This document shows, in pieces, positions 1 to 64,000 of a stretch of 64,000 nt of DNA. The notes under the pieces are model-generated. The model did not search any database. It saw nothing but the letters and a program-made list of their open reading frames with translations, and was not told where the DNA came from. Made by a program: the position numbers and the translations under genes. Source of the stretch: Aggregatilinea lenta (GTDB taxonomy: Bacteria > Chloroflexota > Anaerolineae > Aggregatilineales > Aggregatilineaceae). The stretch covers positions 186,001 through 250,000 of the forward strand of contig NZ_BFCB01000003.1 in NCBI RefSeq assembly GCF_003569045.1. The letters run 5' to 3'. Position 1 is the first letter of the stretch. Every line of letters starts with the position of its first letter.

Positions 1-1
1 G

Positions 2-892
2 GGCGGCTACGACATCTTCAAAGAAGCCAAGATCCGGCGCTTCTGGGCGCGCCAGCCCGACTCGGCGCTGCGCCCGGAGCTGATCAAGCGCCTCTACGCC
101 GACATCGCCGGGCTGTCCGAGGGCAGCGGCGCGTACCTGGCGGCGTTCTTCAAGCAGGGCATGGAAGAGACGGGCGACTGGTCCTACTCGCACAGCCTGC
201 GCTGGCGCAATACCAGCCGCTCCAAGCGGTTCTTCTCCCCGACGCTGCGCGAGCGCATCGCGGACGGCATCATCGGCGACGAAAGCGACTGGGCCGCGCT
301 GGGTGTGCGCACCCCGGCAGGTTTCAAGGGGTGGAATCCGATGGCGCAGGCGCAGTACCTGGAGATCACGACCTTCCTTTCGACCTACTTGCTCTCGTCG
401 CAGGCGGACCGCATGAGCATGGGGCGCAGCATCGAAGGGCGCTACCCGTTCCTCGATTCGCGCGTGATCGACTATGCCAACCGCCTCTCGCCGCAGCTTA
501 AGATGCTCGGCCTGACGGAAAAATACCTGCTGCGCAAGATCGCGCAGGAATGGCTGCCGGACGACATCTGGCAGCGGCCCAAGCGCCCCTACCGCGCCCC
601 GATCCAGCGCAGCTTCTTTGGCGCGAACGCGCCGGAGTACGTGCGCGATCTGCTCTCTCCCCAGCAGATCGAGGCGACGGGCTTCTTCAACGCCACCGCC
701 ATCGACCAGATGGTCAAGAAGATCGAGCGCGGCGTGAAACTCAGCGAAACTGACGATATGGCGCTGGTCGGCGCACTGTCCGCCCAGCTCGTACACCAGC
801 AATTTGTCCGCGATTTTAAGATGCCCCCACCACTATCGACAGACGACGACGTCAAGGTCTGCGTGGGGCACGAGATCACTCAAGGAGCCTAG
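2..892 (+). CDS. asnB: asparagine synthase (glutamine-hydrolysing), C-terminal part
   Basis: The gene enters from the left edge, already open in the frame that begins at base 2, so the start and the N-terminal glutaminase domain lie outside the window. The visible 296 residues belong to the C-terminal synthetase domain, which activates aspartate with ATP and transfers ammonia. The opening GGYDIFKE stretch is the usual sequence after the domain's conserved DELFGG, and the later QADRMSMGRSIEGRYPFLD stretch is typical of the AsnB synthetase half. It ends two bases before nadE, so the two are probably co-transcribed. A second, complete asnB lies at 33681-35651. In glycan loci such paralogues may amidate sugars or peptides rather than make asparagine, but the sequence cannot settle that. 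Confidence 0.9.
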   Translation, partial: GGYDIFKEAKIRRFWARQPDSALRPELIKRLYADIAGLSEGSGAYLAAFFKQGMEETGDWSYSHSLRWRNTSRSKRFFSPTLRERIADGIIGDESDWAALGVRTPAGFKGWNPMAQAQYLEITTFLSTYLLSSQADRMSMGRSIEGRYPFLDSRVIDYANRLSPQLKMLGLTEKYLLRKIAQEWLPDDIWQRPKRPYRAPIQRSFFGANAPEYVRDLLSPQQIEATGFFNATAIDQMVKKIERGVKLSETDDMALVGALSAQLVHQQFVRDFKMPPPLSTDDDVKVCVGHEITQGA

Positions 893-894
893 CA

Positions 895-1893
895 ATGACC
901 TTTGGCGAACACGTCCTGAAGATTGACCCGGCAGCCGAAACCGATCGCATCGTCGCGTTCATGCGCGAGCAGGTCGGCAAGGTGATGCATCGCCGGGGCG
1001 CGGTGATCGGTGTGAGCGGCGGCATCGACTCGTCGGTGTGCCTGGCGCTGTCCGCCCGCGCGTTTGGCCCGCAGCGCGTGGCCGCAATCATGATGCCCGA
1101 AAAAGACTCCGAGGCCGAAAGCGAAGCGCTGGCCCGCCTGCTGTCGGACGCGTTCGACGTGCAGCCGACGCTGGAAGTCATCACGCCCGCGCTGGAAGGC
1201 TTGCGCTGCTACCAGCGCCGCGACGAAGCGATCGCGCGTGTCTTCCCGGAGTACGACCCGACGAAGGGCTACACGGCCAAGATCGTGCTGCCGAATAACC
1301 TGCTGGACAACAACACGCTCAACGTCTTCAAGCTGACGATCATCACGCCGGAAGGCGAAGAGAAGACACAGCGCCTGCCGCTGGCCGAGTACCTGCAAAT
1401 CGTCGCGGCGTCGAACTTCAAGCAGCGTACACGCATGACGACACTGTACTACCACGCCGAAGAGCGCAACTACGCCGTGATCGGCACGGGCAACAAGAAC
1501 GAGCACGAGCAGGGCTTCTTCGTGAAGTACGGTGACGGCGGCGCAGACCTGAAGCCGATCATCCACCTGTACAAGACACAGGTCTACCAACTGGCCGAAT
1601 ACCTGGGCGTGCCGGAAGAGATCCGCCGCCGCCAGCCGACCACCGATACCTACAGCGCGCACCAGTCGCAGGAAGAGTTCTTCTTCCGCCTGCCGTTCAA
1701 GACAATGGATCTGCTGTGGTATGCGCAGGAAAACAACGTGCCGGTCGCGGAAGTGGCTGAGGGCATGGGCCTGACCGAGGTCCAGGTGCAGCGCGCGTTC
1801 GACGACTTCAAGCGCAAGCAGCGCACGACGGACTATCTGCGCATGAACCCGATCGGCCTGGACGACGTGGTGGTTGAGGGCGAACCGTCGTAA
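895..1893 (+). CDS. nadE: NAD(+) synthase, ammonia-dependent type
   Basis: The 332-residue protein is an N-type ATP pyrophosphatase. The P-loop SGGIDSS is at residues 41-47, and a GTGNKNEHEQGFFVKYGDGG segment matches the deamido-NAD binding and catalytic region of NadE. There is no N-terminal glutaminase domain, so it would use free ammonia to convert deamido-NAD to NAD. It is about 55 residues longer than E. coli NadE, with the extra length in the middle (about residues 95-160). It follows the asparagine synthase gene after two bases. NadE-like proteins do occur in surface-glycan clusters, so a role in amidating another carboxylate cannot be excluded. Confidence 0.88.
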   Translation: MTFGEHVLKIDPAAETDRIVAFMREQVGKVMHRRGAVIGVSGGIDSSVCLALSARAFGPQRVAAIMMPEKDSEAESEALARLLSDAFDVQPTLEVITPALEGLRCYQRRDEAIARVFPEYDPTKGYTAKIVLPNNLLDNNTLNVFKLTIITPEGEEKTQRLPLAEYLQIVAASNFKQRTRMTTLYYHAEERNYAVIGTGNKNEHEQGFFVKYGDGGADLKPIIHLYKTQVYQLAEYLGVPEEIRRRQPTTDTYSAHQSQEEFFFRLPFKTMDLLWYAQENNVPVAEVAEGMGLTEVQVQRAFDDFKRKQRTTDYLRMNPIGLDDVVVEGEPS

Positions 1894-1920
1894 GGCAAGG
1901 GCAAGGTTTGGGACAATCTG

Positions 1921-1948
1921 GTAGGGGCAATGCACGAATTGCCCCTAC
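1921..1948. repeat. GTAGGGGC-type palindromic repeat
   Basis: Ends read GTAGGGGCAAT and ATTGCCCCTAC around a short centre. The same ends recur at 10514, 30557, 40072 and 40131. Confidence 0.75.
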
Positions 1949-1978
1949 GAAATCGCTCCCGTTGGATACGACATAAAA

Positions 1979-2009
1979 GGCCGGGCGGAGCAAGGCCCCG
2001 CCCCTACGG
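1979..2009. repeat. GGCGGAGC-type palindromic repeat
   Basis: GGGCGGAGCAAGGCCCCGCCC followed by CTACGG. Near-identical copies are at 41054-41080 and 63952-63979. Confidence 0.7.
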
Positions 2010-2020
2010 GTTGTGGGTTT

Positions 2021-2063
2021 CTCCCCTCTCCAATCCGATTGGAGAGGGGCCGGGGGTGAGGTG
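2021..2063. repeat. CTCTCCAAT/ATTGGAGAG palindromic repeat
   Basis: Inverted repeat CCCCTCTCCAATC / GATTGGAGAGGGG followed by CCGGGGGTGAGGT. This is the best-formed copy of the window's commonest repeat family. Confidence 0.75.
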
Positions 2064-2067
2064 CTCT

Positions 2068-2094
2068 GCGGGCAGGTCACCTGCCCGTCCCTAC
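2068..2094. repeat. GGGCAGGT-type palindromic repeat
   Basis: GGGCAGGT / ACCTGCCC inverted repeat ending in GTCCCTAC, so it shares the CCCTAC end with the neighbouring repeats. Confidence 0.65.
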
Positions 2095-2157
2095 AAAAAC
2101 ACGTCGAACTGTCGAAGGTGTGGGTTTCTGATCGTGGATCGCTGAAGGGGCAGGACC

Positions 2158-2694
2158 ATGTTGGAACAAATGAGCCAGCGGCTGCTAAGCAAGATCGCGA
2201 TGGTCGCGCCGGGCGGAGAAAGCCTGCGTCCCGCACTGCACCGCCTGCGCGGGGTCAAGGTGGGCGAGCACGTCTGGATCAGCCAGTACGTTTACATCGA
2301 CGAGCTGCACCCCGAAGTGATCTCCATCGGCAACAACAGCTCGATCGGGCTGCGCACGTCGATCATCACGCACTTTTACTGGGGGCCGCGCCGGTCCAGC
2401 GAGCACGCCGGACCGGTGGTCATCGAAGATGACGTGTTCATCGGGCCGCACTGCGTGATCCTGCCCGGCGTGAAGATCGGGCGCGGCGCGGTGATCAAGG
2501 CGGGTACGGTCGTCAGCCGCAATATTCCGGCGGGCACGTTCTGGTCCACGCCCGCGCCGGAAGCCCTGGCGAAGGTCGACATCCCGCTGACCTGGGAGCA
2601 CGAATACGATGAGTTCATGAAGGGCTTGCGCATGATCCGCAAGCCGCGTCCTGGCCAGAAGCCGCCCAGCCCGCCCGCGCCTCCGGCTGACTAG
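2158..2694 (+). CDS. left-handed beta-helix (hexapeptide repeat) acyltransferase
   Basis: The 178-residue protein carries hexapeptide-type [LIV]-G-x(4) repeats from about residue 33 to 130, for example VVIEDDVFIGPHCVILPGV, which fold as a left-handed beta helix. The layout matches the serine/maltose/galactoside O-acetyltransferase group, which moves acetyl from acetyl-CoA to a sugar hydroxyl. The C-terminal 45 residues are charged and proline-rich (PPSPPAPPA) and look disordered. The start ATG has an AGGGGCAGGA Shine-Dalgarno-like stretch just upstream. The neighbours (polysaccharide deacetylase, sugar dehydrogenase and aminotransferase) suggest that it acetylates a surface-glycan sugar. The exact acceptor is unknown. 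Confidence 0.82.
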   Translation: MLEQMSQRLLSKIAMVAPGGESLRPALHRLRGVKVGEHVWISQYVYIDELHPEVISIGNNSSIGLRTSIITHFYWGPRRSSEHAGPVVIEDDVFIGPHCVILPGVKIGRGAVIKAGTVVSRNIPAGTFWSTPAPEALAKVDIPLTWEHEYDEFMKGLRMIRKPRPGQKPPSPPAPPAD

Positions 2695-2720
2695 CGCTTG
2701 GCAACCTGTTCTGACGCCCT

Positions 2721-2756
2721 GACAGCGGTGTGCCCCTCCGGGCCGCCGCTGTCTTT
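2721..2756 (+). terminator. probable rho-independent terminator after the acyltransferase gene
   Basis: Stem GACAGCGG (2721-2728) / CCGCTGTC (2746-2753) with a GC-rich loop and a short TTT run. It lies 26 bp after the stop codon. The U tract is weak. Confidence 0.5.
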
Positions 2757-2780
2757 GCACAGGTTTTATAGACCGTCCGG

Positions 2781-2809
2781 TTGAACTCAGTAATAGTTTC
2801 TGCTATGCT
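2781..2809 (+). promoter_or_regulatory. sigma-70-type promoter of the polysaccharide deacetylase gene
   Basis: -35 TTGAAC (2781-2786) and -10 TATGCT (2804-2809) are separated by exactly 17 bp. Transcription would start near 2816, which favours the downstream ATG at 2859 over starts inside the promoter. Confidence 0.6.
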
Positions 2810-2858
2810 GTGCATAAAGACATGGCTCTGCGCAATAATTAAGAATAGGCGGTGCGCA

Positions 2859-4031
2859 ATGACGAATTTGTGGAGCAGCAACCAGCCGTCCAACTTCTGG
2901 CTGTGCGAACCATCCCCGCCAGACGAGGTCTGGCAGACGGCCATCGACAAGGCGCTGCCCATCCTGGACCTGCCCGACCGCCCCGCAGACGCCGACGCGC
3001 TGCTAGAAGCGGTACTCGGCGAGGGCCAGTTCGGGCCGGATCGCTACCGGATGAGCCTCGCCAAGCGCCTCTATTACGAGGTCAAGCCGCTGCTGCCGCG
3101 CAGTCTGACGCGGGTCATGCGCCAGAAGTACAGCACGCCCACGCAGGAGACGTTCCGCCTGGGCTGGCCGGTCGAGGATCGCTACGTGCGTTACCTGCTG
3201 GAAGTGCTGCGCCAGGTCATGCTGGAGATGGGCGTTACGTCGCTTGAGTACACGCATTTCTGGCCGGAGGGCCGCCCCTACGCGTTCGTGCTGACGCACG
3301 ACATCGAGTGGGCCAAAGGGCAGGCATACGTGCGCCCGGTGGCGGATCTGGTCGAGCGGCACGGGTTCCGCTCGTGCTTCAACTTCGTGCCGGAGCGCTA
3401 CGAGCTGGACTACGACCTGATGGCCGAGCTAAACGAACGCGGCTTTGAGGTCGGCGTGCACGGCCTGAAACATGACGGCAAGCTGTTCACCTCGCGCGCA
3501 ACCTTCGACCGCCGCGTGGGCCAGATCAACGCCTACGTCAAGAAGTTTGGCGCAAAGGGCTTTGCCGCGCCGCTGACGCACCGCAACCCCGACTGGATGC
3601 AGGCGTTCGACGTAGAGTGGGATCGCTCGTTCTTCGACACCGACCCGTACGAGCCGATGGTCGGCGGCGTGATGACGATCTGGCCGTTCTTCATGGGCAA
3701 GTTCGTGGAGCTGCCGTACACGATGGTGCAGGACTACACCCTGACGGCGGTCGTGCAGGCTGACAGCACGGAGCTGTGGTCCGAAAAGCTGGCGTTCGTC
3801 GAGCAAAGCGGCGGCATGGCGCTGCTGAACACGCACCCCGACTACCTGCTGGACGAAAAGGTGTGGGCCTTGTTCGAGCAGTTCCTGGGCACGATGCAGG
3901 CGCGCGACGGCTACTGGCACGCGCTGCCGCGCGATGTCGCGCAGTGGTGGCGCGACCGTGCTGCAGGCACGGATCCGCGTATCGTCAAGTGCACCGCGCA
4001 GCTCGAAGACGGCAAAATCGCGCTGGTGTAA
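2859..4031 (+). CDS. polysaccharide deacetylase family protein
   Basis: The 390-residue protein contains a NodB-like deacetylase core. A THD metal-site motif lies at residues 146-148 and a GVHGLKHDG stretch supplies candidate metal ligands H201 and H205. This family removes N- or O-acetyl groups from polysaccharides using a divalent metal. Residues 1-135 form an extra N-terminal region without a signal peptide, so the protein may act in the cytoplasm on a glycan precursor. The frame is open from 2781, but a promoter sits at 2781-2809, so I place the start at the ATG at 2859. A terminator follows the gene, which makes it a single-gene unit. Confidence 0.8.
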   Translation: MTNLWSSNQPSNFWLCEPSPPDEVWQTAIDKALPILDLPDRPADADALLEAVLGEGQFGPDRYRMSLAKRLYYEVKPLLPRSLTRVMRQKYSTPTQETFRLGWPVEDRYVRYLLEVLRQVMLEMGVTSLEYTHFWPEGRPYAFVLTHDIEWAKGQAYVRPVADLVERHGFRSCFNFVPERYELDYDLMAELNERGFEVGVHGLKHDGKLFTSRATFDRRVGQINAYVKKFGAKGFAAPLTHRNPDWMQAFDVEWDRSFFDTDPYEPMVGGVMTIWPFFMGKFVELPYTMVQDYTLTAVVQADSTELWSEKLAFVEQSGGMALLNTHPDYLLDEKVWALFEQFLGTMQARDGYWHALPRDVAQWWRDRAAGTDPRIVKCTAQLEDGKIALV

Positions 4032-4061
4032 TGTTCGTGCAAGCTTCGCAGGGTCGCGATG

Positions 4062-4094
4062 AGGAGTGGGGAAGTTCATTCCCCGCTCCTTTTT
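4062..4094 (+). terminator. rho-independent terminator after the deacetylase gene
   Basis: Stem AGGAGTGGGGAA (4062-4073) / TTCCCCGCTCCT (4079-4090) with one G-U pair and a five-base loop, ending in a TTTTT run. Confidence 0.85.
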
Positions 4095-4579
4095 CGCCCC
4101 GCGCGGTTCCCCTGGCTCCTCCCTCGCTCGTGCACGGCTTCACAAGTGGAAAAAGCCTCAAATTCCCAAGAGCGTGCATACCCCGGAAGTCTATAGTGAA
4201 TTGAAAGGTTACCTTCATCGTCTGTTATCAACATGAAAGGTTCCCTCAGTACCATTTAAATAGATAGGGTGACCTGCTGTGAGACAAGCCTCTGTGGGGA
4301 CTCCGGCGGGGAACCGGATCGACGGATTGGGCTCCTGAACACAGGAGAGCACGGCACACCAGCCGAACAACGTCAGCGCCAACACATCGCAGGGCCAGGC
4401 ACCCGGCCACAAGTTGGCGCCCCTCAGGATGCAGGCGCATCCGATTGGCGGGCGTGGGGACTTTCAATTCGCCGTATGTCATTTAACTGGTTCGCACGGC
4501 GCAGCTTGCCGTGTGAGAGCGTATCGTACACCGTGCCGCCTGTGTTGAAATGGCGGCAGTCAAAATGGGGAAGGATGCA
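4095..4579 (+). other. long leader upstream of the sugar dehydrogenase gene: repeated motif and hairpins
   Basis: About 485 bp with no convincing gene. Near 4205-4275 three copies of an AAGGTTACCT-like motif are spaced 29-32 bp apart (see separate entry). The rest can form several clean hairpins: TCCGG/CCGGA (4302-4318), CTCCTG-AACA-CAGGAG (4332-4347) and GGATGC-AGGC-GCATCC (4427-4442). There is no U-tract terminator. It could be a structured 5' leader or hide a small RNA, and I do not recognise a known riboswitch. Confidence 0.45.
4203..4275 (+). promoter_or_regulatory. possible operator array, three AGGTTACCT-like iterons
   Basis: AAGGTTACCTT at 4205-4215 is a perfect 5-1-5 palindrome. AAGGTTCCCTC at 4237-4247 and AGGGTGACCT at 4266-4275 resemble it. 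The spacing of about three helical turns suits a cooperative regulator bound on one DNA face. The regulator is unknown. Confidence 0.35.
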
Positions 4580-5635
4580 ATGGATCAATTACAGGTGGGC
4601 GTCATCGGACATGGGTACTGGGGACCCAACTTGCTTCGCAATTTTGTCGAGCTGCCCGGCTCCAACGTCGTTGCGGTAGCCGATTTTTCTGAAGAGCGGC
4701 TCGCCAGCGTGCGCAGCCGCTATCCGGGCGTGGAGACGACAACCGATTATCAAGATTTCTTTAACCTGGGCGTGAACGCCGTGGTCGTGGCGACCCCGCC
4801 GGAAACGCACTACGCGATCGCCCGCGACTGCCTGGAGCACGGTCTGAACGTGCTGGTCGAGAAGCCGCTGACGCTGAAGACCGAGCATGCCCGTGACCTC
4901 GTCGATCTGGCGAAGAGCAAGGGCCTGACGCTGATGGTCGGCCACACCTTCGAGTACAACGCCGCCGTGCGTGAGATCAAGCGCATGGTCGACTCGGGCG
5001 AGCTGGGCGAGATCTACTACGTCGACGCCGTGCGTGTGAACCTGGGCCTGTTCCAGTCCAATTCGAACGTGTTGTGGGATCTGGCGCCGCACGACGTCTC
5101 GATCCTGCGCTACATCCTGGGCATGGACCCGATCGCGGTTCGCGCCAGCGGCACGGACTCGATCATGAAGGGCAAGCACGACCTCGCGTACGTGTACCTG
5201 CAATTTCCGAACAACGTGGTCGCCCACATGCACGTGAGCTGGCTGGACCCGCGCAAGGTGCGCCGCATCACCATCGTCGGCAGCCAGAAGATGGTCGTCT
5301 ATGACGACATCGAGCCGCTGGAAAAGATCAAGATCTACGACAAGGGCGTGGACAAGCTGCCTTACACCAACTCGTATGGCGACTTCCAACTGAGCTACCG
5401 CTACGGCGACGTGGTTGCGCCGCACATCCGCTTCACCGAGCCGCTGCGCATGGAATGCCAGGACTTCGTGGACTCGTGCCTCAACCACACCGAACCGGTC
5501 GCCAGCGGCTGGGACGGCATGAAGGTGGTCGAAGTGCTCGAAATGGCCGAGGCCGCGCTGGAGTCCGGCTGCACGGAAATCATCGCCGAGGAACCCTCCC
5601 CGCTCCAGGCGGAAGTCTCGCCGTCGGGGGATTAG
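4580..5635 (+). CDS. Gfo/Idh/MocA family NAD(P)-dependent sugar dehydrogenase
   Basis: The 351-residue protein has an N-terminal Rossmann fold with GHGYWG at residues 10-15 and the family's catalytic EKPLT motif at 94-98, where Lys95 is the expected catalytic lysine. The C-terminal alpha/beta sugar-binding domain completes the usual length. The GYWGPN signature is typical of UDP-GlcNAc(A) 3-dehydrogenases of the WlbA/WbpB group. An aminotransferase of the matching WlbC/WbpE type follows, so the pair probably makes a 3-amino-3-deoxy nucleotide sugar. The ATG at 4580 is chosen because GGGGAAGG lies five bases upstream. Confidence 0.85.
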
Positions 5636-5655
5636 CATCCGTCGTACGCTCAGGA

Positions 5656-5679
5656 GCCAGCCGCCGTGCGGCGGCTGGC
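5656..5679 (+). other. perfect 10-bp hairpin between the dehydrogenase and aminotransferase genes
   Basis: Arms GCCAGCCGCC (5656-5665) and GGCGGCTGGC (5670-5679) close on a GTGC tetraloop. No U tract follows, so it may be an mRNA processing or stability element rather than a terminator. Confidence 0.5.
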
Positions 5680-5756
5680 CGCCTCAACCTTCGTTGAGCA
5701 CACTCAATCAGCAGACGCTTGCCGGGCTGCCGGAAGCAGGACACAAGGAGAACACA

Positions 5757-6869
5757 GTGAACGTTCCGTTCGTTGATTTGCAAGCACTTCACCGCCCGAT
5801 CCAGGAAGAGCTGAATCAGGCTGTTTTGAGCATTGTGCAGCGCGGCAACTTCGTTTTGGGGCATGATGTCGATCATCTGGAAGAAGCATTCGCGGAATAC
5901 TGCGGCGTGAGCTACGGTGTGGGCGTCGGCAGTGGTCTGGCGGCGATCGAGCTGGCCCTGCGCGCTTTGGGCGTGGGCGTGGGCGATGAAGTGATCGTCC
6001 CGGCGCATACCTTCACCGCCAGCGCGGCGGCGGTCACCTTTGCGGGCGCGACCCCGGTCTTCGTGGACGCGGACCTGGACACGTTCAACATTGACGTGGA
6101 CAAGATCGAAGCGGCGATCACCGATCGCACCAAGGCCATCGTGCCGGTGCACCTGTACGGGCTTCCGGCGGACATGGACCCGATCATGCGCATCGCCGAA
6201 AAGCACAATCTGGTCGTGGTCGAGGACGCTTCCCAGGCGCACGGCGCGACGTATAACGGCAAGCGCGTCGGCTCGTTCGGCCATGCGGCGGCGTTCAGCT
6301 TCTACCCCACCAAGAATCTGGGTGCGGCGGGCGACGCGGGCATCGTGGTGACCAACGACGAGCGCGTGGCGGAGACGATTAAGGCGCTGCGCAACTGCGG
6401 CCAGACGGAAAAGAATCTGCACACGATGGAGCCGTTCAATTACCGCCTGGACACGCTGCAAGCCGCGTTCCTGAACGTGAAGCTGCCCCACCTGGATCAG
6501 TGGAACGACGCGCGCCGCAAGGTCGCTGCGCACTACAACGAGCTGCTGGAAGGCAGCGGCGTTGTGACGCCCGGCGATGCCTACCCGGCGCACCACGTCT
6601 ACCACCTGTACGTGATCCGCACGCCCCAGCGTGACGCGCTGGCGGCGCACCTGAAGCAAAACGGGGTCGGCACGGCGATTCACTACCCGCTGCCGGTGCA
6701 CCTCCAGCCGTTCTACAAGGCGCGCGGCCACGAAGAGGGCGAGTTCCCGGTAGCCGAGCTGATCGTGAGCGAAATCCTGTCGCTGCCCATGTTCCCGGAC
6801 ATGACGCGCGAGCAGGTTGAGTACGTAGCCGAGCAGATCAAGGCGTTCTCGCTCGTTCCTTCCGCCTAA
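5757..6869 (+). CDS. DegT/DnrJ/EryC1/StrS family sugar aminotransferase
   Basis: A 370-residue PLP-dependent aminotransferase that converts a keto-sugar nucleotide to an amino sugar using glutamate or glutamine. The PLP-binding lysine is Lys186, in the SFYPTKNLG motif. [10 protein letters not shown] supplies the usual cofactor-stacking segment. Length and order fit the WecE/WbpE subgroup. The start is placed at the GTG at 5757 because AAGGAG lies six bases upstream. The frame continues upstream, but that part looks untranslated. It lies 121 bp after the dehydrogenase gene and is probably in one unit with it. Confidence 0.88.
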
Positions 6870-6898
6870 TTCCTGCGGGTTCTTGCGGGTGATGTTGT

Positions 6899-6930
6899 CC
6901 GGCCCGGTGGATGTGCGTCCGCCGGGCCGG
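6899..6930 (+). terminator. GC-rich hairpin after the aminotransferase gene
   Basis: Stem CCGGCCCGG (6899-6907) / CCGGGCCGG (6922-6930). It is a perfect nine-base stem placed 30 bp after the stop, but lacks a U run. Confidence 0.4.
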
Positions 6931-6953
6931 GCCCGTTTAAACGGGGGCTGCTC

Positions 6954-6992
6954 CCATCCCCTGACCCCCGCCTTCACGCCAGCGAGGGGAAA
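6954..6992. repeat. degenerate CCCCTGACCCCC/CGAGGGGAAAGGG repeat
   Basis: An imperfect inverted repeat (CATCCCCTGACCCCC near the left end, GCGAGGGGAAAGGG at the right) related to copies near 19459 and 63900. Confidence 0.5.
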
Positions 6993-7006
6993 GGGAACAA
7001 GGCAAG

Positions 7007-7034
7007 GCCGGGCGGGTCAGAAACCCGCCCCTAC
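7007..7034. repeat. GGGCGGGT-type palindromic repeat
   Basis: GGGCGGGT / ACCCGCCC inverted repeat ending in CTAC, of the same style as the copy at 19414. Confidence 0.65.
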
Positions 7035-7086
7035 GAAAAAAAACATGTTTTGCGCCGCTGTGTCTGGTTTACGTGCTCAAAGCGGG

Positions 7087-7092
7087 GTATGA
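7087..7092 (+). promoter_or_regulatory. -10 box (about 7088-7093) before the Fur-family gene
   Basis: TATGAT matches the -10 consensus in five of six bases. The -35 region (TGGTTT, 17 bp upstream) is poor. It supports a start codon downstream of it, at 7133. Confidence 0.4.
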
Positions 7093-7132
7093 TCGGGGCC
7101 AACTGGACGGCATCGAATGGACGGGCAAGCGC

Positions 7133-7576
7133 GTGTCAAGTGAAGCGGAACATGTCCTGGCGTCCCTGCGCCAGCAGGGCGAGCGCATCACCATCCAGCG
7201 CCGGGAAGTGATCGAGGCGCTGAGCAGGGACGGTGGCCATCTGGCGATCGACGATCTGCACGGCGCGCTGGTGCGGCGCGGCCTGGACCTGAACGAGCCG
7301 ACGATCTACCGCATCTTGCAGTGGCTGAAGGATCTCTGCGTCGTGTCGCAGACGGATCTGGGCGGCAACCGCGTCGTCTACCAGATGATCGGCGAGTCGC
7401 GCCACCATCACCTCGTCTGCCTGAACTGCCACCGCGTCATCGAGATGGATGACCGCCTGCTGGACGATCTGCGTGCCCGGCTGCGGCAGGATTACGGCTT
7501 CGAGCCGCGCATCGATCACATGGCGTTCTTCGGCCTGTGCAGCGACTGCCAGGCCGCGTTAGAAACCCACACATAA
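7133..7576 (+). CDS. Fur/PerR/Zur family transcriptional regulator
   Basis: The protein has an N-terminal winged helix (TIYRILQWLKDLCVV is the recognition region) and a C-terminal metal domain with HHHLVCLNCHRVIEMDD. Two CxxC pairs (CLNC and CSDC) form the structural zinc site of Fur-family dimers. It would repress genes in response to iron, zinc or peroxide; the metal cannot be told from sequence. The frame is open from 7073, but a TATGAT box lies there, so I place the start at the GTG at 7133 (147 residues, normal Fur length). It converges on lysA with no clear terminator between them. Confidence 0.85.
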   Translation: MSSEAEHVLASLRQQGERITIQRREVIEALSRDGGHLAIDDLHGALVRRGLDLNEPTIYRILQWLKDLCVVSQTDLGGNRVVYQMIGESRHHHLVCLNCHRVIEMDDRLLDDLRARLRQDYGFEPRIDHMAFFGLCSDCQAALETHT

Positions 7577-7634
7577 CCCTGAATTCCCGCATTTTATCCG
7601 AGTGTTTCCAACCTATCCCACCGCGTTTTGTGGC

Positions 7635-8879
7635 TTACTTTGAGTCCGCCTCGCGCTCCAGGGCGAGCAGATCGTCCCACGTCTCGCGCCGCCGGATGAC
7701 GCGCCACGCCGCCCCCTGCACCAATACTTCTGGCGGGCGTACGCGCATGTTGTAGTTGGACGCCATCACCATGCCGTATGCGCCGGTGCCCAGAACGGCC
7801 AGCCGGTCACCGGAGCGCATGTCCGGCAGGGGCGCGCAGCGATTGAGCACGTCCGCCGATTCGCACACCGGCCCCGCGACGACCGCATCCGACACGTCAC
7901 CGGAGAGGTTGCCCACGGGTACGACCGGATGCACGGCGTCGTACAGCGCCGGGCGGATCAGCTCGGTCATGCTGCCATCGGTTAGCACGAAGCGCTGGCC
8001 GCCCTGCGTCTTAACGTACAACACACTGACCAGCAGCGCGCCCGCGTCCGCAATGATGGAGCGCCCCGGCTCGATCTTCACCTGCCAGCCGCCCAGCAGC
8101 GGCGCGAGCGCCGCCGCGAACGCCTGTGGGCCGGGATAACCCTCGTCGCCCACGTACGCGACCGGGAAGCCTCCGCCGATGTTCAGCGTGCGCACGTCCG
8201 GGTACGGCGCGGCGAGTGCCTGGGCCGTGCGCGCCGCCTCGACCGTCTCGTCGGGCCGGGCGAGCTGGCTGCCGATGTGCACGTGCAGCCCGGCGAGGTC
8301 CACGTGCGGGTAATCCGCGCGCCGGGCGAGGATGTCCGCAACCTCGGTCGGCGGCAGCCCGAACTTGGCTCCGAAGTGCCCGGTGGCGATGTGCCGGTGC
8401 GTCTGTGCTTCCACGCCGGGATTGACCCGCAGCGCCACGTGTGGACGCACGTTTCGCTGCCCCGCGAGCGTATCGAGCGTGCGCAGCTCGGCTTCGCTCT
8501 CCACATTGAACCAGCCGATGCCCGCGTCCAGCGCGTAGGCCAGCTCCTGCGGCGTTTTGCCCACCCCCGCGAACACGATCCGCTCCGGCGCGACGCCTGC
8601 GTTCAGCGCGCGGTAGATCTCGCCCGCGCTCACGGCGTCCATACCCAGCCCTGCACCATGCAGCAGGCCGATCAGGGTCAGGTTGGCGTTGGCCTTCAGG
8701 CTGTAGTGAATCGCCGCGCCGAGCGGATCGAACGCTGCCCGCAGCCGCGCGACGTTGGCGGCGATGCGCCCCGCACTGTACACGTATACGGGCGTGCCCA
8801 CCGCTTCGGCAAGCGCGTCCAGGGGCACGTCCTCGCACCACAGCGCGCCATCGCGCCGGTGAAAAGCCTCGTTGAGCAT
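7635..8879 (-). CDS. lysA: diaminopimelate decarboxylase
   Basis: A 414-residue alanine-racemase-fold decarboxylase. Lys62, in the IHYSLKAN motif, should bind PLP. GGGFP and EPGRSIIADAG are the usual phosphate-binding and substrate-binding segments, and the downstream CESAD stretch supplies the Cys-Glu pair contributed across the dimer. It catalyses the last step of lysine synthesis, meso-diaminopimelate to lysine. The ATG at 8879 is chosen because AAGGA lies just upstream. The frame runs on past it, but through a palindromic repeat and into the next gene. Confidence 0.92.
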   Translation of the reverse strand: MLNEAFHRRDGALWCEDVPLDALAEAVGTPVYVYSAGRIAANVARLRAAFDPLGAAIHYSLKANANLTLIGLLHGAGLGMDAVSAGEIYRALNAGVAPERIVFAGVGKTPQELAYALDAGIGWFNVESEAELRTLDTLAGQRNVRPHVALRVNPGVEAQTHRHIATGHFGAKFGLPPTEVADILARRADYPHVDLAGLHVHIGSQLARPDETVEAARTAQALAAPYPDVRTLNIGGGFPVAYVGDEGYPGPQAFAAALAPLLGGWQVKIEPGRSIIADAGALLVSVLYVKTQGGQRFVLTDGSMTELIRPALYDAVHPVVPVGNLSGDVSDAVVAGPVCESADVLNRCAPLPDMRSGDRLAVLGTGAYGMVMASNYNMRVRPPEVLVQGAAWRVIRRRETWDDLLALEREADSK

Positions 8880-8940
8880 GTTGTCGTCCTTCTTCCGGTT
8901 CCCGAATGAAAATACGCCGGGGCGCTCGGTTCGCGTAGAG

Positions 8941-8984
8941 ACCTCACCCCCGGCCCCTCTCCAATCAAGTTGGAGAGGGGAGAC
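8941..8984. repeat. CTCTCCAAT/TTGGAGAG palindromic repeat
   Basis: ACCTCACCCCCGGCCCCTCT on the left, then the AAGTTGGAGAGGGG arm. Same family as 2021-2063, in the lysA upstream gap. Confidence 0.75.
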
Positions 8985-9037
8985 AAGCAAAAAAGGGTGA
9001 TGAGTTTGCAGGAGCAATTCATGAACTGCCCACACGC

Positions 9038-9895
9038 CTACGTCGCCGCGCGCAGCAGGATCCCGTTCCGCGACGGATCGTGCAACAGCACACCGTCCGC
9101 GTGTGGGGCGCTGGGCAGCCGCGCCGCCTCGACGCGCGCCAGGACCTCGGCCAGTGCGGGCGCGTCCGGCAGCACGATCTCGAAGTAGCGCAGGCCCACG
9201 GCATCCGGCGGTGGAGGCGGCGCACCGACGCCCGCCCAGGTATTCAGCCCGATGTGGTGATGGTAGCCGCCTGCCGAGACGAACAGCGCTGCGTCGCCGT
9301 AGCGCGTGATCAGGTCGAAGCCGAGCACGTCGCAGTAAAACGCCTGCGCGACGGCCAGATCGCTGACGTGCAGATGCACATGGCCCATCACCGTGCCCGG
9401 CGGCATGCCCTCGTACGGCGCATCGTCGCCCTGAAGCTCGGCCAGCAATCCGTCGACGTCGAGCGGATCGGTCGCCATGCGCACTGCGGTACCGTCCCAG
9501 TTCCACTCGTCGCGCGGGCGGTCGCGGTACAGCTCGATCCCGTTGCCGTCAGGATCGGGCAGGTAGATCGCCTCGCTGACGAGGTGATCCGCGAAGCCTT
9601 GCAGCGGTGTGCGCGTCTCGGCCAGATGACGCAGCGTGCGGGCCAGATCCAGGCGCGAGGGCAGCAGGATCGCGAAGTGATACAGGCCGGTGACGCCGTG
9701 CACGGCCTGCGCGCCCGGCTGCTCGACCAGCGCCAGCAGGTCGTTCGCGCCTGCGCCGAGCGTCGCCGTGCCCGCGTCCTGGTGGTGCACGCGCAGGCCC
9801 AGCGCGCGCCGGTAGAAGTCCAGCGAGCGGGCGAGATCGGAAACGGTCAGGTGAACTGTGCCCGGATGGGTGCCAGGGTGGATGGACGGGGGCAT
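9038..9895 (-). CDS. VOC-family extradiol dioxygenase, CatE-like
   Basis: The 285-residue protein has two vicinal-oxygen-chelate modules, at residues about 10-125 and 165-285. GTVHLTVSD and GHVHLHVSD mark the first strand of each module and supply candidate metal-binding histidines, and YFEIVLPDA near the end supplies the glutamate. Size and order match Bacillus CatE/YfiE catechol 2,3-dioxygenase, which opens catechol-type rings. In Bacillus that gene belongs to the catechol/quinone stress response, which fits the mhq-like cluster at 49-54 kb. The actual substrate is not determined. Confidence 0.8.
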   Translation of the reverse strand: MPPSIHPGTHPGTVHLTVSDLARSLDFYRRALGLRVHHQDAGTATLGAGANDLLALVEQPGAQAVHGVTGLYHFAILLPSRLDLARTLRHLAETRTPLQGFADHLVSEAIYLPDPDGNGIELYRDRPRDEWNWDGTAVRMATDPLDVDGLLAELQGDDAPYEGMPPGTVMGHVHLHVSDLAVAQAFYCDVLGFDLITRYGDAALFVSAGGYHHHIGLNTWAGVGAPPPPPDAVGLRYFEIVLPDAPALAEVLARVEAARLPSAPHADGVLLHDPSRNGILLRAAT

Positions 9896-10059
9896 GCAGG
9901 ACTCTCCTTCTCGACAGCGCAGCCCGAACGGGCGGAGATTATGCCGCGCCTGGGGCCGTCGCCGCCACGTCTCCGCGAAAAAACGTGAAACCCGCTACAC
10001 TACGGGCTACCTGGGGCGGTAGGGACGGAAGAGATAGTGACCGTGGAGAGGATGAAACG

Positions 10060-10365
10060 GTGGACGACGACATCCGGCGCGACGCGCTGGAGGATCTGAA
10101 CCGTACCTATGCGTGGCTGCGAGGATACACGACGGTAAAACCGTGGGCGTTCGACCTGCGGCTGGCGATGGATGAATTGGAAGCGATCCAGGGCGAGGGC
10201 GTGGGGTGGAGCGTGGACCAGCGGCAGCCCGCGACGTGTACGATCCTCAAGGAGCGCAAGGGACTGGCAGTCGAGTTCAAGGCGGTGGCGGAGTCGCTGC
10301 CGGAGGCGATCATGAAGGCGCTGGTGCGCTATTTCGAACATACCGCGCCACGGGACGAAGGGTGA
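10060..10365 (+). CDS. small protein of unknown function (101 aa)
   Basis: I do not recognise this family. The protein is soluble, charged and tryptophan-containing (YAWLRGYTTVKPWAFDLRLAMDE). It has no signal peptide, membrane segment or cysteine-rich motif. The GTG at 10060 is chosen because GGAGAGGA sits seven bases upstream; the frame is open from 9985, but that part lies in the untranslated gap. It stands alone between divergent and convergent neighbours. Codon use matches the surroundings, so it is probably a real gene. Confidence 0.6.
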   Translation: MDDDIRRDALEDLNRTYAWLRGYTTVKPWAFDLRLAMDELEAIQGEGVGWSVDQRQPATCTILKERKGLAVEFKAVAESLPEAIMKALVRYFEHTAPRDEG

Positions 10366-10383
10366 GGATCGCGCAAAGATCAC

Positions 10384-10436
10384 GTCACCCCCGGCCCCGC
10401 TCCGGTCGTCGCTGGTGCGGGGCCGAGGGTGAGGTT
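10384..10436. repeat. CACCCCCGGCCCC / GGGGCCGAGGGTG palindromic repeat
   Basis: The inverted repeat keeps the outer CACCCCCGGCCCC and GGGTGAGG ends of the common family, but its centre differs (GCTCCGGTCGTCGCTGGTGC). Confidence 0.65.
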
Positions 10437-10513
10437 GCTACGAGAACCGGATTCATTCTTTAAACCGCATCAACCCGCCCGATGCGCTGTCCAGATCGGT
10501 CACAGTGCAGCGG

Positions 10514-10541
10514 GTAGGGGCAATTCTGAATTGCCCCTACG
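10514..10541. repeat. GTAGGGGC-type palindromic repeat
   Basis: GTAGGGGCAATTC / GAATTGCCCCTAC is a near-perfect palindrome just downstream of the DUF3160 gene, where it could also end transcription. Confidence 0.75.
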
Positions 10542-10569
10542 GTGAGAGATCCGGGTATGGGGCCGGGCG

Positions 10570-13122
10570 CTACTGGCCCAGGTAGAGATCCGTCCAGGCG
10601 GGACGGTTGGGCGTCGTGCCCTGCGCGACCATCGCGCGCCACTCGTCGTCGGTCATGCGCTCGTCGATCGGCACGGTGAACTCGTAGGTGCTGTACACCC
10701 CGCCGCGCGTGAGCTGCAAGCCGAACGGGCTGTTGGTGACCACGTAGATTGTGTCCACGCTGCCGATCGCCTCTTCTAGCGCGAGGTTCGCGTCAGGGTT
10801 GCTCGCCACATCCGCGACCAGGGCGACGGTCTCCGGCGGATTCGTGATCCACTCCTCGATCGTATAGCGGATGTTCCACAGCGCCCCGACGAAGTTCTCC
10901 TGCAGGAAGTACTGTTCCTCGTAGCTGAGCGGCTCCCCGGCGACCTCTTTGCGCGCCATCTCCGCGAGCTGCGCGGAGAGCAGCGACAGGCTGGTCAGCG
11001 CCGAGTTGATGCTCGGCATTGGGCTGGTATAGTCGCCGTCGAAGTAGCCGCGCGCGTCAAGGCCCTGTTGCAAGGTCACGGCCAGGACGGCGATCCGCGC
11101 GAAGACCTGCGGATTTGGCTCGACGCCGCTATAGCTGGTGATGGGCGGTTCCATGCCGCCGCCGCCCAGGCCACCCATCGCCTGTTCGGCGTAGAGCAGC
11201 GTGGCGTGCTTCATCTCCACCCAACTGCCGAGCGCGCTGTTGATGTCCTTGCGCTTCCAGGCGTCGGTCTGCATCATGGGCGGCGTCAGGGCCGGATCGC
11301 GCACCAGCAGCGGCTGGAGCGCCCACAGCCACCCGCCGTAGAGGGTCTCCATCCAGTTGTCCGGCGCGATTGCGTTCACTTCGTCGCGCAGCGCGGCCAT
11401 GTTGTCGGTGTAGTGCTCGTAGTCGGCAGCGCCCGCGTCGTCCGCCAGCGCATACGCGATGTCGGAGCCGAGCGCAGCGGCCACGTCCAGAGCCAGCGGT
11501 AGCGTGCGCGAGTTGTCTTGCGTGCCGACTTCGGGGTAGATGAGCTGCTGCATGATGTACGCGTCCAGCGTGAAGCGCTGGCCGAACAGCCGCATGCCAC
11601 GTGTCAGCTCGTCCACCTGATCCGCCTCGACGCCTTGCGGCAGCACGACGCTGTTCACGCGCGGGCCAGGCAGCGTCTTGAGCGCATCACGATAGGCGGC
11701 GAGGTTCGCATCGCTCGCCAGCGCGTCGAGCGGCAGCCCTGCGCCGTAGATCGATTCGGCCAGCGGCAGCGTGTCAGCAGGGCTGAGATCGTCCACCGGC
11801 CCGACCAGGAACGCCAGCGTGTCGGAGACGTCCCGCCAGTCGGCCAGCGCGCCGCTGTTGGACAGCGCCCGCTGGACCATCAGGCCGGTGCGCGTGTCGG
11901 CGTCGTCGTTCGCCAGGAACGTGATGCGGCCCATCCACATCATCGCGCGGAAGTAGGACTCCAGCAGCGGATTGCCAGCGTAGTAGCTGCGGGGGCGGTA
12001 CTGGCTGAAGTCTTCGGTGTAGTCGGCCAGGATCGGCACGTCCAGCCGCCCTTCAGCGGCCACGATCAGGTCCACGATCGGCTGCGCGGCGGCGATGATG
12101 CTGGCGTCTGCGTTTGCCAGCGTCTGCGATGGGATCGTATCGCCCTCGTCGAATCCGGCGGTGTAACCGGGTTCGCCCTGCGCCAGCAGCATCAGCGGCA
12201 CGGCGTAGTAGATTGCGGCGTTACGGGCGGCGTCTTCCAGTGGCGTGCCTGCCGCCTCGATCCACTGCGCCTCGGCAGCTTCGTAGCTGGCCGTGACCGT
12301 GCTGCTCACTTCACGGTAGAACGGACCCATTTCGAGAAACATCAAGGTGTTCTGGTAGACCAGGAACAGGCTGTGCAGCAGGGTGTCCGTGGTGATGAAG
12401 TCGGCGTGGCCGGTGGTGTGATCCCAGCTTTCGGCGCGGTAAGCGTCGTCGAACTGCTGGAAGCTGCCCGGCACCACGACGAAGCCGTTCTGCGCCAGCA
12501 GCGCGAGCTGGTCCGCGCTGAGGTTGGCGTCGGTCACGAAGTGCACGTCGTTCAGGTTCACCGGCGGCACAGGCAGGTCGCCCATGTATTCATCCGGCAG
12601 CACCATCGCCAGCGGATCGGGCGGCTGCTGCCACTTGTCCACCAGGAAGGCGGCCCAGTCCCAGCCCTGCGCGAAGCCGCCTTCCAGCGAGGGCGCGCCC
12701 TCGGCAGGCGTCACGGCGGGCAGCGGCACGTCCGGCGACGAGATCGCCGGGTCCTGCATGGGCACGTTCAGCGCCGCCGGGGTGGGCGGGGTGAACTGGT
12801 AGGGTGCGACGACCGCGACGCCGTCCACTGTTTCGGGCAGCCACACGTCCCAGTAGTCCATGCCGTCGGTAATCATCCACCACCATGCGCCCCCCGCGCA
12901 CTGCGGACCTTGAATCGCCTGGAACATCGTCCCGGCGGGCAGTTCTCCGGCCACCGTTGCACTACCCGGCTCCGTGTACAGCGCTACAGTATTCCCCGGC
13001 AGCACAACACCGTGCCGGTTCAGTTCCAACTGCGGCTCTCCGGCGCAGTCGTCTTGTGCCGCCGCCGGGACGAGCGGCACGATCAGGGACAGGATCAGCA
13101 TCAGAATTAGCACACGTTTCAT
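10570..13122 (-). CDS. secreted DUF3160 family protein
   Basis: An 850-residue exported protein. Residues 1-22 form a signal peptide ending VPAAAQ. Residues about 25-110 look like a small SH3-like domain (TVALYTEPGSATVAGELPAG). After a proline-rich spacer, the rest matches the DUF3160 pattern, with FITTDTLLHSLFLVYQNTL as a hallmark. The function of DUF3160 is not established. The protein is rich in Asp, Ala and Pro and has very few cysteines. It is alone on its strand. A TATAAT box lies at 13155-13160 (minus). It may act at the cell surface, but that is inference from export alone. Confidence 0.8.
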   Translation of the reverse strand: MKRVLILMLILSLIVPLVPAAAQDDCAGEPQLELNRHGVVLPGNTVALYTEPGSATVAGELPAGTMFQAIQGPQCAGGAWWWMITDGMDYWDVWLPETVDGVAVVAPYQFTPPTPAALNVPMQDPAISSPDVPLPAVTPAEGAPSLEGGFAQGWDWAAFLVDKWQQPPDPLAMVLPDEYMGDLPVPPVNLNDVHFVTDANLSADQLALLAQNGFVVVPGSFQQFDDAYRAESWDHTTGHADFITTDTLLHSLFLVYQNTLMFLEMGPFYREVSSTVTASYEAAEAQWIEAAGTPLEDAARNAAIYYAVPLMLLAQGEPGYTAGFDEGDTIPSQTLANADASIIAAAQPIVDLIVAAEGRLDVPILADYTEDFSQYRPRSYYAGNPLLESYFRAMMWMGRITFLANDDADTRTGLMVQRALSNSGALADWRDVSDTLAFLVGPVDDLSPADTLPLAESIYGAGLPLDALASDANLAAYRDALKTLPGPRVNSVVLPQGVEADQVDELTRGMRLFGQRFTLDAYIMQQLIYPEVGTQDNSRTLPLALDVAAALGSDIAYALADDAGAADYEHYTDNMAALRDEVNAIAPDNWMETLYGGWLWALQPLLVRDPALTPPMMQTDAWKRKDINSALGSWVEMKHATLLYAEQAMGGLGGGGMEPPITSYSGVEPNPQVFARIAVLAVTLQQGLDARGYFDGDYTSPMPSINSALTSLSLLSAQLAEMARKEVAGEPLSYEEQYFLQENFVGALWNIRYTIEEWITNPPETVALVADVASNPDANLALEEAIGSVDTIYVVTNSPFGLQLTRGGVYSTYEFTVPIDERMTDDEWRAMVAQGTTPNRPAWTDLYLGQ

Positions 13123-13154
13123 GGTTGGGATCTCCCTTCACTTGTACACATCCC

Positions 13155-13160
13155 ATTATA
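13155..13160 (-). promoter_or_regulatory. -10 box for the DUF3160 gene
   Basis: TATAAT on the minus strand, 33 bp upstream of the start codon. No good -35 is visible at 16-18 bp. Confidence 0.4.
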
Positions 13161-13260
13161 CGGCGCGGCTATTGTTCCGTAGCGCACAAATGCCATGTCG
13201 TTCCCCTACGCGGCCCCTATCGCCGGCCTATGAAGTCTGTAAACTTTTCCCGGCTGCCTA

Positions 13261-13289
13261 TTGACAAAAGGCATGCGCGGCTTTACGCT
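13261..13289 (+). promoter_or_regulatory. promoter of the tetR-MMPL operon
   Basis: -35 TTGACA (13261-13266) is perfect. -10 TACGCT (13284-13289) follows after 17 bp. The palindromic operator at 13298-13324 covers the expected transcription start. Confidence 0.65.
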
Positions 13290-13297
13290 ATCGGGGT

Positions 13298-13324
13298 TGA
13301 GATTAGACGTCGCGTCTAATCTCA
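13298..13324. promoter_or_regulatory. 27-bp palindromic operator, probably for the adjacent TetR protein
   Basis: Arms TGAGATTAGACG (13298-13309) and CGTCTAATCTCA (13313-13324) are perfect complements around TCG. It lies just after the -10 box, so a bound repressor would block initiation. Size and symmetry are typical of TetR-family operators. Confidence 0.75.
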
Positions 13325-13368
13325 TACGTTAAGTATATTTTATACTGGCGATGGAGTATGTAAGGGTC

Positions 13369-13986
13369 ATGAACCGGTACGAACAGCGAAAAGCGGCCAC
13401 GCACCAGCGCCTGATCGAGGCCGCGCGTGAGCTGATCGGCACGCAGGGCTACGAGAGCGTCGATATTCTCGACATCACCGAGCGCGCCAACCTCAGCAAA
13501 GCGACGTTCTACCAGCATTTTTCCAACAAGGAAGCCTGCGTGCGCGCCCTGATCTTGCAAGGGTTCGAGGCCCTGGCGCAGGAGATTTTCGACAGCGAAC
13601 GTGAATCGCGCACCCAATTGGAGTGGGCGCGCGACAGCTTCTTCAAGCTGTTCAAGTGGGCCGACGAAAACCGGCGCTTCGTGCTGATCATGGTTGGGGG
13701 CCACGCGTCCAGCGACCTGAACGCGTTCGGGCGCGCCTACATGTCACAGAGGATCTTGCAGCGCATCATCACCGAGCGCATGCCAGGCCTGCGGGAACGG
13801 GTCGCGCCGGAGATCGCTGCACAGTTCATCACCGGCGCGACGATCCAGATGCTGGGCTGGTGGCTGGAAGAAGACACGCCCTATTCGGCGGAAGATATGG
13901 CGATTTTGATGAGCGAGTTGTTTAAACGCACGTTTGGCTTGAAGCTCGACGGTGCGGATGTGGAACTGGAACCAATCCTATCGTAG
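13369..13986 (+). CDS. TetR/AcrR family transcriptional repressor
   Basis: The protein (205 residues from the ATG at 13369, or 211 from the ATG at 13351) has the TetR helix-turn-helix at about residues 28-50 of the shorter form, with LSKATFYQHFSNKEA as the recognition helix and its capping segment. The C-terminal half is the variable ligand-binding helical domain (TetR_C group). It lies 14 bp before the MMPL exporter gene, and the palindrome in front of it is the likely autoregulatory operator. The expected logic is repression of the exporter until a ligand, perhaps a lipid or a toxic compound, binds. Neither start has a strong Shine-Dalgarno. Confidence 0.85.
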   Translation: MNRYEQRKAATHQRLIEAARELIGTQGYESVDILDITERANLSKATFYQHFSNKEACVRALILQGFEALAQEIFDSERESRTQLEWARDSFFKLFKWADENRRFVLIMVGGHASSDLNAFGRAYMSQRILQRIITERMPGLRERVAPEIAAQFITGATIQMLGWWLEEDTPYSAEDMAILMSELFKRTFGLKLDGADVELEPILS

Positions 13987-14000
13987 GTGGAGGCACGGGC

Positions 14001-16583
14001 ATGTTTTTCGAACGTATCGGGCATTTTGCCACCCGCTATCGTATCCCGATTCTGTTGACCTGGATCGTGGCGGCCATCGTGGTGACGCTGGTCGCGCCCA
14101 GCATCGACAAGGTCGCCAGCTCGGACTTGAGTGACTTTCTGCCGGACGAAGCGCCGTTCGTGCATGCCAGCGAGGTGATCCACGACACGTTTGGCAGCGG
14201 CTTCAGCGGTGGTGGCACGGTGATTGTGATCGATGCGCGCGAGGCGGGCGGCGTCCACACTGACGCGGCCTGGGCGTTTATCGAAGATCTGACCGCCTGG
14301 CTGACCGGCGATGAGGCCCCGGACAACATCGACCGGGTGACGTCGCCCGCAGAGTCGGAAGCCGTGGCGAGCATGACCACTTCGCAAGATGGTGGCGTGG
14401 CGCTGGTGCGCTTTGCGCTGTCCACCTCCGCGACTGAAGACGCCACCGGCGAGACCCTGAGGATCGTCGAGGAGTGGACCGATACGCACGCGCCGGATGG
14501 CGTGAAAGCCTACGCCACGGGCGACGCGCCGATCGTCAACACCACGACCGAGTCGGCGAGAACCAGCGTCGACCGCACGATCTGGGTGACGGTCGTGCTG
14601 GTGATCGTGATGCTGCTGCTGGTCTACCGCTCGCCTGTCAGCCCGTTTGTCCCGCTAGTGTCCGTCACACTGGCCTACCTGATTGCGCGCGGCATCGTGG
14701 CATGGATGGGTGACACGATGATGACGATCACGTCCTATGCCAACGTGCTGCTGGTGGTGGTGATGTACGGCGCGGGCACGGACTACTGCCTGTTCCTCAT
14801 CAGCCGCTTCCGCGAGGAAATGGCCGACCATCCCACCATCGACGATGCGACGTCGCACACGGTGCATCTGGTGGGCGAAACGATCAGCAGCAGCGCCGGG
14901 ACGATCTTCGTGGGCTTCATGGCAATGGCGCTCGCCAAAATGGGCATCTTCAAGACCAGCGGCCCCGCGCTCGCCATCGGCATCGTGCTGTCGCTGTTGG
15001 CCGGGCTGACGTTGGTTCCGGCGCTGCTCTCGACGCTGGGGCAGAAGGCGTTCTGGCCCGGCGAGGCTACGCACCGCAGCCCTGGCCGCCTGTACGAGTT
15101 CACTTCCAAGCTGGTCAGCAGCCGTCCGCTGGTGACGATCGTGCTGATCGTCGCCATTATGCTGCCGTTCTCGATCTACGGCGTCAACCAGCGCGTGAAT
15201 TACAACACCCTGGACGACCTGCCCGACGACCAGCCCGCCGTGGAGGGCTTCGCGATCATGAACGAAACGATGGGCAGCGGTGAGCTGCTGCCGCTGACGA
15301 TCGTCGTGACCGGACGCGACCCGAACGAGATCGCCACGAACATGGTCGCCCTGACCAACGACCTGGACGCGCTCGACGGCGTGAAGTACGTACGCAACCT
15401 GAACAACCCGATGGGCGAAGAAGGCCAGTTCACGGATCTGCTGCGTGTAGACGTGCAGCTGCGGCTGGCGCTGCAACTATTCTCGCAGATGGGCACCGGG
15501 ACCGGCGGCGCGTCGGCCATCGATCCGCAGCAGCTCGGCACCTTGCTGGAAGACATGCGCGGCTACTTCGACTTGCTGGCCGAACAGTTCCCCGAAGTGG
15601 CGGACGACCCGAACCTGACGACCATTCAGGATCTGCTCGGCAACCCGCTGCGCCTGGTCCAGGGGCAGGACGAGCTGGCGGCGGCGATGGACGGCCTCGC
15701 CACGCGCTTCGAGTCGATTGACAATGCGTACTTGCTGCCAACTTCGCTCATCGGCCTGATCGAGCAGCTCCCGACCGACTCGATGGGCACGATGTCGGCC
15801 ATGATCGGCCAGCTTCTGCCGAACTACCTCAACGACGACGCGACGGCCTACAAAATGGAAGTCATCCTCGACGTGCCGCCCACCAGCTACGAGGCGATGG
15901 ACACAGTGCACGCTATCCGCGACGTGCTGACGACGTACGAAGACGGCGGCGAGGCTGTGGTGGGTGGCAGCACGGCGACCGTCACGGACATCAAGGACGT
16001 GATGGATTCCGACCTGCTGCGCGCCATCGGGCTGGTGCTGCTGGGCATCTTCCTGGTGCTGTTGGTCATGCTGCGCAGCGCGATCGCGCCGCTGTACCTG
16101 ATCGGCACGGTGCTGCTGAGTTTCACCTTTACGCTGGGTGTCACCAACCTCATCTTCCGGGAGCTGGACGGCGCTGCCGGGCTGACGTGGTACGTGCCGT
16201 TCTTCACCTTCGTGTTCCTGGTGGCGCTGGGCGTGGACTACAGCATCTTCCTGTTCGGGCGCATCAAAGAAGAAGTGGGTTATCACGGCATCCGCGAGGG
16301 CATCCACGTGGCCGTGGCCCGCACGGGCGCGATCATCACCTCGGCGGGCATGATCCTGGCGGGCACCTTCGCGGCCCTGATCAGCGGCGAGATTCGCGGG
16401 CTGGTCGAGGTCGGGTTCGCGGTCGCGTTCGGCGTGCTGATCGACACGTTCATCGTACGCACCATCCTCGACCCCGCGCTGGCGACTCTGTTTGGGCACT
16501 GGACGTGGTGGCCGGGCGGCGTGCCCAAAGCCAGGACGGAGCGCCCGTCGCAGGCAGTCGCGCCCGGCGAAGCCGCCGACTAA
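14001..16583 (+). CDS. MMPL/RND-family membrane exporter
   Basis: The 860-residue protein has the duplicated RND layout: one N-terminal helix, an extracytoplasmic domain, five to six helices, then the same again. GAGTDYCLFLISRFREE in the first half and GVDYSIFLFGRIKEE in the second are the MMPL GxDY motifs that carry the proton-relay Asp-Tyr pairs. The family exports lipids, hopanoids or drugs using the proton gradient. The second extracytoplasmic domain (about residues 400-660) is long and acidic. It is co-transcribed with the TetR gene upstream. Confidence 0.88.
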   Translation: MFFERIGHFATRYRIPILLTWIVAAIVVTLVAPSIDKVASSDLSDFLPDEAPFVHASEVIHDTFGSGFSGGGTVIVIDAREAGGVHTDAAWAFIEDLTAWLTGDEAPDNIDRVTSPAESEAVASMTTSQDGGVALVRFALSTSATEDATGETLRIVEEWTDTHAPDGVKAYATGDAPIVNTTTESARTSVDRTIWVTVVLVIVMLLLVYRSPVSPFVPLVSVTLAYLIARGIVAWMGDTMMTITSYANVLLVVVMYGAGTDYCLFLISRFREEMADHPTIDDATSHTVHLVGETISSSAGTIFVGFMAMALAKMGIFKTSGPALAIGIVLSLLAGLTLVPALLSTLGQKAFWPGEATHRSPGRLYEFTSKLVSSRPLVTIVLIVAIMLPFSIYGVNQRVNYNTLDDLPDDQPAVEGFAIMNETMGSGELLPLTIVVTGRDPNEIATNMVALTNDLDALDGVKYVRNLNNPMGEEGQFTDLLRVDVQLRLALQLFSQMGTGTGGASAIDPQQLGTLLEDMRGYFDLLAEQFPEVADDPNLTTIQDLLGNPLRLVQGQDELAAAMDGLATRFESIDNAYLLPTSLIGLIEQLPTDSMGTMSAMIGQLLPNYLNDDATAYKMEVILDVPPTSYEAMDTVHAIRDVLTTYEDGGEAVVGGSTATVTDIKDVMDSDLLRAIGLVLLGIFLVLLVMLRSAIAPLYLIGTVLLSFTFTLGVTNLIFRELDGAAGLTWYVPFFTFVFLVALGVDYSIFLFGRIKEEVGYHGIREGIHVAVARTGAIITSAGMILAGTFAALISGEIRGLVEVGFAVAFGVLIDTFIVRTILDPALATLFGHWTWWPGGVPKARTERPSQAVAPGEAAD

Positions 16584-16611
16584 GCGTTGCACCTTCATTC
16601 ACATAAGCGCG

Positions 16612-16638
16612 AAGCGCAGGGCCGTTTGCCCTGCGCTT
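16612..16638 (+). terminator. hairpin terminator after the MMPL gene
   Basis: Stem AAGCGCAGGGC (16612-16622) / GCCCTGCGCTT (16628-16638), loop CGTTT. The stem is perfect, but only a short TT follows. Confidence 0.55.
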
Positions 16639-16681
16639 GCCGCGTCTCACCATTTTCTAACCTGGGGTCAGGCTTTTCTTA

Positions 16682-16710
16682 GATAAATAAAGTAAATCCC
16701 AGGGTATAAT
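16682..16710 (+). promoter_or_regulatory. promoter of the small gene at 16770
   Basis: A perfect -10 TATAAT at 16705-16710. The -35 position 17 bp upstream reads GATAAA, a weak match. The region is unusually AT-rich for this window. Confidence 0.5.
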
Positions 16711-16769
16711 AAACAGCATAAATTTGTTTCTCGACCGGCACGGTCGGGGACTATCACGAGGATCGGTGC

Positions 16770-17027
16770 TTGAGCACGCTAGCTGAGAAGTATCCCAATG
16801 CCCGGCGTTTGGAAGGTTCGTTCTCCCCGGAAAGTGAAGAAGCCTTGATGGAAGCGCTTAGCCCCTATCTTCAGTGGGAGTTAGGCGAAGTGGACACAGT
16901 AGGCACGGACATCGTGATCTTCCGCAAAGGCACACCAGACACGCCGGCCATTTCTGAGATCATGCTGTTGAGGAACCGCGAAGCCTCGGTGTGGCTGCGG
17001 TTCAGGAAGTCGCGTGCCGCGCTGTAA
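16770..17027 (+). CDS. small protein of unknown function (85 aa)
   Basis: I do not recognise the family. The protein is soluble and mixed alpha/beta in appearance, with no cysteine and no signal peptide. It has its own TATAAT promoter and a strong terminator right after it, so it is an independent, probably well-expressed transcript. The start is a TTG with GAGGA about eight bases upstream; no ATG lies early enough to replace it without removing the conserved-looking N-terminus. Confidence 0.65.
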   Translation: MSTLAEKYPNARRLEGSFSPESEEALMEALSPYLQWELGEVDTVGTDIVIFRKGTPDTPAISEIMLLRNREASVWLRFRKSRAAL

Positions 17028-17049
17028 GGGTTAAATTGAGCGCTCATGA

Positions 17050-17081
17050 GGCCATCATATTCTCTGTGATGGCCTTTTTTA
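17050..17081 (+). terminator. rho-independent terminator
   Basis: Stem AGGCCATCA (17050-17058) / TGATGGCCT (17068-17076) with a nine-base loop, followed by a TTTTTT run (17076-17081). Confidence 0.9.
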
Positions 17082-17122
17082 TGAATGACACTTTTTTGAA
17101 GGCGGGGAAAGGAACTGAATAA

Positions 17123-18115
17123 ATGGTCGATCGTTTTAAAGCGCTGCTGGTGACGCTCGTCGACGGCGAAACCCAGGTGGATTTTGCGGACTTAGACGAA
17201 GAGGCTTTGCCGCCGGGGGACGTGCTGGTCAAGGTGGCCTATTCGAGCCTCAACTATAAAGATGGCCTGGCCGTGACGAACAAGGGCAAGATCGTGCGCG
17301 CGTTCCCGATGGTGCCGGGCGTGGATCTGGTCGGCACGGTCGAGGAATCAGCCTCGCCGGAGCTGCATCCCGGCCAGTGGGTCGTCGCGGTCGGCGCGGG
17401 GTTGGGCGAGCGGCATTGGGGCGGCTACAGCCAGTATGCGCGCCTGAGCGCCGACTGGCTCGATCCGCTGCCGGAGGGCCTCACACCACAGCAGGCGATG
17501 GGCATCGGCACGGCGGGTGTCGCGGCGATGATGGCCGCCGTCGCGCTGGACGATCACTGGGTCGATCCGGCCAACGGCCCGGTTGTGGTGACGGGCGCAT
17601 CGGGCGGCGTGGGCAGCATGGCCGTCGCGATCCTGGCACAGCGCGGCTACACGGTCGCCGCGTCCACCGGGCGCGGGCAGCTCGCGGATTACCTGACGTC
17701 GCTGGGCGCGAGCCAGGTGCTCGACCGCATCGAGCTGGACCGCACGCCCAAGTCGCTCGAAGCCGGGCGCTGGGCGGGCGCGGTCGACAGCGTCGGCGGC
17801 AACACGCTGGCGACGGTGCTGGCGACGACACTGCCGGGCGGCACGGTCGCGTCGGTGGGGTTGGCGGGCAGCGCGGCGCTGCACACGACCGTACACCCGT
17901 TCATTCTGCGCGGGGTGACGCTGGTCGGCGTGGACAGCGTGAACGTCGCGCCGCCGCGCCGCCGGGCGATCTGGGGGCGGCTGGCCGAGGAGCTGCCCGG
18001 CGACCTGATCGACCGCATGATGCGCGTCGAGCCGCTGGACCAGATCTTCGACCTCAGCGAGCAAATCGTCGCGGGGCAGATCCAGGGCCGGGTCGTGATC
18101 GACGTCGGCGCGTGA
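17123..18115 (+). CDS. acuI: acrylyl-CoA reductase / YhdH-YhfP type MDR oxidoreductase
   Basis: A 330-residue zinc-free medium-chain dehydrogenase. SSLNYKD at residues 41-47 is the hallmark of the YhdH/AcuI group, and TGASGGVGS at 157-165 is the NADPH-binding loop. AcuI enzymes reduce acrylyl-CoA to propionyl-CoA, while close relatives reduce other alpha,beta-unsaturated carbonyls, so the symbol is provisional. AAAGGA lies a few bases before the ATG. The gene sits between a terminator and an aldo/keto reductase gene that has its own promoter-like sequence. Confidence 0.8.
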   Translation: MVDRFKALLVTLVDGETQVDFADLDEEALPPGDVLVKVAYSSLNYKDGLAVTNKGKIVRAFPMVPGVDLVGTVEESASPELHPGQWVVAVGAGLGERHWGGYSQYARLSADWLDPLPEGLTPQQAMGIGTAGVAAMMAAVALDDHWVDPANGPVVVTGASGGVGSMAVAILAQRGYTVAASTGRGQLADYLTSLGASQVLDRIELDRTPKSLEAGRWAGAVDSVGGNTLATVLATTLPGGTVASVGLAGSAALHTTVHPFILRGVTLVGVDSVNVAPPRRRAIWGRLAEELPGDLIDRMMRVEPLDQIFDLSEQIVAGQIQGRVVIDVGA

Positions 18116-18155
18116 CGCCGGTTCCGGCGCGTAGTGTATACGCCGCGTAAGAAGA

Positions 18156-18184
18156 TTGTCACCTGACGCTGCAATGAGTAACAA
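18156..18184 (+). promoter_or_regulatory. possible promoter of the aldo/keto reductase gene
   Basis: TTGTCA (18156-18161), 17 bp, TAACAA (18179-18184). The -35 is good and the -10 is weak. Confidence 0.35.
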
Positions 18185-18223
18185 TAGCGGCGGGATTCGT
18201 ATCACTTAAGGAGAAAGCGCTCC

Positions 18224-19180
18224 ATGAATTATCGGCACTTGGGCCGCGCTGGCTTGAACGTCAGCGAACTGAGCCTGGGCGGATGGATCACGTTTGGCGG
18301 CAGCCTCACCGACGAACAGCTCGCCCGCGACATCATCACCATGGCCTACGACAACGGGATCAACTTCTTCGACATTGCGGACATCTATGCCAAAGGCGAG
18401 TCCGAAAAGCTGATGGGGTCGGTCCTCAAGGATTTCCCGCGTCACACGCTGGTCATTTCCAGCAAGGTCTTCTGGCCGATGAGCGACGATCCCAACGACC
18501 GGGGCCTGTCGCGCAAGCACATCCTGGAAAGCGTCGATAAGTCGCTCCAGCGTATCGGGACCGACTACCTCGACCTGTACTTCTGTCACCGCTTCGACGA
18601 CGAGACGCCGGTCGAAGAAACGGTGCGCGCGATGGACGACCTCGTCCACCAGGGCAAGATCCTGTATTGGGGCACCAGCGAATGGACCGGCGCGCAGATC
18701 CAGGAAGCGCTGGACATCTGCGAGAAGTACAACCTCTACAAGCCGCAGGTGGAACAGCCACAGTACAACATTCTGCACCGCACGCGCATCGAAAACGAGA
18801 TTCTGCCCGTCACCGAGCCGAACGGCATCGGGCTGGTGGTGTGGAGTCCGCTGGCGAGCGGCCTGCTGACCGGCAAGTACGACGAGGGTGTGCCCGAAGA
18901 CAGCCGCATCGCCACTGAGTCATGGCTGAAGCGCTCGCACCTGCGCGACAACCCGGTCGAGGCGGTACGCAAGCTCAAGCCCATTGCCGACGACCTGGGC
19001 GTGACGCGCGCGCAGATGGCGATCGCGTGGACGCTGCGCCAGCCAGGTGTCAGCAGCGCGATCACTGGTGCGACGAAGGTCAGCCAGCTTGAAGACACGC
19101 TGGCCGCGCTGCGGATCGACCTGGACGACGAGACGCTGAGCCGCATCAACGCCGTCGTGGACGGGATCGAGATCGACTAG
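18224..19180 (+). CDS. aldo/keto reductase
   Basis: The 318-residue (alpha/beta)8-barrel NADPH oxidoreductase has the full catalytic tetrad: Asp50, Tyr55, Lys81 and His122. DDLVHQGKILYWGTSEW and the SAITGATKVSQLED cofactor-phosphate loop place it with the potassium-channel beta-subunit-like/YdhF-Gpr group. Substrates in that group are broad aldehydes and ketones. AAGGAG lies upstream of the ATG. Its neighbours are other NAD(P)H oxidoreductases, which suggests detoxification of reactive carbonyls, but this is inference. Confidence 0.85.
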   Translation: MNYRHLGRAGLNVSELSLGGWITFGGSLTDEQLARDIITMAYDNGINFFDIADIYAKGESEKLMGSVLKDFPRHTLVISSKVFWPMSDDPNDRGLSRKHILESVDKSLQRIGTDYLDLYFCHRFDDETPVEETVRAMDDLVHQGKILYWGTSEWTGAQIQEALDICEKYNLYKPQVEQPQYNILHRTRIENEILPVTEPNGIGLVVWSPLASGLLTGKYDEGVPEDSRIATESWLKRSHLRDNPVEAVRKLKPIADDLGVTRAQMAIAWTLRQPGVSSAITGATKVSQLEDTLAALRIDLDDETLSRINAVVDGIEID

Positions 19181-19227
19181 GGCATACAGGGGCGCTCACG
19201 TTGTCAGGCGTGCAAGATCATCCGTAA

Positions 19228-19270
19228 ACCTCATCTCCGGCCTCTCTCCAATCAAGTTGGAGAGAGGAGC
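19228..19270. repeat. CTCTCCAAT/TTGGAGAG palindromic repeat
   Basis: ACCTCATCTCCGGCCTCTCT on the left and AAGTTGGAGAGAGG on the right; same family as 2021-2063. Confidence 0.7.
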
Positions 19271-19300
19271 AGGACGGCGTTGCGGATGCTTGTGTAGGGT

Positions 19301-19332
19301 GTAGGGGCGTATTGCGATACGCCCTGTTTTTT
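19301..19332 (+). repeat. GTAGGGGC-type palindrome followed by a T run
   Basis: GTAGGGGCGTATTG / CGATACGCCC, then TGTTTTTTT. This copy has the structure of a rho-independent terminator for the plus strand. Confidence 0.65.
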
Positions 19333-19339
19333 TAAGGAA

Positions 19340-19366
19340 CAGGGCAGGTTACAAACCTCTCCCTGC
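19340..19366. repeat. GGGCAGGTT imperfect palindrome
   Basis: CAGGGCAGGTT and AACCTCTCCCTG are imperfect inverted copies. Confidence 0.45.
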
Positions 19367-19413
19367 AACAGCGCGTCTCCTGACAATTGGGTAATCCCGA
19401 AACAGCAGACATT

Positions 19414-19439
19414 GTAAGGGCGGGTTAAAAACCCGCTCG
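19414..19439. repeat. GGGCGGGTT palindromic repeat
   Basis: GCGGGTT-AAA-AACCCGC stem (19420-19436), preceded by GTAAGG and followed by a TCGATTTTT tail. Confidence 0.6.
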
Positions 19440-19458
19440 ATTTTTGCCTCTGTATTTT

Positions 19459-19500
19459 CCCCCTGCCTTCCGCTTACGTGGGGAAGGGGTCGGGAGGGAT
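19459..19500. repeat. CCCCCTGCCTTCC/GGGGAAGGGG repeat
   Basis: An imperfect inverted repeat related to those near 6954 and 63900. Confidence 0.45.
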
Positions 19501-19701
19501 GGGCATTCGTATTAAGCTAACAACCCAAACGTAACTGTTTTCCCTGGCGTCAACGCAAAGCGCGAGCGGTGGTAACCGTAGAGGTAGGGCTTGCCCTATC
19601 CGGCTTTTCGCTCAACGGGCGGGGCCAGTCCCCTACGAAAGGCCGTGTTCCCCTCGGAAATGCTTAACTTAATGCGTATGGGGGGATGGGGAACGGTCGG
19701 G

Positions 19702-20211
19702 TCAGTCCCGGTTATCGCCGGGCAGCCGCGCGAACCCGCCCCACTGGCGGTGGTAGTACAGCAGGGGATGCCCGGGCGCGGTGCGGGCCTCGCCGTGCAG
19801 CACCTCGGCCACGAACAGCGTATGGTCGCCGCCGGGGTAAGCGTAGCGAATCTCGCAGTCGAGCCAGGCCAGCACGCCGGGCAGGATCGGGCTGCCGCTG
19901 GCGGCGGGCCGCCACTCGATGCCCGCGAAGCGATCCGTGATGCCGGAGATCATGCCCGCGAAGCGCAGTCCCCACTCGATGCGATCCGTGCCAAGCAGAT
20001 TCACCGCGAAAACGCCGCTGCGCTTCAGGCAGTCGCGCGTGGACAGCTCATTGCCGATCGACACCAGCACCATGGGCGGGTGCAGGCTGACGCTGATGAA
20101 CGAGCTGACCGTCAGCCCGTGCAGCTCGCCGTCGCACGCGGTGGTGACCACCGTCACGCCGCTGGCCCATTGTGCCATGATATCTTTGTATTGCTCGGCG
20201 CTCCACTCCAT
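19702..20211 (-). CDS. flavin reductase family protein
   Basis: The 169-residue protein is a split-barrel FMN-binding protein of the flavin reductase (HpaC-like) group. GVTVVTTACDGELHGLTVSS and PPMVLVSIG are the two core motifs that hold FMN. Such enzymes reduce FMN or FAD with NAD(P)H and supply it to a monooxygenase. The frame continues upstream, but the ATG at 20211 has GGAG eight bases before it and lies downstream of a good promoter at 20252-20280. No partner monooxygenase is adjacent; the luciferase-like enzyme at 51776 is a distant candidate. Confidence 0.85.
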   Translation of the reverse strand: MEWSAEQYKDIMAQWASGVTVVTTACDGELHGLTVSSFISVSLHPPMVLVSIGNELSTRDCLKRSGVFAVNLLGTDRIEWGLRFAGMISGITDRFAGIEWRPAASGSPILPGVLAWLDCEIRYAYPGGDHTLFVAEVLHGEARTAPGHPLLYYHRQWGGFARLPGDNRD

Positions 20212-20515
20212 GCAGTTGCTCCTCACATGCCGGTGCAGAAGAACCAGTTTGATCATAAATTTTTGGGAGCCAAAGCACAACGGCAAGTATACCGCGCATT
20301 CGGACGGCTGCGGCGGCTCGTCGTTCGTCGTGCGCTCTATTGTACTACACGCGCGGACCGCGAACTGCTTAATGGCCCACGCGGAATTTGTTTGTCTCTT
20401 TTGCCGTAGCTGGCCGCGAACGAATGTGCTAAGCTCGGCGGTTCGGCGCACTCTCTAGACATTCTGCACAGCCCGCCACGCAGCGTGAGACTGTCGTGTT
20501 AAGGAGAATTCCCGT
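20212..20515. other. divergent intergenic region
   Basis: About 300 bp between the flavin reductase and azlC genes. It contains the minus-strand promoter at 20252-20280 and a TAAGCT -10-like box near 20430 facing azlC. No gene is apparent. Confidence 0.5.
20252..20280 (-). promoter_or_regulatory. promoter of the flavin reductase gene
   Basis: On the minus strand, TTGTGC (20275-20280), 17 bp, TATGAT (20252-20257). It supports the internal ATG at 20211 as the start. Confidence 0.6.
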
Positions 20516-21301
20516 ATGCTGTCGAACCAGGCCCAGTTTTTCGCGGGCGTCCGAGCGCAGCTTCCGATCCTGTTGGGCACAATGCCGTTTGGGCTGATCT
20601 ACGGCGTGCTGGCGATAGAAGCGGGACTGCCGGTCAGCGTCGCGCTGGGCATGTCGATCATTGTGTTCGCGGGATCGGCCCAGTTCATCGCGGCGCAGTT
20701 GTTCGCGGAAGGTGCGGCGGGCCTCATCATCATCCTGACTACCTTCGTGGTGAACCTGCGTCACGCGCTTTACAGCGCCTCGATAGCGCCGTACGTGCGG
20801 CATCTCAGACCGATCTGGAAGTGGGTGCTCGCGTTCCTGCTGACGGATGAAGCCTACGCGGTCGCTATCACGCACTACCGCACGACTTCGCCCGAAAAGG
20901 CGCGCGCGGGCAACGATCACTGGTTCTTCCTGGGCGCGGAACTCACGCTGTGGAGTACGTGGCAGCTCAGCACGGCGGTCGGCGTCTTCGTCGGCGCGCA
21001 GGTTCCCGATAGCTGGTCGCTGGACTTCACGCTGGCGCTGACGTTCATCGCGCTGGTGATGCCCACGCTCACCGACCGCCCGGCAGTGCTGGCGGCGCTG
21101 GTGGCGGGAGTGGTCGCTGTGGGCGCGGACGGCCTGCCCTACAATCTGGGGCTGATTGCGGCGGTGTTCGCCGGGATCGCGGCGGCGCTGGTCGCGGAGA
21201 CGGTGCGCGGGGGAGCGCAGGCGGCATCCGCAGGGACCGTTCACGAATTGTCCCTGCCCGAAACCGATCTGCCCGATATGACGCAGGAAGGCGAGGGCTG
21301 A
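20516..21301 (+). CDS. azlC: AzlC family branched-chain amino acid export permease
   Basis: A 261-residue integral membrane protein with about six to eight helices. The opening (FFAGVRAQLPILLGTMPFGLIYGVLA) and the FAGSAQFIAAQL segment are hallmarks of the AzlC/YgaZ family. With AzlD it forms a transporter that exports branched-chain amino acids or analogues such as 4-azaleucine. TAAGGAG lies before the ATG. azlD starts one base after its stop, so the pair is translationally linked. Confidence 0.9.
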   Translation: MLSNQAQFFAGVRAQLPILLGTMPFGLIYGVLAIEAGLPVSVALGMSIIVFAGSAQFIAAQLFAEGAAGLIIILTTFVVNLRHALYSASIAPYVRHLRPIWKWVLAFLLTDEAYAVAITHYRTTSPEKARAGNDHWFFLGAELTLWSTWQLSTAVGVFVGAQVPDSWSLDFTLALTFIALVMPTLTDRPAVLAALVAGVVAVGADGLPYNLGLIAAVFAGIAAALVAETVRGGAQAASAGTVHELSLPETDLPDMTQEGEG

Positions 21302-21302
21302 C

Positions 21303-21623
21303 ATGGTGGATACGCCGGTGTTGTGGCTGATCATGGGCGGGATGACGTTTGTGACGTTCATCCCGCGCCTGTCGGTGATCGGATTGATGAACCACGAGAT
21401 GCCGCCGACCGTGGCGCGCGCGTTGCGCTACGTGCCGCCCGCCGCGTTGAGCGCGATCATCTTCCCCGCGCTGTTTATGCCGGACGGTGCCTTTGACGTC
21501 TCGTTGAGCAACGAGCGCCTGCTGGCCGGGATCGTCGCGGCGCTGGTGGCGTGGCGCAGCAAAAACACGCTGCTGACGATCGCGGTGGGCATGGTTCTGC
21601 TGTGGATCTTGCAGGCGCTATAA
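21303..21623 (+). CDS. azlD: AzlD family small membrane subunit
   Basis: A 106-residue protein with four predicted helices, including MTFVTFIPRLSVIG and the RYVPPAALSAIIFP motif common to the AzlD/YgaH group. It is the small partner of AzlC in branched-chain amino acid export. The ATG follows the azlC stop after one base. No terminator is clear before the next promoter. Confidence 0.9.
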   Translation: MVDTPVLWLIMGGMTFVTFIPRLSVIGLMNHEMPPTVARALRYVPPAALSAIIFPALFMPDGAFDVSLSNERLLAGIVAALVAWRSKNTLLTIAVGMVLLWILQAL

Positions 21624-21647
21624 TCATCCCCGGTTAAGGGTTCTTAA

Positions 21648-21672
21648 ATGCGCAATTGCACAATTTGCGCAT
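21648..21672. promoter_or_regulatory. inverted repeat upstream of the ABC exporter promoter
   Basis: ATGCGCAA (21648-21655) and TTGCGCAT (21665-21672) are perfect inverted arms around a nine-base centre. It lies just upstream of the presumed -35, a place typical for an operator. Confidence 0.45.
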
Positions 21673-21679
21673 ATTGAAG

Positions 21680-21708
21680 TGGACCGATCCGCATACCGCC
21701 TTTATAAT
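21680..21708 (+). promoter_or_regulatory. promoter of the first ABC exporter gene
   Basis: -10 TATAAT (21703-21708) is perfect. TGGACC lies 17 bp upstream as a partial -35. It favours the start at 21760. Confidence 0.5.
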
Positions 21709-21759
21709 CGCACAATGCCCGGTCGGACGGGTCAAACACATCACAACGCAGGGAGTGGC

Positions 21760-23556
21760 ATGTCCGCCGAATATATCGCCCGAACGTTCGATAAGATCGA
21801 CCACCGCAGCCCGATCCGCTTCGTGTGGTCGCACATTCGCCAACAACCGGTCGTCGCGCTGCTTATGGTCTTTGGCGCGTTCACCAACGCCGCGCTGGCG
21901 TCGCTGGCGTCGGTGCTCGTCGGTCGCGCGGTGGACGCGATCAACCTGAACGACGATCTGCGCTACGTGGGACTGATGGCGCTGGCGATCGTCGGCAGCC
22001 AGCTTCTACGCGGCGGCCTTCAGTTCATCCGCAACTACGCCTCGGAGACGTTCGCGCAGCGCATCGAGCGCGACGTGCGCGACGAGCTGTACGTCAGCCT
22101 GCTCGGCAAGAGCATGAACTTTCACGACTTCCAGCCGGTGGGCGAGATCATGGCGCGCGTCACCAACGACGTGCGCGAAATCAACCTGATGATGAATCCG
22201 GGCGTGAACCTGATCATTGGCTCTGGCATGTTCGTGCTGCTGCCGCTGCTGGTCACGCCAACGATCCACCCGGCGCTGACGATCACGCCCGCCGCGTTCA
22301 TCCTGATCTATGTCTTCTTGCAGGGCCGCTACGTGCGGTCGCTGCACGACATCGCGCAGCACGTGCGATCCAGCTTCGGCGAGATGAACGCGCAGCTCGC
22401 CGAGACGCTGGACGGGATCGAGGTGGTCAAAGGCACGGCCCAGGAAGACGCGGAGATCGCGCGCTTCAACCGCCTGGTGGACGAGGTACGCGGCTGGTTC
22501 GTGGCGCAGGGCGACCTCGAGGCGCGTTACGTGACGGTACTGCTGCTGGGCCTGACGACCGTCGCGGCGTTTTTGCACGCGCTGATCCTGTACCGCGCGG
22601 GGTCGATCGAGACGGGCGACATCGTGGCGTTCATGGGGCAGATCTCGCTGTTTGGCTTCCCGGTCTTTTCGTCGGTGATGTCCTTCACGCGCATGGCCAG
22701 CGGGTTGGCCAGCGCCGAGCGCATCCTGGCGATCATCAACACCCGGACTGACCTCGACCAGAACGCGCAGGGGCACGAGGCGCGGTTGGACGGCGCGATC
22801 CGCTTCGATCAGGTGGACTTCGGCTATTTGCCTGGCAAGCAGGTGCTGCACGACGTCTCGGTGGCGATTGAGCCGGGGCAGACGGTTGCCATCGTGGGGC
22901 AAACGGGGTCCGGCAAGAGCACGCTGGCCAAGCTGATCAACCGCATCTATGACGTGGACGCCGGGCGCGTGCTGCTGGATGGGGTGGACGTATGCGACTG
23001 GAACCTGGCCTCGCTGCGCTCGCAGATCAGCATCATCGAGCAGGAGATCTTCCTGTTCAGCCGCAGCGTGGCGGACAACATCGCCTTCGGGCGGCCCGAC
23101 GCGACGCGCGAGGCGATCGAAGAGGCCGCGCGTAAAGCCCAGGCGGACGAGTTTATCCAGCACATGCCGCACGGCTATGACACGGTCATCGGGCAGCGCG
23201 GCGTGACCCTCAGCGGCGGCCAGCGGCAGCGGCTGGCGATCGCGCGCGCCTTCTTGACCGACCCGCGCATCCTGGTGCTCGACGACAGTACTAGCGCCAT
23301 CGACAGCGCGACGGAAGATCGCATCCAGAAGGCGATCTGGGCGGCGGCGAAGGGCCGCACGACGATCCTGATCACGCACCGATTGTCACAGATCCGGTGG
23401 GCCGATCACATCATCGTGCTGCGGCAGGGGCGCATCGTGGCGCAGGGCACGCACGAGGACCTGCTGCGCTCGTCCGCGCCCTATCAGCGCATTTTCGCCC
23501 GGCGCGAGACGAAATCGGAGAGCAGCCGCCACCGGGCCGCCAGCAGCCAGCGGTAG
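21760..23556 (+). CDS. heterodimeric ABC exporter, half with degenerate catalytic site
   Basis: A 598-residue half-transporter: six-helix permease domain (about 30-320), then an ATPase domain with Walker A GQTGSGKST near residue 380, signature LSGGQ near 484 and Walker B ILVLDDSTSAID near 506. The residue after the Walker B aspartate is Asp instead of the catalytic Glu, so this half has a weak ATPase site. Its partner at 23824 has the normal Glu but an altered signature, the pattern of BmrCD and TM287/288-type heterodimers. Substrates may be drugs or lipids. GGGAG precedes the ATG at 21760; the frame extends upstream into the promoter. Confidence 0.88.
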   Translation: MSAEYIARTFDKIDHRSPIRFVWSHIRQQPVVALLMVFGAFTNAALASLASVLVGRAVDAINLNDDLRYVGLMALAIVGSQLLRGGLQFIRNYASETFAQRIERDVRDELYVSLLGKSMNFHDFQPVGEIMARVTNDVREINLMMNPGVNLIIGSGMFVLLPLLVTPTIHPALTITPAAFILIYVFLQGRYVRSLHDIAQHVRSSFGEMNAQLAETLDGIEVVKGTAQEDAEIARFNRLVDEVRGWFVAQGDLEARYVTVLLLGLTTVAAFLHALILYRAGSIETGDIVAFMGQISLFGFPVFSSVMSFTRMASGLASAERILAIINTRTDLDQNAQGHEARLDGAIRFDQVDFGYLPGKQVLHDVSVAIEPGQTVAIVGQTGSGKSTLAKLINRIYDVDAGRVLLDGVDVCDWNLASLRSQISIIEQEIFLFSRSVADNIAFGRPDATREAIEEAARKAQADEFIQHMPHGYDTVIGQRGVTLSGGQRQRLAIARAFLTDPRILVLDDSTSAIDSATEDRIQKAIWAAAKGRTTILITHRLSQIRWADHIIVLRQGRIVAQGTHEDLLRSSAPYQRIFARRETKSESSRHRAASSQR

Positions 23557-23600
23557 AGACTAGATGAACCTTTGAGTGAATGGGGGCGCGGAAAAAGAAA

Positions 23601-23672
23601 CCTCACCCCCACTCGCTACCGCTCGTTTCCCCCTCCTCAATCCGATTGGAGAGGGGGCCAGGGGGTGAGGTG
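23601..23672. repeat. CTCCTCAATCCGATTGGAGAG palindromic repeat
   Basis: CCTCACCCCCACTCG on the left, TCAATCCGATTGGAGAGGG in the middle and GGGGGTGAGG on the right. This copy carries an insertion of about 25 bp in the left arm. It sits between the two exporter genes. Confidence 0.7.
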
Positions 23673-23823
23673 CTTTTGACACCGCGCCGGTTTGGCTGAT
23701 CCTGGTGCGACAGCGCATAACGCATTCCAGGCGCAGCCAGCCGGACCGCCGTTTTGAGTGCCTTCACCGAACACCGATCGCGGACCCTTTACCTATCGAT
23801 AGCGCAATAGCTCAGGACCGATT

Positions 23824-25644
23824 ATGGGTTTCTTTAGCGGATTAGACAGCGATTCCTACGACCGGCAGTACGGTGACGGCTACCTGTTCCGGAGGCTGGG
23901 CACCTACATCGGCCAGCAGAAGCACCACGCGTTTTGGGTGACCTCGATGGGCCTGCTCGTGTCCGTCGCGCAGGCGCTGATGCCGATCCTCATCGCGGCG
24001 GGTGTCGACGCGCTGGAAAGCGACGCGGCGGATCGCACGTTGGAACTGCTGGTGCTGGCCCTGCTGGCGGTGAACCTCGTGCAGTACTTCGGCAACTGGG
24101 TGCGCCGCCGCGCGACAAACCGGATGGTGGGCAACCTGACCGCGCAGATGCGCAAGGATGCGTTTGCGGCGTCCATCGGGCGCGACATGGCCTTTTACGA
24201 CGAGAACAAGACCGGCAAGATCCTCAGCCGCATCACGAGCGACACGGAAGACTTCGGACAGAACCTGATCATCACCTCGGACATCATTAGCCAGGTGGTG
24301 CAGATGGTGATCCTGGTAGCGGTGCTGCTCAGCCGCAGCGTGCTGCTGACCGGGATCACGCTGGTGTTCATGCTGCCTGCCGTCGGCGCGGCGATGATCC
24401 TGCGCCGCATGGCGCGCGGCGTCACCCGCCAGGGATCGCGCGCGATGGCCGCCGTCAACGACAACATTCAGGAGACGGTGACGGGCATCAGCGTCGCCAA
24501 GAACTTCCGCCAGGAAGCGATGATCTACGACGACTTCGTGGGCGTCAACACGCAATCGTACCGCGTGAACCTGCGGCGCGGCATGGTGCTGTCGCTGGTG
24601 TTCCCGGTGCTCAACGCACTGTCCGGTCTGGCGATCGGCGCGGTGGTGTACGCCGGGGGGTACGCCGTCACCGAGGCCGTGATCAGCATCAGCATCTGGT
24701 TCCTGTACATCCAGTCCGTGGATCGCTTCTGGTTCCCGGTGATCAACATCGCGTCGTACTGGAGCCAGTTCCAGCAGGCGATGAGCAGCCTGGAACGCAT
24801 CTTCGCCCTGATCGACGCGGAGAACACCGTGCAGCAGGAAGACGACCGGCCCGCCGGGACGCTGCGCGGCAAGATCGAGTTCGACGACGTGATCTTCGAG
24901 TACAAACCGGGGCTGCGCGTGCTCGATCACTTCAGCCTGACGATCCAGCCCGGCGAGAGCGTGGCGTTCGTGGGGCACACCGGCGCGGGCAAGAGTACCA
25001 TCGCCAAGCTGATCATGCGCCTGTACGAGTTCCAGGGCGGGCAGATCCGCATGGACGGCCAGGACATCCGCACCGTCGACCTGCACTCATACCGGGCCCA
25101 ACTCGGTTTTGTGCCACAGGGACCGTTCCTGTTCAGCGGCACGATTATGGACAACATTCGCTACGGCAAGCCCGGCGCGACCGACGCCGAGGTGGAAGAG
25201 GTTGCGCACAGCATCGGCGGCGGCGAGTGGCTCGAAACGCTGCCGGAAGGTTTGCACAGCAACGTGGGCGAACGCGGCTCGCGGCTAAGCATCGGCCAGC
25301 GCCAGCTCGTGAGCCTGCTGCGCGTGCTGATCGAAAAGCCGCCCGTGTTCATTCTCGACGAAGCCACCGCCAGCATCGACCAGTTCACCGAGGCGCAGAT
25401 CCAGGAAGCGCTCGACCTGATCCTGTCGCGCTCGACCTCGATCCTGATCGCGCACCGCCTGAGCACCGTGCGCAGCGTGGACCGGATCATCGTGCTGCGC
25501 GACGGCGCGATCATCGAAGAAGGCAGCCACGACGACCTGATCGAACAGGGCGGGCACTACGCCGAGCTGTACAATACGTACTTCCGGCACCAGTCGCTCG
25601 ACTACGTGGAGAACGCGCGCGAGCTGTTCGCCACCGGAGACTGA
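23824..25644 (+). CDS. heterodimeric ABC exporter, catalytically competent half
   Basis: A 606-residue half-transporter with a six-helix permease domain and an ATPase domain. Walker A GHTGAGKST is near residue 384, and Walker B ends FILDEATASID near 514 with a proper catalytic Glu. The signature is LSIGQ instead of LSGGQ. The altered signature faces the degenerate Walker site of the other half, so both defects fall in the same composite nucleotide site. The gap of 267 bp between the genes contains a palindromic repeat, but the two probably work together. Confidence 0.88.
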   Translation: MGFFSGLDSDSYDRQYGDGYLFRRLGTYIGQQKHHAFWVTSMGLLVSVAQALMPILIAAGVDALESDAADRTLELLVLALLAVNLVQYFGNWVRRRATNRMVGNLTAQMRKDAFAASIGRDMAFYDENKTGKILSRITSDTEDFGQNLIITSDIISQVVQMVILVAVLLSRSVLLTGITLVFMLPAVGAAMILRRMARGVTRQGSRAMAAVNDNIQETVTGISVAKNFRQEAMIYDDFVGVNTQSYRVNLRRGMVLSLVFPVLNALSGLAIGAVVYAGGYAVTEAVISISIWFLYIQSVDRFWFPVINIASYWSQFQQAMSSLERIFALIDAENTVQQEDDRPAGTLRGKIEFDDVIFEYKPGLRVLDHFSLTIQPGESVAFVGHTGAGKSTIAKLIMRLYEFQGGQIRMDGQDIRTVDLHSYRAQLGFVPQGPFLFSGTIMDNIRYGKPGATDAEVEEVAHSIGGGEWLETLPEGLHSNVGERGSRLSIGQRQLVSLLRVLIEKPPVFILDEATASIDQFTEAQIQEALDLILSRSTSILIAHRLSTVRSVDRIIVLRDGAIIEEGSHDDLIEQGGHYAELYNTYFRHQSLDYVENARELFATGD

Positions 25645-25695
25645 GCGGCGAAGCCGTCAGTGGCCAGTGCTTAGTTTTCAGCCAAAGCAGAACCG

Positions 25696-25731
25696 AAAAG
25701 CCCCGCAAGCGTGACAGCCTGCGGGGCTTTT
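25696..25731. terminator. bidirectional rho-independent terminator
   Basis: Stem AAAAGCCCCGCA (25696-25707) / TGCGGGGCTTTT (25720-25731), loop of 12. The A run and T run let it work on both strands, ending the ABC exporter gene and possibly the convergent hydrolase gene. Confidence 0.88.
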
Positions 25732-25755
25732 GCGTGTGGATCGGGTTACGCGTAG

Positions 25756-25820
25756 ACCTCACCCCTCATCCTCCAGCCCTCTCCAACCCAGATTGGAGAG
25801 GGGGCGCAGGGGGTGAGGTC
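25756..25820. repeat. CTCTCCAACC/GATTGGAGAG palindromic repeat
   Basis: ACCTCACCCCTCATCCTCCA on the left, ATTGGAGAGGGGGCGCAGG and GGGTGAGGT on the right. It lies just downstream of the minus-strand hydrolase gene. Confidence 0.7.
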
Positions 25821-25832
25821 CTTTGCACGCCG

Positions 25833-26687
25833 CTACCGGCTCAGGTAATCCAGTATGATATCGTTGAACTCGTCGGTCGCTTCCCACATGGCGAAGTGTC
25901 CCACGCCGCCCATCAGCACGAGGTCCGCTGTCGGGATCAGCGTCGCCATTTCCAGGTCGTGCGCCGGGTAGATCGCCTCTTCCTCGATGCCGTCCAGGAT
26001 CAGCGTGGGTACGTTGATGGCGCTCATCTGCTCGACGGTGTAGCTCGGTTCCGTGGCCCACATGTTGCCGATATTTTCGAGGAACGCATCGAAGTTATCG
26101 GGATTGGGCGAGAGGCGCACGTAATCTTCCGCCGCCATTTCGATATATTCGTTGAAGCGCTCGCTCGAATCGATGTCGTCTTTCACGCCGGACGGGTTGT
26201 AGTTCGCACCGTAGGCGATCAGTTTCAGCAGGCGCTCCGGGTGGTTGATGGCGATGTCGAGGCCGATGATGCCGCCGTCGCTCCAGCCCACCAGATTGAC
26301 CGCGTCGATCTCCAGGGTGTCCAGCAGCGCCAGCACGTCCGAGGCCATCAGCGCATAGCCGATCTGCTGGTCGGACATGGTCGAGCGCCCGTGCCCCCGG
26401 CTGTCCGCTGTGATGACATAGTAGTTCTCGGTGAAGGCCGGAATCTGGTTGACGAAGTAGTCCGCGTTGCCCAGGCCGCCGTGCAGCAGCAGGAGCGGCT
26501 CGTTGGCCGGATCGCCATAGGTCGCATAATACATCTCGATGTCGTTGACCGGGGCCATGCCCGATTCGGTCGCGGGCGGCAGTTCCGGCTCGTCGCCCTG
26601 CGCCGCGATCGGGACTGCGAACGCAAGCGTCAGGCAGAGGGTGAGCAGTCCGGTGAGTACAGGTTTTAAAACGGTGAGCTGGATCAT
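25833..26687 (-). CDS. secreted alpha/beta-hydrolase
   Basis: A 284-residue protein with a signal peptide (residues 1-30, ending PIAAQG) and an alpha/beta-hydrolase fold. HGGLG forms the oxyanion region, GWSDGG carries the nucleophilic serine, and GGVGHF near the end provides the histidine. The SRGHGRS motif is usual in this superfamily. It should hydrolyse an ester or similar bond outside the cytoplasm; the substrate is unknown. The start at 26687 is chosen because it begins the signal peptide and has GGAG upstream. It is divergent from the DNA glycosylase gene. Confidence 0.82.
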   Translation of the reverse strand: MIQLTVLKPVLTGLLTLCLTLAFAVPIAAQGDEPELPPATESGMAPVNDIEMYYATYGDPANEPLLLLHGGLGNADYFVNQIPAFTENYYVITADSRGHGRSTMSDQQIGYALMASDVLALLDTLEIDAVNLVGWSDGGIIGLDIAINHPERLLKLIAYGANYNPSGVKDDIDSSERFNEYIEMAAEDYVRLSPNPDNFDAFLENIGNMWATEPSYTVEQMSAINVPTLILDGIEEEAIYPAHDLEMATLIPTADLVLMGGVGHFAMWEATDEFNDIILDYLSR

Positions 26688-26890
26688 GGGGAGTGGCTCC
26701 TTTATGAATTTGGTAGGATCGAAAGGATCTAAACAGAGTATAGGCTCAAAGAGTTGGCATGTCGGTGGGGAAAATAACCAATCACCGCGTGATGCGGGGG
26801 CAGCCGGAGTGCGCAACGTATGGTATACTGCGTCAGGGACAACCAGAACATCCGTTTCGATCTGGTGAACAGATGAAAGGCGGCCTTTCC

Positions 26891-28165
26891 ATGACTCACA
26901 TGCCCGCGATCGAGATTTCCAGAGACACCCAGCGCCGCTTCATTCTGGGCAAGCAGGGCCTCTATCCGGCGCGCCGCTGGACCAGCAGCCCGGCCAGCGT
27001 CGCGGAGGCGGTGCGCGCGGGCTGCGTGGTGCAGATCGATCCGCTGAACGTGGTAGCGCGTAGCCACGACATTGCGCTATACGGGCGACTGCACGGCTAC
27101 CGTCCCGCCGACCTGCTGGGCGCGCTTTACGGCGACCGGGCGCTGTTCGATTACGGCGGCACGGTGATGGTCCATCCGATGGAGGAACTGCCCTACTACC
27201 GCGTGATCATGGCGCGCAAGGCCGCCGAACGGCGCTGGCAGGTCTTCGAGCAGGAGCATCCCGGCGTGACCGAGCAGGTCTTACGTGAAGTGACGGATCG
27301 CGGGCCACTGAGCACGCGCGACTTCAAGAGTGAAACGCCGCGCGTCAGCACCTACCGTTCCGGCAAGGTCACCGGCATCGCGCTCTACCGCCTGTGGCTG
27401 GCCGGCAAACTGATGACGCACAGCCGCCGGGGGTTCGACCGCGTGTACGACCTGCGCGAGCGGATCGCCCCGCCGGAACACGACCAAACGGGAAGCGTCG
27501 AGGAGGCGGAGGCATATTTCGAGCTGGAGCCGTTCAAGAGCCTCAACCTGATCACGGCGCGAAGCTGGCGCCGGTTTTTCGCCGGGACCATCGAGCGCAA
27601 GGTAGACGCGGCGGAAGGCACGGCGCGCTTCGAGGCGCTGTGCGCGGCAGGGACGATTGTGCCGGTAGAGCTGGCGCACGACGGCACAGAGCTGCGTTAT
27701 GTGCTGGCCGACGACCTGCCACTGCTGGAGGTGCTGCATGCGGACGATCTGCCGGATGTGTGGCAGCCGTCCGAGGAGGCCGACGACGAGATGACTCTGC
27801 TCGCGCCGCTGGAGATCGTCAGCGCGCGCGGTCGGGCCGGCTTGCTGTTCGCCTTCGAGTACCTGTGGGAGGTCTACAAGCCGGAGGCCAAGCGGCGTTG
27901 GGGCTACTATACGCTGCCGATCCTCTACCACAGCCGGCTGGTCGCGCGGCTCGATCCCAAGCTGGACCGCACGACGGACACGTTGGTGATCAAGGGCTTC
28001 TGGCTGGAAGACGGCGTGGCGGTCGATGCGGCGTTCCTCGACGCACTGGCGCGCGGCCTGCGGCGTTTTATGGACTTCGTGGGCGCGCAGACCCTCGACC
28101 TGGACGCAGTGAGCGATAAACCCGTGCGCAATGGGCTGCGCGCTCGGCTTGAGCCGGGCGGATAA
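26891..28165 (+). CDS. winged-helix DNA glycosylase, YcaQ/AlkZ family
   Basis: The 424-residue protein matches the HTH_42/YcaQ-AlkZ family of tandem winged-helix glycosylases, which unhook interstrand crosslinks or remove bulky alkylated bases. VVQIDPLNVVARSHDIAL carries the catalytic QxD-type motif (Q-I-D), the clearest sign of the family. LFAFEYLWEVYKPEAKRRWGYYTLPIL is a second conserved block. The protein begins either at the ATG at 26891 (AAAGGCGG upstream) or six codons earlier at 26873. It converges with dinB, leaving three bases between stops, so this is a small DNA-repair locus. Confidence 0.82.
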   Translation: MTHMPAIEISRDTQRRFILGKQGLYPARRWTSSPASVAEAVRAGCVVQIDPLNVVARSHDIALYGRLHGYRPADLLGALYGDRALFDYGGTVMVHPMEELPYYRVIMARKAAERRWQVFEQEHPGVTEQVLREVTDRGPLSTRDFKSETPRVSTYRSGKVTGIALYRLWLAGKLMTHSRRGFDRVYDLRERIAPPEHDQTGSVEEAEAYFELEPFKSLNLITARSWRRFFAGTIERKVDAAEGTARFEALCAAGTIVPVELAHDGTELRYVLADDLPLLEVLHADDLPDVWQPSEEADDEMTLLAPLEIVSARGRAGLLFAFEYLWEVYKPEAKRRWGYYTLPILYHSRLVARLDPKLDRTTDTLVIKGFWLEDGVAVDAAFLDALARGLRRFMDFVGAQTLDLDAVSDKPVRNGLRARLEPGG

Positions 28166-28168
28166 CGG

Positions 28169-29359
28169 CTAGTCTCCGTCTTCGCTGAGGTCGCTGCCGC
28201 GCTTGATGGTCCCTTCCCCGAAGCGCTCGCGCAGATCGTCGAGTGTCGCTTGCAGGCGGCGCTTCTGCGCGTACGTGTGCGGATCGTCCCACAGGCCAAG
28301 CTGCTGGTGCGGGTCTTCGAACCCGCTCAGGCCCACCCCGATCAGACGTACCGCCCGGCCACGCGGCCAATGCTGCATGAACAACTGCTCCACCTGCGTG
28401 TAAATCTCGTCGTCCTGGTCGGTGGGGTGATCGAGCGTGATCTGCCGCGTCAGCGTGGTGAAGTCCGACCAGCGCAGCTTGAGCTTGATCGTGGTGCCCG
28501 CTAACTCGTCGCGCCGCGCCCGCCAGCCGACCTCGTCCGCCAGCCGCCGCAGCACACGTCGCAGGGCGTCGCCGTCACCGATGTCGCGCGTGAAGGTCGT
28601 CTCGCGGCTGATCGACTTGGTATCCTGCTCCGGCTCGACCGGGCGCTCGTCGATGCCGCGTGCGTGGCGGGCCAGGCTCTCGCCGTTTTTGCCGAATCGC
28701 CGCGCGAGATCGTCGGCGGGCCAGCGCGCCAGATCCGCGATGGTGCGGATGCCCAGCTTCGCCAGCGCCTCTTCCGTCTTCGGGCCGACGCCCCATAATT
28801 CATTCACAGGCAGCGGCGCAAGGAACGCCGCTTCCTCGCCGGGGGGCACGACGGTGATCGCGTTGGGCGGCTGGCCGCTGCGCACGCGGCCCTTGCCGAT
28901 CGTGTTGGCGATCTTCGCCACGAGCTTGTTCGTTGCTACACCCAGCGAGCACGGCAGGTTCAGTTCTTCGTTGATCGTGCCCTGAAGTTCGCGCGCGATA
29001 TGTTCCGCCGGGCCGGGCAGCAGGCTTACGTCCAGAAACGCCTCGTCGATCGACAACTGCTCGACCAGCGGCGTCAGCGCGTGCAGCCGCTGCATGACCT
29101 CGTGTGAGGCGGCGCTGTAGGCGGCGCGGTCGTGCGGGACGATGATCAGATCCGGGCAGCGGCGCACGGCCTGGATCATTGGCATGGCGGAATGGATGCC
29201 GAACTGCCGCGCGGCATACGAGCACGACGCGACGACGCCGCGCTGGTCGGGCCGCCCGCCGACGGCGAACGGCTGGCCGCGCAGCGACGGGTCACGCTGC
29301 TCCTCGACGCAGCAGAAAAACGCGTCGAGATCGAGGTGGAGAATCTTGCGGATCGCCAT
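28169..29359 (-). CDS. dinB: DNA polymerase IV (Y family)
   Basis: A 396-residue translesion polymerase. Catalytic carboxylates are Asp10, Asp105 and Glu106 (SIDEAFLDVS), and Phe15 is the likely steric gate against ribonucleotides. The thumb HhH region (GVGPKTEEALAKLGI) and the little-finger domain follow. The last 40 residues are charged and lack an obvious beta-clamp QL(S/D)LF motif, although LGLWDD near residue 365 could serve. A TACACT box ends six bases before the ATG, so the mRNA may be leaderless. It pairs convergently with the glycosylase gene. Confidence 0.92.
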   Translation of the reverse strand: MAIRKILHLDLDAFFCCVEEQRDPSLRGQPFAVGGRPDQRGVVASCSYAARQFGIHSAMPMIQAVRRCPDLIIVPHDRAAYSAASHEVMQRLHALTPLVEQLSIDEAFLDVSLLPGPAEHIARELQGTINEELNLPCSLGVATNKLVAKIANTIGKGRVRSGQPPNAITVVPPGEEAAFLAPLPVNELWGVGPKTEEALAKLGIRTIADLARWPADDLARRFGKNGESLARHARGIDERPVEPEQDTKSISRETTFTRDIGDGDALRRVLRRLADEVGWRARRDELAGTTIKLKLRWSDFTTLTRQITLDHPTDQDDEIYTQVEQLFMQHWPRGRAVRLIGVGLSGFEDPHQQLGLWDDPHTYAQKRRLQATLDDLRERFGEGTIKRGSDLSEDGD

Positions 29360-29475
29360 GCGCTAAGTGTAGCACGGACGTTCAAAACTGCGGAGGGGTC
29401 GCGCGGCAAGTTGACGCCGCGATCCGCCGGGAGTATGCTACGCGGCGATGCGCCCAACCGGAGAGGAATTCCCGA

Positions 29476-30558
29476 ATGCCCGACCCGCAGTCCCCCACGA
29501 TCACCGTGCTGATGGCCGTACACAACGGCGCGGCGACGCTGCGCGAGGCGCTCGACGGCATCCTGGCGCAGACGCTCGCGGATTTCGAGGTGGTGGTCGT
29601 GGACGACGCCTCGACCGACGCCACGCCGGAGCTGCTGCGCGCCGCTGCGGAGGCCGATCCGCGCGTGCGGATCGTGCGCAACGCGGAAAATCTGGGTCTG
29701 ACGCGCTCGCTCAATCGCGGGTGGGATCTGGCGCAGGGACGGTACATCGCGCGCATGGACGCCGACGACGTGGCGCTGCCGGAACGCTTCGCGCGGCAGG
29801 TTGCGCTGCTCGACGCGCAGCCGGAGGTCGGCGTATGCGGCACGTGGATCGAGACGATCGGTGATCCGGCGGGCGACGTGTGGGACTTCCCGGCGGACGA
29901 TGCGGCGATTCGCAGCCGCCTGATTTTCGAAAACGTCATGCCGCATTCGACCGTGATGTTCCGCCGCGCAGCATTCGACGACGCCGGGCTGCGCTACGAT
30001 CCGGCCTTTACCGCCGCGCAGGATTACGACCTGTGGGTGCGGGCCGCGCCGTTGGTGCGCTTCGCTAACGTGCCGGAAGTGCTGCTGCACTACCGCGTGC
30101 ACCCGGCGCAGATCGGGTCGGCGCGGCGGGCGGAGCAGCGGGCGTGCGCTCAGCGTGTGCGGCGCGCGCAGATCGAGCGGCTGGGCCTGCACCCCACCGA
30201 GGCGGATCTGGCGCTGCATGAGTCGCTGGCGTTGTGGCAGGTCGCATGCGGCTACGGGGATCTGCGCCGCGTCTCGCTGTGGCTGGCAGCGCTGCAAACG
30301 GCCAATCGCGTCGCCGGGATCTACCCCGAACCGGCGTTCACGCAGATTCTGACGGATCGTTGGTGGAGGGCCTATCCTCGCCAATCCGAGCGCGGCCTGG
30401 GGGTGTGTCTGGCGCTGGCGCGCTCGCCGTTCGAGTGGGCCGAGCCGGAGCTGTGGGCGCAGCGGCGGCGGATCGCGCTGCGTGACGCGCGGGCGGCGAT
30501 CGTCGTGCGGATCAAGGACCGGCTGAGGCCGATCAAGCGCATGGTGCTGCGGGGCTAG
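29476..30558 (+). CDS. family 2 glycosyltransferase
   Basis: A 360-residue GT-A fold transferase. ITVLMAVHNGAATL opens the nucleotide-binding fold, VVVDDASTD is the first acidic motif and ARMDADDVALPERF holds the metal-binding DxD. AAQDYDLWVRAA marks the acceptor-side conserved ED/QD position. The C-terminal 100 residues are arginine-rich and helical and may sit on the membrane face. The ATG at 29476 has GAGAGGAA upstream; the open frame further left overlaps dinB. Its stop codon lies inside a palindromic repeat shared with the convergent gene. Confidence 0.87.
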   Translation: MPDPQSPTITVLMAVHNGAATLREALDGILAQTLADFEVVVVDDASTDATPELLRAAAEADPRVRIVRNAENLGLTRSLNRGWDLAQGRYIARMDADDVALPERFARQVALLDAQPEVGVCGTWIETIGDPAGDVWDFPADDAAIRSRLIFENVMPHSTVMFRRAAFDDAGLRYDPAFTAAQDYDLWVRAAPLVRFANVPEVLLHYRVHPAQIGSARRAEQRACAQRVRRAQIERLGLHPTEADLALHESLALWQVACGYGDLRRVSLWLAALQTANRVAGIYPEPAFTQILTDRWWRAYPRQSERGLGVCLALARSPFEWAEPELWAQRRRIALRDARAAIVVRIKDRLRPIKRMVLRG

Positions 30559-30581
30559 GGCGTATGGCAATACGCCCCTAC
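30557..30581. repeat. palindromic repeat providing both convergent stop codons
   Basis: AGGGCGTATGGCAATACGCCCCTAC-type repeat. The TAG at 30556-30558 stops the plus-strand glycosyltransferase, and CTA at 30578-30580 is the TAG of the minus-strand glycosyltransferase. Both stops fall at the repeat's ends. Confidence 0.8.
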
Positions 30582-31996
30582 GCGCGCTGCGTTTCCGCCG
30601 CGTGGCGGGCGATCAATTCCCGGTAAAACGCGAGGTACGTTTCCCCCTGCTGTTTCAGGCTGAAGCGCGCGCGGACGTCGCGGGCGGCGTTCTCGCTCAA
30701 CTGGCGGCGCAGCGGTTCGTCGGCCAGCAGCGCGAGTGCGGCCTCGGCCATCGCAGGCGCGTCACCGGGACCGACCAGCACGCCCGTCGCCTCCGCCGGA
30801 TCGCTCGTATTCCAACCTGAATCGAAGCGCGCGAGGCCCCGGATCTGCTCCGGGATGCCGCCCACTGCCGTCGCCACGACCGGCGTGCCGCACGCCAGCG
30901 CTTCCAAAACCGTGTTCGGGAACGTATCGGCATAGGCCGCGTGCAGATACAGGTCGGCGGCCTGATAGTACTGCGCCACGACCGCCGGATCGCGCTGGAA
31001 GGGCACATAGCGCACGGCTGCACCGTCCCACGTTTCGTCCTCGCCACTTTCGCCCAGCACCACGAACACCAGCGGGCGATCCCCTATGCGCGCCGCGATC
31101 TGCCGCACGGCGGCTTCGAGCGTGGCGTAGTCCTTCCACACGTTGGTGCGAATCCCCAGCGCCGTAAACAGCAGAATAGCCGCGTCCGGCGGCAGGCCGA
31201 GCGCCTCGCGGACCGCGCGCGCATCATTCGCCGGGCGGAAGGTGTCCACATCCACGCCGTTCGGGATTACGCGCGCCTCGGTGACGGCAGGCATCAGCAT
31301 CGACTGCCGCGCCCGATCGAGCAGCCAGTGGCTCGGCGCGGCGATGGCGAAGCGGCTCTGTGCGTAAATGCCGCGTTTGCGTGCCCAATTGATCGCGGTC
31401 GCGTCGCGGCGGATGGGCGGGTACAGCGCGAGGTCGGGGCAGTGGGCGCAGCCGGTCTTCCACCAATCGCCTTTTAACGCGTGGGCGCAGTGCCCGGTGA
31501 ACAGCCACATGTCGTGCAGCGTGATCAGCAGCGGGCGCTTGCGGCTCAGGTGCGGAAGCTGGCGCAGGTCGAAGTAGTCGATGTGCAGGTTGTGCGCGTG
31601 CAGGATGTCCGGCGGCTGTAGGGGCAGGTCGAGCAGGCGGCGCGTGCCGGGATAGCGCATGGTCTGGATGCCGCGTGCGCGGTCGAGCGTAATGCCCGGT
31701 TCGGCTAAGTATTCGGCCAGCCGCCGCACGCGCCACACGCCGCGCACCCGGTGGCTGACCGGCCCCATGCGCTCGTAGACGCGCCACCAGAAGCGGGTCC
31801 ACGGCCCGCGCAGCGCGGCGTTGGGGATCAGGTACGTGCCGGGATCGTCCGCGCGCTTGATGCCGACCGCCATCTCCGCCGTATGCCCCTGCGTGCGGTA
31901 GTATGCCATCAACTGCGCCGCGATGCGTTCCGCGCCGCCGCCCACGTCGTAGGTGCTGACTTGCAGAATGCGCAGCGGATCGGTTTCGGCGGGCAT
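30578..31996 (-). CDS. family 4-type glycosyltransferase (GT-B)
   Basis: The 472-residue protein has the GT-B two-domain layout. STYDVGGGAERIA near the N-terminus is the acceptor-side glycine loop, LHAHNLHIDYFDL is typical, and the C-terminal half has IPNGVDVDTF, DLYLHAAYADTFPNTVLEALACGTPVVA in fragments of the usual E-x7-E nucleotide-sugar motif. It would transfer a sugar from a nucleotide donor to a glycan or lipid acceptor. It begins eight bases after the preceding gene's stop and is the last gene of a six-gene minus-strand operon. Confidence 0.87.
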   Translation of the reverse strand: MPAETDPLRILQVSTYDVGGGAERIAAQLMAYYRTQGHTAEMAVGIKRADDPGTYLIPNAALRGPWTRFWWRVYERMGPVSHRVRGVWRVRRLAEYLAEPGITLDRARGIQTMRYPGTRRLLDLPLQPPDILHAHNLHIDYFDLRQLPHLSRKRPLLITLHDMWLFTGHCAHALKGDWWKTGCAHCPDLALYPPIRRDATAINWARKRGIYAQSRFAIAAPSHWLLDRARQSMLMPAVTEARVIPNGVDVDTFRPANDARAVREALGLPPDAAILLFTALGIRTNVWKDYATLEAAVRQIAARIGDRPLVFVVLGESGEDETWDGAAVRYVPFQRDPAVVAQYYQAADLYLHAAYADTFPNTVLEALACGTPVVATAVGGIPEQIRGLARFDSGWNTSDPAEATGVLVGPGDAPAMAEAALALLADEPLRRQLSENAARDVRARFSLKQQGETYLAFYRELIARHAAETQRA

Positions 31997-32004
31997 GGGC
32001 CGGA

Positions 32005-33045
32005 TCACCGCGCGGCCAGGGCGCGTACGGCGCGGCGGGCGATACGCTTCGGCAGCGCCAGGGTCCGTCGCAGAGTGGCACGGGCGGGACGCGAGTCGTA
32101 GCGCAGTTTCAGCGCAGCGCGCCGAGCGAGGTAACTTGGCGCGCGCAGCAGGCTGTCGATGTCGTCCGTGGGGCGCTGCTCGACGGTGATCACTCCGGCG
32201 GCCAGATCGCGCCGCAGCGCCTCGATCTGGTCCGGGTGCGGGCCGCGATAACGCTCCAGCCAGCTCGGATAGGTGTAGACGTTGTGCACGTGGAACGGAT
32301 CTTCCAGGCGTAGGAAGGTGCCTTCCGCCCACTCTCCGTAGCCGCTGCGCGGGACCCAGGCGGCGCGGTCGTAATAGCTGCTCTTGTTGAAGACCTGCTT
32401 GGGGAACACCAGCGAATAGTGGTACATGACGATGCCGTGCCGGGCGAGCGTCGCACCGTCGATCCAGTGCAGGTTCCGCAGGTCGCGTCCCTGATCATCG
32501 ACCACGGTCGGCGGGCGGTGCGTGGTGTAGTGGTAGCCGGGCCCCCACTTGAACAGCCGGTGGAACTCGTCACCGCCGTCGCGCAGGTAATACCCGTCCG
32601 TAATCGACTCGAAGCCGCCCCAGAACGTGCGCGTCTTGAACGACATCGCCGTGATGGACGGATCGCCGTGCAGCAGGTCCAACACGGCCTGCATATCCTG
32701 CGGGCGATAGAACTCGTCGCTGTCCACCTGCCATAAGTAGTCGCCCGTCGCGCGGTCGGCGTACGCCTGCGACATTTCGTCCTTTTCGCCGGTCCAGAGA
32801 CCGTCACGCGTGACGATCTGGAGCTTGTCGTCGGGATCTTCCTCGGCTTTGAAGCGCCGCAGCGTCTCCAGCGTGCCGTCGAGCGAGTGGCCGTCCGGCG
32901 TGGCGACGCCTGCCGCCGCCGGAGCCGCGCCCTCCACGACGATGATCTCGTGCGCGAACGGATACAGCGCGCGCAGGTTGTACCGCACGAACGGCTCACC
33001 GTTGAGCACGATCATGCCAAACGAGACGCGCGGCAAATCGCTCAT
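32005..33045 (-). CDS. glycosyltransferase family 2-like protein
   Basis: A 346-residue protein with a GT-A-like start (VSFGMIVLNGEPFVRYNLRA) and a WQVDSDEFYRPQDM segment in which DSD is the expected metal motif. It is a variant of GT2 in which the usual opening strand is followed by a long acidic insertion (about residues 35-75). The C-terminus is strongly basic, with many Arg residues. Its ATG overlaps the methyltransferase stop as ATGA, so the two are translationally coupled. Donor and acceptor are unknown. Confidence 0.78.
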   Translation of the reverse strand: MSDLPRVSFGMIVLNGEPFVRYNLRALYPFAHEIIVVEGAAPAAAGVATPDGHSLDGTLETLRRFKAEEDPDDKLQIVTRDGLWTGEKDEMSQAYADRATGDYLWQVDSDEFYRPQDMQAVLDLLHGDPSITAMSFKTRTFWGGFESITDGYYLRDGGDEFHRLFKWGPGYHYTTHRPPTVVDDQGRDLRNLHWIDGATLARHGIVMYHYSLVFPKQVFNKSSYYDRAAWVPRSGYGEWAEGTFLRLEDPFHVHNVYTYPSWLERYRGPHPDQIEALRRDLAAGVITVEQRPTDDIDSLLRAPSYLARRAALKLRYDSRPARATLRRTLALPKRIARRAVRALAAR

Positions 33046-33677
33046 GCCTGGGGACGCTCCGCCACGGCGCGGATCTGGTAATTGCGCTTGTAGATGGCGT
33101 ACAGGTGCGCCAGCCGGTCGAAGCCGCGCGGCCCCAGCCGGGCATACCAGCGCGTATAGTTGGGCGGCCACTTGTGCTGGATGGCATCCGCGCGGATGTT
33201 GGTATAACCCGCTGCGTAGAACAGGTTGCCCAGCGTGAGGGGGTTCCAGGTATACAGGTGCTGGTTGATGTCGTTCGGGCGGTAACCTTCATCCGGCTTT
33301 TGATGCGGCACGACGAACACCGCTTTGCCGCCCGGTTTGAGCTTGGGCAGCAGCGCGCGCAGGATGTCCAGCGGGCGTTCGACGTGTTCCAGCGCGTGAT
33401 TCGACACGATCACGGTGGCGAAGTCGTCCGGCACGTCTTCCGGGCGCTCGTACACCGTCAGGCCCAGGCGCTGCGCCTCGTCACGGGCGTTCGCGCTGAT
33501 CTCGATGCCCGCCTTCGTCTGGCAGGCGATCTCGTGCAGCAAATAGCCGCCGCCGCAGCCGAAATCGAGCACGGTATCGGTCGGGTGGAGGTAGGGCGCG
33601 AACTTGAACAGGTTCGCTTTGCCTCCAAACGCGCCGATGTTCTTTTGCCAGTTGAAATAATCCGCATCGTAATTCAT
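33042..33677 (-). CDS. class I SAM-dependent methyltransferase
   Basis: The 211-residue protein has a Rossmann methyltransferase core. VLDFGCGGGYLLHEI is the SAM-binding glycine motif I and VIVSNHALEHVERPLDILR is the acidic/motif III region. FKFAPYLHP just before the core is common in sugar or lipid methyltransferases of glycan loci. It lies between asnB (three bases away) and a GT2-like gene (four-base overlap), so it probably methylates a sugar or repeat unit of the same surface glycan. Confidence 0.85.
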   Translation of the reverse strand: MNYDADYFNWQKNIGAFGGKANLFKFAPYLHPTDTVLDFGCGGGYLLHEIACQTKAGIEISANARDEAQRLGLTVYERPEDVPDDFATVIVSNHALEHVERPLDILRALLPKLKPGGKAVFVVPHQKPDEGYRPNDINQHLYTWNPLTLGNLFYAAGYTNIRADAIQHKWPPNYTRWYARLGPRGFDRLAHLYAIYKRNYQIRAVAERPQA

Positions 33678-33680
33678 GAA

Positions 33681-35651
33681 TTAGACCGCCGATTCGGCTT
33701 TGGAAGCAGGCACGCTCAACATTTGTTTGCACCACAGTTCCAGGCACAGCGCCTTGAACGGCATGGGGAGGACCCCGCGCTTATAGCCTTCGCGCCGGAT
33801 GGCCCGTTCTGCGCCGTCGGGCGAGAGGATGCCCGCCTGCACCAATGCGCCGTCGCGCAGGTCGCCGCCGTAGGCGTCGATCAGCGCGCGCATCCATTCC
33901 AGCGTGGGCGGCGCAAAGCCCAGTTTAGGCCGGTTCATCACCCAGTCGGGCAGCACGTCACGCAGCGCGGCGCGCAGCCACGCTTTGGGCGGTTGAGTCA
34001 GGTCCGGCTGCGTCTTACGGTGCCCGATCACGATCTCCACCAGACGGTAATCGACCAGCGGCAGCCGCAGTTCGACCGACGACGCCATGCTCAGCCGGTC
34101 GCCCTGTGCGATGCCGTTTTCGAGCAGGTACGTCTGGCTGATGAGCCGGGTCATCAGGACCGGCACGTTCCACGGCTGCGGTGCGGTGAAGGGCGCGTAG
34201 GCGCTGCGCGCAGCGAGCTGTGCCTGCATCGCCGGGCCGTAATAGCCGCCGCGCCGGAGCTGCGCCTGGCGGAAATCCACGACGCTGTCCATGAACACGG
34301 GCGTATCGGCGTAGCCGTCCGCGATGCGCCGCCAGCGGGCGCGCGTCTCGTGGCCGTCATCCCGGCCCAGCATGGTGCGCAGCCAGTTTTTCCACACTTC
34401 CGGCGACGGATCGCGCGGGAGCGGCAGCCATTCGCTTTGCAGCGTGCGGCTGAGCTTTTCGCCAGTCGGCATCTGGCCCGCGTACAGGCGCTGCTTGAGC
34501 AGCGTGTCTTCCGCCGCCTGCTGCACCCACGGGTAGCCCCAGAATAATTCGTCCCCGCCCTGACCCTGCAGCAGCACCGGGACGCCGTGCTCGCGCGCGA
34601 GGCGGTTGACGCTGAAATAGCCGAAGCTGGCCGGGTCCGCGATCGGGTCGTCAAGCGCGCGTATCACCTGCGGGAAGGCTGCGACCATGTCCGAGGTCGC
34701 CAGTTCGATATCGTGGAAGGGCAGACCCAGGTGATCGGCCAGGGCTTTGGCCCCGGCGCGCTCGTCGTTTTCGGGGCGGCCCGGATAGCCGATGCTGAAG
34801 GCGTGCATCGTGCCGGGATAAGCGCGCGCGGCCAGCGCCGCCAGCGCGCTCGAATCCAGCCCGGCGCTGAGCGCGACGCCAACCGGCACGTCGGAGCGCA
34901 CGATCAGGCGGCTGATTGTGTCCAGTTCCGCGCGCAGATCCTCGACCGGATCGCCGTCCAGGGCGGGCGCGGCGGCCATGTCCCAGTACTGCCGCTGGCG
35001 CACGCGCCACGGCTTGAGCGAGATCGCCAGCGTATGCCCGGCGGGCAGCTTGCGCACGCCTTGCAGCGCGGTACGCGGTTCCGGGATGTAGCCGAAGTGG
35101 AAATACTGGTCGATGGAGACGGGATCGAGATCGGGCGTGTGGGGCAGCCCGGCCAGCAGCGCTTTCATTTCGCTGGCGAACACAACGCGCCCGTCGCCCT
35201 CCCACACGTAGAGCGGCTTTTCGCCCATGCGGTCGCGGGCCAGCAGCAGCCGCTGGCGATCCACGTCCCACAGGGCGAAGGCGAACATGCCGCGCAGATG
35301 CTGCACGCATTCGTCGCCGTGTTCTTCGTACAGGTGCGCGATAGTCTCGCAGTCGGAATTGGTGTTGAAGCGGTGGCCGAGTGTTTCCAGCGCGGCGCGC
35401 TGCTCGACGTAGTTGTAGATCTCGCCGTTAGCGATGACCACCACCGAGCGGTCTTCGTTATAGAGCGGCTGCCAGCCGCCGGTCAGGTCGATGATGCTCA
35501 GGCGGCGCATCGCCAGCGCCAGGTGCGGCGCGTTGTAATCGCCCGCGCCGTCCGGCCCCCGGTGACTCATCTGGTTGTTCATAGCAGTCACCCGCGTCCG
35601 CGCCTCTTTCGTCAGCGGGGTGCGGCTGATCGTACCGGTAATTCCACACAC
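33681..35651 (-). CDS. asnB: asparagine synthase (glutamine-hydrolysing), complete
   Basis: A 656-residue two-domain enzyme. Cys2 (MCGITG) is the glutaminase nucleophile, with SHRGPDGAGDY and NGEIYNY as glutaminase motifs. The synthetase domain begins near residue 235, with VALSAGLDSSALAALAAR as the ATP-pyrophosphatase loop. It starts with GTG and a weak GGAA upstream. Placed inside a glycosyltransferase operon, it may amidate a sugar acid or a peptide rather than supply asparagine, as proposed for AsnB paralogues in exopolysaccharide loci. The N-terminal Cys and the P-loop are intact, so it should be active. Confidence 0.9.
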   Translation of the reverse strand: MCGITGTISRTPLTKEARTRVTAMNNQMSHRGPDGAGDYNAPHLALAMRRLSIIDLTGGWQPLYNEDRSVVVIANGEIYNYVEQRAALETLGHRFNTNSDCETIAHLYEEHGDECVQHLRGMFAFALWDVDRQRLLLARDRMGEKPLYVWEGDGRVVFASEMKALLAGLPHTPDLDPVSIDQYFHFGYIPEPRTALQGVRKLPAGHTLAISLKPWRVRQRQYWDMAAAPALDGDPVEDLRAELDTISRLIVRSDVPVGVALSAGLDSSALAALAARAYPGTMHAFSIGYPGRPENDERAGAKALADHLGLPFHDIELATSDMVAAFPQVIRALDDPIADPASFGYFSVNRLAREHGVPVLLQGQGGDELFWGYPWVQQAAEDTLLKQRLYAGQMPTGEKLSRTLQSEWLPLPRDPSPEVWKNWLRTMLGRDDGHETRARWRRIADGYADTPVFMDSVVDFRQAQLRRGGYYGPAMQAQLAARSAYAPFTAPQPWNVPVLMTRLISQTYLLENGIAQGDRLSMASSVELRLPLVDYRLVEIVIGHRKTQPDLTQPPKAWLRAALRDVLPDWVMNRPKLGFAPPTLEWMRALIDAYGGDLRDGALVQAGILSPDGAERAIRREGYKRGVLPMPFKALCLELWCKQMLSVPASKAESAV

Positions 35652-35718
35652 AGCGGCTGTGTTCCTTTGCCTCTACCCGGCAGAAAGGCCGGGCCTTGCT
35701 TACGATCTCACGCGCGGA

Positions 35719-36693
35719 TCAATCACCATCCCGGCCCAACTGCATCAGCAGCGCCTGGACCGTCTCGCCCATCTGGAACACCCGGCGAAAACCGCGCTCG
35801 TACAGGTAATTTTGGAAGGCCGGATATGTCGTCCGGTCGCGGCGGAGCAGGCCGCGCGCCAGATCCAGCCCGAACTGAATCCCATGATACCCAAGCTGGC
35901 GCACGGTTTGGAGTACGGCACGCCTACTCTTGGGCGGCGGCGAGTCGCTGTGATTGAGCTTATACCAGTCGCGCCCGCCCGCGAAGCGCTGGCCCATCAG
36001 CCAGCGCAGGTTCATCAGGCGCGGCTTGACCAGATGCAGCACGACCAGCGCCGGATCGTACCACACCAGCGCGTCAGGATCGGCGGCGCGCAGACGCTTG
36101 ATCAGGTCGGTCTCTTCGCCGTACGCGACACGCCCGCCCGCCATGCCCAGGCCGGGATCGAAGCCGTTCAGCGCGGCCAGCAGATCGCGTCGCACGAAGA
36201 TGTTGCCGCCGTCCAGAAATTCGTCCGGTCCCAGCGCGCGCGCCTCACTGCCCTGATCGTGTGAGGCGTAGCTGTCTTTGAACCACACAGGTTTGGGCGA
36301 CATGTAAAACGCGAAGTAAGGACCGCCCAACGCGGCAGGCGCGCGATCCTCGATCACGCGGCGGGCGTTGGCGAGCCAGTCGGGGGGCAGCTTGCAGTCG
36401 TCGTCGGTATAGGCGATGTATGTCCCGCGCGCTTCGCGCCAGCCCCGATTGCGCGCGTGCGACAGGCCCTGCGCCGTTTCGAGCACGTGGCGGATGCGCG
36501 GCGCGTAACGCTCGACCGTGGCGCGCGTATCGTCGGTTGAGTTGTTGTCGATCACCAGGACTTCGTACAGATCGGGGTCGAGCGTCTGGGCGCAGAGCGT
36601 ATCGAGCGCCTGGGCCAGCAGCGCGGCACGGTTATAGGTACATACGACGACGGAGATCAGCGGCGCGGAGGCCGGGCGGGACGGATCGGTCAT
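35719..36693 (-). CDS. family 2 glycosyltransferase
   Basis: The 324-residue protein is a GT-A fold transferase: ISVVVCTYNRAALLAQAL, VIDNNSTDDT and AYTDDDCKLP, the last holding the metal-binding DDD. GGRVAYGEETDLIKRL matches the conserved GEE/D catalytic-base region. A hydrophobic-basic C-terminus suggests membrane association. It lies 91 bp downstream of another GT2 gene and 67 bp before asnB, on one strand. Sugar specificity is unknown. Confidence 0.87.
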   Translation of the reverse strand: MTDPSRPASAPLISVVVCTYNRAALLAQALDTLCAQTLDPDLYEVLVIDNNSTDDTRATVERYAPRIRHVLETAQGLSHARNRGWREARGTYIAYTDDDCKLPPDWLANARRVIEDRAPAALGGPYFAFYMSPKPVWFKDSYASHDQGSEARALGPDEFLDGGNIFVRRDLLAALNGFDPGLGMAGGRVAYGEETDLIKRLRAADPDALVWYDPALVVLHLVKPRLMNLRWLMGQRFAGGRDWYKLNHSDSPPPKSRRAVLQTVRQLGYHGIQFGLDLARGLLRRDRTTYPAFQNYLYERGFRRVFQMGETVQALLMQLGRDGD

Positions 36694-36784
36694 GCCGGGT
36701 TGAGGACCTTCGATGTCACAGCAGGATCGGCGCGGGCCGCTGTTGGCCCGACGCCGCGAGTATACCGTCTTTTGGCGGGGCCGC

Positions 36785-37672
36785 CTACGCGATGCGGTAC
36801 TTCAGCTCCCACTGATCTTTGACGTGGTTGAACTTGAAGATCGGGCGCTTGCGCAGCAGACGCATCCGTGCCGCCACGCCGCGCAGCTTCATCGGCATCC
36901 GCGAGATGAAGTGATCCTGCAAGTACGACTCGAAAGGCGTATACGAGCGGCCCCCATACTTGTTGAGGATCTGCGACGCCTCTTGCAGATAGGCCTGGAG
37001 CTGGTTGGCGGTCTTCTGGCTGCCGTGCACGCGGAACCCGGCCAGCGGCGTATCCACGCCGTACAGGTCGGCGTGCTGGAAGAAGCGCGCCCACAGCTCG
37101 AAGTCCCCGGCCATCTTGAACGAGGCGTCGAGCTGGCTGCCCGTACGCTCCCACAGACTGCGCCGCCAGAAGGTCGATTCCTGCTGGATGAAGTCGGTGG
37201 CGTAGCGCCCCCGGTCGGGCAGGTTTTCGCCCCGGAAGAACGCTTTGCGATGGAAGCCGTCCAGGCTGAAACAGCTCACCGCCAGCCCACGCTTGTCCCA
37301 CGACAGCAAATGGCGCGTGGTGATCCATTCGACCTGCGGAAACGTGGTGAAGATGTCCGTGACGACCTGGAAGGTCCACGGCAGGTACTTGTCGTCGGAG
37401 TTGAGCCAGGCCATGATCTCGCCGGTCGTCTTGGCAAAGCCCTTGTTCACCGCGTCGTACTGGCCTTTATCCGGCTCGCTGACCCAGTAGGCCAGCCGGT
37501 CCTCGTACTTGCGGATGACGTCCTGGCTGCCGTCGGTCGAGCTGCCATCGACGATCACGTATTCAAGGTTAGGATAATTCTGATCGAGGACGGAATGGAT
37601 CGTTTCGTCTAGAAACTGCGCCTGATTGAATGAGGGTGTGACAATCGACAGTTTCGGTGTTTGATCGGCCAT
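36785..37672 (-). CDS. family 2 glycosyltransferase
   Basis: A 295-residue GT-A transferase with [27 protein letters not shown] and [11 protein letters not shown], where NSDD is the metal motif. [18 protein letters not shown] is the QES-type conserved segment of a common GT2 subgroup in exopolysaccharide loci. I place the start at the ATG at 37672, which opens the fold directly; in-frame starts at 37696 and 37720 are possible. It is the first gene of the minus-strand glycan operon, behind the TATAAT at 37729-37734. Confidence 0.85.
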
Positions 37673-37728
37673 CCCCACGTTGTCCCATCTTTGCATGCGT
37701 GCCGGATTCAGTACTGGCAATTTAACCG

Positions 37729-37760
37729 ATTATAGGGGCTAAATATAAAAATCAAGTCAA
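37729..37760 (-). promoter_or_regulatory. promoter of the minus-strand glycan operon
   Basis: -10 TATAAT (37729-37734, minus). Candidate -35 boxes are TTGATT (37750-37755, 15-bp spacer) and TTGACT (37755-37760, 20-bp spacer). The AT-rich stretch 37738-37760 stands out from the surroundings. Confidence 0.5.
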
Positions 37761-37775
37761 AACATTGACCTCAAC

Positions 37776-39074
37776 TTATCGCCGGGTATCCAGCGCGTCG
37801 TGGCGGCGCACGTAGATGGTGGCGACGATGACGCCCACCATGCAGGCTGTCGCGCAGACGAACAACGCCGCCGACACGCCGAACACGTCCGAGAGCACGC
37901 CGATCAAAAAGCCGCCCAGCGGCGTGCTGCCCATGAACAGCAGTACGTGCACGCTCATCAACCGCCCGCGCAGATCGTCTGGCGACAGCAGTTGCAGTAG
38001 CGAGTTGGACGTGACAGCGAAGATGATGCCGCAGAAGCCCATTGCCACCAGCAGCCCCAGCGACAGGACGTAGACCTGGGACAACGCGACCAACCCGAAG
38101 AAGATGCTGAAGCCGCTCGCGCCCCACAGCATGCGGCGGAGGCTGACCTGTTTGGCGTAGGCCGTGACAAAGGCCGAAATCAGCGAGCCGATGCCCAGGA
38201 AGGCGGTCAGCATGCCGAAGCCCGACGCGCTGGTGTGCAGCACGAAATCGGCCAGCAGCGGCAGCGTCACGCTGAAGTTATACCCAAATGTGCCGATGAT
38301 GCCTACCACGATGAAGATCGACAGGATGGCTGGCGTGCGCCACGCATAAGCCAGCCCCTGCACGATCTGCCGGGTGGGGTTCCCGCGCTGGGGGCGGGGC
38401 GGAGTGTGCAGCGCCAGCGTATCCATGCGCGGCAGCGCCCAGATCACCGGGATGAACGTCACGGCGTTGATGATCAGCGTCAGGGCGATGCCGATCTGGT
38501 CGATGATGATCCCGGCCAGGGATGGCCCCAGGATACGGGCGGTATTGAAGGCCATCGAGTTGAGCGCGATGGCGTTGGGCAGCTCCTCGCGCCCGACCAT
38601 CTCGACCACGAACGCCTGCCGCGTCGGGTTGTCGATGGCGCTGATGATGCCCTGAATCGCGGCGAGGATGTAAATGTGCCACAACTGGATGCTGTCCGTG
38701 GCGACGAGCGCGCCAAAGACGAACGCCTGGATCATGGCCGCGGACTGCGTGAAAAGGATCGCGCGCTGCTTGCGCAGCCGGTCGGCCAGCACGCCACCGT
38801 AGAGCGCCAGCAGCGTGACCGGCAGAAACTGCACGGTCGTGACCAGACCCAGCGACAGCGGCGAGCCTGTGATCTGCAGGACCAGCCAGGACTGCGCGGT
38901 GGTTTGCATCCAGGAGCCGCTCAGCGACACGATCTGCGACCACCAGAACAAGCGGAAATTGTAGTTGTGAAGCGCCTTGAATCCCTGCGTCAGGCGGCGC
39001 GGCGCTAACTTGGCGGACGAAACAGCGGGAGGGTTGTCGGTCGTTTGACTATCCGTTGTCGTATCGGTTGTCAT
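37776..39074 (-). CDS. MFS transporter (EntS/MFS_3-like)
   Basis: A 432-residue protein with 12 predicted membrane helices. LFWWSQIVSLSGSWMQTTAQ is the first-helix motif of the MFS_3/EntS group, GGVLADRLRKQR is the MFS loop 2-3 motif A, and the middle loop follows helix six near residue 225. Members export siderophores, macrolides or other small molecules. The N-terminal 25 residues are Thr/Asp-rich and cytosolic. It has its own promoter and a possible operator at 39095-39107. It may export a product of a neighbouring locus, but there is no proof. Confidence 0.85.
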   Translation of the reverse strand: MTTDTTTDSQTTDNPPAVSSAKLAPRRLTQGFKALHNYNFRLFWWSQIVSLSGSWMQTTAQSWLVLQITGSPLSLGLVTTVQFLPVTLLALYGGVLADRLRKQRAILFTQSAAMIQAFVFGALVATDSIQLWHIYILAAIQGIISAIDNPTRQAFVVEMVGREELPNAIALNSMAFNTARILGPSLAGIIIDQIGIALTLIINAVTFIPVIWALPRMDTLALHTPPRPQRGNPTRQIVQGLAYAWRTPAILSIFIVVGIIGTFGYNFSVTLPLLADFVLHTSASGFGMLTAFLGIGSLISAFVTAYAKQVSLRRMLWGASGFSIFFGLVALSQVYVLSLGLLVAMGFCGIIFAVTSNSLLQLLSPDDLRGRLMSVHVLLFMGSTPLGGFLIGVLSDVFGVSAALFVCATACMVGVIVATIYVRRHDALDTRR

Positions 39075-39094
39075 ATGCTCACAACACTCGATGA

Positions 39095-39107
39095 TTGATC
39101 AGATCAA
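39095..39107. promoter_or_regulatory. 13-bp palindrome TTGATC-A-GATCAA, possible operator
   Basis: A perfect six-base inverted repeat around one base, located just downstream of the presumed transcription start of the MFS gene. Confidence 0.35.
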
Positions 39108-39118
39108 ATGAATCGCGT

Positions 39119-39147
39119 ACATTAGCTCGGTCTACCGCCATAATCAA
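39119..39147 (-). promoter_or_regulatory. promoter of the MFS transporter gene
   Basis: Minus strand: TTGATT (39142-39147), 17 bp, TAATGT (39119-39124). Confidence 0.55.
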
Positions 39148-39292
39148 GGGGCTGGCCGGGCAATTGTCAAGAATGCGCTGGCTCCCCACCCACATGTGAT
39201 CTAGAATCACGCCATCTCCTTAGATTATGGGCCGGATGACCCTCCCGCGCGAACCCGTGGGCGCCCCTCACCGAACGCAGGCTGTAAACCGT

Positions 39293-40024
39293 ATGGAACT
39301 CAACATGATTCTCACTCTGGCAGTTGCCAGCCTGATCATTGGCCTGTCGAAGGGTGGGCTTGGCCCTGGCGCGGGTATGCTCGTCACGCCGCTGCTCAGT
39401 CTGGCGATGCCCGTGCCAGAAGCGGTCGCAATGGCGCTGCCCCTGCTGCTGCTCGGCGATTTCTTCGCGCTGCGGCTGTACTGGAAGCAGTGGAGTCCCT
39501 ACCACATCCGGCTGCTGCTGCCGTTTTCGGTGGTAGGCGTGCTGCTGGGGATCGCGGTGCTGGCCTCCCTGCCCGATACGACGCTGCGCATCCTGCTGGC
39601 GGTGTTCAGCCTGGTGGCGGCGCTGTATAAAACGATCAGCGACCGGATCACGTCGCTGACCTATCACCACCACAACTGGCACGCGTACCTCGCGGGTGGG
39701 ACGTCGGGCTTCAGCTCGGCGGTGGCCAACGCGGGCGCGCCACCCTTCACGACCTACATGCTGATGCAGAAGGTCACACCGGTGGAATTCATTGGCACGA
39801 CGACGCTGTTTTTCATCACGGTGAACCTGATCAAGTTGCCGACCCTGATCACGGCGGGCTTTATGGACGTCGAGAGCTTCATCAGCGCCCTGCTGGGCAT
39901 TCCGCTGGTGATGGCCGGGGCGTGGCTGGGGCGGCGTTTTATCGATGCCGTGCAGCCGCGTGTGTTCGAAGGCATCATGACCGGGATGCTGGTGCTGGCG
40001 GCAGTGATACTGGTGGCGAAGTGA
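39293..40024 (+). CDS. TauE/SafE family sulfite or sulfonate exporter
   Basis: The 243-residue protein has about eight membrane helices. LSKGGLGPGAGMLVTPLLSL in the first half and GGTSGFSSAVANAGAPPF in the second are the two repeated TauE/SafE signature loops. The family exports sulfite, sulfonates or similar organic anions. The ATG at 39293 starts directly at the first helix; an upstream in-frame ATG at 39227 would add 22 polar residues. The gene is monocistronic and divergent from the MFS gene. The substrate is not deducible from context. Confidence 0.83.
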   Translation: MELNMILTLAVASLIIGLSKGGLGPGAGMLVTPLLSLAMPVPEAVAMALPLLLLGDFFALRLYWKQWSPYHIRLLLPFSVVGVLLGIAVLASLPDTTLRILLAVFSLVAALYKTISDRITSLTYHHHNWHAYLAGGTSGFSSAVANAGAPPFTTYMLMQKVTPVEFIGTTTLFFITVNLIKLPTLITAGFMDVESFISALLGIPLVMAGAWLGRRFIDAVQPRVFEGIMTGMLVLAAVILVAK

Positions 40025-40071
40025 GGCCGGATGGCTGTCATCTCCCGACCTGTCTCCAAGTGCGGAACGGC

Positions 40072-40099
40072 GTAGGGGCGTATCGCCATACGCCCCTAC
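40072..40099. repeat. GTAGGGGCGTAT palindromic repeat
   Basis: GTAGGGGCGTAT / ATACGCCCCTAC with a four-base centre; perfect arms of 12. Confidence 0.8.
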
Positions 40100-40130
40100 A
40101 AAACCCACGTTCTAGATTGCGGCCATTTGC

Positions 40131-40157
40131 GTGGGGCAATGCATGAACTGCCCCTAC
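40131..40157. repeat. GTGGGGCAAT palindromic repeat
   Basis: GTGGGGCAATGCATG and AACTGCCCCTAC form an imperfect palindrome of the GTAGGGGC family. Confidence 0.65.
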
Positions 40158-40238
40158 GAATTACCCCACAGCATGAGGAATCGATCCCCGCTTTTTGCTG
40201 TTAGGCCCATCGCTAACCGCTAACGGCTATCCGCGGCC

Positions 40239-41006
40239 CTACTGCGCCGTCCAGCCGCCATCGACCAGCAGCAGGTGGCCGGTGACCATGCCGCCCGCCG
40301 GGGACGCGAGATAAATCACCGCGCCCGCCACGTCCGCGATGGTGCCCACCTTGTTGATCGGGATGCGCGCCAGCACGCCCGCAAGGTACTCCGGGTTGTC
40401 GAGCCGCTCCGCCGTGCCCGGTGTGTAGATGAAGGTCGGCCCCACCGCGTTGACCGTCACGCCGCGCGCGGACCACTCCAGCGCAAGGACCTTGGTCAGC
40501 ATGTTCACGCCGCCCTTGCTGGTGCTGTACACGGCATGATCGCGGATGGCGACTTCGCCCGCCTGGGAACTCATGTTCACGATGCGCCCGTAGCCCTGGT
40601 GGAGCATGATCTTGCCTGCCGCCTGGCAGCAGAAGAACAGGCCCTTGAGGTTGACGTCCATCATACCGTCCCAGTCGGCCTCGGTGACGTCCGTCGCGGG
40701 ATGGTTGAAGCCCAGCCCGGCGTTGTTGACCAGGATGTCCAGCCGCCCGAAGTGATCCTTGACCTGCCGCATCGCGGGTGCGATCTGCGGGACCTGCGTC
40801 ACGTCCAGCGCGACGCCGAGCGCTTCGCCGCCTTCGGCCTCGATGTCGCTGACGAGCTGTTGCAGTGCAGCCGTGTCGCGGGCCATCACGGCGACCTTCG
40901 CCCCGGCGTGGGCGAGCGCCTTCGCCAGCCCGTAGCCGATGCCCTTGCTGGCCCCGGTCACCACGGCGACCTGCCCGGTGATGTCAAAGCTTGGATACTC
41001 AGCCAT
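40239..41006 (-). CDS. short-chain dehydrogenase/reductase (classical SDR)
   Basis: A 255-residue classical SDR: VTGASKGIGYGLA is the cofactor loop (TGxxxGxG) near residues 16-28, NNAG follows near 92, and YSTSKGG gives the catalytic Tyr-x3-Lys near 158-162 with the preceding SSQAG serine. The type resembles gluconate 5-dehydrogenase or 2-deoxygluconate 3-dehydrogenase, so it probably oxidises a sugar or polyol hydroxyl. It is the last minus-strand gene of the sugar operon, 153 bp after the AroE-like gene; two repeats lie in that gap. Confidence 0.85.
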   Translation of the reverse strand: MAEYPSFDITGQVAVVTGASKGIGYGLAKALAHAGAKVAVMARDTAALQQLVSDIEAEGGEALGVALDVTQVPQIAPAMRQVKDHFGRLDILVNNAGLGFNHPATDVTEADWDGMMDVNLKGLFFCCQAAGKIMLHQGYGRIVNMSSQAGEVAIRDHAVYSTSKGGVNMLTKVLALEWSARGVTVNAVGPTFIYTPGTAERLDNPEYLAGVLARIPINKVGTIADVAGAVIYLASPAGGMVTGHLLLVDGGWTAQ

Positions 41007-41053
41007 GCGCTGCGCTCCTTGTTACGGAATAGATCGGTTGGAAAGAGGCAAAT

Positions 41054-41080
41054 CGGGCGGAGCAAGCCCCGCCCCTACGG
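41054..41080. repeat. GGCGGAGC-type palindromic repeat
   Basis: GGGCGGAGCAAGCCCCGCCC then CTACGG, nearly identical to 1979-2009. Confidence 0.75.
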
Positions 41081-41094
41081 ACCTTGTGCTTTTC

Positions 41095-41136
41095 TTCCCG
41101 CGCCAACTTGATTGGCGAGGGGCCGGGGGTGAGGTC
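41095..41136. repeat. CGCCAAC/TTGGCG palindromic repeat
   Basis: CCCGCGCCAACTTGATTGGC then GAGGGGCCGGGGGTGAGGT. The right end matches the common family; the stem has CGCC in place of TCTCC, changed on both arms so pairing is kept. Confidence 0.7.
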
Positions 41137-41159
41137 TCAGCCCCGCGCGACACCGCGTT

Positions 41160-42023
41160 CTACTTGACGCCCAGCGCCTCGGCCAACGCGTCCTTCATGA
41201 TCTGTTCGGGCGCTTCCAGGCCGGTCCACATCGTGAAGCCGATGGTGCCCTGGTAGACCAGCATCGACAGGCCGTCGAGCACGGGCATGCCGCGCTTCGT
41301 CGCCGCGTCGAGCAGGCGCGTCGTCGGCGGATTGAAGACCGCGTCCGCTACCAGCATATCGGTGCGCGCCGCGCTCAGATCGACGTCCGGCATGGCGTCC
41401 ACGTCGGGATACAGGCCGACCGACGTCGCGTTGACGAACAGGTCCACGTCGTCGGGCACGCGATACGTACCTTGCCACGGCTCGAAGCGAATCGGGGAGC
41501 GGGCGACGTTGTCCTTCAGGTGCTTGACCATGCTCTCGCCGCGCGCTACGGAGCGGTTTACGACCAACAGATCTTCGACGCCCGCCAGCAGCAGCTCAGT
41601 CGCAATCGCGCGCGCCGCGCCGCCCGCGCCGAGCATCACGACGCGCTTGCCGGACGGGTCCATGCCCGCGTCCACGCGCACGCCGCGCAAAAAGCCCTTA
41701 CCGTCCGTGTTCTCGCCGATGAGCTGGTCGCCCTCGCGGCGCACGGTGTTCACCGCGCCGATCACCGCCGCGTCGCCGGACACGTCGTCCAGGTATGGCA
41801 GCACGGCGACCTTGTGCGGGATGGTCAGGTTGATGCCCTGCATGCCGAAGGCGCGCACGCCCGTGATCGCGTCGGCCAGGCCGTCCGGCTTGACCTCGAT
41901 GTTCAGATAGCGCCAGTTCAAGCCGGTGGCCCGAAAGGCCGCTTCCTGCATGACGCCGGTTGGATTTTCCGCGACCGGGTATCCCAGAACGCCGACAAGC
42001 TCGGCTTTATAGTTGGCTGGCAT
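41160..42023 (-). CDS. AroE-like dehydrogenase (shikimate dehydrogenase family), probably not classical AroE
   Basis: The 287-residue protein has the two-domain shikimate dehydrogenase fold. Catalytic Lys71 (NLTIPHK) and Asp107 (ENTDG) are present, as is the NADP loop GAGGAA at 132-137. The N-terminal substrate motif, normally G-x-P-x-x-H-S-x-S-P, reads GYPVAENPTG here. The two serines that hold the shikimate carboxylate are Asn20 and Thr22, and the His is Glu19. The gene lies in a sugar ABC operon between an isomerase-like cupin gene and an SDR gene. I infer a catabolic dehydrogenase for a related cyclic polyol or sugar acid, though a divergent true AroE is possible. Confidence 0.78.
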   Translation of the reverse strand: MPANYKAELVGVLGYPVAENPTGVMQEAAFRATGLNWRYLNIEVKPDGLADAITGVRAFGMQGINLTIPHKVAVLPYLDDVSGDAAVIGAVNTVRREGDQLIGENTDGKGFLRGVRVDAGMDPSGKRVVMLGAGGAARAIATELLLAGVEDLLVVNRSVARGESMVKHLKDNVARSPIRFEPWQGTYRVPDDVDLFVNATSVGLYPDVDAMPDVDLSAARTDMLVADAVFNPPTTRLLDAATKRGMPVLDGLSMLVYQGTIGFTMWTGLEAPEQIMKDALAEALGVK

Positions 42024-42160
42024 GGCTGACCCCTTTCTTGAGAACTCACTTATAAGCGCAACTGGGTCGTGGTTCAGAAAAACAAAACGCCGGGCGTGAC
42101 ACCGGCGGCTGTATGCCTCGCGTGCGTGAAACCAGCGCCCGGCAGCCTGCAATGCAGCGG

Positions 42161-42187
42161 CAGGGGCGCACTGCGGTACGCCCCTGC
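42161..42187. repeat. CAGGGGCG-type palindromic repeat
   Basis: CAGGGGCGCACTG / CGGTACGCCCCTG, a variant of the GTAGGGGC family. Confidence 0.6.
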
Positions 42188-42205
42188 GCAAAAACGGTAA
42201 ATGGA

Positions 42206-43429
42206 TTAGCCGATCTGGGCCGGCATGCCCGGATGGCCGGGGTTGAAGTGGCGCAGCATAACCAGCGGCTCGGACGAGCTGCGGTTGGTGAACTGCACGC
42301 CTTCGCTGGCGGCCTTCTGTGTCACGAAGAACTCGTCTTCGGTCATTTCGCCGAAGCGGATCAGCGACGGGGCGGAGATCGCGTGCTGGCCGATGGTGCC
42401 GTAGCCCTGGACGCAGATCAGGCCATAGGCGACCGGGTCCTTGATCGTGACGGTGTGGCCCGGCTGGACGGTCAGCTTCTTGGCGCTGAACCACTCGCTG
42501 CCGTAGACGATCCACTCGTCGTAGTAGCCTTCGGCCTTCATCGCGTCGGCGTCGCCTGCGGGCTTGGAGGTCAGGAAGTGGTTCTGCTTGAAGTTGGGAT
42601 CGACGTTCATGTCCCAGTCCAGCAGCGAGAGCAGGTAGTCGTAGTCGTAGGCCTTATCTTCGGGCACGTCCTTGACCAGCAGCGAACGGTCGATGACCTG
42701 ATAGTCCGCGATGAGAGACTGCCACATCGAGAACACGTCGCTGGCGCGCTGCGGCTCGTAGGTGCACATGGTGCCCGGCGCGTGCAGCAGGCCCGGCTGG
42801 ACGTACCAGCCCGTGTCGACCAGCAGACGGTAGGCTTTGGACAGGCCCAGGATGTGGTTATCGCCCTCGTTCCAGCGCTTGAGGCAGTCCACGACCTGAT
42901 CCTGCGTCGTGCCCGGCTCGAAGCCGAAGAACGTGTAGGGGAAGCTGTCCAGCGCAAAGTTGTACTGCGACGGATAATAATACGCTTCCGGCTTGCCCTT
43001 CTTGCCCACATCGGCGGCCTTTTCGTCGCTCTGGTGCAGGTGGTGGGGCAGCGGGTACATGTTGTCGAAGAACTTGCTGTACATCACCCAGCCACCGTAC
43101 TGGTCGACGGCGTCCTGGCCCAGGAACTCGACCGCGCTGTCGTCCATCGCGTCGCGCAGCGTGACCTTGCTGTTGTCATCGACGTAGATGTAGCTCAGGC
43201 CCTCGTCCCAGGGGGTGCCGGGGCCATTATCGGCTGCCGTGGTGGACGAGAACCAGCGCTCGTCGATGCCGCCGCGCTCGCCGCCCAGGGCATACAGGTC
43301 GTCCGGGTGCAGGCGCAGCCGCCGCCCCGGTACACAAAACGAGCGGGGCACCCAGGTCGGCGTCAACCGCACGATGCCGCTGCCCTGCTCCAGCGCTTGC
43401 TGAACCAACTGCTTATCTGAACCGGCCAT
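42206..43429 (-). CDS. mannose-6-phosphate isomerase-like cupin protein
   Basis: The 407-residue protein resembles class I phosphomannose isomerases. PHHLHQSDEKA matches the metal-binding QVHPDDEYA region, GKPEAYYYP matches GKTEAWYV (the metal Glu), and VQPGLLHAPGTMCTYEPQ matches the histidine strand. The N-terminus and the C-terminal cupin (LTVQPGHTVTIKD) are divergent, so the substrate is probably another sugar or a non-phosphorylated one. The start at 43429 is chosen because AAGGAG lies eight bases upstream. The gene follows the binding-protein gene behind a strong hairpin. Confidence 0.75.
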   Translation of the reverse strand: MAGSDKQLVQQALEQGSGIVRLTPTWVPRSFCVPGRRLRLHPDDLYALGGERGGIDERWFSSTTAADNGPGTPWDEGLSYIYVDDNSKVTLRDAMDDSAVEFLGQDAVDQYGGWVMYSKFFDNMYPLPHHLHQSDEKAADVGKKGKPEAYYYPSQYNFALDSFPYTFFGFEPGTTQDQVVDCLKRWNEGDNHILGLSKAYRLLVDTGWYVQPGLLHAPGTMCTYEPQRASDVFSMWQSLIADYQVIDRSLLVKDVPEDKAYDYDYLLSLLDWDMNVDPNFKQNHFLTSKPAGDADAMKAEGYYDEWIVYGSEWFSAKKLTVQPGHTVTIKDPVAYGLICVQGYGTIGQHAISAPSLIRFGEMTEDEFFVTQKAASEGVQFTNRSSSEPLVMLRHFNPGHPGMPAQIG

Positions 43430-43530
43430 GAAGGAACTCCTTCGCATGCATACAATTTACCGCGATACTAACTATGTAAGTATTTTGACGTACGACTTAA
43501 TGAAGCTGTTTTGAGAACGTTGTTTTGAGA

Positions 43531-43561
43531 ACTCTGGGGCAGAAACGTCCTGCCCCAGAGT
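43531..43561 (-). terminator. intra-operon hairpin after the binding-protein gene
   Basis: Perfect 12-bp stem ACTCTGGGGCAG (43531-43542) / CTGCCCCAGAGT (43550-43561), loop AAACGTC. On the minus strand it follows the substrate-binding protein stop by about 18 bp. There is no long U run, so it may partly terminate or protect the upstream mRNA. Confidence 0.6.
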
Positions 43562-43579
43562 GTTTACCTTACGGTGACT

Positions 43580-45493
43580 TTACTGGCCCAGCTCGCCGAT
43601 GCGCTCCGCTTCGTTGATGTTGTCAGCGGTGATCAGCTTGGGGGTGAGGTAAACCACGTCGCCTGCTTCGTATTCGCAGCCGCGCAGCTCAAGCACCATG
43701 ATGCGGACCGCCGTACGGCTCTGGCCGCCGGGGAACTGCTCGATGGTGCCGGTGATGCTGCCGTCCTGGATGCTCTGCAGGGTTTCGGGCAGAGCGTCGA
43801 AGCCGAGGATCGCGATCTGGTCTTCGAGGCCGAGGGCGCTCACAGCTTCGTACGCGCCGAGGGCCATGTCGTCGTTGGCCGCGATGATGACATCGGGCGG
43901 GGTCTCGAGGCCAGCCAGACCAGCTTCGGTCACGGACAGGGCTTCGTCACGGCTGAAGTTGGCGGTCTGCTCGAAGACGATCGGGTACTGATCCTGCACG
44001 GCGTCGAGCACGTTGTGCACGCCCTGGTTGCGGTCGATGGCCGGACCGGCGCCAGGCTGACCCTGCAGGTGGAAGATGGACGCGCCGTCGGGGTAGTTTT
44101 CGAGGACCCAGTTGGCCTGCGCCTCACCACCGAGCACGTTGTCCGCGCCGACGTGCGCCAGGATGCCGTCCACGCCTTCGACGCGGCGGTCAATCGTGAC
44201 CACGGGGATACCGGCTTCCACAGCCTGCTGCACGGCGGGCGCGAGGGCGGCCACGTCCAGCGGGCTGATGATGATGCCGTCCACGCCCTGAACGATGGCG
44301 GCTTCGACGTCACCCGTCTGCTTCGGGGCGCTGTTCTGTCCGTCCGCCGTCAGCAGCTCGATGCTGCCGATGGTCGCGGTTTCGTCGTCGATCTGGTTCT
44401 GCATGTGGACGAAGAAGGGGAACGCCATGTTCGGCATCGAGCTGAACAGGGTCAGTTCGTCGGTCGACTCGCAGGCTGCGAGGGCTTCTGCGAGCTGAGC
44501 TTCAACGCTGGCTTCTTCGGTCGCTTCCGCGCCGCCCAGCTCACCGATGCGCTCCGCTTCGCTGATGTTGTCAGCGGTGATCATCTTCGGCTCAAGCAGC
44601 ACAACCGATTCTTCCGGTTCGGTGCCGTTGCGCAGGTAGTCGACCAGGATGTTGAGCGCCGTACGGCTCTGGCCGCCGGGGAACTGCTCGATGGTGCCGG
44701 TGATGCTGCCGTCCTGGATGCTCTGCAGGGTTTCGGGCAGCGCGTCGAAGCCGAGGATCGCGATCTGGTCTCCGAGGCCGAGGGCGCTCACAGCTTCGTA
44801 TGCGCCGAGGGCCATGTCGTCGTTGGCCGCGATGATGACATCGGGCGGGGTCTCGAGGCCAGCCAGACCGGCTTCGGTCACGGACAGGGCTTCGTCACGG
44901 CTGAAGTTGGCGGTCTGCTCGAAGACGATCGGGTACTGATCCTGCATGGCGTCGAGCACGTTGTGCACGCCCTGGTTGCGGTCGATGCCGGGGCCGGAGC
45001 CGGGCTGACCCTGCAGGTGGAAGATGGACGCGCCGTCGGGGTAGTTTTCGAGGACCCAGTTGGCCTGCGCCTCACCACCGAGCACGTTGTCCGCGCCGAC
45101 GTGCGCCAGGATGCCGTCCACGCCTTCGACGCGGCGGTCAATCGTGACCACGGGGATACCGGCTTCCACAGCCTGTTCCACGGCGGGCGCGAGGGCGGCC
45201 ACGTCCAGCGGGCTGATGATGATGCCGTCCACGCCCTGAACGATGGCGGCTTCGACGTCACCCGTCTGCTTCGGGGCGCTGTTCTGTCCGTCCGCCGTCA
45301 GCATCTCGATGTTGCCCAGCACGTCGGCTTCTGCAGCAATCTGGTTCTGCATGTGGACGAAGAAGGGGAACGCCATGTTCGGCATCGAGCTGAAGATGGT
45401 CAGTTCTTCGTCGTCTTGCGCCGCAGCGGGGATTGCCATCATCCCGAAGGCGATAGTAATCATTAACAGGACAGAGAGGAGTTTCTTACTCAT
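43580..45493 (-). CDS. tandem-duplicated sugar substrate-binding protein (two periplasmic-binding domains)
   Basis: The 637-residue exported protein has a signal peptide (residues 1-25, ending IPAAAQ) and two complete ribose-type binding domains, about 29-325 and 345-637, joined by an acidic linker (about 326-344). The two halves repeat with a period of exactly 316 residues (948 bp). Single-domain relatives are about 310-330 residues. In the central 200 residues only about five positions differ, while the first 15 and last 30 residues of each domain diverge. It would deliver a sugar to the ABC permease encoded next. There is no lipobox cysteine. GGAG lies before the ATG. Confidence 0.9.
   Translation of the reverse strand: MSKKLLSVLLMITIAFGMMAIPAAAQDDEELTIFSSMPNMAFPFFVHMQNQIAAEADVLGNIEMLTADGQNSAPKQTGDVEAAIVQGVDGIIISPLDVAALAPAVEQAVEAGIPVVTIDRRVEGVDGILAHVGADNVLGGEAQANWVLENYPDGASIFHLQGQPGSGPGIDRNQGVHNVLDAMQDQYPIVFEQTANFSRDEALSVTEAGLAGLETPPDVIIAANDDMALGAYEAVSALGLGDQIAILGFDALPETLQSIQDGSITGTIEQFPGGQSRTALNILVDYLRNGTEPEESVVLLEPKMITADNISEAERIGELGGAEATEEASVEAQLAEALAACESTDELTLFSSMPNMAFPFFVHMQNQIDDETATIGSIELLTADGQNSAPKQTGDVEAAIVQGVDGIIISPLDVAALAPAVQQAVEAGIPVVTIDRRVEGVDGILAHVGADNVLGGEAQANWVLENYPDGASIFHLQGQPGAGPAIDRNQGVHNVLDAVQDQYPIVFEQTANFSRDEALSVTEAGLAGLETPPDVIIAANDDMALGAYEAVSALGLEDQIAILGFDALPETLQSIQDGSITGTIEQFPGGQSRTAVRIMVLELRGCEYEAGDVVYLTPKLITADNINEAERIGELGQ
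43606..45408. repeat. 948-bp in-frame tandem duplication
   Basis: Sequence from about 43590 to 44460 is repeated at a constant offset of 948 bp (for example CCGTACGGCT at 43711 and 44659). The core from about 43711 to 44330 is nearly identical to 44659-45278. The edges are clearly more diverged. Confidence 0.9.
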
Positions 45494-45585
45494 GTTAATG
45501 CTCCTAAAGGTTAACAGTTGTCCAATCGAGTAAACGGCTTGCGATGTGTGTACCCTTCGACGTGACGCGGTGTCCTCCTTCCGGT

Positions 45586-46614
45586 TTACGCGCGCCGCTT
45601 GGACTTGATGAAGCGGTCGAAAGCGACGGCGACTACGATAATAACCCCAATGATGATTTGCTGGGTGTAAGACGAGACGTTCATCAGCACCAGCCCGTTT
45701 TTAAGCACGCCGATCAGCATCGCGCCGATGACCGTGCCAGGGATGCCGCCTTCGCCACCGAACAGGCTCGTGCCACCGATGACCACCGAGGCGATCACGT
45801 CCAGCTCATAGCCCTGCCCGGCGACGGCTTCCGCAGAGTTAAGTCGAGCGGCCAGCACAAACCCGGCCATGCCCGAAAAGAAGCCCACAATCGTGTAAAC
45901 GCTGACCAAAATAAAGTTGACGTTCAGGCCCGAAAGACGCGCGGCTTCGGGGTTGCCGCCCACGGCGTAGACGTGGCGACCATAGCGAGTATAGCGCAGT
46001 ACGATGTGTGCCAGCACGGCGAAGACGATGAAGACGATGACCGGGACCGGTACCTGGTCCATCACCTTCTCCTGCCCCCAGAAGCGGAAGTCTTCGGTAA
46101 AGCCGCTGATGGGGCCGCCATTGGAGAACAGCAGTGCCATGCCACGGAAGATCGACAGGCCGCCCAGCGTCACCACGAAGGGCGGTACGCCGAGCTGGGT
46201 AATCGCGAGGCCCTGGACCATACCGCCCGCCGTGCCGACAGCCATCGCCGTCAGCGCCGCCAGCGTTACGCCGTAGCCGACTTCGCCCGCCGTGCTCAGC
46301 GAGAGCGTGTTTTCCGTGCCGCCCTTGGCGACAGCGGCGCAGATCAGGCCCGACAGCGCCAGCAGCGAGCCGACCGACAGGTCGATGCCGGAGGTGAGGA
46401 TCACGAAGGTCATGCCGATGGAGATCAGGCCGGTGATCGAGATCTGACGCATAACGTTGAACAGGTTCAGCGACGACAGGAAGCGCGGCTGCTGGACGCC
46501 AAAGACGATCACCAATGCGATCAAGAAGATCAATGGCGCGAACCGGCCCACAAAGTCGATCAGGCTAAACTGTCGGGCTGGGGCTTTAGTCTGTGTAAGG
46601 GTTGCTTCACTCAT
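45586..46614 (-). CDS. ribose/xylose-type ABC transporter permease
   Basis: A 342-residue membrane protein with about ten helices of the RbsC/XylH family. LTSGIDLSVGSLLALSG and GGTSLFGGEGGIPGTVIGAM are family signatures, the second near the site that contacts the ATPase. It forms the channel that moves the sugar from the tandem binding protein. It lies ten bases after the ATPase gene and 92 bp before the binding-protein gene on the same strand. Confidence 0.92.
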   Translation of the reverse strand: MSEATLTQTKAPARQFSLIDFVGRFAPLIFLIALVIVFGVQQPRFLSSLNLFNVMRQISITGLISIGMTFVILTSGIDLSVGSLLALSGLICAAVAKGGTENTLSLSTAGEVGYGVTLAALTAMAVGTAGGMVQGLAITQLGVPPFVVTLGGLSIFRGMALLFSNGGPISGFTEDFRFWGQEKVMDQVPVPVIVFIVFAVLAHIVLRYTRYGRHVYAVGGNPEAARLSGLNVNFILVSVYTIVGFFSGMAGFVLAARLNSAEAVAGQGYELDVIASVVIGGTSLFGGEGGIPGTVIGAMLIGVLKNGLVLMNVSSYTQQIIIGVIIVVAVAFDRFIKSKRRA

Positions 46615-46624
46615 TATTTCTTCC

Positions 46625-48160
46625 TCAAGAGACTATAGATTGCTGCTCAAGCGCCATGACTTGCATCAGACGTTCTTCGGTGGCCTCTTCGCGCATAAAT
46701 TCGCCCGTCAGGCGGCCATTGCGGAGGGTGATGATCCGGTCGCTCATGCCGAGGATTTCCGGCAGCTCGGACGAGATCATGATAATGGCGATTCCGTTGC
46801 GGGCCATTTCGTCGAGAAGCTGGTGAACCTCGGCCTTGGCGGCGATGTCGATGCCGCGCGTTGGCTCGTCCACAATCAGCACTTGGGGGCTGAGCGCCAG
46901 CCAGCGCGCCAGCACGACCTTCTGCTGGTTGCCGCCGCTCAGGTTGCGCACGCGCTGGTCCGGCCCGGACATGCTGATGTTCAGGCTGGTGCGGTACTGC
47001 GCGACCATTTGCTGCTCGGCGCGCTCGCGCATGAAGACGCCCCAGCGCAGGTACTTGGGCAGCGACGCGATGCTCATGTTTTCGCGCACGGCCAGCGCCA
47101 GGAACAGCGCCTGCTGCTTGCGGTCTTCCGGGACCAGCCCGAGTCCGTAACGGATCGCGTCACGCGGGGAGTTGATCTTGACCGGCTTGCCGCTGACCTC
47201 GATCGTGCCGCTGGTGATCGAGTCCGCGCCGAAGATCGCGCGGGCGACTTCTGTCCGGCCCGCGCCCACCAGCCCCGCGACGCCGAGGATCTCGCCGCGA
47301 TGCACTTCGAACGAAATGTCGTTCAGGACAATCGCGGTGGGATTGCGCGCGTCGGCGGTGCGGCTCAGCCCGGTCACCTTCAAGGCGGTTTCGCCGATTT
47401 CGTGGCTGGCTTCGCGCTTGAACAGGTCTTCGACCGAGCGCCCGACCATCATGCGGATGATGTCGTTGAGCGTAATGTTGGCGATGGATTCTCTGCCGAC
47501 CAGACGACCGTCACGCAGGATGGTCACGTGGTCGCAGATGTTCAACGCCTCTTCGAGGTGGTGCGTGATGAAGATGATACTGATGCCCTGGCTCTTCAGC
47601 TCGCGCACGATGTCCATCAATTGCACAACTTCGTTTTCGCTGAGGGCGGCGGTCGGCTCGTCCATGATGATCAGCTTGGACTTCATCGACAGTGCCCGCG
47701 CGATCTCGACCATCTGCTGCTCGGCGACGCTGAGCGTGCGCACCAGCCGCATCGGGTCCAGGTTGATGCCCAGGCGGGTGGTGATCTCGCGCGTTTCGCG
47801 GCGCATCTGCCGCCAGTTGACGAGCGTCCCCGCTGGGCCTGGCTCGCGCCCGATCAGCACGTTTTCGGCGATGCTCAGGCTGGGAACCAGCGTGAACTCC
47901 TGATAGATGGTGACGATGCCCATGTGCTGCGCGTGCTGCGGGCTGCCCACGTTGACTTCGCGCCCATCGAACTCGATCGTGCCGCTGTCGGGCTTGTACG
48001 CGCCGGAGAGGATCTTGATCAGGGTGGACTTGCCCGCCCCATTTTCACCCAGCAGGCCGTGCACTTCGCCACGCCCGACTTCCAACATCACGTCGTCGAG
48101 GGCCTGAACGCCAAGAAAGGCTTTACTAATGTGCTGCATCTTTAATAAGGATTGCTGCAT
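46625..48160 (-). CDS. sugar ABC transporter ATPase (RbsA/MglA-type)
   Basis: The 511-residue protein contains two fused ATPase domains. The first has Walker A GENGAGKST near residue 39, LSVAEQQ as signature and DEPTAALSE as Walker B. The second has the degenerate loop GLVGAGRTE and a canonical LSGGNQQK signature with DEPTRGID. This is the standard arrangement for ribose, galactose and xylose importers. GGAGGAG precedes the ATG. It follows the lacI gene after nine bases, so the regulator and transporter share a transcript. Confidence 0.93.
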   Translation of the reverse strand: MQQSLLKMQHISKAFLGVQALDDVMLEVGRGEVHGLLGENGAGKSTLIKILSGAYKPDSGTIEFDGREVNVGSPQHAQHMGIVTIYQEFTLVPSLSIAENVLIGREPGPAGTLVNWRQMRRETREITTRLGINLDPMRLVRTLSVAEQQMVEIARALSMKSKLIIMDEPTAALSENEVVQLMDIVRELKSQGISIIFITHHLEEALNICDHVTILRDGRLVGRESIANITLNDIIRMMVGRSVEDLFKREASHEIGETALKVTGLSRTADARNPTAIVLNDISFEVHRGEILGVAGLVGAGRTEVARAIFGADSITSGTIEVSGKPVKINSPRDAIRYGLGLVPEDRKQQALFLALAVRENMSIASLPKYLRWGVFMRERAEQQMVAQYRTSLNISMSGPDQRVRNLSGGNQQKVVLARWLALSPQVLIVDEPTRGIDIAAKAEVHQLLDEMARNGIAIIMISSELPEILGMSDRIITLRNGRLTGEFMREEATEERLMQVMALEQQSIVS

Positions 48161-48169
48161 TGCTCCTCC

Positions 48170-49186
48170 TCATCCTGCCGCGCATGGTCCCGTCGTGCGA
48201 CGGACGACCAGGGTGGGCGAGAGAGATATGTGAATCTGTTCGGGCGTTTCACCTATAATCAGCCGGAGCAACAAATCGATCCCGACCTGCGCCATTTCCG
48301 CCACCGGCTGCTGGACGGAGGTAAGGGGCGGGTAGAGATAGCGGCTGACGTCGAGGTCGTCAACGCCAATGAGCGACATATCTTCGGGAATGCGCAGGCC
48401 CACTTCGCGGATGGCGTGCGCGGCGCCAATCGCCAGGCTGTCGTTGCTGGCGAACACGGCGGTGGGATGCGGCTCACTCTCCAGCAGTTCTTTCATCGCG
48501 CGATAGCCTTCGTCGGGCGTCCACAGGCTGGCGCTAAACGAAGTATATTCGTAGTCGAGCTTCAGCTCTTCCACGCAGCGGCGATAGCCTTCCAGGCGGG
48601 TCATGGCGGTCAGGGCGTTTTGCGCCCCGCTGAGATGCGCAATCCTACGGTGACCCAGCTCATAGAGGTGCATCATCGCCATGCGCGCGATGGCGATGTT
48701 ATCGACGCGGCAGTACGCGCCGTCATAGGTGGCGGGCACGCGGTCGATTGCCACCACGGGCAAGGGATAGTCGCGCAGGAGCTGCGAGGTTTCAAGGAAC
48801 TGCGCCGTCTGAGCGATAAGCAGACCATCGCCCCAGCCGTTGATCATACGTCGCACGCAGTCGGTTTCGCGTGTTTCGTCTTCGTGCGTGTTGAATACCA
48901 GGACGCTGTAGCCGTGTTCCCAGGCGACGTCTTCGACGGCGCTGACCATCGCGGCAAAATGGGGATTGGCGAGATTGGGAACGACAAAGCCGATGACTTG
49001 AGTGCGGCCAGTGCGCAATCCCTGGGCCATGGGGTGTGGCACGTAGCCCAGGTCGTGAATGGCTTGCTCGACGCGCAGGCGTGTTTCGTCGGAGATGTAG
49101 GGCCAGCCGCGCACGACATTGGAGACCGTTGTGACCGATACCCCGGCGCGGTCCGCCACGTCGCGTAATCTAATCTTGGAAAGCAT
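48170..49186 (-). CDS. LacI family transcriptional regulator
   Basis: The 338-residue protein opens with the LacI helix-turn-helix (RLRDVADRAGVSVTTVSNVV, near residues 6-25) and a hinge helix, then a periplasmic-binding-like sensor domain. LSPTLVVRRTTG at the C-terminus is typical. It should repress the ABC and catabolic genes downstream in its own operon until the sugar binds. Two direct copies of CGTTTCACAAA between its promoter and start are the likely operator. Confidence 0.9.
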   Translation of the reverse strand: MLSKIRLRDVADRAGVSVTTVSNVVRGWPYISDETRLRVEQAIHDLGYVPHPMAQGLRTGRTQVIGFVVPNLANPHFAAMVSAVEDVAWEHGYSVLVFNTHEDETRETDCVRRMINGWGDGLLIAQTAQFLETSQLLRDYPLPVVAIDRVPATYDGAYCRVDNIAIARMAMMHLYELGHRRIAHLSGAQNALTAMTRLEGYRRCVEELKLDYEYTSFSASLWTPDEGYRAMKELLESEPHPTAVFASNDSLAIGAAHAIREVGLRIPEDMSLIGVDDLDVSRYLYPPLTSVQQPVAEMAQVGIDLLLRLIIGETPEQIHISLSPTLVVRRTTGPCAAG

Positions 49187-49213
49187 AGTTTAAGCTCTTC
49201 AAAGCAACTTTAA

Positions 49214-49236
49214 CGTTTCACAAATCGTTTCACAAA
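49214..49236. promoter_or_regulatory. possible LacI operator: two direct CGTTTCACAAA copies
   Basis: Copies at 49214-49224 and 49226-49236 (plus-strand reading), period 12. They cover the region just downstream of the minus-strand transcription start. Direct rather than inverted copies are unusual for LacI proteins. Confidence 0.5.
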
Positions 49237-49238
49237 GC

Positions 49239-49267
49239 ATTATAGGGCAAAAATCAGACTGAATCAA
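49239..49267 (-). promoter_or_regulatory. promoter of the lacI-ABC-sugar operon
   Basis: Minus strand: TTGATT (49262-49267), 17 bp, TATAAT (49239-49244). One of the best promoter matches in the window. Confidence 0.75.
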
Positions 49268-49315
49268 GTGGTTGGTGGAACTTTTGAAATGCAAAGATTT
49301 GGAATGAAAGGGAAC

Positions 49316-49350
49316 TCAAAAAGCCGGGTCGATCGTGCGATCGGCCCGGC
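49316..49350 (-). terminator. rho-independent terminator after the FMN reductase gene
   Basis: Stem GCCGGGTCGATCG (49323-49335) / CGATCGGCCCGGC (49338-49350), one wobble pair, two-base loop. On the minus strand it is followed by a TTTTT run (complement of 49318-49322). Confidence 0.8.
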
Positions 49351-49359
49351 CTGTGGGTG

Positions 49360-50013
49360 CTAACGCGCGGTGGCGGCTGGCGCGGCGGAGGCAGGGGTCG
49401 TGGACTCCCCGGCCCGCAGCCGGAGCGTCCAGTCGCGCAGGACGACCAGAAGTTGGCTGAGCAGCGTGCGGGTCGTTTCGTCGGCCAGACGCCCCTGTTC
49501 ATCGAACTTCTGCGCGGCCTGTGCGACGAGGAGTTCGGGACGGCGCAGCACCACGTGCACGCCGGTGGCGGTCAGCACGTTGCGCAGATCGTCCTGCGCA
49601 CGGATGGTGCCCCACAGGCCGCCGGTCGCGCCCATGATTGCGGCGGGCTTGCCGGACAGCGGCGAGCGTCCCGCCGGGCGCGAAGCCCAGTCGAGCGCGT
49701 TCTTCAACACGCCGGACATGCTGTGATTGTATTCGGGCGTGGCGACCAACAGTGCGTCCGCGCCGGTGATGGCCTGCTTGAACAGCTCCACCGACGGCGG
49801 GCGGACCCCGTCCTGGTCGACGTCGGGGTTATACAGCGGGATGTGCGCCAGATCGAAGATCGACAGCTCCATGCTATCCGGCGTCAGTTCCTGCGCGGCG
49901 CGCAGCAGCGCCCTGTTGAGCGAGTTCTTGCGCAGGCTGCCCGCGAAACCCAGCACACGCAGAGTCTGATCGCTGAGCTGGGTGGCTTCCTGGGTGACGA
50001 GTGGTGTGTTCAT
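49360..50013 (-). CDS. NADPH-dependent FMN reductase / azoreductase-like
   Basis: A 217-residue flavodoxin-fold protein: GFAGSLRKNSLNRALL is the FMN phosphate loop, and ATPEYNHSMSGVLKNALDW is the hallmark of the NADPH-dependent FMN reductase/quinone reductase group. Such enzymes reduce quinones, azo dyes or chromate by two electrons, which avoids semiquinones. The C-terminal 20 residues are Ala/Pro-rich and probably disordered. It lies next to MhqD- and MhqO-type genes, so quinone detoxification is the best guess. AAGGAT precedes the start. Confidence 0.85.
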   Translation of the reverse strand: MNTPLVTQEATQLSDQTLRVLGFAGSLRKNSLNRALLRAAQELTPDSMELSIFDLAHIPLYNPDVDQDGVRPPSVELFKQAITGADALLVATPEYNHSMSGVLKNALDWASRPAGRSPLSGKPAAIMGATGGLWGTIRAQDDLRNVLTATGVHVVLRRPELLVAQAAQKFDEQGRLADETTRTLLSQLLVVLRDWTLRLRAGESTTPASAAPAATAR

Positions 50014-50065
50014 ACGCTGGATCCTTATGTTTGTTTTTGTGCAGGCAGAGCGGCGCTCTGCGTTC

Positions 50066-50740
50066 CTATTCCGGTAGATGTGCCTCGACCAGCGCGCGCA
50101 TCATTGACTGTGCGAATTCGACCTCGTCCTGGATCACGGCGTGGCCGATGTTGGCGTAGAGCCGGGCCGTGACCTCCGCGCCGAGACCGGCCAGCACCCC
50201 CTCGGAGTGCGTGACGTACCTTGCGGGGACGTGCTGGTCGTCCTCGTCGCAACCGATGAAGATCGGCGTACCGTCCAGCGATCCGGGATAGTCGCGCGGG
50301 GTGCCCTCCGCGCCGATCAACGCGCCGCTGAGAGCGATCACGCCGCCGAAGCGCTGGGCGTGGCGCGCCGCATATTCGAGCGCCAGACACGCGCCCTGTG
50401 AAAAGCCGAGCAGAATCACGCGATCCGGCGAGAAGCCGCGCGCCGCGAGCGTGTGCAGCAGGCTGTCCACGGCGGCCAGCGCCGACGACAGGAACGGTTC
50501 GTTGCGCTCCAACGGCTCCAGGAAGCGGTGCGGATACCAGACGTGGTCTGCGGCCTGCGGGGCCCAGTACGCGTAGCCCGGCACGTCGAGGGCCTGGGTC
50601 AGCCCCAGGATGCTTTCCGCGCTTGCGCCGCGCCCGTGCAGCATGACCATCACTGCACGGGCGTTTTCAAGGGCTTCACCAGCGGCCAGCACGGGCTGGC
50701 CCTGGTGAAGCCCGCGAGACCGTTTCAGTCCGTCAGCCAC
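50066..50740 (-). CDS. MhqD-like carboxylesterase/phospholipase
   Basis: The 224-residue alpha/beta-hydrolase has GFSQGACLALEYAARH (nucleophilic Ser) and NIGHAV (His), with CDEDDQHVP supplying the Asp. The pattern fits the phospholipase/carboxylesterase group that includes Bacillus MhqD, which helps degrade quinone or catechol ring-cleavage products. It starts with GTG, overlapping the stop of the dioxygenase gene upstream by eight bases, so the two are translationally coupled. Confidence 0.85.
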   Translation of the reverse strand: MADGLKRSRGLHQGQPVLAAGEALENARAVMVMLHGRGASAESILGLTQALDVPGYAYWAPQAADHVWYPHRFLEPLERNEPFLSSALAAVDSLLHTLAARGFSPDRVILLGFSQGACLALEYAARHAQRFGGVIALSGALIGAEGTPRDYPGSLDGTPIFIGCDEDDQHVPARYVTHSEGVLAGLGAEVTARLYANIGHAVIQDEVEFAQSMMRALVEAHLPE

Positions 50741-51695
50741 GGGGATCCCCCTCGACGGACGGCTGGCGCAGCGGCGGCAGCTGCTGCTCGATCACCGCGC
50801 GCTGGCTTTCGTACCAGGGCGGCAGCTTGAGCGCCTGCCCCAGCGTTTCCAGCGGCTCGTCGACGGTCATGCCCGGCGGGTCGGTGGCGATTTCGAACAG
50901 CACGCCGCCCGGCTCGCGGAAGTAGATCGAGTTGAAGTAGAAGCGCGGCTGCACGGGTGTGACGTTGAGGCCCAGCGCGCGCAGCGACGTCATCCATTCG
51001 AGCTGCTGGGCGTCGTCCGGCGTGCGGAACGCGACGTGATGTACTGTGCCGGACCCGCCCACGGCCCATTCGCTGCCGGGCACGCTCATGATCTCGACGC
51101 GCGTCCCGATGCCGCCATCTGCGGCGAGGTAGCGGGTGCGGCTGCCTTCTTGCCCCGTGCGCTCGAACCCGAATACTTCCGTTAGCAGCCGTTCGGTTTG
51201 CGTGGGATCGCTTTCCCACAACGTGACGCTGTGGAAGCCTCGAATGGCCTGCTCGGACGGTACCGGGCCGTCCCCCCAGGTTGGCAGCGTTTCGACGCCC
51301 GGCTGCGGGATCAGCTCCAGCGGCTGGCCGTCCGGGTCCACAAAGGCCAGCACGTCGTCGCCAAAGCGCGCGCTTCGCTCGCCCACGATGACGTCGTGCT
51401 CGCGCAGACGCGCGTCCCAGTAGTCCAGCGACCCCGGCGGCACGGCGAACGCGATCGCGCCGGTCTGGCCCGCGCCCTGCTGCCCGCGCCGCGCCCCGGT
51501 CCACCCGAAGAACGTCAGCAGCGTGCCGGGCGTGCCGGTTTCGTCGCCATAGTAGAGGTGGTAGGTTCCCGGATCATCAAAGTTGACGGTCTTCTTCACC
51601 ATCCGCAGCCCTAACACGGTGGTGTAGAAATCGACGTTGCGCTGCACGTCGCCGGTAATCGCGGAGATGTGATGGATGCCGGTGAGTGTTGCCAT
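50733..51695 (-). CDS. ring-cleaving dioxygenase, MhqO/MhqA-type
   Basis: The 320-residue protein has two VOC modules. GIHHISAITGDVQRNVDFY at the start and SVTLWESDPTQTERLL in the middle match the MhqO/MhqA family, and VHHVAFRTPDD provides a metal-binding His of the second module. In Bacillus this family cleaves hydroquinones and is induced by quinone-like electrophiles. It is coupled to the MhqD-type esterase gene. The closest parallel in this window is the CatE-like gene at 9038. Confidence 0.87.
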   Translation of the reverse strand: MATLTGIHHISAITGDVQRNVDFYTTVLGLRMVKKTVNFDDPGTYHLYYGDETGTPGTLLTFFGWTGARRGQQGAGQTGAIAFAVPPGSLDYWDARLREHDVIVGERSARFGDDVLAFVDPDGQPLELIPQPGVETLPTWGDGPVPSEQAIRGFHSVTLWESDPTQTERLLTEVFGFERTGQEGSRTRYLAADGGIGTRVEIMSVPGSEWAVGGSGTVHHVAFRTPDDAQQLEWMTSLRALGLNVTPVQPRFYFNSIYFREPGGVLFEIATDPPGMTVDEPLETLGQALKLPPWYESQRAVIEQQLPPLRQPSVEGDPRG

Positions 51696-51761
51696 GCGGT
51701 TACCTCGCCTCTCGCTGATCGGTCATTCAGATTGTACTGCACCTTGCGCCGTAACTGCGCA

Positions 51762-51779
51762 CTGATCGCCCGCGATCAG
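51762..51779. terminator. hairpin at the 3' end of the luciferase-like gene
   Basis: CTGATCGC (51762-51769) and GCGATCAG (51772-51779) form a perfect stem that includes the minus-strand stop codon. No U run follows. Confidence 0.35.
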
Positions 51780-52696
51780 CGGCGCGCAGGTGTCAGGGCT
51801 TCTCGTACGGCGGGCGCAACTTCCTGGGCGAAGACCTCGATCTGCCGCAGTTCGTCGCCCGCGACCGGCCAGAACAGGAACGTGTCCTGCCGGTAGTCGC
51901 GGTAGTAGCCGACCAGTTCGTCCACCCACTGATCGACCGTGCCGTACAGGTTGCCCGCCGTCAGGCCCGCAGGACGCGTGCCGTTGGGCCGCAGGTCGAT
52001 CATGCCCATCAGGTTGTAACCCCGGCGGATGGCCGAGGGGGAGCGTCCCGCCTGGGCCGCGCCTTCATCGATGCGGGCGTTAAACTCAGGCAGACGTTCC
52101 GGCGGCACATAGGGCCGGGAAATCAACAGGCCGTCCGCCATGCGCCCGGTGAGCCGCAGCATACGCGGACCTATCGCGCCGGTCCACAGGCGGATCGGAT
52201 GGACCGGGCCGGGGCCGGGCCGCGCGCCGTTCACGCGGTAGTACGTGCCCTGGTAGGTGAACGAGCCGTCGGCGTTGTTCCACATCCCGCGCAGAATGTG
52301 CAGCGCTTCTTCAAACGCGGCGTAGGCTTCGCCGGGCGTGCGGACCTCGCCGCCGTAGGCGTGGATGGGGTCCCAGAACGCCCCCGCGCCGACACCCAGG
52401 TCCACGCGGCCCCCGCTGATCACGTCCAGCGAGGCGGCCTGCTTGGCGAGCATCGCGGGCGGGCGCAGGGGCAGGTTGGCGACGTTGGTCAACACGTGCA
52501 CGTGCTCCGTGCGTGCGGCCAGGGCGGACAGCAACGTCCAGGTGTCGAGCATGCCCCGGTTATACGGGTGATCCTGCGCGGCGACGAGATCCAGTCCCGT
52601 GCGGTCGGCGACCGCCGCGCGCTCGAAGGCGTCCTGTACGCTGTCCCCGCCGGGATGGATGTTGATCCCAAACAGTGGCGGCAAAGTGTCCGTCAT
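51776..52696 (-). CDS. luciferase-like (LLM class) flavin-dependent oxidoreductase
   Basis: A 306-residue TIM-barrel flavoprotein of the bacterial luciferase/F420 group. FGINIHPGGDSVQDAFERA starts the barrel, LDVISGGRVDLGVGAGAFW is the conserved family block, and the end folds with TFLFWPVAG. It needs FMNH2 or F420H2; the flavin reductase at 19702 or the FMN reductase at 49360 could supply it. GGAGGG lies five bases before the ATG at 52696. The gene is separated from yceI by a terminator, so it has its own transcript or relies on read-through. Confidence 0.85.
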   Translation of the reverse strand: MTDTLPPLFGINIHPGGDSVQDAFERAAVADRTGLDLVAAQDHPYNRGMLDTWTLLSALAARTEHVHVLTNVANLPLRPPAMLAKQAASLDVISGGRVDLGVGAGAFWDPIHAYGGEVRTPGEAYAAFEEALHILRGMWNNADGSFTYQGTYYRVNGARPGPGPVHPIRLWTGAIGPRMLRLTGRMADGLLISRPYVPPERLPEFNARIDEGAAQAGRSPSAIRRGYNLMGMIDLRPNGTRPAGLTAGNLYGTVDQWVDELVGYYRDYRQDTFLFWPVAGDELRQIEVFAQEVAPAVREALTPARR

Positions 52697-52715
52697 GGTT
52701 CCCTCCGGGTAGAAA

Positions 52716-52751
52716 AACAAGCCGCTGGCAGGGCAGGCCCGGTCCAGCGGC
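52716..52751 (-). terminator. rho-independent terminator after the yceI gene
   Basis: Minus strand: GCCGCTGG...CCAGCGGC stem (arms 52744-52751 and 52721-52728) followed by TTGTTTTT. Confidence 0.7.
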
Positions 52752-52777
52752 GCAACGTAATCAGGGCCTAACGGCGG

Positions 52778-53329
52778 TTATGCGCCTGCCGAGGCGGCCT
52801 GCTCGCTTTCCTGCTTGACCAGTTCCAGCTCGATGTTGATCTTAATCTCGTCACCGACCAACACACCGCCGGTTTCCAGGCCCTGGTTCCAGGTGAGACC
52901 CCAGTCCTTGCGGTTGATCTTGGTGCTGGCGTTGAACCCGGCGCTGGTGGTGCCCCACGGGCTTTTCGCCTGGCCGACGTATTCGACGTCGAGCACGACG
53001 GGCTTGGTGACATTGCGCACGGTCAGGTTGCCGTACAGCTTGGCGGCATTGTCGCCAGTGCGCTCGACGCGCGTGCTGTCGAAGATCAGCTTCGGGTAGC
53101 TCTCGGCGTCGAGAAAGTCGGCGGAGCGCAGGTGCGTGTCGCGCTGATCCTGGCGCGTGTTGATGCTGGACGGATCGATCTCGACGTGAACGGTCGTGTT
53201 TTCCGGGTTGTTCTCGTCCAGATCGACGGTGCCTTCGAACTTGTCGAACATGCCGCGCACGTTCGAAATCATCATGTGGCGAACGGTGAACTGAATAGCC
53301 GAATGCGCGTTATCGATTTGCCAAGCCAT
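52778..53329 (-). CDS. YceI family protein (lipocalin-like)
   Basis: The 183-residue protein is the YceI fold: WQIDNAHSAIQFTVRHMMIS opens the barrel and GNLTVRNVTKPVVLDVEY is the central family motif. YceI proteins bind long polyisoprenoid or amphiphilic lipids such as quinone side chains, and many are exported, but this one has no signal peptide. It has a strong AGGAGG site. Its promoter overlaps a 22-bp palindrome, so it is likely controlled by the MarR regulator upstream. A quinone-binding role would fit the neighbouring quinone-stress genes. Confidence 0.88.
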   Translation of the reverse strand: MAWQIDNAHSAIQFTVRHMMISNVRGMFDKFEGTVDLDENNPENTTVHVEIDPSSINTRQDQRDTHLRSADFLDAESYPKLIFDSTRVERTGDNAAKLYGNLTVRNVTKPVVLDVEYVGQAKSPWGTTSAGFNASTKINRKDWGLTWNQGLETGGVLVGDEIKINIELELVKQESEQAASAGA

Positions 53330-53374
53330 GAGATCCTCCTACGGATACCCTATACGGTATACATGTGCATTGTC

Positions 53375-53404
53375 ATTATATCAACTGTTTATATATAAAC
53401 AGTT
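53375..53404 (-). promoter_or_regulatory. yceI promoter with 22-bp perfect palindrome operator
   Basis: Arms AACTGTTTATA (53383-53393) and TATAAACAGTT (53394-53404) are perfect complements with no spacer. The -10 TATAAT is at 53375-53380 (minus), so the palindrome replaces the -35/spacer region. It is a likely MarR-family site. Confidence 0.65.
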
Positions 53405-53407
53405 CCT

Positions 53408-53431
53408 TCAAAAAAAGAGTCTAGCACTCTT
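53408..53431. terminator. short hairpin with long T run at the end of the marR gene
   Basis: AAGAGT (53415-53420) / ACTCTT (53426-53431) with the stop codon in the loop. On the minus strand the stem is followed by seven T bases. Confidence 0.5.
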
Positions 53432-53894
53432 CTTTTTCTTTGCGCAGCGCCCGGTCCAGCTTGGCGAGCAAGACGAGCAGCGTTGCCTGTTCGGCGGGGT
53501 TCAGCACTTCCAGGCGGCTGTCAATGTGCGCTTCCAGTACGGGCGCGGCGGCGTCGAACGCGCATTCACCGGCGGGCGTCAGGTACAGGCGGTGCGTCCG
53601 GCGATCTTCGGGGTCGTCGCGCCGCTCGACAAATCCGGCGGTTTCCAGCCGGTCGATCAGCCCGGCGACGTTGCCCTTGGTGACCAGCAGCCGCCCGGCC
53701 AGCATTTGCTGGTTGAGGCCCGGCTCCGATGCCAGATGCGAGAGCACGTCGAACTGCGCCCCGGTCAGGCCGTATTCCGCCAACAGCGCCTGTTCGCCGC
53801 GCGAGATCCGCGAGTGGACACGGACCATGTGCAGCCAGCCGAGGATGCTGGTCCGGTATTGGCGAGCAACCTTGCGCTGCACTCTGTCGATCAT
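53421..53894 (-). CDS. MarR family transcriptional regulator
   Basis: The 157-residue winged-helix protein has the MarR layout: N- and C-terminal dimer helices and the central wing (GLIDRLETAGFVERRDDPEDRRTH in part). LNQQMLAGRLLVTKGNVAGL holds the recognition helix. The only Cys is the final residue, so a simple thiol switch of the OhrR type is unlikely unless that Cys serves. In Bacillus, MhqR of this family controls catE, mhqD, mhqO and reductase genes. The same gene types cluster here, so an MhqR-like role is inferred. Its own promoter overlaps an operator. Confidence 0.85.
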   Translation of the reverse strand: MIDRVQRKVARQYRTSILGWLHMVRVHSRISRGEQALLAEYGLTGAQFDVLSHLASEPGLNQQMLAGRLLVTKGNVAGLIDRLETAGFVERRDDPEDRRTHRLYLTPAGECAFDAAAPVLEAHIDSRLEVLNPAEQATLLVLLAKLDRALRKEKEEC

Positions 53895-53918
53895 CGCCGT
53901 CCCATCAAAAGGTTTAGA

Positions 53919-53962
53919 TGTGAACTATCTGATAGTTTACACATGCTCCATTGCCCTGTCAA
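53919..53962 (-). promoter_or_regulatory. marR promoter and overlapping 23-bp operator
   Basis: Minus strand: TTGACA (53957-53962), 17 bp, TAAACT (53934-53939). The inverted repeat TGTGAACTATC (53919-53929) / GATAGTTTACA (53931-53941), one mismatch, covers the -10 box, as expected for autorepression. Confidence 0.7.
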
Positions 53963-54074
53963 GGCATCTGGACCAACTTTAACACAGTTCTTATGTGGTG
54001 GCGCAGGATTTGTGGATCGCCATGCGGTGTGAGCGACAATTCGGCGGCTGAGAATGGCGGGGGGTCGCGAGCCG

Positions 54075-54118
54075 ACCTCACTCCCGGTCCCTCTGCAATC
54101 GGCGTTGGAGAGGGGAGA
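54075..54118. repeat. CTCTGCAATC/GTTGGAGAG palindromic repeat
   Basis: GACCTCACTCCCGGTCCCTC on the left and GTTGGAGAGGGGAG on the right; same family as 8941-8984. Confidence 0.65.
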
Positions 54119-54326
54119 AAAGTAGCGTCGAGCGTGATCTGGTAGGGGGTGGGGCGTGCTCCGTCCTGCTGTTTGCCATGTTCCTGAATCCCTCTGCGTA
54201 AGGCAATCCGCCCAAAATACGCCCGATAATGTGCCGCGCAGGACGGGGTCCGGGGGCCGAAATGCGACGCGGCGCAGGTCGCCGGAGGGCGCATTCGGCC
54301 ATTTGTACAAAATCTGGGATCAAGTA

Positions 54327-54355
54327 TTGTCATCATGTTTAAGCTGTGTTACTGT
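54327..54355 (+). promoter_or_regulatory. promoter of the arg operon leader
   Basis: TTGTCA (54327-54332), 17 bp, TACTGT (54350-54355). Transcription would start near 54362, about 34 bases before the leader-peptide ATG. Confidence 0.55.
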
Positions 54356-54395
54356 AGAGCATCGGTGAATGAAAGCTTGATCGACCTAAACCGCC

Positions 54396-54470
54396 ATGAA
54401 CCTGCTTGCGAAGCGTCTCCCTCGTCGTCCGCGTGCTCGCCGTCCCGAAACATCAACGGGTCCGGCTTAG
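54396..54470 (+). CDS. arginine-rich leader peptide of the arg operon (proposed)
   Basis: A 24-codon frame from ATG 54396 to TAG 54468-54470. Arginine is at residues 7, 10, 11, 13, 15 and 16, six of ten codons, coded as five CGT and one CGC, and Lys is at residue 6. It lies between the arg promoter and a rho-independent terminator just before argC. The bases right after the Arg codons (54458-54465) can pair with the terminator's 5' side. This is the layout of trp/his/leu-type leader peptides. No strong Shine-Dalgarno is visible, which is the main weakness. I am not aware of an established bacterial arginine leader peptide of this type, so this is a proposal from sequence. Confidence 0.6.
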   Translation: MNLLAKRLPRRPRARRPETSTGPA

Positions 54471-54538
54471 TGGCGTTTGCAGCGAGAGACTGAATAACGA
54501 GCCTGCATAACCGCTCCCGGACCTGGGGGCGGTTTTTT
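54458..54538 (+). promoter_or_regulatory. transcription attenuator (antiterminator/terminator pair) before argC
   Basis: Terminator: CCGCTCCC (54511-54518) / GGGGGCGG (54525-54532), loop GGACCT, then TTTTTT (54533-54538). Antiterminator: GGGTCCGG (54458-54465) pairs with CCGGACCT (54517-54524) by seven Watson-Crick pairs and one G-U, taking the end of the terminator's 5' arm and its loop. A ribosome stalled on the Arg codons leaves 54458-54465 free; a ribosome at the stop codon covers it. CCCG/CGGG (54444-54447 and 54457-54460) could form a pause hairpin. Confidence 0.65.
54511..54538 (+). terminator. rho-independent terminator upstream of argC
   Basis: Eight-pair stem, extended by A-U pairs, directly followed by six T bases. 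It ends about 46 bases before the argC start, so it can only be an attenuator or end a short leader RNA. Confidence 0.8.
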
Positions 54539-54584
54539 GTTGTGGGGCACGCATGCGGCGGCCCCGGAAAGGCACACAGCGCGC

Positions 54585-55598
54585 ATGACCATTCATGCCG
54601 GCGTCTACGGCGCCACCGGCTACACCGGCCTGGAGCTGATCCGGCTGCTGGAGCGGCATCCCGACGTGGAGATCGCTTTCGCCACGTCTGAATCCAGCGC
54701 CGGACAAAGCCTGCGGCAAAGCTGGCCTCTCGCCCCGGACCTGACCCTCGTCGCTTCCGCCGATGCCCCGCTCGACGCCGTACAGACCGTCTTCCTCTGC
54801 CTGCCCCATACCAAATCCGCCCCCATCGCCGCCAAAGCGCTCGCGTTGGGCGTGCGTGTGGTCGACCTGTCGGCGGACCTGCGCCTGGACGATCCGGCGG
54901 TGTTCGAGAAATGGTACAAAGTCACGCATCCCGCGCCGGAGTTGCTGCCGGTTCCCTATGGCCTGCCGGAATTGGGCCGTGACGCGCTGCACGGCGCGCA
55001 GGCCATCGCCAACCCCGGCTGCTACGCGACGGCGACGCTGCTGGGTACGGCGCCGCTGGCCCGCTGCGGGCTGCTGGCGCAGGGCGCGCCGGTCATCGTG
55101 GATGCCAAGTCGGGCGTGTCGGGCGCGGGGCGCACCCCCAAGCTGGGCAACCTGTTCGCGGAAGTGCACGGCAACTTCTCGCCCTATAACATCGGGCGGG
55201 CGCACCGGCACATCCCTGAGATCGAGCAGGTGCTGGCCGCGCAGGGGCAGAGTGGCTACGGCCCGCTGGTCTTTTCGCCGCACCTGCTGCCTACCGACCG
55301 GGGCATCATTGCCACGATTTACGCCCAGGTGACGGACGCGGGTGCGGTGCGCAGTGCGTTCGAGTCGATTTTCGCCGGGGAGCCGCTGGTGAGCGTGCTG
55401 CCCCCCGGCGAGCTGGCGATGCTGCGCCACGTGGTGAACACGCCCTACGCGGCGCTGTCGATCACGCCGGTCAGCGACACGATGGTGATCGTCGTTTCGG
55501 CGCTGGATAACCTGCTAAAAGGTGCGGCGTCGCAGGCCGTGCAGAACTTCAACCTGATGTGGGATCTGCCCGAAACCGCCGGGCTGCTGCCGCTGTAG
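54585..55598 (+). CDS. argC: N-acetyl-gamma-glutamyl-phosphate reductase
   Basis: The 337-residue protein has an N-terminal NADP-binding Rossmann loop (GATGYTG) and the active-site Cys146 in NPGCYATA; GRAHRHIPEIEQ supplies the conserved histidine. It reduces N-acetylglutamyl phosphate to the semialdehyde, the third step of arginine synthesis. The ATG at 54585 is preferred because GATGYTG follows directly. It is the first gene of argCBDAJ, behind the attenuator. argF, argG and argH are not in the window. Confidence 0.95.
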   Translation: MTIHAGVYGATGYTGLELIRLLERHPDVEIAFATSESSAGQSLRQSWPLAPDLTLVASADAPLDAVQTVFLCLPHTKSAPIAAKALALGVRVVDLSADLRLDDPAVFEKWYKVTHPAPELLPVPYGLPELGRDALHGAQAIANPGCYATATLLGTAPLARCGLLAQGAPVIVDAKSGVSGAGRTPKLGNLFAEVHGNFSPYNIGRAHRHIPEIEQVLAAQGQSGYGPLVFSPHLLPTDRGIIATIYAQVTDAGAVRSAFESIFAGEPLVSVLPPGELAMLRHVVNTPYAALSITPVSDTMVIVVSALDNLLKGAASQAVQNFNLMWDLPETAGLLPL

Positions 55599-55637
55599 AC
55601 GCGGTAGATACTAAAAAAGAAGGACGAACCAGGACTC

Positions 55638-56384
55638 ATGAGTCTTTCCCCTATCGTGATTAAGGTCGGCGGCAATGACCTCGACCAGCCGGGCTTCATC
55701 GACGGGCTGGCGCAGGCGGTGGCCGCGCTGCAACAGCAGATGCCGTGCATCGTGGTGCACGGCGGCGGGCGGGCGATCAACCAGCTTCAGGAGCGGCTCG
55801 GTTTGCAGCCCCAGTACCACAACGGGCAGCGCGTCACCGACAACGCCGCGCTGGAAGTCGCCGAGATGGTGCTGTCGGGCAATGTCAACAAGCAGATCGT
55901 CGCGGCGCTGCTGGCGGCGGGCGTGGATGCGCTCGGACTGAGCGGGGTGGATCGCGGGCTGCTGCACGTCGAACCGTGGTCGCCGGAAATGGGGCGCGTG
56001 GGGCGGATCATCGCCGTGCGCGCGGACGTACTGGCGAACCTGTGCGAACAGGGCATCACCCCGGTCGTCTCCCCGATCTCACTGGGCGCGGACGGGCACT
56101 ATAACGTCAATGCCGATCACGCCGCCGGGTCGATTGCCGCCGCACTGCGCGCAGCCTACGCGACCTTCGTGACCAACGTGCCCGGCGTGCAGGTGGACGG
56201 GCAGGTCGCGCCCGCGCTGACGGTAACGGAAGCACACGCGCTCATCGAGCGCGGCGTGATCACGGGCGGGATGATCCCCAAGGTCAACGCGGCGCTGGCG
56301 GCCATTACCAGCGGTGTGCAAAAAGCAGTCATCACCAATTTGCCGGGGCTGTCGGCTGGGACCGGCACGGTATTCGTGGCATAG
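55638..56384 (+). CDS. argB: acetylglutamate kinase
   Basis: A 248-residue amino-acid kinase. KVGGNDLDQPGF is the ATP phosphate loop (KxGG), HGGGRAINQL the next glycine block and NVNADHAAGSIAAAL the nucleotide region. GMIPKVNAALAAI near the end is the conserved lysine segment. It phosphorylates N-acetylglutamate. Its short length lacks the N-terminal helix of arginine-inhibited hexameric enzymes, so it is probably a non-allosteric dimer; feedback would then act elsewhere, such as the attenuator. It is 39 bp downstream of argC. Confidence 0.93.
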   Translation: MSLSPIVIKVGGNDLDQPGFIDGLAQAVAALQQQMPCIVVHGGGRAINQLQERLGLQPQYHNGQRVTDNAALEVAEMVLSGNVNKQIVAALLAAGVDALGLSGVDRGLLHVEPWSPEMGRVGRIIAVRADVLANLCEQGITPVVSPISLGADGHYNVNADHAAGSIAAALRAAYATFVTNVPGVQVDGQVAPALTVTEAHALIERGVITGGMIPKVNAALAAITSGVQKAVITNLPGLSAGTGTVFVA

Positions 56385-56399
56385 GGAGACACAGAACTC

Positions 56400-57602
56400 A
56401 TGTCGTTGAGCGTTGCCGAAAAAACAAAACAGTACGTGTTGGGAACCTACGCGCGCGCGCCGTTCGTGTTGGATCGCGGCGAAGGGATGTATGTGGTTGA
56501 CGACGCAGGCAACCGCTACCTCGACTTCGCGTCGGGGATCAGCGTGAACGCGCTCGGTCAATGCGACGCGGGCATTACGGCGGCGGCGCACGAGCAGTTC
56601 CAGAGGCTCGGCCACGTCAGCAACCTGTATTATTCCGCGCCCCAGGCCGATCTGGCCGAAGCCCTGTGCCAAAGCAGCTTCGCGGACAAGGTCTACCTGG
56701 CGAATTCGGGTACTGAGGCCGTCGAGGCCGCGATCAAGTTCGCCCGCAAAGTCGCTTACACCCGCTACGGTCCCGGTCAAAAAACCGGGATCGTAGCGTT
56801 TACGGGCGCGTTCCACGGGCGCACGATGGGATCGTTGGCGATGACCCCGCGCGAAAAGTACCAGAAGGCGTTCCGCCCGCTGCTGCCGGACGTGCAGATC
56901 GCGCCGTTCAACGACGTGGACGCGATCGCGGAATTCGTCACGGACGCGACGTGCGCCGTGTTCGTCGAGCCGATCCAGGGCGAGGGTGGCATCAACCCCG
57001 CCTCGCCGGAATTCTTGCAGGCGCTGCGTGACGTCTGCGACCGGGTCGGCGCGTTGCTGGTCTTCGACGAGATCCAGTGCGGCATGGGCCGCACCGGCAC
57101 GCTGTGGGCCTACGAGCAGACCAGGGTCGTGCCGGACATGCTGACCACGGCCAAGGCGCTCGGCAGCGGGCTGCCCATCGGCGCGGTGCTGATGACGGAC
57201 GCCGTGGCGGGCGTGATGGGCGTGGGCGATCACGGCAGCACCTTCGCGGGCGGGCCGGTGATCTGCCGCGTCGCGGAAGCGACCGTCAAGCGCATCAGCG
57301 ATCCGGCGATGCTGGCGCACGTCAAGGAGATGGGCGCGCTGCTGGTCGAGCGGCTGAACGAGCTGAACTCGCCGCACGTGGTCGAGGTGCGCGGGCGTGG
57401 GCTGATGGTCGGCGTGGAGTTCGATATGGACGTAACGCCGCTGATCCAGGCGAGCTACCAGCACGGGCTGATCTTGATCAACGCCGGGCCGCAGGTGCTG
57501 CGCCTGCTGCCGCCGCTGATCGTGGAGCCGGAACACATCGACGCTTTGATCGACGGCCTGACCTCGATGTTAGCGGAGCTGCCGGAGGGCACTGCTGCAT
57601 GA
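56400..57602 (+). CDS. argD: acetylornithine aminotransferase
   Basis: The 400-residue fold-type I aminotransferase binds PLP at Lys252 (TTAKALGSG). VFVEPIQGEGGINPA and LVFDEIQCGMGRTG are the PLP-contact motifs of the ArgD family. It converts N-acetylglutamate semialdehyde to N-acetylornithine with glutamate as donor. It may also serve in lysine synthesis (DapC activity), as known for E. coli ArgD; lysA lies at 7635. Its stop overlaps the argA start as ATGA. Confidence 0.94.
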   Translation: MSLSVAEKTKQYVLGTYARAPFVLDRGEGMYVVDDAGNRYLDFASGISVNALGQCDAGITAAAHEQFQRLGHVSNLYYSAPQADLAEALCQSSFADKVYLANSGTEAVEAAIKFARKVAYTRYGPGQKTGIVAFTGAFHGRTMGSLAMTPREKYQKAFRPLLPDVQIAPFNDVDAIAEFVTDATCAVFVEPIQGEGGINPASPEFLQALRDVCDRVGALLVFDEIQCGMGRTGTLWAYEQTRVVPDMLTTAKALGSGLPIGAVLMTDAVAGVMGVGDHGSTFAGGPVICRVAEATVKRISDPAMLAHVKEMGALLVERLNELNSPHVVEVRGRGLMVGVEFDMDVTPLIQASYQHGLILINAGPQVLRLLPPLIVEPEHIDALIDGLTSMLAELPEGTAA

Positions 57603-58108
57603 TCGTTCGTCACCCTTTTGCAGACGAAGTGGACGCCATCCGCGCCTTGTTCGAAGACGAAGTGCGCGCCGGACGCATGCTGCCCCGCACGCCGGAGAGC
57701 ATCCTCGCCAGCCTGGACGATTGGCTTGTGGTCGAGATCGACGGGCAGATCGTTGGATGCGTGTCGCTGGTACTGTTCAACGCGGTACTGTGTGAAATCC
57801 GCTCGCTGGCGGTGCACCCGGCCTTTCGGGGCAACGGTATCGCGGTCGAGCTGGTGCGCGCCGCCTCAGCGATGGCGTACGACCGGGGCATCCAGCGGGT
57901 GCTGACCCTGACGCGCGCGCCGCGCGTGTTCGAAAAGGTGGGTTATCACCGCGACTTTGTGGCGAACTTCCCCGATAAAGTTTGGCGCGACTGCACGCCG
58001 TGCCCTTTCCGCATGGCCTGCGACGAGATCGCGCTGATTTACGATTTGACAATACCGGAACACGCGGAGGTGCTCACGCCCTATCGTGAGGGGGTGTTTT
58101 GTGTCTAA
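57599..58108 (+). CDS. argA: GNAT-type N-acetylglutamate synthase (short ArgA)
   Basis: A 169-residue GNAT acetyltransferase. LAVHPAFRGNGIAVELV is the acetyl-CoA motif A (R/Q-x-x-G-x-G/A). FEKVGYHRDFVANFPDKVW and the CTPCPFRMACDE Cys cluster are marks of the short, kinase-less ArgA class. It makes N-acetylglutamate from glutamate. It starts in an ATGA overlap with argD and ends inside argJ, so the three are translationally coupled. With a bifunctional ArgJ, its role would be to prime the acetyl cycle. Confidence 0.9.
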   Translation: MIVRHPFADEVDAIRALFEDEVRAGRMLPRTPESILASLDDWLVVEIDGQIVGCVSLVLFNAVLCEIRSLAVHPAFRGNGIAVELVRAASAMAYDRGIQRVLTLTRAPRVFEKVGYHRDFVANFPDKVWRDCTPCPFRMACDEIALIYDLTIPEHAEVLTPYREGVFCV

Positions 58109-59294
58109 CGAAGTGCACACCGTAACAGGTTTCACACTCGCCGGGACGCACAGCGGCCTGAAGCCCGAAGACCGGCCCGACATGGCGCTGGTCGTCAGCG
58201 ATCGCCCCTGCGTGGCGGCGGGTATCTTTACCACCAACCGCGTCAAGGCCGCGCCCGTGCTCTACGACCAGGGCGTGCTGGCCACGCGGGACGCGGCGAT
58301 CCGCGCCGTGCTGGTCAACACGGGCAGCGCCAACGCCTGCACCGGGGATGCTGGCCTGGAGAACGCGCGCCAGAGCGCGATCTGGGCGGCGGAGGCGGTC
58401 GGCTGCGCGGCGCACGAAGTGCTGGTGCTCTCGACCGGCGTGATCGGCCTGCCGCTGCCGATGGACTGCATTGAGCGCGGGATCGAGGCACTGCGCGGGC
58501 AGTTGAAGCCGACCGCGTGGCAGGACGCGGCCCGCGCGATCATGACCACCGACACGCGCCCGAAGGTCGCCAGCACGCGCGCGCCGGAGGGTTACACCAT
58601 CACCGGTATCGCCAAGGGCGCAGGCATGATCGCGCCCAACATGGCGACTATGCTCTCTGTGATCGTTACCGATGCGCAGGTTCCGCGCGACCTGCTCGAT
58701 CGCGTGCTGCGGCAGGCGGCGGATGCCAGCTTCAACCGCATCGTGGTCGATGGCGATATGAGCACCAACGATACCGTGCTGGCGCTGGCAAACGGCGCGT
58801 CGGGGATCGCGGTGCAAGACGAGGCTGCGTTTGTCGCCGCGCTGAGCGAGGTTACTATCGCGCTGGCGCAGGCCATCGTGCGCGACGGCGAAGGCGCGAC
58901 CAGGTTCGTGACGGTGCAGATCACCGGCGCGGCCAGTGAGGACGCGGCGCAGGCCGTAGCGCGCTCGATCGCGACGTCGGCGCTGGTCAAGACCGCGTTT
59001 TACGGCGGCGATCCCAACTGGGGCCGCATCCTGTGCGCGGCGGGTTATTCCAGCGCGGAGATCAATCCCGCGACGGTCTCGCTGTGGCTGCTGCACGCCG
59101 ACGGAACCGACGCGATCCAGCTCGTCGAAGGTGGACAGCCGCTGAACTACGACGAACCGGCGGCCATCGCGCACATGCAGGCTGACGAGTGGGGCGTGCG
59201 GCTGGACCTGGGCCAGGGCGACGCGTCCACGTGGGTCTGGACCTGCGATCTCAGCCACGAATACGTGACCATCAACGGGCATTACCGCACGTAA
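58101..59294 (+). CDS. argJ: glutamate N-acetyltransferase / amino-acid acetyltransferase
   Basis: The 397-residue proenzyme cuts itself before Thr183 (NMATML) to give alpha and beta chains; KGAGMIAPNMATML is the family signature. It moves acetyl from N-acetylornithine to glutamate, which closes the cyclic arginine pathway, and bifunctional forms also use acetyl-CoA. The GTG at 58101 is chosen because GAGGGGG lies about seven bases upstream, overlapping the argA end by eight bases. The operon ends here at a strong terminator. Confidence 0.94.
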   Translation: MSNEVHTVTGFTLAGTHSGLKPEDRPDMALVVSDRPCVAAGIFTTNRVKAAPVLYDQGVLATRDAAIRAVLVNTGSANACTGDAGLENARQSAIWAAEAVGCAAHEVLVLSTGVIGLPLPMDCIERGIEALRGQLKPTAWQDAARAIMTTDTRPKVASTRAPEGYTITGIAKGAGMIAPNMATMLSVIVTDAQVPRDLLDRVLRQAADASFNRIVVDGDMSTNDTVLALANGASGIAVQDEAAFVAALSEVTIALAQAIVRDGEGATRFVTVQITGAASEDAAQAVARSIATSALVKTAFYGGDPNWGRILCAAGYSSAEINPATVSLWLLHADGTDAIQLVEGGQPLNYDEPAAIAHMQADEWGVRLDLGQGDASTWVWTCDLSHEYVTINGHYRT

Positions 59295-59322
59295 CACGCC
59301 GCTCGATTCAATCCAGCCATCG

Positions 59323-59359
59323 AAAGCGCCGGATCGTAATTTACGATCCGGCGCTTTTT
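59323..59359 (+). terminator. rho-independent terminator of the arg operon
   Basis: Long perfect stem AAAGCGCCGGATCG... (59323-59339) / ...CGATCCGGCGCTTT (59341-59357), T run 59355-59359. The symmetric A and T tails make it potentially bidirectional. Confidence 0.92.
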
Positions 59360-59513
59360 GCGTTCGTTGCCTGCGCGCATCCGCGATCCCCGGCTAATTT
59401 GCAAATGTCCATCTGAATTATCGATAATGGAACAGCACCAAGCCATCGGCTGTACCGCACATTCCAACCCCATCCAACATGCCGATTGGTCGAGGTGTCT
59501 AGGGGGCGAATCT

Positions 59514-60899
59514 ATGAGCAGCACCGTCACAGCCGTTTATTTCAGCTTGTTCGCCCTCGCTTTGATCATCGCGGCGCTGTCCGGGGCGGCGATGGCATGG
59601 GATGGCAGCTACCAGTTTTTCGTCGCGCTGGACAGCCAGGAACCGTACATCCTCCACGGCCAACGCTACATCGTGCTGATTGGGCAGGGCGCGGCCCTGG
59701 TGAGCAGCCAGTTTACCGGCGACGTCGCCCTACTGCGCATTCTGTTCGGCCTGGGTTATGCCCTCGTGCCGGTCGGCGCGCTGCTGCTGTCGTGGCTCGC
59801 CGTCCGGGATCGCGCGCCCTGGCTGTTCGTGTGGCCCACACTGGCGATCGGGATCGCTATGCTGCCCGGCCAACTGCCGCTCTATTCCGAGGCGACGATC
59901 GCCGCGCAGTTATTCTGGCCGCTGCTGCTGCTCGTGCTGGTGGACGCCGGGAGCCGTTGGCAGCCCGTGGTCATCGTGCTGGCGCTCGTGCTGATGCTGA
60001 CCCATCCCAGCGCCATCCCCATGCTGGGCCTCGCGGCGGCGGTCGCGCTGTGGCTGGCGAACCGGCACGCGGAATCACGCAGGCGCCACCTGTTGCAGGC
60101 GGGTTTTCTGGGTGTGGTGACCGCCGCCGCACTGATCGACTTTCTGGTCAAAAAATCGTCGTACGAAACCGAGCAGCTGACGCTGGAAACCATCAACTCG
60201 TCGTTCCGGTCGGCGGTGTTCGGCCCGGTGATGGTCGCGCTGGGGCTGGTTTACCTGGCCGGAATGATCCTGATCGTCCTGCCGCTTGTCCGCCGTGGGG
60301 CGGTGGCCCAGCCCGATCGCGTGGCGCGGCTGCCCCGGCTGCGCGCGGCAGCGCTGCTGGCGGTGGCCGGGGCGGGCGTCGTGCTGCTGGTGCGCGCCGT
60401 GATCTTTCGCTGGTGGTGGTCATCGTTGGATTACCGCTTCTGGATGCTGCTGGGCACGCTGCCGTTTCTGGGGCTGGCCGTGCTGGAAGGCGTGCTGCCA
60501 CGATCGTGGGGGGAGAGCTTGCGGGCGGAGATGTCTGCCCGCAGCCGGATCATGCTGCTGGCGGCGGTGGTGTTTTCGGTTGTGTTGAGCGCCAACAGCC
60601 TGGGCTGGCTGCGCCTCACGGACCGGCTGGAAAATATGCTGGCGTCCCGGTCCGAAGCGTGTATCCCCATGTCGTCGATAGATTGGATCGATAAAACGGC
60701 GCTCGACCACTGGTCCACGACCGCGTATTCGCTGGTGTTGCAAGGACGGCACCCGACCAAGATCGTGCTGGCGGATGAGGACGCCTGCGCCGCGATTTCG
60801 CCCGACCACGCGCCGATTACCGACTGGTACATGCGTCCGTGGGACGACGGCTGGTTCGATCTTAAGGGGCTGGACCAGTACCTCGCCCGCGCGCCGTAG
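59514..60899 (+). CDS. polytopic membrane protein of unknown function
   Basis: I cannot assign a family. The 461-residue protein has about nine to eleven hydrophobic helices, then a soluble C-terminal tail of about 70 residues with Cys and Trp (DWYMRPWDDGWFDLKGLDQ). The first extracytoplasmic loop follows helix one (AWDGSYQFFVALDSQ), and the layout recalls GT-C type or O-antigen-related membrane enzymes, but the DxD/DE motif is not clear. AGGGGGCG lies before the ATG at 59514. It is separated from argJ by a terminator and convergent with the MutS-like gene, so context says little. Confidence 0.65.
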   Translation: MSSTVTAVYFSLFALALIIAALSGAAMAWDGSYQFFVALDSQEPYILHGQRYIVLIGQGAALVSSQFTGDVALLRILFGLGYALVPVGALLLSWLAVRDRAPWLFVWPTLAIGIAMLPGQLPLYSEATIAAQLFWPLLLLVLVDAGSRWQPVVIVLALVLMLTHPSAIPMLGLAAAVALWLANRHAESRRRHLLQAGFLGVVTAAALIDFLVKKSSYETEQLTLETINSSFRSAVFGPVMVALGLVYLAGMILIVLPLVRRGAVAQPDRVARLPRLRAAALLAVAGAGVVLLVRAVIFRWWWSSLDYRFWMLLGTLPFLGLAVLEGVLPRSWGESLRAEMSARSRIMLLAAVVFSVVLSANSLGWLRLTDRLENMLASRSEACIPMSSIDWIDKTALDHWSTTAYSLVLQGRHPTKIVLADEDACAAISPDHAPITDWYMRPWDDGWFDLKGLDQYLARAP

Positions 60900-60908
60900 G
60901 ACGGGCGC

Positions 60909-62753
60909 TCAATTCGCCGGTACGGGCAGGCCCTCCATGCGCATAATCGTCAGCGCGTTGGTGCTGGGCGAGGGGCCGGGTCGCAGCGTGTAGTCGAATG
61001 ACATGCGCCCATCCTCGATGTGCTCCGTGAAGTGATAGTTCTTCAGCGTGGGCAGCGTCTCGGACAGCGTGACCAGTTCCAGATCGTGCGTGGAGATGAT
61101 GCCCACGCCGCGCTTGCCGCCCAATGCCGCGATCAGTGCGCGGCTGCCGGTCAGGCGTTCGCGGTTGTTCGTGCCCCGGAAGATCTCGTCAATCAGGTAA
61201 AAGACCGGGTACGCGTGATCGGCGTCCAGCGCGTCGAGCAGCCCACGCAGGCACTTCACCTCCGCGTAGAAATACGAGATACCGTCCGTGACCGAGTCGG
61301 TGATGCGGATGCAGGTGTACAGCCGGAACGGGACCGTGCGCAGCGACGCCGCGATGACCGGCCCGCCCGCGTAGGCCAGGCACAGGTTGAGGCCGAGCGT
61401 GCGCAAAAACGTGCTCTTGCCCGCCATGTTCGATCCGGTGATCAGCGCCAGGTCGCCAGGCGCGCTGAGCGTGAAGTCGTTGCACACGCGTGCAGCGTCG
61501 GGGATCAGCGGGTGGCCGAGCGCGTGCGCCTCGAAGGCCGGAACCGCGCCGGGATCGCCGTGCAGCGCGGGGAAGGTCGCGTCCGGGTTGAGGTAAGCGA
61601 AGTTCGCCAGCCCGCCGAGCGCTTCCAGCTCGAACCACACGTCCAGCCAGCGCGGCAGCAGGGCGTTCAACGCCGCCTGCCGCCGGTTGAGAAGCTCCAC
61701 GATGTACACATCCCACGGCACGATCGTGCTGAGCAGCATCCACAGCAGCGGGTTGTGGCGCACGCTGGCTGCCGACAGCACGCGCGTCAGGCGGCGAAGC
61801 TGCACGGACGGGCGCGTCTCGTTCGCGTGGAACGGCGCGCACAGGTCCGCCAGGGCGGAGTCAGCGGCGGGATGGTAGCGTTCCACCACCGCGAACGCGC
61901 CGCGCAGGTCGGTCAGCGGGTCGCTGAGTGCGTACGCTTTGTCGAACGGGTCGCCCAGGCCGCGCACGCTCCAGAAGTAGATCGCCGCGTAGACGACGAA
62001 CGTCAGACCCCACACCGGCGGCAGCACGCCCGCCGTGTTGAGCGCGAACAGCGCCGCATTGACCAGCGCCAGGGCGGTCAGCACGACGGCCAGCCGGGCC
62101 AGCGGGCGCGGCGGTTCGAGCGCACCCAGCCAACCGAGCAGCGCCTTGCCTTCCCAGCGCCACGGCATCCCGCCGGAGGCGAAGCCCGCATCCAGCCGCA
62201 GCTTATCGCGGAACAGGGCCAGCGGGGCCATCTCGCGCACGAGCGTCTGCCGCCGCGCGATGCGCGCCGGGTCGGGCGTGTCGGTACTGAGCCAGTCGCG
62301 CAGGCGCTGGCTGCCGTCGCGCGAAGCGGCGGTGTCCAGCAGGCGGTAAAGCGAATGCTCGCCCACGAGGTCCAGATCGCGCTCGGCGGGCCGGTCGTCA
62401 CGGGGCAGGATGGCGCGGGCAGGCGGAATGTGGTCCCAGTCCAGGGTCAAACGCGCGATGTGCGCCGCCTTGATCGCGCGCCACGCCGCGTAGCGGGCGA
62501 TGGTCCGGTTGACGCGGCCATGCGCGCGGGTCAGCGCCGCAAAGCCTGCCAGCCACACGAGCGATGCGGCCAGCCACGCCCAGATCCCGGCCAGAACGAG
62601 CACGAACACGGTCAGCCCGCCCCCGCCGACAAACGTGACGAGGCGCGCCCACGTGAAGCGGCTGCTGACCTCTTGAAGCGCGGTTTCGCGCTGCTGCACG
62701 CGGTCGATCTGGCGCTGGAGCGCGCGCTGGCGGGACTCTTTGGCGGGTGTCAT
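60909..62753 (-). CDS. membrane-anchored MutS-like ATPase
   Basis: The 614-residue protein has the MutS core and ATPase domains but no mismatch-recognition domain I. Walker A is TGSNMAGKST near residue 438, Walker B is LIDEIFRGTNN near 521, and STHDLEL is the H-loop. Two hydrophobic stretches, near residues 37-75 and 225-265, look like membrane hairpins. MutS-related families with such insertions exist, and their function is unclear; a role in classical mismatch repair is unlikely without domain I. The start at 62753 is the first ATG after the repeat-free leader, and the longer frame starts at an unlikely upstream codon. Confidence 0.8.
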   Translation of the reverse strand: MTPAKESRQRALQRQIDRVQQRETALQEVSSRFTWARLVTFVGGGGLTVFVLVLAGIWAWLAASLVWLAGFAALTRAHGRVNRTIARYAAWRAIKAAHIARLTLDWDHIPPARAILPRDDRPAERDLDLVGEHSLYRLLDTAASRDGSQRLRDWLSTDTPDPARIARRQTLVREMAPLALFRDKLRLDAGFASGGMPWRWEGKALLGWLGALEPPRPLARLAVVLTALALVNAALFALNTAGVLPPVWGLTFVVYAAIYFWSVRGLGDPFDKAYALSDPLTDLRGAFAVVERYHPAADSALADLCAPFHANETRPSVQLRRLTRVLSAASVRHNPLLWMLLSTIVPWDVYIVELLNRRQAALNALLPRWLDVWFELEALGGLANFAYLNPDATFPALHGDPGAVPAFEAHALGHPLIPDAARVCNDFTLSAPGDLALITGSNMAGKSTFLRTLGLNLCLAYAGGPVIAASLRTVPFRLYTCIRITDSVTDGISYFYAEVKCLRGLLDALDADHAYPVFYLIDEIFRGTNNRERLTGSRALIAALGGKRGVGIISTHDLELVTLSETLPTLKNYHFTEHIEDGRMSFDYTLRPGPSPSTNALTIMRMEGLPVPAN

Positions 62754-62887
62754 CGGGTGTCCTATCGGATTGGAAGGGAAACGCACCGATTGTATCCAGC
62801 CGCGCGGCGCGGGTCGAGCCGCGTGCAACATGTCAGGAATCAGTGCCGGGGCGTAGAGTGAACGTCAGCTTGCGGTGGTGCTGGCAT

Positions 62888-62917
62888 CAGACAGGCGGGC
62901 GCGATCCGTCCTATACT
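62888..62917 (+). promoter_or_regulatory. promoter of the secreted duplicated-domain gene
   Basis: -10 TATACT (62912-62917). CAGACA (62888-62893) is a partial -35 with an 18-bp spacer. Confidence 0.45.
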
Positions 62918-62949
62918 CTACATATGAAGCGATGAAGGGAGCTGTCATC

Positions 62950-63840
62950 ATGAATCGCGCTGTCCGATCCTTAATTGTGCTGATGCTCGTCGCGGCGATG
63001 CTCGCGGCAGTGGTGCCTGTCAGGGCGCAGGCTGGCCCGTACGTCTCCCCGCGCGGGATGTTGAACAATTACTACAACACCATCAACGCGCGGCAGTATC
63101 AGGCCGCGTATGCTCAATGGCTGAATCCGCCCCAGACCTACGCCTCGTTCGTGGCCGGGTACGCCGACACGACGCGCGTCGATGCGTTTTTCGGCAGCTT
63201 CCGCCCGCGCCAGCCGGTGACGACCGCCGGGGCCGTGCCGTCGATCCTGATCGGCTACCGGACCAACGGCTCGGTCGCGGCCTACAGCGGCTGCTACTTC
63301 GTGACGTATAACGAGGCGGCGGTCGGGATGGGCCAATGGCTGCTGACCGGCGCGAACATCCAGCCGATGGCGGCGGTCCCTATACCGGAGAGTATCCCCA
63401 CGCAGCTCGCCAGCATCGACTGCTTCACCGGCCAGGGCACGGCGGGCTACGCCAACACGGTCTACGAGTTCGCGGTGAATTATTTCAACGCGATCAACAT
63501 GGGCAACTACTGGGGCGCGTATACGCAGTGGAGCAGCCCGCCGCAAACGTATGACCAGTTCGTGCAGGGGTGGTCCGACACGGCGGAGACGGTGTTGTTC
63601 TACGGCCTGTACCAGTTCGGCGGCTATCGCGCGGTGGATACGGGGCGCATCCCGGTGGTCCTGTTCGGCTACCATCACGACGGCAGCATGGCCGCCTACC
63701 AGGGCTGCCTCATCCTGAATTACGGCGCATACGGGACGACGGGCTGGACGCTCGGTGGGGCGACCCTGACGCCGATGCTGTACACGGGCACGCCGCCGCG
63801 CGCGAACATCATCGCGGCGCTGCAATCGTGGTGCTATTGA
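62950..63840 (+). CDS. secreted protein with two copies of an NTF2-like domain
   Basis: The 296-residue protein has a signal peptide (residues 1-27, ending VRAQA). Two similar domains follow, about 33-160 and 165-290. Each starts with a YYNTIN/YFNAIN helix, continues with AYAQWLNPPQTY / AYTQWSSPPQTY and a G-YAD/G-WSD turn, and has AAYSGC / AAYQGC near a TPM or QPM end. The size and pattern suggest an NTF2/SnoaL-like fold, but that is inference. Each domain has one or two Cys that could form disulfides outside the cell. AAGGGAG is before the ATG at 62950. Function unknown. Confidence 0.7.
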   Translation: MNRAVRSLIVLMLVAAMLAAVVPVRAQAGPYVSPRGMLNNYYNTINARQYQAAYAQWLNPPQTYASFVAGYADTTRVDAFFGSFRPRQPVTTAGAVPSILIGYRTNGSVAAYSGCYFVTYNEAAVGMGQWLLTGANIQPMAAVPIPESIPTQLASIDCFTGQGTAGYANTVYEFAVNYFNAINMGNYWGAYTQWSSPPQTYDQFVQGWSDTAETVLFYGLYQFGGYRAVDTGRIPVVLFGYHHDGSMAAYQGCLILNYGAYGTTGWTLGGATLTPMLYTGTPPRANIIAALQSWCY

Positions 63841-63863
63841 CGCGGCAGGGACTACGGGAACGG

Positions 63864-63893
63864 AACCGGGACGTGTGAGCGTCCCGGTTTTTT
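63864..63893 (+). terminator. rho-independent terminator
   Basis: Stem AACCGGGACG (63864-63873) / CGTCCCGGTT (63880-63889), loop TGTGAG, TTTTTT at 63888-63893. Confidence 0.92.
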
Positions 63894-63898
63894 ATGCT

Positions 63899-63941
63899 GC
63901 CCCCCATCCCCGACCCTTCCCCCGCGAGGAGGGAAGGGAGA
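63899..63941. repeat. CCCCATCCCCGACCC/GGGAAGGGAG repeat
   Basis: Imperfect inverted repeat with CCCTTCCCCC and GGAGGGAAGGGAG arms, like those near 6954 and 19459. Confidence 0.5.
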
Positions 63942-63951
63942 AAGGCAAAAA

Positions 63952-63979
63952 CGGGCGGATCAGGCCCCGCCCCTACGGA
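63952..63979. repeat. GGCGGATC-type palindromic repeat
   Basis: CGGGCGGATCAGGCCCCGCC then CCTACGG, close to 1979-2009 and 41054-41080. Confidence 0.7.
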
Positions 63980-64000
63980 TCGCAGGAGATTTTGCTTGTC

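Follow-up and report, generated by a model that had tools for sequence, protein, structure and literature searches.

A putative arginine-specific leader peptide attenuator upstream of argC in Aggregatilinea lenta and related Chloroflexota

Introduction

The DNA upstream of the argCBDAJ operon of Aggregatilinea lenta raises the question of whether arginine synthesis in this organism is controlled by a leader peptide whose Arg codons are read by the ribosome. Bacterial arginine biosynthesis is taught as a repressor (ArgR) system, and the examples of leader peptide attenuators are the trp, his, leu, and phe operons of Proteobacteria. In attenuators of this kind, a stalled ribosome frees an antiterminator that overlaps a terminator arm, as set out in the relevant passages of PMC3766115. 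Leader peptides were known from Proteobacteria and Actinobacteria when Firmicutes were added, according to the account in PMC2965389, and in its passages on Actinobacteria PMC1262725 gives no conserved RNA structure upstream of the arginine operons. Among the matches listed from open-access full texts (a body of literature that leaves most subscription papers outside), none reported an arginine leader peptide attenuator of an arg operon, and none reported one in Chloroflexota. The argC leader was analyzed within a 64,000-nucleotide stretch of contig NZ_BFCB01000003.1 (the window), together with argC upstream regions of relatives.

Results

Anatomy of the argC leader

An initial annotation, made from the letters of the window, had described a 24-codon frame with six Arg codons at positions 7–16, an antiterminator just after these codons, and a rho-independent terminator whose 5′ arm and loop pair with the antiterminator. 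Direct reading and a terminator scan confirmed each of these elements (Table 1). The frame opens with the ATG at 54396–54398, closes with the TAG at 54468–54470, and encodes MNLLAKRLPRRPRARRPETSTGPA; its Arg codons are codons 7, 10, 11, 13, 15, and 16. The antiterminator core GGGTCCGG (54458–54465) adjoins the leader stop codon. Its partner is the terminator 5′ arm and loop (54511–54523), with GGTCCGG (54459–54465) pairing with CCGGACC (54517–54523) and AGTGG (54469–54473) pairing with CCGCT (54511–54515). The terminator stem spans 54509–54534 and is followed by a T-tail that reaches 54538; one terminator-like site was found in the scanned region, against a mean of 0.4 in shuffles. A strict combination of at least six Arg codons in ten, a terminator of −18 or better, and an antiterminator duplex of −20 kcal/mol or better was reached by 2 of 20,000 dinucleotide shuffles of this locus. 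The computational fold that the initial annotation had proposed was also run: the whole leader was as stable as its shuffles (z 0.01), a result that says little about a switch.

Table 1. Features of the argC locus in the window (positions are those of the window).
Feature	Position	Strand	Basis
YceI-like gene	52778–53329	−	match under NCBIfam cut-off
MarR-like gene	53421–53894	−	match under NCBIfam cut-off
Promoter-like site TTGTCA-17-TACTGT, TGT right before −10	54327–54355	+	score 9.0, spacing 17
Leader peptide frame, 24 codons	54396–54470	+	direct reading; recurrence and controls in relatives
Arg codon cluster (control codons)	54414–54443	+	direct reading; in relatives, Arg by far the commonest cluster among eight tabulated amino acids
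Possible protector (1:2) hairpin CCCG...CGGG, would mask part of the antiterminator	54444–54460	+	folds; similar hairpins in relatives
Antiterminator segment (2), GGTCCGG and AGTGG, overlaps leader stop codon	54458–54473	+	pairing; relatives
Intrinsic terminator (3:4)	54509–54538	+	terminator scan; compensatory stem changes among 16 relatives
argC, N-acetyl-gamma-glutamyl-phosphate reductase	54585–55598	+	TIGR01850 344.7 bits, cut-off 233.6
argB, acetylglutamate kinase	55638–56384	+	TIGR00761 210.6 bits, cut-off 151.3
argD, acetylornithine transaminase family	56400–57602	+	TIGR00707 475.1 bits, cut-off 410.05
GNAT N-acetyltransferase, short, ArgA-like	57599–58108	+	best NF005840 133.8 bits, under cut-off 154
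argJ	58086–59294 (scanned as 58107–59291)	+	NF003802 490.3 bits, cut-off 351

Four of the five operon proteins scored above their NCBIfam cut-offs, the GNAT protein being the exception. The nearest recognizable genes upstream, MarR-like and YceI-like, lie on the minus strand, so that no upstream gene appears to depend on the terminator; mechanical open frames are present on the plus strand as well.

The promoter that the initial annotation had placed at 54327–54355 stood as a promoter-like site, while a strict promoter scan of the region returned 0 sites. Before the leaders of relatives, promoter-like sites scoring at least 9 were found in 93 of 111 cases by a search that carried no shuffle control. 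By eye, the leader in the window has no clear Shine–Dalgarno sequence, a weakness already named in the initial annotation. In 90 relatives, a promoter-like site was accompanied by an in-frame start codon; in 27 of these, the first such codon (ATG, GTG, or TTG) fell at most 5 nt past the predicted transcription start (the same search, again free of a shuffle control). Leaderless translation of the leader peptide is therefore possible in these 27 relatives, and the poor Shine–Dalgarno sequence is less damaging than first thought. Seven leaders (L110, L119, L215, L216, L219, L225, and L228) have their start codon within a few bases of the predicted transcription start, in some cases as judged by eye; this position suggests leaderless translation there.

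Recurrence in relatives

An ArgC match was obtained from 92 of 101 genomes, A. lenta included, and 79 upstream sequences were taken from these genomes (78 from argC and one from a paralogue). A further 80 came from named Chloroflexota records, these being the best 80 of 434 relatives. Removal of near-duplicates by shared 40-mers reduced the 159 sequences to 120 non-redundant upstreams, among which the paralogue (L079) and one sequence with runs of N (L163) were kept. A full module required an open frame with at least four Arg codons in ten and, 25–150 nt downstream, a terminator of at least −12 kcal/mol in strength, together with an antiterminator duplex of −12 kcal/mol or better.

The full module was found in 95 of the 120 argC upstreams, compared with 1 of 120 reverse complements and 71 of 3,600 shuffles. 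Twenty amino acids were scanned and eight tabulated; among those tabulated, the runner-up to Arg was Ser, with 17 of 120. By source, and with L079 set aside, the module was present in 62 of 74 sequences of the order-level set and in 33 of 45 of the named set. An alignment of related Chloroflexota had been suggested in the initial annotation, with a terminator kept in relatives that had lost the Arg-rich frame named as the pattern that would speak against an attenuator; instead, frame, terminator, and pairing occurred together in these 95 upstreams. The other 25 fell under the cut-offs. Some of them look like the same module below threshold, and in at least five (L021, L069, L075, L128, and L130) the module was not visible by eye in the argC upstream. 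Two of these, L069 and L075, belong to genus g40 and have an argC upstream without an Arg leader; in L069, complementary CCCGGCC and GGCCGGG occupy the place of the Arg leader.

From a phylum draw of 201 genomes, 89 argC loci were surveyed. Of these, 29 were the best matches outside the genome of the window, and 60 were picked by hand from the listed matches with ArgR genomes deliberately included, so that the sample is not random. The module cut-offs were reached by 16 of the 89 loci, and 11 were judged convincing: L214–L219, L222, L224, L225, L227, and L228 (L217 and L218 from the table only). Five others, L234, L268, L283, L293, and L300, were judged chance, also from the table only. The leader peptides of L220 and L221 are identical to that of L216, and the script picked a different terminator in them. 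Taken together, these loci place the module in four families that belong to the class but not to the order (f10, f11, f15, and f18) and in two that lie beyond the class (f37 and f62).

Co-variation of the pairing partners

Co-variation of the partners, which the initial annotation had also put forward as a check, was observed between lineages. All antiterminators were combined computationally with all terminator arms for the 102 of the 120 sequences that had at least four Arg codons and a terminator of −12 or better. The antiterminator/terminator-arm duplex averaged −17.6 kcal/mol for cognate and −13.7 kcal/mol for non-cognate pairs, and the cognate preference had a permutation z of −14.2 over the 102 sequences and −5.6 over 20 lineages that shared no 7-mer in the arm. 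The cognate arm ranked at a median of 12 of 102, in part an effect of arms shared among close relatives, and it outscored 95 percent of the arms from other lineages in only 41 percent of sequences. These comparisons support an antiterminator that is exclusive with the terminator and is maintained by co-variation between lineages.

Within families, two sets were used: 16 sequences from the family of the window and its neighbor, and 29 sequences from a second group. The antiterminator is nearly invariant within a family, and as a consequence its co-variation there was not beyond shuffles (reached by 96 of 500 and 144 of 500 shuffles). The terminator stem of the 16 sequences carried compensatory changes in 18 cells, reached by 0 of 500 shuffles. 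For the protector hairpin between the Arg codons and the antiterminator, 77.9 percent of cells were paired, 53 of 500 shuffles reached its co-variation score, and a version slid by +1 scored slightly higher. Its z was +0.3 in the window and below −1.5 in 3 of 16 sequences; the hairpin is plausible but not proven.

Computed folds by ribosome position

Folds were computed with the leading edge of the ribosome set 13 nt past the first base of the A-site codon, a setting based on the +13 toeprints given in PMC13009471. In total, 111 leaders were folded: the 102 sequences above and nine phylum loci chosen by hand (L217 and L218 were omitted as near copies). The terminator 5′ arm was captured by upstream RNA with a mean probability of 0.64 when the ribosome occupied a middle Arg codon. 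This value fell to 0.19 for a ribosome at the stop codon; in the window the two values were 0.79 and 0.07. The difference exceeded 0.2 in 98 of 111 leaders and exceeded 0.05 in the wrong direction in 3 of 111, and part of it arises because less RNA is free when the ribosome is at the stop codon. Shuffling the intervening RNA lowered capture from 0.64 to 0.43, and in 94 of 102 leaders the real value lay above the average for shuffles of that leader. With no ribosome, the antiterminator still formed, at 0.47 on average.

At equilibrium, the completed terminator had a mean probability of 0.79 for a stall at a middle Arg codon and 0.97 at the stop. Because the completed terminator usually wins at equilibrium, the choice in most relatives must precede transcription of the 3′ arm; in attenuators, the decision falls before the 3′ arm of the terminator is made. 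In these models, a stall at the control codons would free the antiterminator, and a ribosome at the stop codon would cover it.

Codon usage and other operons

The 102 leaders contained 512 Arg codons, of which 437 were CGC or CGT and 35 were AGG. Most clusters use CGC and CGT, and 10 of the 102 leaders have two or more AGA or AGG codons in the cluster. Across the seven codons up to RRP in 11 family leaders, differences numbered 38, 58, and 189 at codon positions 1, 2, and 3, respectively; these leaders, which did not include that of the window, were chosen for the RRP ending, a choice that favors third positions somewhat. Both codon patterns count in favor of an attenuator.

Arg-rich argG leaders with a terminator were found in three other families of the order (L175, L178, and L179) and in a further genome (L328). 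Of the 14 argG loci surveyed, L166, L178, and L179 reached the cut-offs of the script; L166, from the family of the window, was judged chance by eye, and L175 was missed by the script (antiterminator −6.9) and recognized as an Arg leader by eye. The argG gene of A. lenta lacks an Arg leader. No convincing Arg leader was seen before carA (seven loci) or before genes for the PF02729 carbamoyltransferase domain (24 loci); L192, from these loci, reached the cut-offs and was judged chance. For L182, L186, L187, L197, L204, and L211, also among them, the upstream piece came from the wrong place, close to a contig end. At 27 leuA loci, where a stretch of about 500 nt at a guessed offset was examined per locus, neither an Arg or Leu module nor any other of note was found. 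Module matches before trpE (23 loci) were rejected as leaders because the one locus tested, that of A. lenta, has a T-box (L370:1026–1336, RF00230, 93 bits, exactly the gathering score). The genome of the window thus seems to contain two different sensors of tRNA charging for different amino acids.

A covariance model of 16 argC leaders was run against 41 genomes, with filter settings under which weak matches are lost. It matched the genome of the window once, at argC, and also matched hisG in two other genomes, where the leader has six His codons followed by an antiterminator and terminator of the same type. Another match (L326, G008 contig 128) had no visible leader and was judged chance. 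At a loose cut-off of at least three codons in ten, the 30 hisG loci gave His in 20, Ala in 14, Ser in 13, and Arg in 12; since Ala, Ser, and Arg are also frequent, the hisG case rests on leaders read by eye. By eye, many of the 30 loci have a His-rich leader with a terminator and an antiterminator before hisG. These include A. lenta itself (L332, G000 contig 1), with the leader MNVQAQFHAHHHGITPG, and additionally L330, L331, L342, L345, L347, L351, and L358. The ATG of the L332 leader lies a few bases past a −10-like TATACT. Which amino acid is sensed thus seems to depend on the operon, arginine before arg genes and histidine before hisG, and control codons that follow the pathway favor codon reading over an arginine-binding peptide.

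Distribution of ArgR

Neither ArgR domain was found in the genome of the window by searches that were positive in 9 of 14 control genomes for the N-terminal domain (PF01316) and in 8 of 14 for the C-terminal domain (PF02863). Weak PF01316 matches occurred in 11 of 101 relatives (best 31.3 bits); six were above the cut-off, in open frames of 106–112 aa, and these matches probably belong to other winged-helix proteins. In the phylum draw, PF02863 was present in 43 of 201 genomes, and in 0 of the 25 genomes listed as belonging to the same class as A. lenta. In the non-random survey, 0 of 16 argC upstreams from ArgR genomes reached the module cut-offs, compared with 16 of the 73 other upstreams, 11 of them convincing.

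Discussion

The argC leader is very probably an arginine-specific, ribosome-mediated transcription attenuator. The basis is the layout of the leader, its repeated occurrence among relatives, pairing partners that co-vary between lineages, and the folds computed for each ribosome position. Attenuation of the trp/his/leu type with arginine as the sensed amino acid, the central claim of the initial annotation, is supported by the module in 95 of 120 upstreams and by partner co-variation between lineages. Transcription is predicted to start near 54362, and a ribosome would translate the 24-codon leader. When charged tRNA-Arg is scarce, the ribosome would stall at the Arg codons and leave 54459–54473 free to pair with the terminator 5′ arm, so that RNA polymerase would continue into argCBDAJ. 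When charged tRNA-Arg is ample, the ribosome would reach the stop codon at 54468 and cover the antiterminator, and the terminator would form; the predicted leader RNA measures roughly 175 nt. We infer the response to arginine from this arrangement.

A different sensor that could use the same leader is the nascent peptide itself, which might sense free arginine in the exit tunnel and arrest the ribosome, in the manner of the fungal arginine attenuator peptide, whose arrest occurs at its stop codon. The motifs RRPRRRP (eight leaders) and RRSRRP (16 leaders) recur, fungi have arginine-responsive peptides of this type (in the passages of PMC11550727 that treat them), and a peptide that halted the ribosome at the stop codon when arginine is plentiful would cover the antiterminator and so have the right sign. 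Arrest inside the Arg cluster, however, would have the wrong sign, the peptides vary widely between lineages outside the cluster, and His-rich hisG leaders of the same plan in the same genomes fit codon reading; a peptide sensor is accordingly considered improbable.

It is still less probable that the hairpin is simply a terminator and that the Arg-rich frame arose as a side effect of GC-rich sequence. The looser cut-offs applied to relatives were indeed reached by 752 of 20,000 dinucleotide shuffles of the window locus, but the module is far commoner in real upstreams (95 of 120) than in shuffled ones (71 of 3,600), a co-directional upstream gene that would need the terminator seems to be absent, and the terminator arm prefers its own partner. 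Control of the operon by another RNA sensor (a T-box or an unknown riboswitch) or by a DNA-binding repressor is rated just as slight a chance. The T-box before trpE shows that another type of tRNA-sensing leader is present in the genome; against such control here, Rfam gave no match at cut-off (the best chance match in the leader scored 17.4 bits against a cut-off of 55), the T-box covariance model had no match in the window, and neither ArgR domain was found in the genome.

An arginine-specific attenuator of this kind shares with the trp, his, leu, and phe attenuators of Proteobacteria a leader rich in codons for the end product, a terminator before the first gene, and an antiterminator that overlaps the terminator arm and would be freed by a stalled ribosome; it differs from them in the amino acid, the phylum, the possibly leaderless start in some relatives, and the absence of an Rfam match. 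T-boxes differ from the argC leader in that they bind tRNA directly, without a leader peptide. The feature in common with arginine T-boxes is control of arginine genes by tRNA at the RNA level (PMC1262725). The ilvBNC attenuator of Corynebacterium glutamicum likewise has three exclusive hairpins, namely terminator, antiterminator, and anti-antiterminator, as outlined in PMC11857589, but responds to branched-chain amino acids in an actinobacterium; for ilvBNC, the reference list of PMC11550727 includes a title announcing evidence that a leader forms in the absence of a ribosome binding site. In the Salmonella speF leader orf34, pausing at two consecutive Arg codons alters the RNA fold. In the description given by the relevant passages of PMC6386406, orf34 differs in that its action involves Rho, RNase G, and the accessibility of the ribosome binding site in front of a polyamine gene, without an intrinsic terminator and outside arginine biosynthesis. 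The rbfL leader of Staphylococcus aureus is also short, contains Arg codons, and senses arginine shortage, but it acts by blocking a ribosome binding site, without transcription attenuation, and concerns a biofilm regulator (as described in the corresponding part of PMC13009471). For carA of Pseudomonas, the relevant part of PMC4997734 gives a leader peptide in P. aeruginosa and predicted attenuation in P. syringae; an Arg-codon switch is not described in that part, and these organisms are proteobacteria. The logic of the argC leader is thus classical; within the literature covered, arginine as the amino acid and Chloroflexota as the phylum are new.

We regard it as moderately likely that leader peptide attenuation is the main control of arginine synthesis in Anaerolineae and in part of the other Chloroflexota, where it would replace ArgR, and that it forms a general system in which arg and his operons follow one plan with the codons exchanged. 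If this is true, arginine would join the biosynthetic operons under leader peptide attenuation, and the mechanism would be extended to Chloroflexota. The phylum would also offer a testable case of one type of control replacing another, and a function would be given to small reading frames that lack annotation in genomes for which metagenomes are the main source.
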